Part shown: one piece after another, positions 1 through 36,761 of the stretch | How the letters are laid out: every line of letters begins with the position of its first letter | Position numbering within the stretch: position 1 is the first letter of the stretch | Origin: Candidatus Omnitrophota bacterium | GTDB lineage: Bacteria > Omnitrophota > Gorgyraeia > JABMRN01 > RBG-13-46-9 | NCBI GenBank assembly: GCA_016782445.1 | Contig: JADHYM010000013.1 | Span: forward strand, 1-36,761 | Reading direction: 5' to 3' | DNA: 36,761 nt | Made by a program: the position numbers and the translations under genes | Notes under the pieces: model-generated | Database searches by the model: none | What the model was told of the DNA's origin: nothing | The model's input: only the letters and a program-made list of their open reading frames with translations

Positions 1-228
1 AGCCAAAAGAACAAAGATAGGTTTTATATAGGAATCACAAATAATATAGAGAGACGATTGAAACAGCATGCTACAGCAAAAGGCGATAGCTACACAGTCA
101 GGCATGCTCCATGGGAATTGGAGACATACATTGCTTTTAAAAGTCAAAAGCTCGCCGAAGAGTTTGAAATATATCTCAAGAGCCATTCAGGCAGGGCATT
201 TCTGCGGCGAAGACTGATGGCGGCTTGA
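1..228 (+). CDS. GIY-YIG endonuclease-domain protein, 5' truncated by window edge
   Basis: Frame 1 reads SQKNKDRFYIGITNNIERRLKQHATAKGDSYTVRHAPWELETYIAFKSQKLAEEFEIYLKSHSGRAFLRRRLMAA*, which matches the small GIY-YIG (UvrC-like) family. Confidence 0.85.
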   Translation, partial: SQKNKDRFYIGITNNIERRLKQHATAKGDSYTVRHAPWELETYIAFKSQKLAEEFEIYLKSHSGRAFLRRRLMAA

Positions 229-280
229 AAGACCGGCGAAGTCAAACGCAATAAGCATTTGGCGAAGCCGCGCCTCCCTC

Positions 281-303
281 AAGAAAACCTACGGTTTTTT
301 CTT
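281..303 (+). terminator. Putative intrinsic terminator after GIY-YIG gene
   Basis: aagaaaacc-tac-ggttttttctt imperfect hairpin with T-run. Confidence 0.5.
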
Positions 304-510
304 AAAATCTTTTTCTCATTAAAGGAGTCCCTTCGGGGCGTTGCTTGCAAATCCACGGATAGCTCGGGGCCCCTTCGTCGTCCCTCGCTTTGCCAGGGAC
401 TCCTCGGTGTCCCTGCCTCTTTGCCAATTTTTTCATAACATACTGCAAATAAATAACTTATGCCTACCTAATAAAAGAAAAAATAAATCTTGTATTTTTA
501 AGTATTACAT

Positions 511-564
511 GTTAACCTTGTATAGGTGGGTTAACATATGTTAACCAAGCGGTATTAGGTTAAC
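511..564. promoter_or_regulatory. Dyad-symmetric GTTAAC operator array upstream of TA module
   Basis: GTTAAC at 511, 530, 540 and 559. Central perfect 18-bp palindrome GGTTAACATATGTTAACC (529-546), with GTTAACC (511-517) and GGTTAAC (558-564) symmetric about the same centre. Confidence 0.7.
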
Positions 565-598
565 AAGTGAGTTTTTACCTTAACAATGAGGATATATC

Positions 599-856
599 AT
601 GAAAAATAAAGAATATCTTACCATAAAAGAACTGGCCGATATACTAGGTGTAAGTAGAATTGCCGTATACAAAAAAGTCAAAAAAAGCCAAATAAAAGCC
701 GTAAGAATAGGCAGAAATTTTGCCATACCGAAAAAATACGTTTCTAATATTTTGGGCAAAACCCTCAATAATAAGAATAAACAGAGCATAGACAAGGCAA
801 TAAAAAAGACAGTGAAAGAATATGGGGATGTGTTGAAACTTTTGGGTAGAGAATAA
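599..856 (+). CDS. Excisionase-family HTH DNA-binding protein, probable antitoxin
   Basis: EYLTIKELADILGVSRIAVYKKVKKSQIKAVRIGRNFAIPKKYV resembles MerR/excisionase HTH; overlaps downstream Doc gene by 1 nt. Confidence 0.8.
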   Translation: MKNKEYLTIKELADILGVSRIAVYKKVKKSQIKAVRIGRNFAIPKKYVSNILGKTLNNKNKQSIDKAIKKTVKEYGDVLKLLGRE

Positions 857-1272
857 TGAGAATCATTAATGTCAAAGAAGTAGAATACATAGCTTTTAAA
901 TTGGCTCAAGAGATACTATCATTTAATGAACCAATTCCGGATTTTTCTACTAGATTTCCAAACATTTTAGAAAGCTGTTTAGCTAACCCTTTTCAGACTT
1001 TTTCAGGAAAATCGCTTTATCCGAGCCTAATAGCTAAAGCAAGCGTTCTTTTCTATCTAATGATAAAAAATCATCCCTTTCAGAATGGAAATAAAAGGAT
1101 TGCCATGACAACTTTGTTTGTTTTCCTGCATAAAAACGGAAAATGGATAAATGTTGACGCAAAAGAGTTTTATAATTTTACAATGTGGATTGCTCAAAGT
1201 CCGCCTAAAGCAAAAGAGGAGACAATAAAGGCAACGGAAAATTTCTTGTCTGCACATATAATAAATTTATAA
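856..1272 (+). CDS. doc: Doc/Fic-family (death-on-curing) toxin
   Basis: HPFQNGNKR matches the Doc/Fic core motif; 138 aa; translationally coupled to HTH gene. Confidence 0.88.
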   Translation: MRIINVKEVEYIAFKLAQEILSFNEPIPDFSTRFPNILESCLANPFQTFSGKSLYPSLIAKASVLFYLMIKNHPFQNGNKRIAMTTLFVFLHKNGKWINVDAKEFYNFTMWIAQSPPKAKEETIKATENFLSAHIINL

Positions 1273-1383
1273 ATATACAAAAGTCAGAGCTCGTACCTGC
1301 CGGAAACATCCTACCAGCTACAATAATCTTGAAATAGCTATACCGGGAGCGTATATACAAGCTATTAGCACAATCCTAACACG

Positions 1384-1411
1384 TTGACATTTAGACAAGC
1401 TGTAATATAAT
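1384..1411 (+). promoter_or_regulatory. Sigma70-type promoter
   Basis: TTGACA (1384-1389), 16 bp, TATAAT (1406-1411). Confidence 0.7.
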
Positions 1412-1472
1412 GTAAAACAAGAAGTAGGGGCAAGAGGGTTCGAATCCTGTTAATAAAAACGTAAGGTAAAAA

Positions 1473-2843
1473 ATGATTTTTAAGAACGCATTATGTGTTT
1501 ATCCTCACCAGGAAGGGATTCCTGAAAAAAAATATTGTATTCCCATAGGCCTGGAATATATTGCTACTGCCTTAAAAGGCCTGATCGAAAAAGTCACACT
1601 TATCGACATGAGGTTTGAACCTAATCTCGGTGATTTCATTAAAAATGATGACGTAGACCTGATCGGTCTATCCATAAACTGGGATTATCAAAGGGAAGCC
1701 GCTATAAATGTTATCTCCGGGATCCCTGCCGGCATCAAAGTAATCGTCGGAGGAAGGGTTGCGACGACTTACGCGGAAGAGCTCTTTGAAAGATGTCCCA
1801 ATATAGATATTATAGTCAGAGGAGACGGAGAAGAGATCGTTCGGGACATAGCTTCAGGACTTTCCCTTGAAGAAATAACAGGAATATCATATCGCAAAGG
1901 AACTAAGATCATTCATAATAAGATCCGCGAACTCTGCTCCTTAAGCAACATCAATTATCCGGATAGAAAGATGAGGCGCAACCCTTATAGGCTTTCATTA
2001 AAAAAAGTGGATTGTGGCATAGGCATTGACTTTATTTCAACATCACGGGGCTGCCCTTACAAGTGTAAATTCTGTACATTTACCAATAATCCTTTGGGCC
2101 AAAAAAGGCTATGGAGCGCCAGATCTGCGGAATCTGTTGTAGAAGAACTTAAAGAGATCGACGCTAATTTTATCGGCGTAGTGGATGATAATTTTGCAGT
2201 AGATATGAAAAGGGTAGAGAAGATCTGCGATATGATAATCGCGGAAAGCATTAAAAAGACATTCATGGTCAATGCGAGAATAGAGATTTATAAACATCCC
2301 CAGATCCTGAAGAAAATGTATAAAGCCGGTTTTAAGATACTTTTGATAGGCATTGAATCGGCTCAAAATAAAACCCTGAAGGCGATGGAAAAAGGTTTTG
2401 ATGTGGCTGAAGCAGAAAAAGCGCTTAAAGAAATAGGAAAAGTAGGTTTTTATATACATGGATTTTTTATTATCGGTTGTATAGACGAGGATGAATCTGA
2501 TATGTTAGAGATCGCCACATTTGCTAAACGGCTTAAGCTGGACAGCATAAACTTAAGCATATTGCGGACAGAAAAATATTCTCCCCTAAACGATCTTATA
2601 GCGAACCGCGAAGACTATTATGCAAATAGCAATGATTTAATATGTTCGAAAAAATATCCTTTAGAGCTATTAAAGGATATAAGGCGGAGTATAAGAAGAG
2701 ATTATTATACTTATTCGACAATTTTCAGAATAGCGAAGAAAATAGTCACTTCCCGCGTGGTGACGTTTCGTATTGCTGCCAGGTTGGCAAGCATTATTAT
2801 TGTCAAACAGGTTTTCAAAAAGAAAAAAAAGAGAAAGAAATAA
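1473..2843 (+). CDS. Radical SAM protein with N-terminal B12-binding-like domain
   Basis: SRGCPYKCKFCTF gives CxxxCxxC; upstream IVGGR...IIVRGDGEE pattern of B12-binding radical SAM proteins. Confidence 0.9.
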   Translation: MIFKNALCVYPHQEGIPEKKYCIPIGLEYIATALKGLIEKVTLIDMRFEPNLGDFIKNDDVDLIGLSINWDYQREAAINVISGIPAGIKVIVGGRVATTYAEELFERCPNIDIIVRGDGEEIVRDIASGLSLEEITGISYRKGTKIIHNKIRELCSLSNINYPDRKMRRNPYRLSLKKVDCGIGIDFISTSRGCPYKCKFCTFTNNPLGQKRLWSARSAESVVEELKEIDANFIGVVDDNFAVDMKRVEKICDMIIAESIKKTFMVNARIEIYKHPQILKKMYKAGFKILLIGIESAQNKTLKAMEKGFDVAEAEKALKEIGKVGFYIHGFFIIGCIDEDESDMLEIATFAKRLKLDSINLSILRTEKYSPLNDLIANREDYYANSNDLICSKKYPLELLKDIRRSIRRDYYTYSTIFRIAKKIVTSRVVTFRIAARLASIIIVKQVFKKKKKRKK

Positions 2844-2883
2844 ATTAGTAGAATCCTTAAAAAATGGAGAAAAGGTAAATAAT

Positions 2884-3972
2884 ATGTCTAATAAATTAAA
2901 GCCTCTTTTTATAGGAGATCTAGAGATAAAAATACCGATCATTCAAGGCGGTATGGGAGTTAAGGTATCTACTGCTTCTTTGGCGGCAGCAGTCGCGAAT
3001 TATGGCGGAGCCGGAACCATAGCCAGTGTAGGTCTTGCTTATGGTATAGATGAAAGGGGAAGGGAGTTTGTCGAGGCCTCAAACGAGGCGTTTCAAAAAG
3101 AAATACGAAATGCCAGAGAGATGACTAAAGGAGTTGTAGGCGTAAACATAATGGTGGCCTTGAGTAATTATGAAGAGCTAGTTCGGGTCGCAGCAAAGGA
3201 GAAGGTAGATTTCATTGTTTCGGGGGCAGGATTACCTTTGAGTTTGCCTGAGTTTGCCAAGGGAACACAAATAAAACTTATTCCCATTGTTTCATCTGAA
3301 AGAGCCGCCGAGCTCATAATCAAAACATGGAAAAGGCGCTACGATCGTTTTCCGGATGCCATTATTGTTGAAGGCCCTATGGCAGGCGGGCATTTAGGAT
3401 TTAGGCTCGAAGATTTAAAATCAAATACGGCAACCAGCCTGGAGGATTTAGTAACAGCTATTTTAAAGATAGTTAAGAAATACGAAGTAGAATCCGGCAT
3501 AGCTATTCCGCTTATAGCGGCGGGAGGCATATTTGACGGAAAAGATATCGCTAAATTTCTGAAGTTAGGAGCAAAAGGAGTTCAAATAGCGACTAGATTT
3601 GTCGCTACCTTTGAATGCTCGGTGCCGGATGAGTTTAAGAAATTATACATTGCATCCGAAGAAAAGGATGTTGTTATAATCGATAGTCCTGTCGGCTTGC
3701 CCGGTAGAGCAATAAGGACTAAATTTGTAGATAGAGTAATGCATGGCACAAGGGTACCATTTAAATGTAGCTACAGGTGTCTTAGAAGCTGTGATCCGAA
3801 TACTGTTCCATACTGTATAGCCAAGGCTCTCTGCAATGCCACAAAAGGTGATCTGGATAATGCGGTTATTTTTGCGGGAAGCAATGTTGCAAAAGTGAAA
3901 AAGATTGTATCTGTGAAAGAATTGATGAACGATCTTGTTGGCGGGACTATCAAAAAGTTGGAGAAAACGTAA
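2884..3972 (+). CDS. Nitronate monooxygenase / FabK-like FMN-dependent oxidoreductase
   Basis: IPIIQGGMGVKVSTASLAAAVANYGGAGTI, VEGPMAGGHLG, IPLIAAGGI; start chosen at internal ATG 2884 rather than ORF start 2773. Confidence 0.85.
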   Translation: MSNKLKPLFIGDLEIKIPIIQGGMGVKVSTASLAAAVANYGGAGTIASVGLAYGIDERGREFVEASNEAFQKEIRNAREMTKGVVGVNIMVALSNYEELVRVAAKEKVDFIVSGAGLPLSLPEFAKGTQIKLIPIVSSERAAELIIKTWKRRYDRFPDAIIVEGPMAGGHLGFRLEDLKSNTATSLEDLVTAILKIVKKYEVESGIAIPLIAAGGIFDGKDIAKFLKLGAKGVQIATRFVATFECSVPDEFKKLYIASEEKDVVIIDSPVGLPGRAIRTKFVDRVMHGTRVPFKCSYRCLRSCDPNTVPYCIAKALCNATKGDLDNAVIFAGSNVAKVKKIVSVKELMNDLVGGTIKKLEKT

Positions 3973-4037
3973 TAACATTTAGACTGATAAGAATTAAGCA
4001 TAACAGTAACAAACCCAATTTTCGTACAGTAATTCGC

Positions 4038-4066
4038 TTGCAACTCTGTAACTAGCATAATATAAT
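4038..4066 (+). promoter_or_regulatory. Sigma70-type promoter of DEAD-box helicase gene
   Basis: TTGCAA, 17 bp, TATAAT. Confidence 0.6.
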
Positions 4067-4101
4067 ACACTTAGGAAATTAGAAAAACCATTGTAAAACA
4101 T

Positions 4102-5325
4102 ATGACACAATTACACCAAAGACCAAATACATCCTTTGACGGCCTGGGAATAGCCCCGCGCATACTTGAAGTTTTAGATAAACTACGTTTTACGGTTCCC
4201 ACTCCAATCCAGCACAAAGCAATCCCCATAGGTGTAGAAGGCAAAGACATTATCGGGATCGCGCAAACCGGTACGGGCAAGACCCTGGCTTTCGCCATTC
4301 CTATTATCCAGGGCCTGGCTCAAAAGAAAGGCCGGGCTTTAATTTTAACGCCCACCAGAGAGCTTGCTCTACAGGTTAACGAAGTATTTGATAAGATCGC
4401 TCCTTTATTCGGCATAAGAACAGCCGTAATCATAGGAGGGGCTTCCATGGGCAACCAACTAAGGGCGTTAAGGAGAAACCCGCGTGTTATAATTGCAACA
4501 CCCGGGCGTCTCGCAGATCATATGAGTCAGCGCACAGTTATGTTAGCGGACGTAAGCGTTTTGGTATTAGACGAAGCTGACCGTATGCTTGATATGGGAT
4601 TTTTACCGCAGATAGAGCACATTCTTAGATCTGTGCCTAAAAATAGGCAAACCATGCTTTTTTCGGCAACAATACCCGGACCAGTGGTGAAAATAGCCAC
4701 AACGCACATGAAATTTCCGGTTCATGTCGAAATCGCGCCATCCGGCACTACAGCCGAACGCATTATTCAGGAGTTATTCATAGTCAAAAAAGACGCGAAA
4801 AAACAACTTTTAGGAAAGCTGCTTAAGCAATATCACGGCCCGGTACTTTTGTTTTCCCGGACAAAAAGAGGCGCGCGACAGATCACGCAGCTCATAAGAC
4901 ATATGGGACACGGCGCCGCTGAAATTCACTCGGACCGCTCACAAAGCCAGCGAAAAGAGGCGCTGGACGGTTTTAAAAGCGGAAAATATAGAATACTTGT
5001 GGCAACGGATATCGCGGCCAGAGGCATCGATGTTGTAGGCATAGAACTGGTTATAAACTATAATCTCCCGGAAGACCCTGAAAATTACGTGCATCGCATA
5101 GGCCGCACAGGGCGTGCCGGCCATGAAGGCCGCGCCATATCTTTCGCAACACCCGAACAGGGCGGGGATGTGCGCAATATAGAAAAACTTATTAAAAGCG
5201 CTTTACCCATATTAGACCACCCTGAACTCCCGAGAGAAAGGTTTACCTACTATTCTTCGAATCGTCCTCCTCACCCCAGATTCCATGCAAGGCAGAGAAA
5301 CAAACGAAGGCGCCACAAAAGATAA
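4102..5325 (+). CDS. DEAD-box ATP-dependent RNA helicase (RhlE/DeaD-like)
   Basis: AQTGTGKT, PTRELALQ, VLDEADRMLDMGF, FSAT, HRIGRTGRAG. Confidence 0.97.
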   Translation: MTQLHQRPNTSFDGLGIAPRILEVLDKLRFTVPTPIQHKAIPIGVEGKDIIGIAQTGTGKTLAFAIPIIQGLAQKKGRALILTPTRELALQVNEVFDKIAPLFGIRTAVIIGGASMGNQLRALRRNPRVIIATPGRLADHMSQRTVMLADVSVLVLDEADRMLDMGFLPQIEHILRSVPKNRQTMLFSATIPGPVVKIATTHMKFPVHVEIAPSGTTAERIIQELFIVKKDAKKQLLGKLLKQYHGPVLLFSRTKRGARQITQLIRHMGHGAAEIHSDRSQSQRKEALDGFKSGKYRILVATDIAARGIDVVGIELVINYNLPEDPENYVHRIGRTGRAGHEGRAISFATPEQGGDVRNIEKLIKSALPILDHPELPRERFTYYSSNRPPHPRFHARQRNKRRRHKR

Positions 5326-5334
5326 TAGCCGTGC

Positions 5335-6813
5335 ATGAAAAAGGGGTTCAATGCTTTACAAATGATACAAAAAATGAAATATAAACACGCTTTATTTCTG
5401 AATCCGTATATTGAAAGCACTGCGACAAGCATCATGGGGCTTTTTCCGCCTACAGGCCTTGAGTATGTAGCCGCAAGCGCCAAGCCCCTTGCCGATAAAA
5501 CAACCCTTCTTGACTTAAGATATGAAAAAGATTTGTGCGATCCCAATAAGCTTGTTGATTTTATACAGAGAGAAATAGATATTATATTCGTTACCGTTGG
5601 GTGGGACCGCCAATTTAAAGAAATCTGTGCTCTTCTAAACCTGATGCCGGATAATATACCGTTGGTCGTAGGCGGATATAAAGCGACAGAGGAGGTTCTT
5701 GAGCTCTTTCGTGACTGTCCAAAAATAGATATTATCGTAAGAGGCGAGGGAGAAGAAACAATAAAAGAGATATTAAAAGGACTGCCGCTTGAAAATATTC
5801 TAGGTATTTCTTATAAAGCAGGCGGCAAGGTGGTTCATAATAAAAATAGGCCTTTACAGGAAGTAGACGCCATAAAAACGCCCGATCGCAGTCTAAGACG
5901 AAATAAATACCGCTTAATATTAAACGGTGTCAACGTGACAAACGCAACGTTTGATACAATCTTGAGTGCGAGAGGGTGTCCTTTTAACTGCAAGTTTTGC
6001 ACATTCAGCCTGAACCCGCTGGGTCAAAAAAGACTATATGCGGCACGCAGCGTTCTATCTGTTATTAAAGAGATAGAACAAATAACCGCCAATACCGTAC
6101 TTTTTAGCGACGATAACTTTTTTACAAACATGAAAAGGGCAGAAGATATTTGCGATTTAATAATAGCGCGCAAAATAAAAAAGCGTTTCATAGCACAGGC
6201 CCGTATTGAAATAGCCAAACATCCTAATCTCCTCGACAAGATGGTTAAAGCGGGGTTCAAGGTACTTCTTGTAGGCATAGAATCTCCGCATGATCGCATA
6301 TTGGCCGAGCTTAACAAGGGTTTTGATTCGGACACTGTAAAAAAATGTTTTGCCGTGTTAAAAAAGTACCCCATCTACTACCATGGATACTTTATTTACG
6401 GCAACATAGGTGAGACCGAGGAAGAAATGCTCTGTATATCAAAATTTGCAAAAGAAATAAGCCTCGACTCTATTACTTTCCAGAAGTTAAGAATAGAGAA
6501 ATTTTCACCCCTTAAAAAAATAGCGGAAAAAACACCCGGTTACCATGTTACCGAGAGGGGCGAACTTTATTCTGATAATTACAGCCACGCTACCTTAAAA
6601 AAAATAGGCAGAAAGATAAAATTTTCCTTTTATACACCGGCTTGTCTTTTAAAAATAGTGAAAAAAATTCTAATAGTAAAACTTTTTAATTTTCATGAAT
6701 TCATGTCATTTTTATGGGCATGCCCGCGCCTCTTAAAAAATATAATAGCCAGAGAAATACAAAAAAAACGACTCGGCAATTCCCTGAAACGCATATTTAT
6801 AAAAAACGCATAA
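5335..6813 (+). CDS. Radical SAM protein with N-terminal B12-binding-like domain, paralogue of 1473-2843
   Basis: SARGCPFNCKFCTFSLNPLGQKRLYAARS closely matches the first copy; alternative start at 5374. Confidence 0.9.
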   Translation: MKKGFNALQMIQKMKYKHALFLNPYIESTATSIMGLFPPTGLEYVAASAKPLADKTTLLDLRYEKDLCDPNKLVDFIQREIDIIFVTVGWDRQFKEICALLNLMPDNIPLVVGGYKATEEVLELFRDCPKIDIIVRGEGEETIKEILKGLPLENILGISYKAGGKVVHNKNRPLQEVDAIKTPDRSLRRNKYRLILNGVNVTNATFDTILSARGCPFNCKFCTFSLNPLGQKRLYAARSVLSVIKEIEQITANTVLFSDDNFFTNMKRAEDICDLIIARKIKKRFIAQARIEIAKHPNLLDKMVKAGFKVLLVGIESPHDRILAELNKGFDSDTVKKCFAVLKKYPIYYHGYFIYGNIGETEEEMLCISKFAKEISLDSITFQKLRIEKFSPLKKIAEKTPGYHVTERGELYSDNYSHATLKKIGRKIKFSFYTPACLLKIVKKILIVKLFNFHEFMSFLWACPRLLKNIIAREIQKKRLGNSLKRIFIKNA

Positions 6814-6820
6814 ATAGTAT

Positions 6821-7894
6821 ATGAAGATAGGCATAATAGGATTACCCCAGACAGGGAAAAAGACTCTTTTCGAGATTCTTACGAACCGCAAGCCTACGGA
6901 GAATGAAATCGCTTCGAAGAAGCCGATAAAGGGCGTTGTTGAGGTAAAAGACTCAAGGTTTGACGTGTTGGCCAAGGCCTACAAGCCAAAGAAAGAAGTA
7001 AGGACCAGGATAGAGATCGAGATGCTTCCAAAGCTGGAAAAAGATACTATTACAGAAGGCAGCATCTTCGCCGATATAAATGAACTCGATGCCATTTGCC
7101 ATGTAGTAAGAGCCTTTAAAGAAGAATCAATTTATCATGTAGAGGGTTCCGTCGATCCTAAGCGGGACATAGATCTGATAAATGCAGAACTAATCCTTCA
7201 CGATCTTGTCTTTATCGAAAAGAGGATGGGCAATATTGAGAAGGAGGTAAAATGGCTGAAAGAAGAATCGGTCAAAAAAGAAAAAGCGCTGCTTGTGAAA
7301 TTGAAAGCGCATCTCGAAAAAGAATTACCGCTACGACTTATGAACCTGACTGCCGACGAAAAGAAAATAATATCAAGCTATCTTTTCCTTACGCGCAAAA
7401 GCGTGATAGCGGCCCTTAATATTTCAGAGGAGGATCTGAATAATACCGCTTTCATCGAACAAATGAAGCGCGATTACCATGCGGCGGCAATCGACATCAT
7501 GCAAATTTCGGCAAAAATTGAATCTGAGATCATTAAGATGGAATCAGGGGAAGAAAGAGAGCAATTCTTAAAAGAACTTGGTATAAAAGAACCCGCTCGG
7601 GACGCGCTGTCGCGCTTATGCATAAAGGCGCTTGATCTAATATCTTTCTTCACCGTTGGGCCGGATGAAGTGAGGCAGTGGACCACCAGGGCCGGATCTA
7701 CGGCACCGGAGGCTGCAGGCGTGATACATACGGACCTCCGGAAAGGGTTTATAAGGGCAGAAGTAATAAAATATAGCGACTTCGCAATTTATGGCAGCGA
7801 AGCAAAGGTTAAAGAAGCAGGGAAATTATACGTCAAGGGGAAAGATTACATTGTCGAAGACGGTGATATGCTGGACATAAGATTTAATGTTTAG
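6821..7894 (+). CDS. Divergent YchF-family GTPase-like protein
   Basis: GLPQTGKKTLF N-terminus, ELDAICHVVRAF...HVEGSVDPKRDIDLINAEL, C-terminal DEVRQWTTRAGSTAPEAAGVIHTDLRKGFIRAEV. Confidence 0.88.
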   Translation: MKIGIIGLPQTGKKTLFEILTNRKPTENEIASKKPIKGVVEVKDSRFDVLAKAYKPKKEVRTRIEIEMLPKLEKDTITEGSIFADINELDAICHVVRAFKEESIYHVEGSVDPKRDIDLINAELILHDLVFIEKRMGNIEKEVKWLKEESVKKEKALLVKLKAHLEKELPLRLMNLTADEKKIISSYLFLTRKSVIAALNISEEDLNNTAFIEQMKRDYHAAAIDIMQISAKIESEIIKMESGEEREQFLKELGIKEPARDALSRLCIKALDLISFFTVGPDEVRQWTTRAGSTAPEAAGVIHTDLRKGFIRAEVIKYSDFAIYGSEAKVKEAGKLYVKGKDYIVEDGDMLDIRFNV

Positions 7895-7920
7895 CCCGCG
7901 TGGGGTTGTCGCGCAGAAAT

Positions 7921-7953
7921 AAAAAAACCCGGATTAAAAAATCCGGGTTTTTT
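7921..7953. terminator. Bidirectional intrinsic terminator between convergent genes
   Basis: aaaaaacccggat-taaaaa-atccgggtttttt perfect stem. Confidence 0.92.
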
Positions 7954-7973
7954 ATTAAAATATCTCGAGAGAA

Positions 7974-8381
7974 TTACTTCTCTTCGTATACGCTTATTAC
8001 CTCACCGGTCTTTGGATCTAAGAAGACCCACGTGTCATCTACTGGCGAGCTCTCCACGAAGTCAAAGAATACTACCTGGTATTCCTTGTCCCTTAATATG
8101 CCGTGTGGGAGTATGCCGTGGTTTTGCGAGGTGTCCTTCTCAAGAAACGCAACGCGTTCCTGCCAGAAGGTGTTCCCGTCATCATAAATGACATTCACGC
8201 CGTAAAGGTTTACCCCGCTTTTCTGGAGGGCTTCCTTTGCATTCTCGATAAGCTGCTGTCTGGTAAGAACGCTGGAATCTCTCTTCAACTTTTCAGCTGA
8301 AACCTGCGCTTCAAGATGGGTCGGGAAGGCCGCCAGGCTCACGACCGCGCACGCTAAAAACACTATGCAAAAAGTCCTCAT
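7974..8381 (-). CDS. Secreted hypothetical protein
   Basis: Signal-peptide-like MRTFCIVFLACAVVSLAAFPTHLEA; RBS aggaggt upstream of ATG at 8381. Confidence 0.75.
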   Translation of the reverse strand: MRTFCIVFLACAVVSLAAFPTHLEAQVSAEKLKRDSSVLTRQQLIENAKEALQKSGVNLYGVNVIYDDGNTFWQERVAFLEKDTSQNHGILPHGILRDKEYQVVFFDFVESSPVDDTWVFLDPKTGEVISVYEEK

Positions 8382-8451
8382 ACCTACCTCCTTTTGCTGC
8401 GAGATAAAGTATACCACACACTTTGATAATTGTCCAATCGAGGGGATATCA

Positions 8452-8480
8452 TTGTAAGTTTTAATTTTGGCGTGTATACT
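8452..8480 (+). promoter_or_regulatory. Sigma70-type promoter abutting the hydrolase start codon
   Basis: TTGTAA, 17 bp, TATACT; -10 ends 7 nt before ATG 8488. Confidence 0.55.
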
Positions 8481-8487
8481 ATTACAA

Positions 8488-9297
8488 ATGAAGAAAGACG
8501 CGAAAAGCGGCATTCTCTATAGAGAATGGACGGCGAGCGATCCTGAAGCTGTGTTTTTACTTGTGCACGGCCTCGGCGGCCATTCTGAGAGATGGAAGTC
8601 GCTGGCTGATTTTTTTCTCAAGAAGAACATATCTTCCTATGCCATAGAGCTTAGGGGTTTCGGCGAGACGAAAGAGCTTAGGGGCCATGTGGATTCCTTT
8701 AAGATATACTCAAACGACATCCTTGCTTTGCGCGGTATAATAGAAATCGAGAACAAAGACAAAAAAATATTCCTTATCGGGGAAAGCATGGGCGCACTCT
8801 TAGCATTTCTTCTTGTCCCTGGCGAAGAAGATTTATTTTCCGGACTTATATGTATTTCGCCCGCTTTCGCGAGCAGGCTTAATTCTAGCACTTTGTATTA
8901 CGTGAAAATATTTCTTTCACTTTTCTACAACCCAAAAAAGCAATTTACTATACCCTTTACTTCAGAGATGTGCACCCGGGACCCTGATTGCAGAAAGAAA
9001 ATGGACGATGACAAGAGGGAGCATCGCCTTGCGAGCTCGAAACTCATATTCGAGATAGCAAAAGCGCAGATAAAGAGCGCTTTTTTAAGAAAGAAAATAG
9101 ATATACCTCTTTTATTTCTTCTGGCAGGCAAAGACATGCTTGTTAATTCGGAGGCGAGTCGGCGCCTTTTTAAGACAATACGTGCGCAGGATAAAACGCT
9201 TTTAGAATATCCCGGAATGTATCATGCCCTTTCGGTTGACGCGGAAAGGGCAAAAGTTTTTCAGGATATGTCAGGGTGGGTCAGAAATAGAATCTAA
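8488..9297 (+). CDS. Alpha/beta hydrolase (monoglyceride lipase/lysophospholipase-like)
   Basis: LVHGLGGHSERW, GESMGA nucleophile elbow, YPGMYHAL C-terminal His. Confidence 0.9.
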   Translation: MKKDAKSGILYREWTASDPEAVFLLVHGLGGHSERWKSLADFFLKKNISSYAIELRGFGETKELRGHVDSFKIYSNDILALRGIIEIENKDKKIFLIGESMGALLAFLLVPGEEDLFSGLICISPAFASRLNSSTLYYVKIFLSLFYNPKKQFTIPFTSEMCTRDPDCRKKMDDDKREHRLASSKLIFEIAKAQIKSAFLRKKIDIPLLFLLAGKDMLVNSEASRRLFKTIRAQDKTLLEYPGMYHALSVDAERAKVFQDMSGWVRNRI

Positions 9298-9333
9298 ACA
9301 CTAAGGTCCTTCGGCACCTTTGGTGCCTCAGGA

Positions 9334-9390
9334 TCAATTCGCACTTATAACTTATGTCGCATGGCGTGCTCCATAAGTTATGTGCTCATT
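9334..9390 (-). repeat. Dispersed palindromic element, copy 1 (upstream of glpK)
   Basis: ATAACTTATG (9347-9356) pairs with CATAAGTTAT (9372-9381). Reverse complement shares AATGAGCACAT and ATAAGTGCGAATT ends with the element at 31062-31115. Confidence 0.6.
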
Positions 9391-9399
9391 GGAGAGCAT

Positions 9400-10875
9400 A
9401 TGGAATATATTTTAGCGATAGACCAGGGAACTACAGGGTCAAGGGCAATACTATACGATAAAAAGGGAGCGCAAAGAGCGAGCTACTATGAGGAGTTCCC
9501 GCAATATTTCCCGAAGCCCGGATGGGTTGAGCACGACGCGGAAGAGATCTGGAAAAGCGTCGAACGCTCGATACAAAAGGTTCTCACGAAAGTGCCGAGC
9601 GCTACAATCGCCGCGATAGGCATTACGAACCAGCGTGAGACAACTGTCATGTGGAATAAAGATACAGGTAAGCCTGTTTATCGCGCCATCGTGTGGCAGT
9701 GCAGGAGAACCTCGGCGCGGTGCGACGCTTTAAAAAAGAAAAAAGAAGCTGTTTTTAGAAAAAAGACAGGCCTTCCGATAGACGCGTATTTCTCAGGCAC
9801 GAAGATAGAGTGGATACTTAAGAACGTGCCCGGCGTTTTGAAGAAAGCGCGGGAAGGGAAAATACTTTTCGGCACGACAGACTCCTGGGTTCTCTGGAAG
9901 CTAACCGGGGGCAAGTCTCACGCCACTGATTACACGAATGCCTCCCGCACGATGCTTTTTAACATAGACGCACTTAACTGGGATAGAGATATACTGCGCA
10001 CGCTTGGCATACCAAAAGAGATCCTTCCCGAGGTGAAAAAATCTTCAGACCTATTTGGAAAAACAGTAAAAATAAAACGCCTTCCGGCCGGAGTCCCGAT
10101 ATCCGGAATCGCCGGTGACCAGCAGGCAGCGCTATTCGGCCAGGCATGTTTCGAGCCAGGCACGATGAAAAACACCTATGGCACAGGCTGCTTTGTGCTC
10201 TTAAACGCCGGAAAGAAAAGGCCGTACTCAAAACACGGACTTATCGTTACGCTCGGGTGTGGGGCATTAGGCGAGCCGGTTTATGTAGTCGAGGGTGCCA
10301 TATTCATAGCGGGAGCAGCTATCCAGTGGCTCAGGGACGGGCTAAGAATAGTTCCTTCGGCCCCTACGTCTGAAAAAATGGCTCTTTCAGTAAAAGATAA
10401 TGCCGGAATATATTTTGTCCCGGCGCTTGTGGGCCTGGGCGCACCTTACTGGGATCAGGACGCGCGCGGAAGTATTTATGGCATTACAAGGGGCACTAAA
10501 GGAAGCCATGTTGTGCGGGCGGCGCTTGAAGCCATGTGCTACCAGACGAAAGACGTTCTTCGGGCCATGAAGAAAGATACGGGCCTCAATGTTAAAAGCC
10601 TGAAAGTAGACGGGGGCGCTGTGGCGAATAATTTCCTGTGCCGGTTCCAGGCAGATATTCTGGGAATAAATGTAATAAGGCCCAAGGTTATCGAGACTAC
10701 CTCGCAGGGCGCCGCGTATCTAGCGGGACTCGCGGTAGGGTATTGGAAAGACTCAAAGGAAATAAAAAAATACTGGAAAGAAGAAAGAGTTTTTAAGCCT
10801 CGCATGAAACAAGAAAAAGCCGCGCGACTTTACGCAGGGTGGCTTGAGGCAGTTAAGAGGACGCTTACTAAATGA
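9400..10875 (+). CDS. glpK: Glycerol kinase
   Basis: MEYILAIDQGTTGSRAILYD, GITNQRETT, GLGAPYWDQDARG, KVDGGAVANNFL. Confidence 0.97.
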   Translation: MEYILAIDQGTTGSRAILYDKKGAQRASYYEEFPQYFPKPGWVEHDAEEIWKSVERSIQKVLTKVPSATIAAIGITNQRETTVMWNKDTGKPVYRAIVWQCRRTSARCDALKKKKEAVFRKKTGLPIDAYFSGTKIEWILKNVPGVLKKAREGKILFGTTDSWVLWKLTGGKSHATDYTNASRTMLFNIDALNWDRDILRTLGIPKEILPEVKKSSDLFGKTVKIKRLPAGVPISGIAGDQQAALFGQACFEPGTMKNTYGTGCFVLLNAGKKRPYSKHGLIVTLGCGALGEPVYVVEGAIFIAGAAIQWLRDGLRIVPSAPTSEKMALSVKDNAGIYFVPALVGLGAPYWDQDARGSIYGITRGTKGSHVVRAALEAMCYQTKDVLRAMKKDTGLNVKSLKVDGGAVANNFLCRFQADILGINVIRPKVIETTSQGAAYLAGLAVGYWKDSKEIKKYWKEERVFKPRMKQEKAARLYAGWLEAVKRTLTK

Positions 10876-12305
10876 AACGCTACGACGTAGTTATTATAGG
10901 CGGCGGGGTTGTCGGCGCATCTATCGCGAGAAAACTTTCCCAGTATAGGCTGAAAATCGCGCTTCTTGAGAAGGAAGAAGAGCTCGCCTTCGGCGTTTCC
11001 AAGTCAAATAGCGGCATAATACACCCGGGTACGCAGAACCCGCCTAATTCTTTAAAAGGACACTTGTGCGTGCAGGGCAATTACCTCATGCGAAAGATCG
11101 CCATGGACCTGGGCGTAGATTTCAAGGAAGTCGGCGAGCTTATAGTGGCTTTTCAAGAGAACGAGATCCCTGAGCTTTTGCGTCTCAAAAAGGAAGCCGA
11201 GCTTCTCGGTGTTCCCGGCCTTGAGATTGTCGATAGGGCCTGGTTAAGGAAGCGTGAACCGAATCTTAACGCAGAAGCGTGCGCTGCCCTTTACGCGCCG
11301 ACAGCCGGCATAGTAAGCCCTTATCGCGTCGTCTATGACAACGCTGAAAACGCCGTGCGTAACGGAGCAGAGATCCATACGCTTGCCGAGGTAGAGGCTA
11401 TCACGAAAAAAGATACTTTTTTCGTGATACGCACGAAAAAGGGCATTTTTAACGCGAAATATATCGTAAACTCTGCCGGGCTTTTTTCCGACAGGATAGC
11501 TAATATGGTCGGCATAAATGATTTTTACGTGCACCCGAGGAAGGGGGAGGAATTTCTTCTTGATAAGAAAAAGGAAAACCTGACAAATCATCTGATATTT
11601 CCGCTTCCTACAAAAACTTCGAAAGGCATCCTCATAATAAAGACCTCTGACGGAAACCCGATGATAGGTCCTACGGCAGAGGATGTGGAAAGTAAAGACG
11701 ACCTTTCCACCTCGGATGAAGGGCTCGCAAAAGTAATCTCCGCCGCCAAAAGGCTCGTGCCCTCGATAGATGAAAACGACATAATATCGTATTTTGCGGG
11801 CCTGCGGCCGGCATCAGGCAAAGACTTTATAATAAGACGCGAGAAAAGCGTTCCGGGATTTATCACCGTAGCTGGCATACAGTCGCCAGGCCTTACAGCA
11901 GCGCCTGCGATAGCAGCGCTCGTATGCCGTTTATTAGGGGAAAGCGGCCTGACATTCAAAAGAAAGATATTTTTCCATGCGCATCGCAAAAAAACCATAC
12001 ACCTTTTTACTATATCGCCTGAGCACACGAAAAGCCTAATAAGAAAAGACCCTGCTTATGGCGATATAGTGTGCCGGTGCGAGATAGTGTCACGAAAAGA
12101 GATAGAAGATTCCATATCGCGGGGGGCGCGCACTGCTGACGGGGTAAAATTCAGGACACGCGCCCAGGCCGGCCGCTGCCATGGCACTTTTTGTACGTCA
12201 AGAGTATTAAAAATACTCGCGGAAAAATGCAAAAAACCCGTTACTGAAATCACTAAAAGAGGAAAAGGCTCTGAAATAGTAAAAGGAGAAAAGCGTGTTG
12301 CGTGA
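10872..12305 (+). CDS. glpA: FAD-dependent glycerol-3-phosphate dehydrogenase-like (GlpA type) with C-terminal BFD-like [2Fe-2S] domain
   Basis: VVIIGGGVVGASIARKLSQY; C-terminal VCRCEIVSRKEI...TRAQAGRCHGTFC; overlaps glpK by 4 nt. Confidence 0.88.
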   Translation: MKRYDVVIIGGGVVGASIARKLSQYRLKIALLEKEEELAFGVSKSNSGIIHPGTQNPPNSLKGHLCVQGNYLMRKIAMDLGVDFKEVGELIVAFQENEIPELLRLKKEAELLGVPGLEIVDRAWLRKREPNLNAEACAALYAPTAGIVSPYRVVYDNAENAVRNGAEIHTLAEVEAITKKDTFFVIRTKKGIFNAKYIVNSAGLFSDRIANMVGINDFYVHPRKGEEFLLDKKKENLTNHLIFPLPTKTSKGILIIKTSDGNPMIGPTAEDVESKDDLSTSDEGLAKVISAAKRLVPSIDENDIISYFAGLRPASGKDFIIRREKSVPGFITVAGIQSPGLTAAPAIAALVCRLLGESGLTFKRKIFFHAHRKKTIHLFTISPEHTKSLIRKDPAYGDIVCRCEIVSRKEIEDSISRGARTADGVKFRTRAQAGRCHGTFCTSRVLKILAEKCKKPVTEITKRGKGSEIVKGEKRVA

Positions 12306-13275
12306 GAGAGAACTTATCATAGTGGGTGGAGGCCCGGCCGGAATGGCTGCTGCGATAGCTGCGCACGAAAGCGGTGTCCGGGATATCCTGGTCCTCGAAA
12401 GGGATTATTGCCTGGGCGGGATCCTGAACCAGTGCATACACACCGGATTTGGCATACGGCATTTCAAGGAAGTGCTGGCGGGCCCTGAATACGCCGACCG
12501 CTACGTAAACCAGATACAAAGTATCCCGGAAATAGAAATAAGTATAAAATCTTTCGTGGTAAAGCTTACGCGTGAGAAGGTGCTGACATATTTAAAGCCC
12601 GGCCAGATGCATGAAGTTAAGGCAAAAGCCATAATCATGGCAACCGGCTGCCGGGAGCGCACGCGCGAGATGATACATATAGCGGGAACAAGGCCCTCTG
12701 GCATTTTTTCAGCCGGCCTTGCTCAGAGGCTCATGAACATTGATGCCCTTTTGCCGGGTAAAGAGGTATTAGTGGTCGGCTCCGGCGACATAGGCCTTAT
12801 AATGGCCCGGCGTTTCACGCTCGAGGGAGCTAAGGTAAAGGGCGTTGTAGAAATTGCCAAGACCACCCGCGGCCTTGTCCGGAACCGCGTCCAGTGCATA
12901 GAGGACTTTAACATACCTATTTATTTTAGCCATAAGATCTCGAAGATTTACGGGAGAAACCGCGTTGAGGCCGTGGATGTTGTGCAGGTAGATGATACTT
13001 ATAAGGAGATTCAAGGAACTCTTTTTAAGGTTCCATGTGATACCATTTTAATATCAGTGGGCCTTATTCCCGAAAACGAGCTCATGGAGATGGCAGGAGT
13101 AAAGCTCGATAAAAAAACAAATTCACCCGTATCAGATGGCCTTAACAAAACTTCTATACCGGGAATTTTTTCCTGCGGCAACTCATTTAAGGTTTATGAT
13201 ATAGTAGATTCAGTTACAAGGGACAGTATTCTGGCCGGACATCTCGCGGCGGAATATTTAAAAGGGGCAAAATGA
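12295..13275 (+). CDS. NAD(P)/FAD-dependent oxidoreductase of glycerol operon
   Basis: IVGGGPAGMAAAIAAHESG, ATGCRERTREM, VVGSGDIGLIMAR; GTG start with aaaaggag upstream. Confidence 0.9.
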   Translation: MLRERELIIVGGGPAGMAAAIAAHESGVRDILVLERDYCLGGILNQCIHTGFGIRHFKEVLAGPEYADRYVNQIQSIPEIEISIKSFVVKLTREKVLTYLKPGQMHEVKAKAIIMATGCRERTREMIHIAGTRPSGIFSAGLAQRLMNIDALLPGKEVLVVGSGDIGLIMARRFTLEGAKVKGVVEIAKTTRGLVRNRVQCIEDFNIPIYFSHKISKIYGRNRVEAVDVVQVDDTYKEIQGTLFKVPCDTILISVGLIPENELMEMAGVKLDKKTNSPVSDGLNKTSIPGIFSCGNSFKVYDIVDSVTRDSILAGHLAAEYLKGAK

Positions 13276-13631
13276 AGAAAACCATTACCTGCATAGAGTG
13301 CCCGGTGGGCTGCACTCTCGAACTTGACATAGAAAACTGCCGTGTCGTAAAGGTAAGCGGTAATAAATGTCCCAAGGGGCACGATTATGCGATAGAGGAG
13401 ATAGAGAGCCCGAAAAGAGTGCTTACCTCGACAGTTCTCACCGAGAATCTCCCGATCATACTTCTTCCCGTGAGGACTGACAAGGCTATCCCTAAAGCAA
13501 AGCTTATGGATGCCATGCGGGAGCTTAAGCCCGTAAGGGTGAAAAAGCGTGTGCGGGCCGGGGACGTAATAGTAAAAAATTTCATGAATCTTGAGGTGAA
13601 TTTAATCGCAACGCGCAGCATTTGCGATTAA
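13272..13631 (+). CDS. DUF1667-family cysteine-containing protein
   Basis: ITCIECPVGCTLEL...GNKCPKGHDYAIEEI; overlaps upstream oxidoreductase by 4 nt; typical glpK-glpA-oxidoreductase-DUF1667 order. Confidence 0.88.
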   Translation: MKKTITCIECPVGCTLELDIENCRVVKVSGNKCPKGHDYAIEEIESPKRVLTSTVLTENLPIILLPVRTDKAIPKAKLMDAMRELKPVRVKKRVRAGDVIVKNFMNLEVNLIATRSICD

Positions 13632-13669
13632 GAGGTGTAAGAACATTTATAAAAAATAAGGGGGCAGGC

Positions 13670-14008
13670 ATGTTAAGGCATTTTGTTTGTGTCGCGATCG
13701 CCATTTCGATTTTTGCTTTTCCGTCTGTAACGTTCTCGCAAGATGAAGAGGAAATAGATTTTAACTCCGGTACCGTAATCGCGATTAAGAAGGATTCAAA
13801 CGAAATCGTGGTAAACCAATACGACTGGGACTCGGACGCGGATATAGAGGCTTGCTATACAATTGCTCCTGATGCCAGAGTCGAGAATGCTGATTCCTGG
13901 CAGAATATCAAGCCGGACTCTTACGTTGATTTTGAATTCATGATAGAAAACGACAAAAAAACCATTGTTTACATAAGCGTATACGAAGCAGTAGCGGGCG
14001 AAGAATAA
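13670..14008 (+). CDS. Small secreted acidic hypothetical protein
   Basis: Signal peptide MLRHFVCVAIAISIFAFPSVTFSQ; start chosen at 13670. Confidence 0.7.
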   Translation: MLRHFVCVAIAISIFAFPSVTFSQDEEEIDFNSGTVIAIKKDSNEIVVNQYDWDSDADIEACYTIAPDARVENADSWQNIKPDSYVDFEFMIENDKKTIVYISVYEAVAGEE

Positions 14009-14039
14009 ACTCATCCCAAACCTGGTTTGGAATGGGTTA
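14009..14039. repeat. Dispersed palindromic repeat family (CCCATTCCCAA...TTGGGAATGGG), copy A
   Basis: actcatcCCAAACCtGGTTTGGaatgggtta, directly after stop codon 14008; related to 20537-20569. Confidence 0.65.
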
Positions 14040-14045
14040 AGATTC

Positions 14046-14074
14046 TTTACAAATAGTTTTTTCCGCTATATAAT
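14046..14074 (+). promoter_or_regulatory. Sigma70-type promoter
   Basis: TTTACA, 17 bp, TATAAT; -10 ends 6 nt before ATG 14081. Confidence 0.7.
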
Positions 14075-14080
14075 ATGAGT

Positions 14081-14446
14081 ATGAGAAAGATATTTGGGAC
14101 AATTGTAATAGCGGCGTGCGTTTTGTTAACGGCATTCAGCATATATGCCGAAAACCCGCCCCATGAAGCAGGGCCTAATTCTTTTTCAAGAAGCACAGAC
14201 GGCTTTTATTATAATGAGTACGAAATAGAGATTACCTCCCTACCCCGGGGTGCGAAGATAGAATGGAACGCGAAAGAAATAGGCACCACACCTTTTTTGT
14301 ATAAATTTACAGGCACCTTAAAAAATGGCGATTATGTCATAGTAAGGGCAACGCCATCCGACCCTGACCTAGACCTTAAAGCACAGGTTTTTCGCGGCTT
14401 CAGACAGCTTCCTAAAGAAATACATTTTAGGCTTTCCTCTGAGTAA
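14081..14446 (+). CDS. Secreted PEGA-like hypothetical protein
   Basis: Signal peptide MRKIFGTIVIAACVLLTAFSIYA; ITSLPRGAKIEWNAKEIGTTPF resembles PEGA; alternative start 14075. Confidence 0.7.
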   Translation: MRKIFGTIVIAACVLLTAFSIYAENPPHEAGPNSFSRSTDGFYYNEYEIEITSLPRGAKIEWNAKEIGTTPFLYKFTGTLKNGDYVIVRATPSDPDLDLKAQVFRGFRQLPKEIHFRLSSE

Positions 14447-14473
14447 CCCAACCCAGATAACGGATGATTAAAG

Positions 14474-15124
14474 ATGGCGAATAAAGATTACTATAAAACG
14501 CTCGGCGTATCGGAAAACGCTTCTGTAGATGATATTAAAAAAGCCTACAGATCTCTAGCGCTTAAATATCACCCTGACCGAAATCCCGAAGCCAGAAAGC
14601 AAGCCGAGGAGCGCTTCAAAGGAATATCCGAGGCCTATTACGTCTTGAGCGACGAGAAACGCCGCTCTGAGTACGACGCCTACAGAAAGGGCTATGGTTC
14701 AATGCCCGGCGAAAACTTTGCAGGCGCTCAAGGATTTGATTTCGAGGAAATACTCAAGCATTTTTCACGTTCCGGCGGAAGAGCTACACCCCGGGGTGTA
14801 AATGGATTCGAGGATATCTTTAACGTCTTCAGCCATATGGGCGGGGACGGGGTGCGTACCGAATACATTTATACCGGCGGCAATGAGAGAAGCCCATACG
14901 CCCGAGTCAAAGAAGATACGGACTTACGCGCTACACTGGAAGTGCCTGCTAACATACTGGAGCACGGCGGAAGCGCAGTTTTCAGGCACGGCGGTAAGAA
15001 AATCAACCTCAAAATAAAGCCACATACCTCCCCCGGACAGAAGCTAAGGATAAGAGGACAGGGAAACGACTGCCCTCATTGCGGGCATTCCGGGGACCTT
15101 ATTGTCACCCTCCACACAGAATAA
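14474..15124 (+). CDS. DnaJ/CbpA-like J-domain protein with a shortened C-terminal domain
   Basis: [37 protein letters not shown]-type linker; single CTD ending [20 protein letters not shown]. Confidence 0.9.
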
Positions 15125-15132
15125 GATATCGC

Positions 15133-15161
15133 TTGAGCTTATTACCGGTTCGGCTTATAAT
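15133..15161 (+). promoter_or_regulatory. Sigma70-type promoter
   Basis: TTGAGC, 17 bp, TATAAT; a second TATAAT at 15170-15175. Confidence 0.5.
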
Positions 15162-15211
15162 AACTACCCTATAATAATGATAATAGCATGGTTGCCAATA
15201 TGGAGAACTGC

Positions 15212-16303
15212 ATGAAAAAGACATTACTGAAAATATCGGTTTTTCTCTTACTCTTTTCTTTTGTGTACCTTTCGCCGGCACCCCGGGCCGCCTTCGCGAG
15301 AACGGAAGAGGTAGAGAGCGTAGATGAAAAAAAGGAAATAAAGGAAATAAATACGCTTTTTGTACAGGCTGAAACGCTTTATGCCGAGGGTAGATACAAG
15401 GACGCCAGGATTCTGTATGAAAAAATAGACAAGATGATAAAGGCGAGAAAAGAACGCAAAGAAACCTCTATCTGGGACGTTATACTAGGGGTCGATAAAA
15501 AGCCGGAAAAAGAAAAGAAAGCCAAAGGCAAAAAAGCGGAAGCGGAAAAAGAAGAAAAAGAACCAATATTCCAATTCCTTGACTTGACAAGATGGAAAGA
15601 AAAGAAAGAGATAAGGGCACTTCCGGAAGATGTGCCTACGCTTACGTCCGCACCTTTAGAGACACCAACGCCTTTGCAGGTTCCCGCACCGGTACCTGCA
15701 CCGAAACCAACACCGGCCCCTCTACCCTTTGTAGCGCCTGAAGAGGCGCCGGCAAAAGAGCCAGTGAAAAAAGAGGCTAAAGAAGTAGAAAAGTCATGGT
15801 TTGATATTCTGACATTCAAGAAAGAAAAAACTCCTGAGGAGCTGGCCAAAGAAGCGGAGCTCGCGGCTCAAAAAGAAGCCACGCTTAAAGCGAAACAGGA
15901 AGAATTCGAGCGGATAAAGGCGGAGAAACTCGTGGAAATAGAGGCGCGCCAGAAAGAAATAGAGCGGATAAAAGCAGAACGCGAAGCCCTGAAAAAGGCA
16001 AAAGATGATGAAAAACAAGCGAAGGCAGAGGCAAAAAAAGCCGAAAAGCGCGCGGCGATAGAGGAAAAGAAACGCCAGAAGGAAATCGAAAAAGCGGAAA
16101 AACAGGCGGAAGCCCTCGCGAAGAAAAACGCGATACTTAAACGCCGCGCCGAAGAAAAGATGGCGCAGGAAGCGCGCCGTAAGATAGAAGCGGCAAAGAA
16201 GGAAAAGGAACGCGCGCGCGCGGCGAGAGAAAGCGTTTTAAGGGCCAAGTTCATGAAGGCCCACGGCTTGCCTCCCGAGCCCGGAAGTGAAAAGACCGAA
16301 TAG
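15212..16303 (+). CDS. Secreted Pro-rich plus Lys/Glu/Ala-rich coiled-coil protein (TolA-like composition)
   Basis: Signal peptide MKKTLLKISVFLLLFSFVYLSPAPRAAFA; TLYAEGRYKDARILYEKI TPR-like; long charged helix; alternative start 15188. Confidence 0.75.
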   Translation: MKKTLLKISVFLLLFSFVYLSPAPRAAFARTEEVESVDEKKEIKEINTLFVQAETLYAEGRYKDARILYEKIDKMIKARKERKETSIWDVILGVDKKPEKEKKAKGKKAEAEKEEKEPIFQFLDLTRWKEKKEIRALPEDVPTLTSAPLETPTPLQVPAPVPAPKPTPAPLPFVAPEEAPAKEPVKKEAKEVEKSWFDILTFKKEKTPEELAKEAELAAQKEATLKAKQEEFERIKAEKLVEIEARQKEIERIKAEREALKKAKDDEKQAKAEAKKAEKRAAIEEKKRQKEIEKAEKQAEALAKKNAILKRRAEEKMAQEARRKIEAAKKEKERARAARESVLRAKFMKAHGLPPEPGSEKTE

Positions 16304-16307
16304 TCTC

Positions 16308-16820
16308 ATGTCAAAACCGCGAATACATGTAAGCAAATGTTTAGGATTCGGCATATGCCGGTGGGACGGCAAGGAGATCCTGAATGGCTTTATCGAAAAG
16401 CTGAAAACAGAAATTGAGTTTATTTCCGTATGCCCCGAACTTGCTATAGGACTTGGCGTGCCGCGGGATCCGGTGAGGCTGGTTTACAAAGGGGATAAGC
16501 TATATTTTTTGCAGACTAATACAAAAAAAGACCTGACTATGGCCATGAAAAATTTTGCAGATAAAATTGTAGGTTCTCTAGCGAGAATAGACGGTTTCAT
16601 ATTAAAGGATCATTCGCCCTCTTGCGGAATCAGCAATGTAGGGGTATACCCTTCGCTTACGTCAAAAGAGCCGGTTTCAATGACAAACGGATTTTTTGCT
16701 TCCCAAATTTTAAAAAGATTTCCTGAAACACCCGCCATAACGGAAAAAATGCTTTCTGACGATAAAAAGCGCGAAGATTTTTTAGATAAAATTTTCAAAA
16801 GTACAAATATATGGAAATAG
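16308..16820 (+). CDS. DUF523-family protein
   Basis: HVSKCLGFGICRWDGKEI...VCPELAIGLGVPRDPVRL...GFILKDHSPSCGIS. Confidence 0.85.
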   Translation: MSKPRIHVSKCLGFGICRWDGKEILNGFIEKLKTEIEFISVCPELAIGLGVPRDPVRLVYKGDKLYFLQTNTKKDLTMAMKNFADKIVGSLARIDGFILKDHSPSCGISNVGVYPSLTSKEPVSMTNGFFASQILKRFPETPAITEKMLSDDKKREDFLDKIFKSTNIWK

Positions 16821-17320
16821 TAGCGATCGGCGTATTAGTACTTTTTAGCCTGGTAGGATTTGCGGCTATTTTCTTTACGACATTCGGTACCCTTATAATC
16901 CTCATAGGGAGCGTTCTTTATGCCGCTATGACCGACTTTTTAGCCGTAAACCTGCATACCTTAATATTGCTTCTTATCCTTTACATTATCGGGGAAATTC
17001 TGGAATACGTGTTTGTTATACTCGGGGCGAAAAAGTTTGGCGCATCGAATATAGCAGCGGCCGGAGCCATCATAGGAGGCATACTCGGTGCTATATTCGG
17101 CGCGGCGTTTTTTGGCATAGGCATTATTCTTGGAACATTCTTGGGAATTTTTCTCGGTGCATTCTTGGCCGAATTCGGCGTTCAGCAGGATTTTATTAAA
17201 TCCCTTAAAGCCGGCGCGGGCAGCATTCTCGGAAGGGTTGGCTCGATTGCGGCGAAGATCGTAATAGCTTTTATCATGTTTGGCATAATGGCCTCGAGCA
17301 TTATGCGATATTCTGGATAA
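16811..17320 (+). CDS. DUF456-family membrane protein
   Basis: Gly/Ala-rich hydrophobic segments, KFGASNIAAAGAIIGGILGAIFG...GTFLGIFLGAFLAE. Confidence 0.82.
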   Translation: MEIVAIGVLVLFSLVGFAAIFFTTFGTLIILIGSVLYAAMTDFLAVNLHTLILLLILYIIGEILEYVFVILGAKKFGASNIAAAGAIIGGILGAIFGAAFFGIGIILGTFLGIFLGAFLAEFGVQQDFIKSLKAGAGSILGRVGSIAAKIVIAFIMFGIMASSIMRYSG

Positions 17321-17331
17321 GGAATTTTTTT

Positions 17332-17568
17332 GTGACGAAAGCAATCATGTCGCTCGCGATGGCACGCTCCGGGAAAGAACTGCTTGTAATAGCCATAGAA
17401 GGCGGCTGGGGCGCGCGCAGGCGCCTTACAGAAATGGGCCTGAGAGAAGGCGCGCACTGTAAACTTATTCAATCAAGTACGTCCGGGCCGCGTGTGGTTT
17501 TAGCAGGAAACACGCGCCTTGCCCTCGGTTATGGGATGTGTCAGAAGATCCTTGTCCAAGAGATATAA
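17332..17568 (+). CDS. feoA: Ferrous iron transport protein A
   Basis: RRRLTEMGLREGAHCKLIQ...GNTRLALGYGMCQKILV; directly upstream of feoB. Confidence 0.88.
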   Translation: MTKAIMSLAMARSGKELLVIAIEGGWGARRRLTEMGLREGAHCKLIQSSTSGPRVVLAGNTRLALGYGMCQKILVQEI

Positions 17569-17569
17569 T

Positions 17570-19618
17570 ATGCCAAAAAAAATTACCATAGCCCTCGCCG
17601 GAAATCCAAATTCCGGGAAAACTACCATATTCAATAACCTCACCGGCTCTCGACAGCATGTGGGTAACTATCCAGGCGTAACAGTTGAGAAAAAAGAAGG
17701 CACTCTTTTATATAAAGGATACACTATACATGTCGTGGACCTTCCCGGCACTTATGGCCTTACCGCGTATTCAAAAGATGAGCTTATAGCCCGCAATTTT
17801 ATAATCGATGAAAACCCAGACGTCGTAATAGATATTATCGACTCATCAAACCTCGAAAGAAACCTTTACCTCACGACGCAATTCATAGATCTCGAGGCAC
17901 CGCTCGTTTTGGCTTTTAACATGCACGACACAGCGGAAAAAGAAGGCCTCTCCATAGATAAAGAAAAACTCTCGGAGCTTCTGGGAAGCCCCATAGTCTT
18001 TACGGTCGGTAATAAAAAACTCGGCATGAGCGAGCTTCTCGACGAGGCGATAAATGTGGCAGAGAGAAAAACACCGCTCGAGGGCACGATAGTTCGCTAC
18101 GGCAGAGAGATCAGGGAAGAGATCGTACATCTTGAAAGCGTGATCGCGGAAGAAGAATCCCTTATCGGAAAATATTCCTCGAGGTGGCTCGCGATAAAAC
18201 TTCTCGACGGCGACAGGGACGTAAGAAAAAAAATAGAAAAATCCACCCAAGGCCGGGAAATACTGGAAAAAGCGGGAAAAAGCGCCTCTCACATAAAAAG
18301 CATTTTCGGGGACCCGTCCGAGGCGGTCATGGCGGAACGGCGTTACGGGTTCATAAGCGGCGCCGTGAGCGAGGCTGCCAGGCGCACTATCGAGACGCGC
18401 CATAGCGTTTCGGACGCTATAGATAAGGTTCTCCTCAACAAAGTTCTGGGGCTTCCCATTTTCTTCGTTGTAGTGTGGGCGATGTTTAAGGTTACATTCA
18501 GTTTGAGCGCTCCCATGATGCGCTTGATCGAAAGAGCGCAGGCGTTTCTGGGAGGCCTTGTAAGCGTGGTTTTGCCCGGAGAGGGAACCTTAGAATCTCT
18601 TATTGTAGATGGGGTCATAGCAGGAGTAGGAAGCGTTCTTGTTTTCGCGCCGGTTATATTTCTTTTATTTCTGGTTATGGCTCTCCTGGAGGACTCCGGT
18701 TACATGGCGCGCGCAGCGTTTCTCATGGATGGATTTATGCACAAAATAGGGCTGCACGGCAGGTCCTTTATACCCATGCTTCTCGGGTTTGGCTGTAATG
18801 TTCCGGCTATAATGGCGACGCGCACGATAGAGGACAGACAGGATAGGTTCGTTACAATTCTCATAAACCCTTTCATGAGCTGTGGCGCAAGGCTTCCTAT
18901 ATACGCGTTATTCATAGGTGCGTTTTTCCAGGAAAAAATAGCGGGAAATGTCCTTTTCGGAATATATTTTATCGGAATAGTCATAGCGATCATAACAGCG
19001 AAACTGTTCAGACGGTACATATTCAAGGGTGAAACAGCCTCTTTTGTCATGGAGCTGCCTCCCTACAGGATGCCTACTGCAAAAGGGATCTTTACGCACA
19101 TGTGGGAAAGGGGTTATCTTTACCTTAAAAAAGCAGGGACAATAATTTTTGTAGGTTCGATCGTGCTGTGGCTTTTGAGCCATTTTCCATCCGGAACAAT
19201 GGAAACAAGCTACGCGGGGGCTATGGGGAAGAAAATTACGCCCATATTTAAGCCGCTCGGATTTGATAGCTGGAAGGTTACCACAGGCCTCATGGCCGGT
19301 TTTATAGGCAAGGAAAACATGGTAGCAACGCTCGGGATACTTTATTCTGACAAAAATGTCCCTGGCGAAGGAGACTCACTAAGGGATAGCATACAGAGCG
19401 CCAGAAAGCCCGACGGAGATAAGCTCTTTACGCCGTTAAGCGCATTTGCGCTCATGGTGTTTGTTCTTTTATACGCGCCGTGCATAGCTGTCTTTGCCGC
19501 GATAAGAGTAGAGACAAATTCGTTGCTGTGGCCGGTCTTTATGCTTTTTTATACGACGGCCGTTGCGTGGATAGCATCATTTATCGTGTACCAGGTCGGA
19601 AGATCCCTCGGGTTTTAA
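17570..19618 (+). CDS. feoB: Ferrous iron transport protein B
   Basis: ALAGNPNSGKTTIFNNLTGSRQHVGNYPGVTVEKKEG, DLPGTYGLTAYSKDE, LGFGCNVPAIMATRTI; start chosen at 17570. Confidence 0.97.
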   Translation: MPKKITIALAGNPNSGKTTIFNNLTGSRQHVGNYPGVTVEKKEGTLLYKGYTIHVVDLPGTYGLTAYSKDELIARNFIIDENPDVVIDIIDSSNLERNLYLTTQFIDLEAPLVLAFNMHDTAEKEGLSIDKEKLSELLGSPIVFTVGNKKLGMSELLDEAINVAERKTPLEGTIVRYGREIREEIVHLESVIAEEESLIGKYSSRWLAIKLLDGDRDVRKKIEKSTQGREILEKAGKSASHIKSIFGDPSEAVMAERRYGFISGAVSEAARRTIETRHSVSDAIDKVLLNKVLGLPIFFVVVWAMFKVTFSLSAPMMRLIERAQAFLGGLVSVVLPGEGTLESLIVDGVIAGVGSVLVFAPVIFLLFLVMALLEDSGYMARAAFLMDGFMHKIGLHGRSFIPMLLGFGCNVPAIMATRTIEDRQDRFVTILINPFMSCGARLPIYALFIGAFFQEKIAGNVLFGIYFIGIVIAIITAKLFRRYIFKGETASFVMELPPYRMPTAKGIFTHMWERGYLYLKKAGTIIFVGSIVLWLLSHFPSGTMETSYAGAMGKKITPIFKPLGFDSWKVTTGLMAGFIGKENMVATLGILYSDKNVPGEGDSLRDSIQSARKPDGDKLFTPLSAFALMVFVLLYAPCIAVFAAIRVETNSLLWPVFMLFYTTAVAWIASFIVYQVGRSLGF

Positions 19619-20338
19619 CTGCAAATACTCGTCCTTTATGCGGCTTGCGCTGTTGAAAATATTGGTTTTTATATAAGGATAGTCTCTCTCCACAGAGTTA
19701 AGAAACTCTTTCATAAGTTTGCGTTTGGAATCCTGCGAAAAAGGACACCTACAAAGCTGGGAAGGAAAATTGTTTTCCTTCGCGAACTTCCGCGTCATTT
19801 TTTCTTCAACACAACAAAGAGGCCTTATGATTACAATGGCTCCTTTAAAAAGTTCCTGGCGGGGGTTCATACTTGCGAATTCGCCGTGGAAAAATATGTT
19901 CAAAAGCGTGGTCTCGACTATGTCGTCTTTATGATGCCCGAGCGCTATCTTGGTGCAGCCGAGCTCTTTGGCCGTTTCAAACAAAGCCTTTCTCCTGTTC
20001 CACGAACACCAGAAGCAGTTGGTCTTGCCCTCTTTGTCTAGAACGCGGATTTCTTTTATTCGATAGGTTACTTCGAGTTTTTCGAACAATTTCTCCAGAG
20101 TTTCCGCATGAACGCAAGCCGCGCACCTGGTATCTGTCCTGACATGCGCGCAAAGAAGGTCGTATTTTACCGGCGACCAGCGTTGTCTTTCCCGAAGAAG
20201 CTTAAGAAGCGTCAGGCTGTCTTTTCCCCCAGAAACACCGACGAGGATACGGTCGCCATCGCGGATCATGTCATAATCACCGATGGCCTTACCGATCCTT
20301 CTCGAAATATAATGCCCTGTTTTCGTAAATTTAGTCAT
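19577..20338 (-). CDS. ttcA: TtcA-family PP-loop tRNA 2-thiocytidine biosynthesis-like protein
   Basis: VGVSGGKDSLTLLKLL, TNCFWCSWNRRKALFETA, LGHHKDDIVETTLLNIFFHGEF. Confidence 0.88.
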   Translation of the reverse strand: MTKFTKTGHYISRRIGKAIGDYDMIRDGDRILVGVSGGKDSLTLLKLLRERQRWSPVKYDLLCAHVRTDTRCAACVHAETLEKLFEKLEVTYRIKEIRVLDKEGKTNCFWCSWNRRKALFETAKELGCTKIALGHHKDDIVETTLLNIFFHGEFASMNPRQELFKGAIVIIRPLCCVEEKMTRKFAKENNFPSQLCRCPFSQDSKRKLMKEFLNSVERDYPYIKTNIFNSASRIKDEYLQLKPEGSSDLVHDK

Positions 20339-20399
20339 CGTTATCCCATAATGTAGCACAACTTCTTCGTTGCCACAAGTACTCTCGAGTTGAATGTAT

Positions 20400-20533
20400 A
20401 GGCTTCCGAACCGCGCCTACCTCGCTGCTCACCCCATCTATTGTGATAAAATCTCAAAAGGTCGCTGGCGAGGGTGTAAACTCAAGTGTATGGCGCAAAA
20501 GTTCGCCGCTCGGCAGGCGCGCCTCGGAAGCCT
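20400..20533. repeat. Intergenic unit bounded by imperfect 22-bp inverted repeats
   Basis: aggcttccgaaccgcgcctacc (20400-20421) vs ggcaggcgcgcctcggaagcct (20512-20533), 19/22 complementary; nested CCTCGC/GCGAGG. Confidence 0.5.
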
Positions 20534-20536
20534 AAC

Positions 20537-20569
20537 AACCCATTCCCAAGCCTGGTTTGGGAATGGGTT
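20537..20569. repeat. Dispersed palindromic repeat family, copy B
   Basis: AACCCATTCCCAA-gcctggt-TTGGGAATGGGTT. Confidence 0.75.
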
Positions 20570-20679
20570 CATTTTGAAGAGTGAGAAAAAGGCGCGCATC
20601 CTTTTTCGAACGTCAAGCGAAAGAAATGCCCGTAACCCTCTTATTAATCAAGCTGCTTTAAAAAGGGGCGAGTTTTAGA

Positions 20680-20708
20680 TTGACTTGCAGAGCGGCGAGG
20701 AGTAATAT
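20680..20708 (+). promoter_or_regulatory. Sigma70-type promoter of antiporter gene
   Basis: TTGACT, 17 bp, TAATAT; -10 ends 9 nt before ATG 20718. Confidence 0.5.
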
Positions 20709-20717
20709 AAAAAAATT

Positions 20718-22379
20718 ATGGCACATTTCAATATTAATATACTACTACTTCTGGGCCTTGCTATTTTTGGCGGCATGGTCGGCGGGAGGCTTTTTCAGAA
20801 GCTTAAAATACCGCAGGTCGTCGGCTACATTATAATAGGTATAATAATAGGCGAATCCGGGTTTAAAATCGTAGACGACTCCATTATTATGGCCCTTAGG
20901 CCCTTCAACTATTTCGCGCTCGGTCTTATAGGCTTTATGGTCGGTGGCGAGCTTAAAAAAGAGGCATTTTCAAAATATGGGAAGAATTTTTTAAGTATAC
21001 TCATATGCGAGGGGCTGGGCCCCTTTATACTCGTAAGCCTATTTATATCGCTGGCCGGCATATTTTTTCTAAAGTCCGTACCCGCTGCGATAGCACTCGC
21101 TCTTCTTCTGGGCGCCATAGCCTCTGCCACTGACCCGGCGAGCACGGTCTCGGTTTTAAAGGAGTACAAAACGCGTGGGCCCTTGACCACAAATATTATC
21201 GGGATAGTGGCGCTCGATGACGGCCTGGCGCTCTTACTTTTTTCCATAGCCGCGAGTGTTGCAAGCGCATTGATGGGCCGCGGAGGTGAAGGCTACATGG
21301 GCGCTTTATTTACGCCTTTCTACGAAATAGCAGGCGCAATTTTCATCGGAGGCATTTCAGGCCTCGGCCTATCAAAAATAATCCAGAAATACGACGAAAA
21401 AGAAAGAATTTTGGCATTTTCCATAGGGACGGTGCTTCTTGTTGTGGGATTGGCGCTTGCAACGGGTGTCAGCATGATCCTGGCGACGATGACTCTGGGC
21501 ATAGTCATGGTAAATATAAGACCGCACAAGAGCAAGGAAGCGTTTCGTCTCGTCGACGGATTTACGCCGCCAATATATGTTCTTTTCTTTGTTCTTGTGG
21601 GTGCGCAGCTTCATTTGCGCTATATGACGCCGATAGTTATCGGCCTTGCTGTGATTTATATTGTTTTTACCATAGTCGGCAAAATGGCCGGAGCGTATAT
21701 AGGCGGATGGATTTCTCGTTCTCCGAAAAGCGTAACGCGTTATCTCCCCTTTGCGCTTTTCAGCCAGGCCGGCATTGCAATCGGCTTATCGATTCTCGCG
21801 GCCCAATATTTTCCCGGGCCCCTGGGCACTACCCTGATAGTTATCATAACGGCTACCACATTCGTTACGCAGCTCATAGGCCCGGCTTTTGTCAAATTTG
21901 CGGTTACAAAAGCGCAAGAAGTAGGCCTTAATATTACCGAGGAAGACATAATAAAAGAGAGTAGAGTCAAAGACGTAATGGATAAGAATCCACCGCTCAT
22001 ATATGCGAACATGAAGCTCTCAGATATCCTTAGGATTTTTAGCGAGGACGACCGGCTATATTACACGGTCATAAATAAGGACAAAAAATTAGAAGGTATC
22101 ATAACGATTGAAGGCATAAAAAATACTTTTCTCGAGACGGACAGTGGCGGGCTTATTCTGGCGCATGACCTCATGGAGCCGGCCTCAGGGAGCGTTACAG
22201 AGAACCTGCCTTTGGCCGAAGCCACCGACGCCTTGAATCATTATGATACGGACTACATGCCTGTCGTTGATCCAAGCGGCAGGGTGGAAGGCGCTATCTA
22301 TAAGCGGCAGATCAACAAGTTTATTTCAACTAAAATAATCGAGCTCCGGGAGAAAGTCGAATTCCTGGACGCGCAGTGA
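20718..22379 (+). CDS. CPA2-type cation/proton antiporter with C-terminal CBS domain pair
   Basis: Multi-TM, LKIPQVVGYIIIGIIIGESGF, SATDPASTVSVLKEYKTRGPLT; C-terminal VKDVMDKNPPLIYANMKLSDILRIF CBS repeats. Confidence 0.9.
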   Translation: MAHFNINILLLLGLAIFGGMVGGRLFQKLKIPQVVGYIIIGIIIGESGFKIVDDSIIMALRPFNYFALGLIGFMVGGELKKEAFSKYGKNFLSILICEGLGPFILVSLFISLAGIFFLKSVPAAIALALLLGAIASATDPASTVSVLKEYKTRGPLTTNIIGIVALDDGLALLLFSIAASVASALMGRGGEGYMGALFTPFYEIAGAIFIGGISGLGLSKIIQKYDEKERILAFSIGTVLLVVGLALATGVSMILATMTLGIVMVNIRPHKSKEAFRLVDGFTPPIYVLFFVLVGAQLHLRYMTPIVIGLAVIYIVFTIVGKMAGAYIGGWISRSPKSVTRYLPFALFSQAGIAIGLSILAAQYFPGPLGTTLIVIITATTFVTQLIGPAFVKFAVTKAQEVGLNITEEDIIKESRVKDVMDKNPPLIYANMKLSDILRIFSEDDRLYYTVINKDKKLEGIITIEGIKNTFLETDSGGLILAHDLMEPASGSVTENLPLAEATDALNHYDTDYMPVVDPSGRVEGAIYKRQINKFISTKIIELREKVEFLDAQ

Positions 22380-22390
22380 CAGGTGATAAA

Positions 22391-23578
22391 ATGAAAAGAA
22401 AAAGAGTTTATCTTGATCACAACGCGACGACGCCCATTCATCCGGAGGTTAAAAAAGCCATAGAGCGATCCTTTGATAATTTCGGCAACCCTTCGAGTTT
22501 GCATTACGAGGGCCGCCGCGCGCGCGCGTCTATCGAACGCGCGAGAGCGGACATCGCCTCTTTTATAGGCGCCTCTCCGGAAGAGATAACATTTACCGGT
22601 TCAGGCTCCGAGGCCAACAACACAATTCTCTCCATGTTTGTTTGCCCTGCCATGTCGTGCACTTATCATGCAGAAGGCAGAAATGCCATCGTGACGACGT
22701 CCATAGAGCATCCCTGCATTCTCGAGACTGCCAGATGCCTTATGGACAAGGGCATAAAGGTTTTATATCTCGGAGTGGATAAATTCGGAAAGATAAAAAT
22801 GGAGGACCTGAGAAAAATCCTGGAGACAAAAAATGTAGGGCTTGTTTCCATCATGATGGCCAATAACGAGATAGGTACTATCCAGGACATAAACCAGATC
22901 GCAAAAATAGTCCATGAAAAAGGAGCGCTCTTTCATACGGACGCGGTCCAGGCCGTCGGGAAAGTGCCTGTAAATGTCAGGGAACTCGGTGCCGACTTTC
23001 TTACACTTTCGGCGCATAAAATATACGGCCCGAAGGGCGTAGGTGCGATGTACGTGAAAAAAGGGATTCCTTTCTGCCCTCTGATACGCGGCGGGCACCA
23101 GGAAAAAGGCCGCAGGGCCGGAACCGAGAACACTCTTGGCATAATAGGTTTTGGGGAGGCCGTTCGAATGCGGAAAAAGGAAATGGCCGCCGAAGAAAAA
23201 AGGCTCGCTAAATTCAAGGAAACCCTTAAAAAGGGGATAGAAGAGAAAATACAGGATGTCCTGTTTAACGGGCACCCCGCTGATTCTCTCGCGAGTACCC
23301 TAAACGTTTCATTCAGGGGCGCCGAGGGAGAGGCGATACTTCTTTATCTCGACATGGAGGGAATAGCTGTATCTACGGGCTCGGCCTGCGCTTCGGGTTC
23401 GCTTGACCCATCGCACGTTCTTCTGGCGACAGGGATCGCGGCCGAAGAAGCGCACGGTTCGATACGCATCAGCATGGGTCGGGGCACGACAGCAGGTGAC
23501 ATAAAATACGTGCTTAAGATTTTGCCGAAGGTAATAGCGAAAGTCCGCGGCATGTCGACGGCGTATACCAATAAATAA
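22391..23578 (+). CDS. nifS: Cysteine desulfurase
   Basis: VYLDHNATTPIHPEV, HTDAVQAVGKVPV, LSAHKIYGPKGVGAMYV, STGSACASGSLDPSHVL; start chosen at 22391. Confidence 0.95.
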   Translation: MKRKRVYLDHNATTPIHPEVKKAIERSFDNFGNPSSLHYEGRRARASIERARADIASFIGASPEEITFTGSGSEANNTILSMFVCPAMSCTYHAEGRNAIVTTSIEHPCILETARCLMDKGIKVLYLGVDKFGKIKMEDLRKILETKNVGLVSIMMANNEIGTIQDINQIAKIVHEKGALFHTDAVQAVGKVPVNVRELGADFLTLSAHKIYGPKGVGAMYVKKGIPFCPLIRGGHQEKGRRAGTENTLGIIGFGEAVRMRKKEMAAEEKRLAKFKETLKKGIEEKIQDVLFNGHPADSLASTLNVSFRGAEGEAILLYLDMEGIAVSTGSACASGSLDPSHVLLATGIAAEEAHGSIRISMGRGTTAGDIKYVLKILPKVIAKVRGMSTAYTNK

Positions 23579-23604
23579 AAAATCGAAAAGGAAATATAAA
23601 AAAT

Positions 23605-24201
23605 ATGGAATGGATATATAGCGATAAAGCAAAAGAGCATTTTACTAATCCCCGGAACGCCTTAAAGGAAAAAGAGCGCTTTGAAGACGATGGCAAGGGT
23701 ACGGTCGGAAATATAAAGTGCGGGGACGAGATGCTTGTAGCGATAAAAGTCGATAAAAAAAAGAATATCATAACCGACTGCAAGTGGAAAACTTATGGGT
23801 GCGCAAGCGCCATAGCGAGTACGTCTGTTATGTCGGAAATGGTGAAGGGAATGCCTATTGAGAAGGCGTACCATATCTCGCCCAAGGATATTACAAAAGA
23901 ACTCGGCGGGCTCCCGGAACATAAAATACATTGCTCGGTTCTCGGTGATAAGGCGCTACGGGCCGCCATTGACGACTATTACAGAAGAAACGGCATGGAA
24001 GAAAAAATAGAAAAAGAAAATGCGAAAATAGTGTGCCAGTGCATGAATGTCACGGATAAGGAAATCGAGCATGCTGTTCTGGAAGGCGTCAGGACTTTAT
24101 TCGAGCTGCAGGAGCGAACGAAACTCGGTACTGTATGCGGGCAGTGTAAGGAGGAAGCCACGCGGCTTTTGAACGAATACATCCGCAAACACTTTAAGTA
24201 A
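23605..24201 (+). CDS. nifU: NifU-like Fe-S scaffold (IscU domain plus BFD-like [2Fe-2S] domain)
   Basis: GNIKCGDEM, YGCASAIASTSVMSEM, KIHCSVLGDKAL; then VCQCMNVTDKEIEHAV...GTVCGQCKEEA. Confidence 0.95.
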   Translation: MEWIYSDKAKEHFTNPRNALKEKERFEDDGKGTVGNIKCGDEMLVAIKVDKKKNIITDCKWKTYGCASAIASTSVMSEMVKGMPIEKAYHISPKDITKELGGLPEHKIHCSVLGDKALRAAIDDYYRRNGMEEKIEKENAKIVCQCMNVTDKEIEHAVLEGVRTLFELQERTKLGTVCGQCKEEATRLLNEYIRKHFK

Positions 24202-25231
24202 GCAGTTCTTTCGCGTAATTAATAAGCAAGTTTTTATATTTAGAAGACAAGGCCGAGGACATAATCAAACCCTCGGCTTTTTTAATGTAGCGCTCGATCT
24301 CTTGTGTGGCGTATTCAAGTGAGCCGTATCGTGTTAAGATCCGGCGCAGCTTAAGAAGGTCGCGCATTTTAGCGTTTTTCTTGGCAAGCATGCGTTTTAT
24401 AGTCAATTTATCATTTTTGGAAGCGCTATGAAATGCGTGCCACAAAAGTAGCGTGAGCTTGCCCTCTTTCAGGTCGGTGAGCGGCGACTTGCCGGTATGT
24501 TTTTGTTCCCCGAATATCCCGAGTATATCGTCCCGTATCTGGAAGGCCCTTCCTGTGAACAGGCCGCCCTTAAAAAGGCGCTCTGACTGTAGTTTTGATG
24601 CGCCGCCAAGAGTAGCGCCTATCACGAGCGGAGATGCGAAAGAATAAGAAGCGGTTTTAAGGTCGTAAACAGCTTCTATATCGCTTTTTGATATACGCGT
24701 GATACCCTTAAGCGTGTACAAAAGTTCCGCGCCTTCCCCAAGACCGGTGAGGGCCGTTGCGCGAATGAATTTTTCGAGGGCCCTTTCCTTGCGGGCGGAG
24801 TTTTCGCGAATGGATAAAAAGGTGTCTATCGCCAGGGCGTACATTATATCTCCTATGACAATGGCGAGATCCTCGCCCGTGAATTTAGCGTGCCTCTTTT
24901 TTTTCAGGTACCTAGCGAGTCTTTTATGAAGCGATGGCCTTCCGCGCCGCGCCGGCGACCTATCAATTATATCGTCATGGATTATAAGAAAATCATGCAG
25001 GAGCTCAAGAGAAAGCGCTGTTCTGTATAGTCCCGGAGCCTCATATTTGGCGAAGCCCTTATATGCGAGCACGAGGAAAATCGGCCTTAGACGCTTGCCC
25101 TTTCCGAGCGCGAAGAGACGCATTTCTTTCGAAATTAAGGAAGAGATCGCGGGTATAGAATAGCGCCTGTCAAGGTACCGCAAGGTGCGGGGAAGTTCCC
25201 GCTCAATTTTATTTTTTATTTGGATAATCAT
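24194..25231 (-). CDS. Polyprenyl (geranylgeranyl/farnesyl-type) diphosphate synthase
   Basis: ELLHDFLIIHDDIIDRSPARRG and GRAFQIRDDILGIFG aspartate motifs. Confidence 0.93.
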   Translation of the reverse strand: MIIQIKNKIERELPRTLRYLDRRYSIPAISSLISKEMRLFALGKGKRLRPIFLVLAYKGFAKYEAPGLYRTALSLELLHDFLIIHDDIIDRSPARRGRPSLHKRLARYLKKKRHAKFTGEDLAIVIGDIMYALAIDTFLSIRENSARKERALEKFIRATALTGLGEGAELLYTLKGITRISKSDIEAVYDLKTASYSFASPLVIGATLGGASKLQSERLFKGGLFTGRAFQIRDDILGIFGEQKHTGKSPLTDLKEGKLTLLLWHAFHSASKNDKLTIKRMLAKKNAKMRDLLKLRRILTRYGSLEYATQEIERYIKKAEGLIMSSALSSKYKNLLINYAKELLT

Positions 25232-25306
25232 GGATTAATGATATCATATATATAATAACGAGACAAACAAAAAGAAATCGGGACAACAAATTATAGGAGT
25301 GTAACA

Positions 25307-26701
25307 ATGAGAAAAAAAATATGCGGAAACACATTATACGCTTTACTTTTTGCTATTGGAATATTTTTAGTTCCTCAGGCGGTTGCCCAGGACGTTGATC
25401 AGGAACTTGATACGGTAAAAAGCGAAATTAAAGAAATAGAAACAAAACAGGCTAAAACAGCCGAAGAGCTTGAGGCAGAAGAAGAAAAAATATACCAGGC
25501 CGAAAAGAAAGCAGAAGAAATAATAGAGAACAAAGAGGACCTCGAGGAACAGGTCAAAATCAAAGAGAAAGAGGCTATGCTTGCCAAGAAAGAGTTGGCC
25601 GTGGCCGAAAGAGAGGCGAAAGCCACAAAGGACCCGGAAACAATTAAAAAAGTAAAAGAACTAAGCGCCAAGGCTGAAAAGCTCAAGAAGGAAACGCTTA
25701 TCTATCAGGACAAGCTTAAAATAGCTACTTCAAAATCCGCTATTGCCCAGCAAAAAATAGAAACCCACAAAAAAGAGATCGAAGAGCTTAAGGCGAATTT
25801 AAACGATTTGCGGATCCGAAAGAACGGCAAAAGAAACTTTTTCGAACAGGCGCTGGTATCCATAGGGATTGTTCTTGTCGGTTTTATAATGTTCCTGCTT
25901 CTTAAGCTTGGCGTCAAGCGGCTAGATGCTTTTCTTTCTAAGGAAAACGAGCTTCGGGAAGACGCAATGACACTGCGCCTGAAGACTTTAGGTAAGCTTA
26001 CAAACTGGCTTGGCGGAATAGCAATTTTTGTGCTTGTACTTTACATGGTTCTTGAAAACCACGGGATAAACGTTGCCCCGCTTCTTGCCGGCGCCGGTAT
26101 AATCGGGTTAGCCTTTGGTTTCGGGGGACAGTATCTTATACGGGACCTCATAAACGGGCTTTTTATCCTTATTGAGGGCCAGTTCCGCATAAATGACGTG
26201 GTTAAAATAAACGAAAACGGTGGCCTTGTAGAGGATATAAATCTACGCATTACGACCCTTAGGGATCTGGCGGGAAGGGTCATTATAATACCGAACGGCG
26301 AGATAAAAACCGTGATAAATTTCACGAGGGGCTATTCGCAGGCGCTTCTCGATATAGGAGTCGCGTACAAGGAAAACGTGGACGAGGTGATGAAGGTTAT
26401 AAAAGGCATCGGCAAAGAAATGCGACAGGATAAGCATTTCGGACGTCTTATATTAGATGACCTTGAGATGTTCGGGGTTGATGACTTCGCGGAATCGCAG
26501 GTAACTATAAAATTTCGCATAAAGACGCTTCCCATAAAGCAATGGGAGGTCATGAGGGAATTCCGTAGGCGCCTGAAGAATAAATTCGATGAGCTTGGAA
26601 TTGAAATCCCATTCCCGCACACGACCGTTTACTGGGGTACAGGAAAAGACAACGAATGGGTAAGGCACTTTGCTAACAAGATAAGCCAGGCGAAAAAATA
26701 A
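25307..26701 (+). CDS. MscS-family mechanosensitive channel with N-terminal signal peptide and coiled coil
   Basis: Signal peptide and coiled coil, then LLAGAGIIGLAFGFGGQYLIRDLINGLFILIEGQFRINDVVKI, PNGEIKTVINFTRGYSQ. Confidence 0.93.
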   Translation: MRKKICGNTLYALLFAIGIFLVPQAVAQDVDQELDTVKSEIKEIETKQAKTAEELEAEEEKIYQAEKKAEEIIENKEDLEEQVKIKEKEAMLAKKELAVAEREAKATKDPETIKKVKELSAKAEKLKKETLIYQDKLKIATSKSAIAQQKIETHKKEIEELKANLNDLRIRKNGKRNFFEQALVSIGIVLVGFIMFLLLKLGVKRLDAFLSKENELREDAMTLRLKTLGKLTNWLGGIAIFVLVLYMVLENHGINVAPLLAGAGIIGLAFGFGGQYLIRDLINGLFILIEGQFRINDVVKINENGGLVEDINLRITTLRDLAGRVIIIPNGEIKTVINFTRGYSQALLDIGVAYKENVDEVMKVIKGIGKEMRQDKHFGRLILDDLEMFGVDDFAESQVTIKFRIKTLPIKQWEVMREFRRRLKNKFDELGIEIPFPHTTVYWGTGKDNEWVRHFANKISQAKK

Positions 26702-26708
26702 ATTTCCA

Positions 26709-27425
26709 ATGTATCTTTACGGAAAAAATTCAGTTCTGGAACGCTTGAAAAGCAACCCGAAAAGTGTCAAAAAAATATTCCTACAGGAAAATTTCAAGGA
26801 CGAAAGGCTATTGAGCGCTGTGCGCGCTTCAAAAATAGCCTGCGAATGGGTCACTGAAAAAGCGCTTCTTAGAATAAAGCGCGCCGATCGGATGCAGGGA
26901 ATCGCCGCTTTAGCCGAAGATTTTCAGTACATGCCGTATCCCGAGCTCCTGGAAAAGGGCCTGCGTGATAAGCTCTCGCTTATCTTTGTTGATAGCCTGA
27001 ACGACCCGCACAATCTGGGATCCATCATAAGAATCGCGGCCTGTTTCAGCGGTTTTGGCGTTGTTATTCCGAAACATAGATCTTGCGAAGTAAACGACAC
27101 TGTCGTGCACGTCTCCTCGGGCGGCGAGAACTTTGTCCCGGTTTCGATGGTCACAAACATATCGGATGCGCTCATAAAGGCGAAAAATAAAAATTACTGG
27201 ATAGTGGGCACAGTTGTCGAAGGCGGGGAGGATATAAATAAAGTATCGCTTCCTTTTCCGCTGTGTTTGGTGCTGGGCTCGGAGGGGGAGGGTATACGCC
27301 ACGGCGTGGAGAAGCGGCTCGAGCTTAAGGTGAGCCTTCCGATGAGAGGGGCAGCACTTTCTTTTAACGTTGCCATGGCTGCAGCCATATTTTGTCATGA
27401 AATCGCAAAACAAAAGCTTACTTAA
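26709..27425 (+). CDS. rlmB: SpoU/TrmH-family RNA 2'-O-methyltransferase (RlmB-like)
   Basis: YGKNSVLERLK, DSLNDPHNLGSIIRIAACFSGFGVVIPKHRS, LVLGSEGEGIR, LPMRGAALSFNVAMAAAI. Confidence 0.93.
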   Translation: MYLYGKNSVLERLKSNPKSVKKIFLQENFKDERLLSAVRASKIACEWVTEKALLRIKRADRMQGIAALAEDFQYMPYPELLEKGLRDKLSLIFVDSLNDPHNLGSIIRIAACFSGFGVVIPKHRSCEVNDTVVHVSSGGENFVPVSMVTNISDALIKAKNKNYWIVGTVVEGGEDINKVSLPFPLCLVLGSEGEGIRHGVEKRLELKVSLPMRGAALSFNVAMAAAIFCHEIAKQKLT

Positions 27426-27978
27426 TTTTATCGCCGAGGCCGGTATGCTCAAGCGTGTTAGGCGCTCGGGTTGGTGGGTGCTCGGAATAAAGGACGCCGA
27501 GAGCGTCGCGGATCATAGTTTCAGGTGTGCGGCAATAGGCTACTTAATGGCGAAAGAAGAAAAAGCCTCGCCTTATAAGGTCCTGGTCATGACACTTTTT
27601 AACGACATGCATGAAGCGAGAATCAATGACCTTCACAAGATGGCGCAGCGTTACATAAAATTAGAAAAAGCCGAAGACAGCTCCTTTAGCGAGCAGATAG
27701 AAAAGCTGCCACTTGGCATTCGAAAAGAACTTTCCGGCCTGCGCCGTGAATACAGAGCGCAAAAGACAAAGGAATCCATCATAGCCCGCGACGCCGACAT
27801 TTTAGAATGCCTGATCCAGGCAAAAGAGTACAAAGAACATGGCTTTAAAGAGGCTGTCAAATTTATGAAAAAGGCCCCGAACGTTTTAAAGACAAAAACA
27901 GCTAAAGAGTTGTGGAAACTCGCCAGATCATCGGATATTAATACGTGGTGGGAGCGCTTGAGCGTATTTGAGAGGTAG
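27397..27978 (+). CDS. HD-domain (YfbR/HDDC2-like) protein with altered HD dyad
   Basis: ESVADHSFRCAAIGYLMAKEE, LFNDMHEARINDLHK, ARDADILECLIQA; overlaps rlmB 3' end. Confidence 0.85.
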   Translation: MKSQNKSLLNFIAEAGMLKRVRRSGWWVLGIKDAESVADHSFRCAAIGYLMAKEEKASPYKVLVMTLFNDMHEARINDLHKMAQRYIKLEKAEDSSFSEQIEKLPLGIRKELSGLRREYRAQKTKESIIARDADILECLIQAKEYKEHGFKEAVKFMKKAPNVLKTKTAKELWKLARSSDINTWWERLSVFER

Positions 27979-27981
27979 CGG

Positions 27982-28707
27982 GTGAGATTTTTTTTATCCG
28001 TATTACTTTGGATAACCGGACTGATGTTCACTGTCCTTTTCTGGTTCGCTGTTTTTGTCACAACTATTTTGCTTTATCCGTTCGACAAGCAAAGAAAGGC
28101 CAGCCATTGGCACGGCTATTGGTGGTCCAACGCTATGGTAGGTATGAATCCCTACTGGAAGCTCGAAATTACAGGGCTCGAGAACATTGATAAAAAACAA
28201 ACCTATGTAATTATCGCCAATCACCAAAGCTTTGCCGATATAATCGTCATATATCAAATTCGCACACAATTCAAATGGGTCGCCAAGGAAAGTCTTTTTA
28301 AGGTTCCGTTTATAGGATGGACCGCGTCTTTGGCAAAGCATATCCGCATTACGCGCGGTAAATTCAGCAGTATAAAAAAAGTGTATAGAGAAGCCGCAAC
28401 ATGGCTAAGAAGCGGCATGTCGGTTACCTTTTTCCCCGAGGGGACGCGAAGCGAGACCGATGACATGGGCAAATTCCAGAACGGCGCTTTTAAGCTCGCC
28501 ATAAAGGAAAAAAAACCCATTCTTCCAATTTCGATAACCGGCACGCGCGAGGCTATCCCGAAAGGAAGCTGGGTTTTTAAGGCAAACGTGACGGCTCATC
28601 TTAAAATCCTTTCCCCTGTTGATACCTCTTCGTATAAACCCGGGGACTTCAGACTGTTGCGTGACAAGGTGCACTCAATGCTTGAAGAGGCAGGAAGGGC
28701 CTCTTAA
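27982..28707 (+). CDS. plsC: 1-acyl-sn-glycerol-3-phosphate acyltransferase
   Basis: IIANHQSFADIIVIY and FFPEGTRSETDDMGKFQNGAFKLA. Confidence 0.94.
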   Translation: MRFFLSVLLWITGLMFTVLFWFAVFVTTILLYPFDKQRKASHWHGYWWSNAMVGMNPYWKLEITGLENIDKKQTYVIIANHQSFADIIVIYQIRTQFKWVAKESLFKVPFIGWTASLAKHIRITRGKFSSIKKVYREAATWLRSGMSVTFFPEGTRSETDDMGKFQNGAFKLAIKEKKPILPISITGTREAIPKGSWVFKANVTAHLKILSPVDTSSYKPGDFRLLRDKVHSMLEEAGRAS

Positions 28708-28711
28708 TATC

Positions 28712-28740
28712 TTGACAAAGAAATGCTTCCTTGCTATAAG
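28712..28740 (+). promoter_or_regulatory. Sigma70-type promoter
   Basis: TTGACA, 17 bp, TATAAG; -10 ends 6 nt before ATG 28747. Confidence 0.75.
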
Positions 28741-28746
28741 GACAAT

Positions 28747-29136
28747 ATGAGAATAGCTCTTCTTGTTTTACTTATTTTCCTCGCCGGGTGCTCCGGAAAA
28801 CAGATGAGGGAAGAGTTTGTAGGACTCTCGATAGAGGACGTAAAAACCTCCCCTCATAATTATACGAGAGAAGTAGCTTTAGGGGCCTATGCCTCGTTTG
28901 AAAAAACAAAGGAAGTCATAAACACTCTCAATGGGAGCATAAGATACGAACACTATATTAAGCTTTTCATAATAAGCGATAATTTTAACAAAATATTCAC
29001 AAATTGCACTGATACCACCCAAGTGGGTATTGTCATAACCCCTATCTCTGAAAAGAGATCCGAACTTACCGTGTACTCGGGAAATTACTACCTCGGCAAC
29101 TTTGTGTTCACCAAGCTCATCGAAAACCTGAAGTAA
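28747..29136 (+). CDS. Small lipoprotein
   Basis: MRIALLVLLIFLAGCSG lipobox; start chosen at 28747. Confidence 0.75.
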   Translation: MRIALLVLLIFLAGCSGKQMREEFVGLSIEDVKTSPHNYTREVALGAYASFEKTKEVINTLNGSIRYEHYIKLFIISDNFNKIFTNCTDTTQVGIVITPISEKRSELTVYSGNYYLGNFVFTKLIENLK

Positions 29137-29211
29137 CCACTATTTTCCCTTGCTATTACTTCTAACAATGATATAATAAGCCGATTCGCGTTAGTTCGCG
29201 TTAACGTTAGT

Positions 29212-31062
29212 ATGAGCAGCAAGTTAAAAAAAGACCTAAAACTTCTCGATGTTTTCTGCATAGCCTCCGGAGCGATGATAAGCTCCGGTTTGTTTATCCT
29301 ACCAGGAGTGGCTTCCGGAAAAGTTGGCCCCGCTTTATTTCTTTCATACATCATAGCAAGTTTTTTTGCTTTGCCGGCTTTATTGAGCAAGGCAGAGCTC
29401 GCTACTGCCATGCCTAAAGCCGGAGGCGATTACTTTTTTATAACAAGAAGCATGGGCGCCGGCGTCGGGACGATCGGTGGGTCTGCGAGCTGGTTTTCTC
29501 TCTCCTTAAAAAGCGCTTTTGCCCTTGTCGGCATGGGCGCGTACGCCGCTCTCGTAATGAATGTTCCAATAAAGGCCATGGCTATAGGCTTTTGTGTTTT
29601 TTTTACGGGTATTAACATATTGGGCGTGCGCGAAGCCGGTAGATTTCAGAGGGTGCTTGTTCTGGGGCTAATTCTGGCGCTTATTCTCTACATAGTTCGC
29701 GGTTTCCCCGCGGTTGACATAAACCGCTTTGTTCCATTTGCTCCTTACGGGGAAGCGTCTATTTTTGCGACCGCGGGATTTATATTTATTTCGTACGGAG
29801 GGCTGACAAAAATAGCGAGCCTCGCCGAAGAGGTAAAGCATCCCGGCAGAAATATTCCCCTGGGCATGATACTTTCTATTATCGCGGTGGGCGTTTTATA
29901 TGCGCTTGTGGTTTTCGTTACCACCGGGCTCGTTGACCCGGGCATGCTTAAAAACTCGCTTACCCCCATATCAGACGGGGCGACCGCGTCCATGGGGAAA
30001 TTTGGGAACATCGTAATGTCAGTAGCGGCGCTTTTGGCTTTCATATCCACGGCGAACGCAGGCATTATGGCGGCATCGCGCTATCCCATAGCCATGTCGC
30101 GCGATAAGATCCTCCCGGATTTCTTCAATAAAATACACGAAAAATTCAAAACGCCGCACATATCTATTATCTTCACCTCTATTTTTATGGTCATTGCCAT
30201 AATTTTTCTGAATCTTGAAATGCTTGTCAAGGTCGCATCGACATTCCTGATCCTTCTTTATGTTTTTGTCAACCTGTCGGTTGTAATAATGCGCGAAAGC
30301 AAAATTCAGAATTACAGGCCGCGCTTCCGTGCACCACTTTACCCGTGGCTGCAGATCGCGGGAGTAATCTCAGGAATATTGTTGCTTTTCACAATGGGCG
30401 TTGAAACCTATGCCATAACGTGCATTTTTATCGCTTGCGGGTTTACCTGGTACATGATATACGTGCGTCCCAAGGTATCGCGCGAGTTCGCGCTAATCCA
30501 CGTTATACAAAGGATAACCGCAAGCGAAATTACGACGCGTTATCTTGAAACCGAGCTTAAAGGAATAATCAGGGAGCGCGATAATATTATCGAGGACAGG
30601 TTCGACCATTTGATAAAGGAATGCACCATACTTGACCTCCAAAAGCATTATACGATGGACGAATTTTTCAGAGAAACCGCGCGCGTTCTGGCTGGTGAGT
30701 TTGCGGCGGAGGAAGACGCGCTATATAATCTTTTAAAGAAAAGAGAAGCGGAATCAAACACTGTGATACGGCCGGGCCTTGCCATACCGCACATCATTGT
30801 TAAGGGTGAGGATAAGTTCAGGATTCTTCTCGCTCGGTGCAAGCATGGCATAACATTTCCGGGAGCGTCGAACGACGTACACATAGTTTTTGTCCTCGCG
30901 GGAACGAGGGACGAGAGAAACTTTCATTTGCGCGCGCTTGCCGCGATAGCTGAGATCGCGCAGGATGAGGATTTCGATAAAAAATGGCTCAACGCTAAAA
31001 ATAAGCACGAGCTTAGAGATATTATTCTTCTCGCAGAACGAAAACGCTGGAAGAAAAAATGA
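29212..31062 (+). CDS. APC-family amino acid permease fused to PTS EIIA type-2 (EIIA-Ntr-like) domain
   Basis: N-terminal SGAMISSGLFILPG, EEVKHPGRNIPLG; C-terminal NTVIRPGLAIPHIIV...VHIVFVLAGTRDERNFHLRALAAIAEI. Confidence 0.88.
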   Translation: MSSKLKKDLKLLDVFCIASGAMISSGLFILPGVASGKVGPALFLSYIIASFFALPALLSKAELATAMPKAGGDYFFITRSMGAGVGTIGGSASWFSLSLKSAFALVGMGAYAALVMNVPIKAMAIGFCVFFTGINILGVREAGRFQRVLVLGLILALILYIVRGFPAVDINRFVPFAPYGEASIFATAGFIFISYGGLTKIASLAEEVKHPGRNIPLGMILSIIAVGVLYALVVFVTTGLVDPGMLKNSLTPISDGATASMGKFGNIVMSVAALLAFISTANAGIMAASRYPIAMSRDKILPDFFNKIHEKFKTPHISIIFTSIFMVIAIIFLNLEMLVKVASTFLILLYVFVNLSVVIMRESKIQNYRPRFRAPLYPWLQIAGVISGILLLFTMGVETYAITCIFIACGFTWYMIYVRPKVSREFALIHVIQRITASEITTRYLETELKGIIRERDNIIEDRFDHLIKECTILDLQKHYTMDEFFRETARVLAGEFAAEEDALYNLLKKREAESNTVIRPGLAIPHIIVKGEDKFRILLARCKHGITFPGASNDVHIVFVLAGTRDERNFHLRALAAIAEIAQDEDFDKKWLNAKNKHELRDIILLAERKRWKKK

Positions 31063-31115
31063 ATGAGCACATGATTTACGCGACCAAAGAAAGCGTAAAT
31101 CATAGGTGCGAATTC
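31062..31115 (+). repeat. Dispersed palindromic element, copy 2
   Basis: GCAC-ATGATTTACGC (31067-31081) pairs with GCGTAAATCAT (31093-31103) and GTGC (31106-31109); ends shared with 9334-9390. Confidence 0.65.
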
Positions 31116-31386
31116 GCCCAGCACTAATTTTATGTATTATGTTTACGTTTTAAAATGTAAGGATAGAGAAGAATTGTACTATGGCTATAGCAGCGATATC
31201 GAGCGAAGGCTTAAAGAACACAATACATCCGGTAATTACGCATTAGTTTATTACGAAGCGTTTAAAAAAGAAAAAGATGTAAGATCTCGAGAGCAAAAAT
31301 TGAAACATTACGGCCAGGCAAGGACGCATCTTAAAAAAAGAATACATGAATCGATTAACGCATAAAATTAGTGCTGGGTCAATTCG
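31109..31386 (+). mobile_element. Putative miniature GIY-YIG mobile unit bounded by 26-bp inverted repeats
   Basis: Left arm 31109-31134 and right arm 31361-31386 are inverse complements at 24/26; ORF start and stop codons lie within the arms. Confidence 0.6.
31132..31365 (+). CDS. Small GIY-YIG endonuclease-domain protein
   Basis: MYYVYVLKCKDREELYYGYSSDIERRLKEHNTSGNYALVYYEAFKKEKDVRSREQKLK. Confidence 0.9.
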   Translation: MYYVYVLKCKDREELYYGYSSDIERRLKEHNTSGNYALVYYEAFKKEKDVRSREQKLKHYGQARTHLKKRIHESINA

Positions 31387-31413
31387 GCCTTGCAGAGAGA
31401 AATTCGAGGTAGA

Positions 31414-31453
31414 TGTAGTTATGAAAAATTTTCTGAAATTTTTCATAACTACA
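31414..31453 (+). other. 18-bp perfect hairpin in leader of RRM protein gene
   Basis: TGTAGTTATGAAAAATTT-tctg-AAATTTTTCATAACTACA. Confidence 0.85.
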
Positions 31454-31481
31454 GGTCTCATTGAAAGGAGGTGATTTAGAA

Positions 31482-31754
31482 ATGAAGAAACTTTATGTAG
31501 GCAATCTAAATTTTGACACAACCGAAGAGGATCTAAAGCAATTCGTAGAAGAGTTTGCCCCGACTAAGAGCGTTCAGATAATACGCGATAAATTCTCGAA
31601 TCGCTCGAAAGGATTCGGGTTTGTTGAAATAGAGTCCGATGACACTCAAGAGATCGTAGGAAAACTCAACGGTGCCGAATTCAAAGGAAGAAAGCTTCGC
31701 GTTGACGAGGCGAAGCCTTTGAAGAAGGATTTTGACGGCGGAAACAGAATGTGA
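31482..31754 (+). CDS. RRM-domain RNA-binding protein
   Basis: KKLYVGNLNFDTTEEDLKQF...RSKGFGFVEIE RNP1/RNP2; SD aaggaggtga; start chosen at 31482. Confidence 0.95.
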   Translation: MKKLYVGNLNFDTTEEDLKQFVEEFAPTKSVQIIRDKFSNRSKGFGFVEIESDDTQEIVGKLNGAEFKGRKLRVDEAKPLKKDFDGGNRM

Positions 31755-31766
31755 CTTTGAGGAACT

Positions 31767-32549
31767 TTGTCAGAGAAAAAGAGCTATAAGTTCATTTATG
31801 GCCCTGTTTCTTCGTGGAGACTGGGGATCTCGCTTGGAATAGACCCCGTATATACGGGCAAGGGAAAGGTTTGTCCTTTTGACTGCATCTATTGCCAGGC
31901 CGGAAAAACCCGGCGTTATACGTGCCAGAGGAAGCGGTTTATCACGACGGATAAAATCGTAAGAGAGGTAAGATCGCTTCCACCTGTCAGGGCTGATTAC
32001 GTAACGCTTTCCGGTGCGGGAGAGCCGACGCTGGCGCGAAATCTCGGAGAAATCATTTCTTGGCTAAAGAAAAAAAAATATGAAAAAATAGCTGTTTTAA
32101 CGAACGCGGCGCTTTTTTCGAACGCGCTTGTCAGGAAGGGCCTTCGTGATGCGAATCTCGTAATAGCCAAGCTTGACGCTGCGAGCGAAGAAGTTTTTAA
32201 AATAGTTAATAAGCCAGCCGGGTACTTAAGGCTCAAAAAAGTCATTAACGGTATAAAGAAATTCAAAAAAAGCTTTAAGGGTAAACTAGCGCTTCAGATC
32301 ATGTTCCTTAAAGAAAACAAACACGAAGCCCGGGCCCTTGCGAAAATCGCGCGTGAAATAAATCCCGATTTCATTCAGATTAATACGCCTACGCGGCCTT
32401 CCCGGGGCATGGCGCTTTCGCCGGACGAAATAAAAAAGATAAAAAAGGAATTTAAAGGATTGAAAGTCGTAAGCGTATATGACGCTAAAAAGAAAAAAGT
32501 CAAAACGAAAATCAAAAGCAACTTAGCAGAAAGACGTGGGAAAAGATGA
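31767..32549 (+). CDS. Radical SAM domain protein
   Basis: KVCPFDCIYCQAG gives CxxxCxxC; YVTLSGAGEPTLARNL; TTG start. Confidence 0.88.
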   Translation: MSEKKSYKFIYGPVSSWRLGISLGIDPVYTGKGKVCPFDCIYCQAGKTRRYTCQRKRFITTDKIVREVRSLPPVRADYVTLSGAGEPTLARNLGEIISWLKKKKYEKIAVLTNAALFSNALVRKGLRDANLVIAKLDAASEEVFKIVNKPAGYLRLKKVINGIKKFKKSFKGKLALQIMFLKENKHEARALAKIAREINPDFIQINTPTRPSRGMALSPDEIKKIKKEFKGLKVVSVYDAKKKKVKTKIKSNLAERRGKR

Positions 32550-32622
32550 GCACGCAACCGCCCGACGACCGACGTTTCGCCCGACGCAACCGCAACCGAT
32601 CAACGCATGACGGGTTGACAGT

Positions 32623-33558
32623 ATGAACATATACGACATAATCATAATCGGAGCCGGCCCTGCGGGCCTTACCGCGGCACTTTATGCATCGCGTGCGCGG
32701 CTTAAAACGCTTGTAATGGAAAGCACCTCATGCGTGAGCCAGGCTGCTACTGCCAGCCACATTGAAAACTACCCGGGTTTTGAAAAAATATCAGGCTTTG
32801 ATCTGGTGGAAAAATTGAAAAAACAGGCTGTAAATTTCGGAGCGGAATTCAGGCAAGACGAGGTAATTTCTGTCAAAAAAAGCAGCGGTAATGCCTGGGC
32901 AGTAAATACATCTTCGGGAAACATTGAAGCCTTATCTCTCATAGTTGCCTCCGGCGCGAGGCCTAAAAAACTCGATATTCCTGGCGAAGAAGAGTTTCGC
33001 GGAAAGGGCGTATCGTATTGCGCGACCTGCGACGGCGCGTTCTTCAGGGATAAGAATATCGTAGTTGTAGGCGGGGGAAACACTGCCGTAGAAGAAGCCA
33101 TTTTCCTTACCAAGTTCGGTAAGAAGGTTACTATTATTCACAGAAGGGACCGTTTAAGGGCGACAAAGATAATACAGGAGCGGGCCCTCGCGAATAAAAA
33201 AATAGAATTTGTATGGAATTCGGTTGTGAAGGAAATACTCGGGAAACAGAAAGTAGAAGCAATCAAGACAGAAGATATAAATGACAAAAAGACAAAAGAA
33301 ATACCTTGCGATGGGGTTTTTATGCTCATAGGGTACGCCCCGAATACGGATTTTTTAAAAGGCACACTTTCTATAAACAACTCGGGCTATATCCTGACGG
33401 ACGAAAACATGAAGACCTCAAAGGAGGGGATTTTTGCCGCGGGTGACGCGAGAAAGAAATTACTGCTTCAGATCATAACCGCTTGCGGCGAAGGCGCCAC
33501 AGCAGCGACTTCGGCGAGACTATATGTAGAGGAATTAAAGGGAACGACATATAAATGA
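32623..33558 (+). CDS. trxB: Thioredoxin reductase
   Basis: IIIGAGPAGLTAALYASRA, VSYCATCDGAFFRDKNIVVVGGGNTAVEEAIFL, GIFAAGDAR. Confidence 0.95.
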   Translation: MNIYDIIIIGAGPAGLTAALYASRARLKTLVMESTSCVSQAATASHIENYPGFEKISGFDLVEKLKKQAVNFGAEFRQDEVISVKKSSGNAWAVNTSSGNIEALSLIVASGARPKKLDIPGEEEFRGKGVSYCATCDGAFFRDKNIVVVGGGNTAVEEAIFLTKFGKKVTIIHRRDRLRATKIIQERALANKKIEFVWNSVVKEILGKQKVEAIKTEDINDKKTKEIPCDGVFMLIGYAPNTDFLKGTLSINNSGYILTDENMKTSKEGIFAAGDARKKLLLQIITACGEGATAATSARLYVEELKGTTYK

Positions 33559-34526
33559 GCAAAGCGCTGGGGTTATTATCAGGAGGCCTTGACAGCATTT
33601 TAGCCATCAAGGTATTAGAGGAGCAGGGCATCAATGTTACCGGCATAACGTTCGTTACGCCTTTTTTCGGTCCGAAAAAGGCTGAAAAAGCGGCAAAAAC
33701 GCTGGGCATCCGGCTCATTATTAAAAATATAACGGAAGAGCACCTTGTGATGCTTAAAAATCCGCGGTACGGTTACGGAAGCGGCATGAACCCGTGCATA
33801 GATTGCCATGGCCTTATGCTCAAAATTGCGGGTGAGATCATGGAGCGTGAAGGCTTTGATTTTATTTTTACGGGGGAAGTGCTCGGCGAACGGCCAATGT
33901 CACAGAATAAACAGTCTCTTGGTATCGTCGGGAAGCTTTCAGGGTACAGGGAATATATACTTAGGCCATTAAGCGCCAGGCTTCTCGAGGAAACAAAGCC
34001 GGAAAAAGAGGGCCGTGTTGACAGGTCCCGCCTTCTTGACCTTAACGGCAGGCAAAGGACAAGACAATTTGAGATGGCGGAAAAATATGGGATAAAGGAT
34101 TACCCCAACCCGGCAAGCGGCTGTCTTCTTACGGACCCGGGTTTTTCAAAGCGTTTAAGAGACCTCTTTGAGAACGAGGGCGATGTTCCCACCGGCGAAA
34201 TAGAGCTTTTGAAGGCCGGCCGGCATGTTCGCATGAAGGAGGGCCCTAAGATAATAATCGGAAGGAATGAAGGAGATAACATGTCTTTGGCCGGGATAGA
34301 GCAGTCTAAGTACTATCTTTTCGCGCCCATGGGCGTTAAGGGGCCGTATTGCATGATTCCTAAGAATATGAATGCGGAACTTCTTGACAAGGCTGCTTTG
34401 CTTTGTGTAAGCTATTGCAGCGCCCAAGAAGGCGAGGAAGTTACTATCAGGGAAAAAGGAAAAAGCCAAGGGAAATCCGTAAAAACAATATTTTCCAAAT
34501 CCAATCGCCCGACGGAATTTGTATAG
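33555..34526 (+). CDS. PP-loop ATPase, MnmA/ThiI-like tRNA thiolation-type protein
   Basis: ALGLLSGGLDSILAIKVLEEQGI, NPCIDCHGLMLK, ASGCLLTDPGFSKRL. Confidence 0.82.
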   Translation: MSKALGLLSGGLDSILAIKVLEEQGINVTGITFVTPFFGPKKAEKAAKTLGIRLIIKNITEEHLVMLKNPRYGYGSGMNPCIDCHGLMLKIAGEIMEREGFDFIFTGEVLGERPMSQNKQSLGIVGKLSGYREYILRPLSARLLEETKPEKEGRVDRSRLLDLNGRQRTRQFEMAEKYGIKDYPNPASGCLLTDPGFSKRLRDLFENEGDVPTGEIELLKAGRHVRMKEGPKIIIGRNEGDNMSLAGIEQSKYYLFAPMGVKGPYCMIPKNMNAELLDKAALLCVSYCSAQEGEEVTIREKGKSQGKSVKTIFSKSNRPTEFV

Positions 34527-34538
34527 GGAGAAATTAAA

Positions 34539-34739
34539 ATGGAATGCGAAAAAGGAAAGAACGCAGCAAATTGTAATTGCACATATGAGCCGTGCTCGAG
34601 AAAAGGCATCTGTTGCGAGTGTATACAGTATCACATGAATAATTCGCAGGTCCCGGCGTGCTTTTTTTCTAAGGAAGCCGAAAAGACATACGATCGTTCG
34701 ATAGAGAATTTTATTACCGACTACAAGAAGAAAAGATAA
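34539..34739 (+). CDS. DUF6485-like small cysteine-rich protein
   Basis: [54 protein letters not shown]. Confidence 0.78.
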
Positions 34740-34743
34740 TTCC

Positions 34744-34778
34744 TGCGAAGCCATGAGCGAAAGCATCATGGCGTAGCA
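34744..34778. other. Hairpin immediately upstream of tRNA-Arg
   Basis: TGC-gaa-GCCATGA...TCATGGC-gta-GCA. Confidence 0.55.
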
Positions 34779-34782
34779 GAAT

Positions 34783-34856
<74 letters not shown>

Positions 34857-34865
34857 CTCTTAATT

Positions 34866-35333
34866 ATGCAAAATCTACACGAACACTATATGCGCATGGC
34901 GCTTAAAGAGGCACAAATTGCCTTCGGAAAGGACGAGGTTCCTGTAGGCGCTGTAATTGTTTACAAAGGGCAGATTATAGCCCGGGCGCACAATCAAATA
35001 AAGATGCTGAAAGACCCTACTGCTCATGCGGAAATGATAGCAATAACGCAGGCAGCGGCATTTCTGAAGAACGAGCGATTGAACGAGTGCGACGTGTATG
35101 TTACAATAGAGCCGTGCCCGATGTGCGTCGGGGCAATGGTGCTTGGCCGCATAAAAAATTTATATTACGCCACTGAAGATCTGAAAACGGGCGCATGTGG
35201 GTCGATCTGCGATTTGATCGGGCATAAAAAACTCAATCACCGGATAAAGGTAACACAGGGCATACTTAGAGACGAGTGCCGTGCGGTTATTCAGGAGTTC
35301 TTTAAGCGAAAGCGCAGTCTTACTAAAGCATAG
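34866..35333 (+). CDS. tadA: tRNA-specific adenosine deaminase
   Basis: DEVPVGAVIV, TAHAEMIAI, EPCPMCVGAMVLGRI, GACGSICDL. Confidence 0.95.
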   Translation: MQNLHEHYMRMALKEAQIAFGKDEVPVGAVIVYKGQIIARAHNQIKMLKDPTAHAEMIAITQAAAFLKNERLNECDVYVTIEPCPMCVGAMVLGRIKNLYYATEDLKTGACGSICDLIGHKKLNHRIKVTQGILRDECRAVIQEFFKRKRSLTKA

Positions 35334-35361
35334 GCACGCCAAAATAATATGAAGATTAGGA

Positions 35362-35389
35362 TTGACATTCCTAATTTTCATGATATACT
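35362..35389 (+). promoter_or_regulatory. Sigma70-type promoter
   Basis: TTGACA, 16 bp, TATACT; -10 ends 6 nt before ATG 35396. Confidence 0.75.
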
Positions 35390-35395
35390 TGCTAT

Positions 35396-36559
35396 ATGAT
35401 AATCCTGAGAAAAAAATATATAGAGGAAATATCGGATAAATTCAAAGTTTTTCCGATAGTTTCAATTCTTGGGCCCCGCCAGTGCGGTAAAACAACCCTG
35501 GCTAAACAATATATTGCCGCCACGAAAAAAAACGTAGAATTTTATGACCTGGAAAAGCCTTCGGATTTCGACGCTTTAGAAGACCCATTTTTGGTGCTGG
35601 AAAAAAAGAAAGGATTAGTTGTTATTGATGAGATCCAGCGTATACCAAAAATCTTCGAAACGTTAAGAGTTATAGCAGACACTAATAAGAATGTTAAGTT
35701 CTTGATTCTGGGAAGCGCTTCCCCTCATATTATTAAAAATGTATCTGAAACGCTTGCCGGACGCGTTGGCTTCATCGATTTGTCGGGATTCAGCATTTCT
35801 GAAATGCATTACGAGCATGTGTCCAGGCTTTGGATCCGCGGGGGTTTTCCGGCAGTATATCTCGCGAAAAATGACGATATTTCATTTTTAAGAAGAGAAG
35901 AACTTATTCGAACGTTTTTAGAGAGAGATATTCAGCTTTTTGGGTTTAACATATCTCCGGTTAAACTAAGAAGATTTTGGACAATGCTGGCGCATTATCA
36001 CGGCAAACAATTTAATGCCAGTGAAATGGCCAAAAGCCTGGATATTGATAGCAAGACGGCTAGAAATTATCTGGATTTGTTATGCGGTACCTATATGACA
36101 AGAGAGATTCTTCCATGGGTGAATAATACAAAGAAACGGTTAGTAAAAGCGCCTAAAATATATTTTAAGGATACAGGACTATTGCATGCCTTGTTAATGC
36201 TGAAGAACGAGAAGGAAGTTACACATCATCCTGTCTGTGGATTTTCCTGGGAAGGTTTTGCGATGGGAGAAGTGATCTCATTGATGAACCTGCCGGCGGG
36301 GAAAGTTTTCTATTGGGCCGTTCATGAGCAGGCAGAATTGGATATGCTTTTTTTTCTACACGGGAAAGCAATAGGAGTAGAGTTTAAATATAAATCAAGC
36401 CCAAAGTTCGAAAAATCCATGTTTCAGGCCATAAAGGAACTAAACTTGGAGAAATTATATATCGTGTATCCCGGGGACAAGATGCGCCCGCTCAACGATA
36501 AAGCTTCTCTTGTGCCTTTGAAAAAATTAAGTATAATAAAGAAAGAATTGGAAAATTGA
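35396..36559 (+). CDS. AAA_14/DUF4143-family ATP-binding protein
   Basis: LGPRQCGKTTLAKQY, GLVVIDEIQRIPKIFE, LILGSASPHIIKNVSETLAGRV, IRGGFPAVYLA. Confidence 0.93.
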   Translation: MIILRKKYIEEISDKFKVFPIVSILGPRQCGKTTLAKQYIAATKKNVEFYDLEKPSDFDALEDPFLVLEKKKGLVVIDEIQRIPKIFETLRVIADTNKNVKFLILGSASPHIIKNVSETLAGRVGFIDLSGFSISEMHYEHVSRLWIRGGFPAVYLAKNDDISFLRREELIRTFLERDIQLFGFNISPVKLRRFWTMLAHYHGKQFNASEMAKSLDIDSKTARNYLDLLCGTYMTREILPWVNNTKKRLVKAPKIYFKDTGLLHALLMLKNEKEVTHHPVCGFSWEGFAMGEVISLMNLPAGKVFYWAVHEQAELDMLFFLHGKAIGVEFKYKSSPKFEKSMFQAIKELNLEKLYIVYPGDKMRPLNDKASLVPLKKLSIIKKELEN

Positions 36560-36564
36560 TCTTA

Positions 36565-36657
<93 letters not shown>

Positions 36658-36665
36658 CAGTCTTC

Positions 36666-36734
36666 GCCGCAATATTTTCATCAGGCTTCATTGAATACTT
36701 ACGTATTCGATTTCGCCTGATTCCATGTTGCGGC
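36666..36734. repeat. Nested inverted-repeat structure 3' of tRNA-Ser
   Basis: GCCGCAA/TTGCGGC outer, TCAGGC/GCCTGA middle, GAATAC-ttac-GTATTC inner arms. Confidence 0.6.
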
Positions 36735-36761
36735 TTCGCCTGATTAGCGGGCGATATTATC

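Follow-up and report, generated by a model that had tools for sequence, protein, structure and literature searches.

What is the palindrome that precedes a small GIY-YIG gene in the window analyzed here, a stretch of 36,761 nucleotides from a Candidatus Omnitrophota genome: a part of the GIY-YIG element, or its target? Our answer, to which we give a probability of roughly two in three, is that the palindrome (H1) forms the hairpin at the left end of a short, transposable GIY-YIG unit that works as proposed below. The original prediction described two palindrome copies with identical left ends, and we recovered both, at 31062-31114 and 9336-9390, with the same 11-nt left end, AATGAGCACAT. The hairpin at 31062-31114 started with AATGAGCAC (31062-31070) and ended with GTGCGAATT (31106-31114), and its inner arms, ATGATTTACGC and GCGTAAATCAT, formed 11 of 11 pairs; in the minus-strand copy at 9336-9390, the inner arms ATAACTTATG and CATAAGTTAT formed 10 of 10 pairs. 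As had been claimed, the inner stems were unlike in sequence yet perfectly paired. Single-strand folding of both strands of the two copies gave z-scores of -5.5 to -6.3 relative to shuffled sequences (0/200). Since the 9-mer ends alone occurred in the window at chance level, the significance of H1 rests on its paired structure. The copy at 9336-9390 consisted of only a single H1 and a short central stem, and no second H1 was found beside that stem (9305-9335). An inverted hairpin on the far side of the GIY-YIG gene, at 31381-31462, had previously been missed; it was bounded by AATTCGGCC and GGTCTCATT (Table 1).

Table 1. Features of the GIY-YIG unit and the second H1 copy in the window, with related loci in other sequences.
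Feature	Position	Strand	Remarks
Left terminal hairpin H1 of GIY-YIG unit	31062..31114	+	AAT / GA.GA / GCAC stem / variable stem ATGATTTACGC / loop
Left arm of central stem, CCCAGCACTAATTTTATG	31117..31134	+	Ends in the GIY-YIG start codon (last three bases)
GIY-YIG nuclease gene, 77 aa	31132..31365	+	PF01541 E=2.1e-11; active-site Y, YxG, R, E present
Right arm of central stem, CATAAAATTAGTGCTGGG	31361..31378	+	
Right terminal hairpin H1' (long type, ~30 nt extra tail)	31381..31462	-	AATGAGACC-TGTAGTTATGAAAAATTT...GGCCGAATT on minus strand
Shine-Dalgarno GAAAGGAGG of RRM gene (ATG 31482)	31463..31471	+	Directly against right end of unit; insertion place typical of the family
Second H1 copy, gene-less	9336..9390	-	AATGA end against GGAG of glycerol kinase gene
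Central-stem counterpart of second H1 copy, gene-less	9305..9335	-	GATCCT-GA-GGCACC..GGTGCC-GA-AGGACC
Gene-bearing units besides window			L044, L047, L170
Twelve more gene-bearing units (GIY-YIG genes of H1-rich genomes)			L298, L306, L322-L326, L328-L331, L310
Long H1 type, examples	window 31381-31462; L008 1510-1590; L041 247-326; L044 1751-1829		

H1 is composed of AATGA, a variable stem and GAATT. The strict pattern AATGAGCAC-N20..50-GTGCGAATT was present in 16 of 39 related genomes, and because the reversed control pattern had no match in any of the 39, the H1 pattern cannot be ascribed to chance. A scan with a covariance model, the check suggested along with the original prediction, revealed H1 in 79 of 117 genomes from the class to which the window's genome belongs, and the covariation was upheld. 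Counts per genome reached at least 47 and are lower bounds, 47 candidates having been scored per genome; the Omnitrophota genome G151, for which 150 candidates were scored, contained at least 129 copies. The window's own genome (1.0 Mb in 37 contigs, 86% complete) contained at least five copies as well as a longer H1 variant directly 5' of the RNase P RNA (L008). This long type, with ~30 nt of extra tail (..CTYCTTTGAA..) between the inner hairpin and GAATT, was observed mainly on the 3' side of units. The same genome also contained five copies of a further repeat, CCCAGCACTTATTTTGATAAAATAAGTGCTGGG (G000:C11:35, C15:27266, C19:36, C30:5 and C33:32282); the two copies that were compared had long similar flanks and three copies stood at the ends of contigs; a longer repeat is therefore the probable cause of these assembly breaks.

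In an alignment of 39 H1 copies (A1), for which the secondary structure was written by hand, the hairpin was composed, from the outside in, of one flanking pair, AAT/ATT, an unpaired GA opposite GA, and four pairs, followed by a right-side bulge of 1-2 nt, ten pairs and, at the top, often a second GA/GA or GA/AA and then the apical part. We found 97% of the cells paired, with changes on both sides at 12 of 19 pairs; none of 500 shuffles was as good, and slid controls were 20-39% paired. An alignment of 86 copies (A2) was 97.9% paired and revealed compensatory change at 16 of 19 pairs; having been fitted to the covariance model, this alignment leans towards it. Among these 86 copies, the outer GA/GA was kept in 84, and the base just outside AAT/ATT covaried (A-U 33, U-A 33, C-G 11, G-C 2, other 7). 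Both alignments thus supported a family of structured repeats whose ends are conserved and whose stems show true compensatory change, as proposed.

Selection for an RNA helix transcribed from one strand would permit G.U and act against A.C. In the H1 helices, G.T and A.C mismatches were equally frequent (10 versus 9 in A1 and 16 versus 14 in A2), which placed the covariation at the DNA level; the result pointed to a constraint on DNA rather than RNA, and we excluded RNA-level conservation on this strand test. A known RNA family was also excluded, as Rfam gave no relevant match for H1 at E<=1 and no intron match. The strong covariation, and the 25 of 86 copies that lie directly 5' of a Shine-Dalgarno sequence, would be compatible with a functional RNA element, that is, a 5'-UTR or 3'-UTR hairpin acting in translation or mRNA stability under RNA-level selection. 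However, in addition to the balanced mismatches and the lack of an Rfam match, H1 was located beside unrelated genes and was absent at orthologous sites in sister genomes, and we saw neither same-gene orthologous copies across genera nor a G.U excess on the transcribed strand. We consider an RNA element very improbable.

The window unit is 401 bp long (31062-31462) and consists of H1, a central stem with the GIY-YIG gene in its loop, and an inverted H1'. The central stem (CCCAGCACTAATTTTATG/CATAAAATTAGTGCTGGG) has 18 bp, and the same left arm borders the GIY-YIG ORFs in L044, L324, L325, L326 and L328-L330. The order H1, arm, GIY-YIG, arm, inverted H1 was common to the window unit, L044, L047 and L170. 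The weak R1 score of H1' (17.7 bits) was due to its long tail. GIY-YIG was the only ORF found in the interior and the only Pfam assignment there; with the interior filled by this ORF, no DDE, serine or tyrosine transposase was found in the unit. Altogether, 16 GIY-YIG ORFs in seven genomes lay exactly between two facing H1 hairpins, and the 5' and 3' H1 types of the units differed from each other and were conserved in position. The gene was broken in some units (L170, L306 and L329). Most GIY-YIG genes are not of the H1-flanked kind, since ~100 GIY-YIG loci in all were scanned with the H1 model and 16 units resulted; of the H1 copies, too, the majority are gene-less. GIY-YIG units did not consistently abut the palindrome; units outside Omnitrophota lacked H1 (27 of 28 such genomes had none), so H1 is not needed by every GIY-YIG unit.

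The residues Y5, Y16, G18, R26 and E54 were invariant across 12 aligned GIY-YIG proteins. By profile, the nearest solved structures were those of UPF0213 (1zg2/1ywl), followed by SLX1 (7cq2). SLX1 cuts branched DNA as a structure-selective endonuclease (PMC9071465). Slx1 and UPF0213 (YhbQ-type) proteins are cellular proteins, whereas the GIY-YIG protein of the unit, to which they were nearest by profile, is encoded between palindromic ends. An NCBIfam search gave no match, and a single-sequence structure model of the protein was of medium confidence (pLDDT 72). Between close GIY-YIG copies, dN/dS was 0.08-0.29, which indicated that the protein was under selection while the unit spread. GIY-YIG proteins and stem-arm sequences co-varied across phyla (Mantel rho 0.24, 4 of 2000 permutations), partly as a result of the shared descent of whole units.

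Comparison with related genomes revealed sites without the unit. Permease and radical-SAM genes abut in G001, G004 and G007, which belong to the family of the window's genome, and in the window the unit and the RRM gene stand between them. Upon comparison of two species of one genus, G043 and G068, we found that six G043 units had empty sites in G068 with matched joined flanks; the empty sites joined where the H1 hairpins end, and the whole H1-GIY-H1' block was missing in all six. At L306, the empty GCGAAAGGGGGC corresponded to an occupied GCTAAAGG-[unit]-AAGGGGGC with the direct repeat AAGG, and at L323 the empty GAAGAGGAGAAAG corresponded to GAAGAGGAGA-[unit]-AGGAGAAAG with the direct repeat AGGAGA. 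The direct repeat was AGGAG to AAAGGAG at L298 and ~18 nt with two mismatches at L324. Target duplications of varying length were therefore present at three to four of the six sites, L322 and L325 being unclear. Deletion in G068 would not account for the repeats that stand at both ends of the occupied sites. The direct repeat was also longer in the matched than in the re-paired flanks of units (9/2000), and three G040 units whose surroundings were unrelated were 90-95.5% identical along most of the unit. These results established a mobile unit that is ended by palindromes and whose single gene, GIY-YIG, is under purifying selection. Of the two roles originally offered for the palindrome, part of the GIY-YIG element or its target, the first was supported: the 16 flanked ORFs, together with the sister-species empty sites that join at the hairpin ends, identify H1 as the unit terminus.

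The second role corresponds to homing-type insertion of GIY-YIG units into pre-existing palindromes, the H1 pairs being older repeats that serve as the target. GIY-YIG units without H1 do sit near tRNA genes and within rRNA and RNase P RNA. For CPR rRNA, a study from 2024 found most insertions at the top or base of stem-loops and described GIY-YIG insertions that were neither introns nor homing-like (PMC11270868). This alternative appeared improbable to us, as the six sister-species sites lacked the whole H1-GIY-H1' block and not the gene alone, the distinct 5' and 3' H1 types kept their positions, and identity between copies extended over most of the unit. No intron or intein host was found for the GIY-YIG units; there was no Rfam intron match, and six unrelated sites were occupied in one genome. 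Homing endonucleases and the CPR rRNA insertions resemble the unit as small selfish elements encoding a GIY-YIG nuclease, but the unit differs from them in its many unrelated sites per genome, palindromic termini and gene-less satellites.

In 25 of 86 H1 copies, the AATGA end had a Shine-Dalgarno sequence, read outward, no more than 14 nt away, compared with 0-2 in background windows. The GIY-YIG gene of gene-bearing units was co-directional with the next gene, and an ATG was located within 24 nt of the right end in all 16. A simple-ORF count of gene starts near H1 (36/80 versus 24-29 in shifted controls) was too noisy, and the Shine-Dalgarno count was used. Insertion thus favored ribosome-binding sites, and with such a preference an element can move into operons and leave the gene downstream unsilenced.

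Relatives that have no ORF, among them the copy at 9336-9390, far outnumbered the gene-bearing units. A motif, [A/T]YCC, was found within 7 nt past the GAATT end in 75 of 86 copies (background, 1-6 of 86); it is the start of an ACCC-type central stem, and such stems also enclose GIY-YIG genes in other bacteria. Gene-less facing H1 pairs were spaced 27-107 nt apart, and L233 was an exact twin of the window unit without the ORF; its stem was likewise CCCAGCACTAATTTT, and its loop had 21 nt. In G151, H1 pairs with ~880 nt between them could have enclosed a larger, unknown autonomous element, but this was rejected, as the interiors of the three loci had nothing in common. Separately, gene-less CCCAGCAC..GTGCTGGG stems between genes at L006, L236, L238 and L239 looked like intrinsic terminators, and a T run followed the stem at L006, L236 and L238.

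The copy number and facing pairs of H1 are REP-like, and H1 could accordingly be a repeat of the REP/BIME type that a Y1 (HUH) transposase mobilizes in trans, with GIY-YIG as a passenger in the loop of the central hairpin. Y1 genes were indeed present in 32 of 39 relatives, and there are H1-rich genomes without a flanked GIY-YIG gene. However, none of 45 Y1 loci, mainly from the same genomes, was flanked by H1, and only one had any H1, more than 1 kb away, which ruled out Y1/RAYT as the H1-flanked gene. Y1 IS200/IS605 elements are not known to make target duplications, in contrast with the duplications at the insertion points of our units, and the joint travel of GIY-YIG proteins and arms and the purifying selection on the gene also speak against a passenger. 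The Y1 genes had their own, different inverted repeats; at loci such as L077, L088, L092, L094, L098 and L100, these (e.g., GGGGACACAATAC and AAAGGGGTCAGAGTGA) formed a separate REP-like system. We regard mobilization by Y1 as unlikely, although with more in its favor than the other alternatives.

To our knowledge, only Y1 transposases have so far been tied to common REP-like repeats. The likeness of H1 to REP and REPIN-RAYT systems lies in short extragenic palindromes that number from tens to hundreds, the pairing of inverted copies around a spacer, and a rare gene-bearing form bordered by palindromes. The units differ in flanking GIY-YIG and not Y1, in their compensated, freely varying stems and in having some target duplications. 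The foot of the REP hairpin is a GTAG or CGTC tag (PMC3733652), whereas aligned H1 copies have an AATGA/GAATT foot with tandem GA. IS200/IS605 elements are likewise very small, with hairpin ends that contain conserved unpaired bases, but the unit lacks a Y1 HUH transposase, its end hairpins are mutually inverted, and duplications are present at several insertion points. As in MITEs, gene-less derivatives share the ends of the gene-bearing unit and greatly outnumber it, but the gene-bearing partner of H1 contains no known transposase family. Inverted H1 ends and target duplications, with two of six sites unclear, recall a classical DNA transposon, from which the unit differs in lacking a DDE, serine or tyrosine transposase.

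For the reading that we prefer, in which H1 is the terminal hairpin of a transposable GIY-YIG unit, we propose the following mechanism. Extruded or single-stranded H1 hairpins would be the recognition ends, distinguished by the tandem GA/GA mismatch that invariably separates AAT/ATT from the next stem. The GIY-YIG nuclease would cut these branched ends and nick the target in a staggered manner, and the unit, or a gene-less H1-stem-H1' copy in trans, would be joined in; filling of the stagger would leave a short, variable target duplication. The targets would be Shine-Dalgarno/start-codon regions between co-directional genes, and the downstream gene would stay translatable because the Shine-Dalgarno sequence is duplicated or kept at insertion. 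In this proposal, the H1 stems covary because pairing, and not sequence, is read. The recognition, cutting and joining steps, and the nuclease as the enzyme that mobilizes the hairpins, are inferred without biochemistry. Among the GIY-YIG genes found, several H1-rich genomes had none flanked by H1: none was found in G020, G013 or G022, and only a UvrC-size match in G053 and G079. Another enzyme or past activity must therefore be allowed for.

A broader interpretation, which we put forward tentatively and at slightly less than even odds, is that the units represent a class of DNA-only transposon in which a ~77-aa Slx1-like GIY-YIG protein is the sole self-encoded transposition enzyme, with hairpin ends read by shape and tandem-GA mismatch, Shine-Dalgarno targeting, a large gene-less satellite population and, in Patescibacteria and further phyla, related units that lack such ends. 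In the units described here, a very small, different nuclease occupies the position of Y1, with movement evidenced by empty sites and duplications. If the broader interpretation is true, GIY-YIG joins the enzymes able to drive DNA transposition, there is an explanation for a repeat family that two thirds of the genomes sampled from an uncultured class contain, and a reason is suggested why many small GIY-YIG genes of Omnitrophota and Patescibacteria sit in palindromes. Given the placement of GIY-YIG, the empty sites and the duplications, what is able to mobilize a hairpin repeat can now be tested directly. In open-licence literature, which included REP/RAYT papers and a GIY-YIG survey of 2006, we found no published description of an H1-GIY-YIG element, which is not proof of novelty, and no described transposon working with a GIY-YIG enzyme alone.

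Several other GIY-YIG units displayed features of their own. A unit in a Methylobacter MAG (L113, JAQTLI010000288) was nearly identical to Nomurabacteria units, reflecting either recent transfer or a binning error. Judged by eye from their flanks, units with ACCC-type arms seemed to lie inside Patescibacteria 23S rRNA genes (L106 and L109) and RNase P RNA (L127, L129 and L155), where the paired arms could serve as a hairpin extension of the host RNA. The arms at L062 and L067 resembled inverted partial copies of tRNA genes (tRNA-Met-like and tRNA-Glu-like), as though an inverted copy had been made of the flanking target sequence. At L051 and L052, a GIY-YIG gene with ACCCCGTTAGAGATA arms was fused in frame to the N-terminus of a type IV pilin (..LSLTG-FTLVEIM), and the arm encoded the residues preceding the pilin processing site.

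Follow-up and report, generated by a model that had tools for sequence, protein, structure and literature searches.

The GIY-YIG nuclease fold is known from homing, repair, restriction and retroelements. The element reported here is reminiscent in anatomy of REPIN/RAYT (TnpA-REP); both comprise small extragenic palindromes arranged as inverted pairs, numerous copies without an ORF and one associated nuclease gene flanked by palindromes. Folding into a hairpin or clover has been proposed for the REPIN/RAYT units (PMC3116915). However, our element encodes a GIY-YIG protein instead of an HUH Y1 enzyme, its gene is multicopy and bounded by arms, unlike RAYTs, which have been described as present in one copy and unable to move themselves, and target duplications are seen in the GIY-YIG elements. 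Miniature inverted-repeat elements (MITEs) and simple insertion sequences also have terminal inverted repeats, one ORF, short target-site duplications (TSDs) and gene-less derivatives with the same ends. They differ from the present element, which lacks a DDE, HUH, serine or tyrosine transposase, totals only ∼280–400 bp, has hairpin-forming ends and carries an ORF that reads into the repeat. A GIY-YIG endonuclease is likewise found in mobile Penelope-like elements, which need a reverse transcriptase; none is present in our element, which holds a single 77-aa ORF. Homing endonucleases of the I-TevI group have the same nuclease fold and a selfish setting, but the GIY-YIG element has no DNA-binding extension, intron or intein and is inserted as a whole unit with a duplicated target and its own arms conserved. 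The closest solved structures are those of the minimal, single-domain UPF0213 (YhbQ)/Slx1-like proteins (PMC1564403), although none of the 8 UPF0213-like ORFs in our tree has arms. The Tsy transposon (tyrosine recombinase, TnsF and GIY-YIG) also carries a GIY-YIG gene, but there the gene plays an accessory, non-essential part, and tyrosine recombinases carry out the movement (PMC10293859). The element is thus REPIN/RAYT-like in anatomy, MITE- or IS-like in its terminal repeats and TSDs and homing-like in its enzyme fold, and it fails a defining feature of each.

We found no earlier description of such an element in the open literature (the subscription literature and ISfinder were outside the scope of this search), and the literature found contains no DNA transposon with GIY-YIG as its only enzyme. 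The terms 'inverted repeat' and 'palindrom' are absent from the 2006 analysis of the GIY-YIG superfamily (PMC1564403).

Structure of the element and its protein

The window analysed here, a 36,761-nucleotide stretch of DNA, derives from an Omnitrophota MAG. A first-pass annotation had described in it a 278-bp unit in which a GIY-YIG ORF runs exactly from one inverted repeat to the other. The anatomy of this core was confirmed: the 26-bp arms (31109–31134 and 31361–31386) are inverse complements at 24 of the 26 positions with a perfect inner stretch of 18 bp (CCCAGCACTAATTTTATG), the ATG (31132) is the final 3 nt of the left arm, the TAA (31363–31365) lies within the right arm, and a 77-aa GIY-YIG ORF (PF01541, E=2e-11) is the only gene. 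The proposed extent proved too short. Structured hairpins directly outside both arms belong to the unit, and the element is therefore ∼407 bp in length rather than 278 bp. At the outer end of the 26-bp arms, CGAATT is part of these hairpins, and the arm proper begins at CCC. The features are as follows.

31059..31465, + strand: complete composite (outer hairpin, arm, ORF, arm, outer hairpin), ∼407 bp; boundaries by analogy with locus L028, the whole composite of which is missing from its orthologous empty site
31059..31117, + strand: left outer hairpin P1, GAATT side facing the arm (outer stem, GA/GA, 4 bp, 2-nt bulge, 10-bp stem); match to model R1, 43.7 bits, E=2.7e-8
31117..31134, + strand: left terminal inverted repeat CCCAGCACTAATTTTATG, start codon inside; identical arm in all closest homologues
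31132..31365, + strand: 77-aa GIY-YIG nuclease ORF; PF01541, E=2e-11; AlphaFold2 pLDDT 92; nearest solved structure, UPF0213 protein 1zg2
31361..31378, − strand: right terminal inverted repeat CATAAAATTAGTGCTGGG, stop codon inside; inverse complement of the left arm
31379..31465, − strand: right outer hairpin P1′ with an enlarged inner hairpin (31414–31453, 18 bp perfect); structural reading of the sequence, no significant R1 match
9334..9393, − strand: another P1 in the window, adjoining an ORF-less hairpin (TCCTGAGG..CCGAAGGA; TCCTGAGGCACC..GGTGCCGAAGGA); R1, 60.2 bits, E=1.2e-12

The arm pair around the ORF is the strongest inverted repeat anywhere in the window, where the longest perfect inverted repeat (arms ≤400 bp apart) has a length of 18; in 100 Markov shuffles, this length averaged 12 and never exceeded 16.

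P1 flanks each arm in inverted orientation and consists of an outer stem, a GA/GA mismatch, 4 bp, a 2-nt bulge, 10 bp, a second GA/GA and an apical stem. In an alignment of 19 copies, 96.6% of the pair cells pair, and two-sided changes were found at 16 of the 22 pairs, with 95 compensatory (two-sided) cells versus 2 one-sided cells. That one-sided (G-U) changes are so scarce suggests conservation of the structure at the DNA level. Regulation by P1 at the RNA level is not favoured, because the covariation is almost wholly two-sided. Rfam contains no family for this hairpin. Matches to the P1 model are present in 96 of the 147 genomes of the class, often at least 37 per genome, and P1 is abundant in some genomes without a close GIY-YIG relative (e.g. 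G020, G053 and G079). In the sub-lineage of the window, P1 accompanies the core when composites move. Units of P1 plus TCC..GGA, as at 9334–9393 of the window, occur in many genomes and may represent a separate palindromic family.

The encoded protein is a minimal, single GIY-YIG domain (AlphaFold2 pLDDT 92) in which the catalytic fold and residues are present. By sequence, its solved relatives are the UPF0213 protein BH0048 (1zg2, E=1.5e-6) and, weakly, SLX1 (7cq2, E=0.009); a fold neighbour is the catalytic domain of I-TevI (1ln0, TM 0.62 by query length). The protein matches PF01541 only, without any recognised DDE, HUH, serine or tyrosine transposase in the element. Searches of NCBIfam, PHROGs and PADLOC gave no match, and a scan of viral contigs confirmed nothing. 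Between most copies of different genomes, dN/dS is ∼0.04–0.11 (an estimate only, as dS, at >0.9, is near saturation) and the arm is unchanged. For a closely related pair in G040, dN/dS is ∼0.29, and two of the four copies in this genome are interrupted by stops. The ORF is thus under purifying selection. Together with the unchanged arms and the stop-broken copies, this is the pattern of a protein that is needed for spread and decays after insertion.

Distribution of the family and its ORF-less derivatives

Close homologues were found in 45 of the 147 genomes, and the nearest loci place the family mainly in Ca. Omnitrophota. Homologues with 47–59% identity lie at unrelated loci with the common arm ACCCAGCACTAATTTTA, and the closest homologues, from several families and again at unrelated loci, share the arm GAATTnnACCCAGCACTAATTTTA. 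The search for identical arms around divergent GIY-YIG ORFs, which had been proposed as a check, was thus positive in other genomes. Other protein clades have other arms (ACCCCCACACCAATTAT, ACCCCGCACC.., ACCCCGCCCTTTT and ACCCCACACCCAGCAATG), often still starting with ACCC. A flanking inverted repeat (≥13) was detected at 50 of 81 small GIY-YIG ORFs, and at 1 of 128 control ORFs that underwent identical processing; the GIY-YIG ORFs so bounded comprise 25 of the 27 in the clade of the window and none of the 8 in the UPF0213/YhbQ-like outgroup. A search with the DNA pattern arm-N215-245-arm, which is independent of the protein, identified 15 places in 11 of 386 genomes, whereas the reversed control pattern gave none, and a GIY-YIG ORF was present in each of the 11 loci that were translated. 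Such elements are also present in Patescibacteria, with 10–14 family members in two genomes (four genomes searched). Several genomes contain multiple copies, some of them broken by stops. From these sequence data, the arm-ORF-arm unit is a real family that occupies unrelated loci in many genomes.

At 51 places in 20 genomes, the same arms bound short hairpins that contain no ORF; the two forms occur together in 6 genomes (hypergeometric P=3e-6). Some of these hairpins are flanked by P1, and others stand alone. The arm family CCTTGACATTTT likewise has one ORF-bearing form in addition to ORF-less forms. In the genome of the window, at least five closely similar ORF-less repeats of ∼250 bp (L004–L008) are dispersed over contigs C11, C15, C19, C30 and C33, several at contig ends, and are centred on the CCCAGCACTTATTTT hairpin, which differs from the arm hairpin by one base. 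Some of these copies contain a 30-bp palindromic insert that others lack. An ORF-less composite (in G017) folds into three hairpins that abut directly, without any unpaired base in between (DNA energies, z=−10). The best reading of these derivatives is that they are MITE- or REPIN-like. Two ORF-less hairpins (L158 and L159) have a T-run after the arm and may serve as terminators. It had been stated in advance that arms occurring only as a terminator, without association with GIY-YIG genes, would refute the proposal of a mobile element; some ORF-less copies do look terminator-like, but the same arms flank GIY-YIG ORFs elsewhere.

Insertion, rival explanations and proposed mechanism

Many of the genomes compared are incomplete MAGs. 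A precise empty site was identified: contig C12 of G068 contains a whole composite with (A)GGAGG on both sides, and the orthologous site of the congeneric genome G043 is empty (..AATAAGGAGGAATTATG..). Conversely, a second copy in G043 is missing from the orthologous site of G068. For the window copy, the permease to radical-SAM junction is direct in two relatives (G007 and G001), without the element and without the RRM gene. This RRM gene (31482–31754), located downstream of the element, is missing from the junction of the relatives, and the element is therefore not the only gain in this region. L063 and L059 were left out of the evidence, as neither has a cleanly empty orthologous site. The L058 site in G043 was rejected as an empty allele, since a different ORF-less element is present there. 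At this orthologous Shine-Dalgarno site, an ORF-less CCCGCC-type element (L084) and an ORF-bearing CCCAGCCC-type element (L058) occupy the sister genomes G043 and G068, which suggests a target hot spot or element turnover with re-use of the site.

TSDs, another proposed check, were present in both simple and composite elements. In simple elements (without P1), a TSD of at least 3 nt at the exact CCC/GGG edge was found in 10 of 21 versus 3.0 in permutations, and one of at least 4 nt in 8 versus 1.3 (P<5e-5). These duplications are ∼3–6 bp in length and include TGGTAG, TTGA (twice), TGAA, ATGA and CTTG. Among the composites, 12 of 46 have a TSD of at least 5 nt (3.6 expected, P<2e-4), and their flanks often start with GGAGG, so that insertion recreates a ribosome-binding site. 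TSDs are absent or undetectable in approximately half of the copies, including the window copy, for which the duplication remains unresolved (AAA/GAAA only).

The arms at unrelated loci, the empty sites and the TSDs together support the original proposal of a miniature mobile element, and it is very likely that these units are a family of mobile elements; mobility is strongly supported, and no movement was observed. The 'domesticated' alternative offered with it is not favoured, because the copies lie scattered and stops interrupt some of them. The same observations bear on the idea that an ordinary host gene lies between terminator-like palindromes or regulatory hairpins, with arms that act in RNA and nothing that moves. 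The UPF0213/YhbQ family does include ordinary chromosomal genes without arms, and the T-runs of L158 and L159 would suit such a role, but the arms enclose the ORF and do not merely end it, the same arms recur across several families and phyla at loci that are unrelated, and P1 has almost no one-sided (G-U) changes, which points to a DNA rather than an RNA structure. As TSDs and empty/filled site pairs also contradict this explanation, we regard it as very improbable.

Two other explanations accept mobility and assign it differently. A GIY-YIG homing gene may have invaded pre-existing CCCAGCAC..GTGCTGGG hairpins, in which case the arms would be the split halves of its target and the ORF-less hairpins its empty homing sites. 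The common arms of the ORF-bearing and ORF-less forms, the resemblance of the fold to I-TevI and the split site of 34–36 bp, a typical length for a homing target, are consistent with this. Yet empty sites lack any palindrome (plain AAGGAGGAATTATG in G043), so that the intact, conserved cognate target expected in empty alleles was not met and the arms are missing there; the TSDs lie outside the arms; and no allelic pair with and without the ORF was found. Moreover, arms are retained within a protein clade, whereas homing endonucleases do not recognise the ends of their own element (PMC1564403), and homing is in our judgement unlikely. An equally doubtful account treats P1 as REPs moved in trans by a Y1 (HUH) transposase, with the GIY-YIG core as a passenger or a REPIN parasite. 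The P1-X-P1′ arrangement resembles a REPIN, inverted pairs of palindromic units were found, P1 is far more numerous than the GIY-YIG genes, and Y1_Tnp genes are present in 119 of the 147 genomes. Against this, 11 genomes with at least five P1 copies have no Y1_Tnp match (e.g. G060 with at least 37, G106 with 26 and G068 with 22), P1 numbers correlate better with GIY-YIG copy number (rho 0.39) than with Y1 number (0.19; not phylogeny-corrected), simple GIY-YIG elements have inverted repeats and TSDs without P1, and intact cores occur in P1-free genomes. A RAYT/Y1 mobiliser is thus not favoured on co-occurrence.

Our preferred reading, to which we assign a probability of roughly 0.68, is a miniature transposon-like element whose sole protein, a stand-alone GIY-YIG (UPF0213/Slx1-like) nuclease, mobilises it. 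Catalysis of movement by the encoded enzyme is inferred: that the nuclease is its own mobiliser by a transposon-like route appears reasonably probable, but this rests on association, namely on the cognate arms and on selection. Whether it is a lone GIY-YIG transposase in the strict sense is evenly balanced. The same even odds apply to the broader proposal of an undescribed class of autonomous DNA transposon of ∼280–400 bp, perhaps among the smallest, that would use GIY-YIG as its transposase, recognise its ends as abutting DNA hairpins and spawn REPIN-like non-autonomous families across Omnitrophota and Patescibacteria.

Under the preferred reading, the nuclease would recognise its own arm palindrome, and possibly P1, as branched or hairpin DNA, either single-stranded or extruded; recognition of its own hairpin-forming ends is inferred because the arms go with the protein clade. 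It would cut at the CCC/GGG edges, and a short staggered cut would be made in an A/G-rich target, often a Shine-Dalgarno sequence or a stop codon. GIY-YIG enzymes act on DNA by hydrolysis, and no strand transfer by them is known. Joining is for this reason probably left to the host, whose repair and ligation would finish the reaction and create the duplication. Intergenic insertion would be benign, because the short duplication restores the Shine-Dalgarno sequence or the stop codon. ORF-less copies may be moved in trans. If the nuclease does mobilise the unit, it would represent a new enzyme class for transposition and offer a mobiliser for those palindromic repeats of bacteria whose spread is unexplained, and the unit would rank among the smallest mobile elements that are self-contained. 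Many genes annotated as 'GIY-YIG family protein' in candidate-phyla genomes would have to be read differently. The idea is directly testable with one 77-aa protein and two 18-bp ends.

Other GIY-YIG loci

A second GIY-YIG ORF, truncated at its 5′ end and located at the contig start, is present at 7–159 of the window; it belongs to another subfamily (..SGRAFLRRRLMAA) and is followed by GGCGAAG-type palindromic repeats. Elsewhere in the same genome (G000, C27:23650–24784), three small GIY-YIG genes (L010, L012 and L014) are interleaved with tRNA genes. One tRNA-like copy in this region is split by nested palindromes, and L014 lies between perfect 24-bp inverted repeats. In a member of the Jorgensenbacteria (L136), the CCCAGCACTTA arm is kept, and the outer hairpins are very different in sequence but similar in shape. 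At L047 and L050, the GIY-YIG ORF runs on, in the same frame, into a pilin-like N-methylation motif (SLTGFTLVEIM..); an element may have landed at the beginning of a pilin gene and thereby fused the two.
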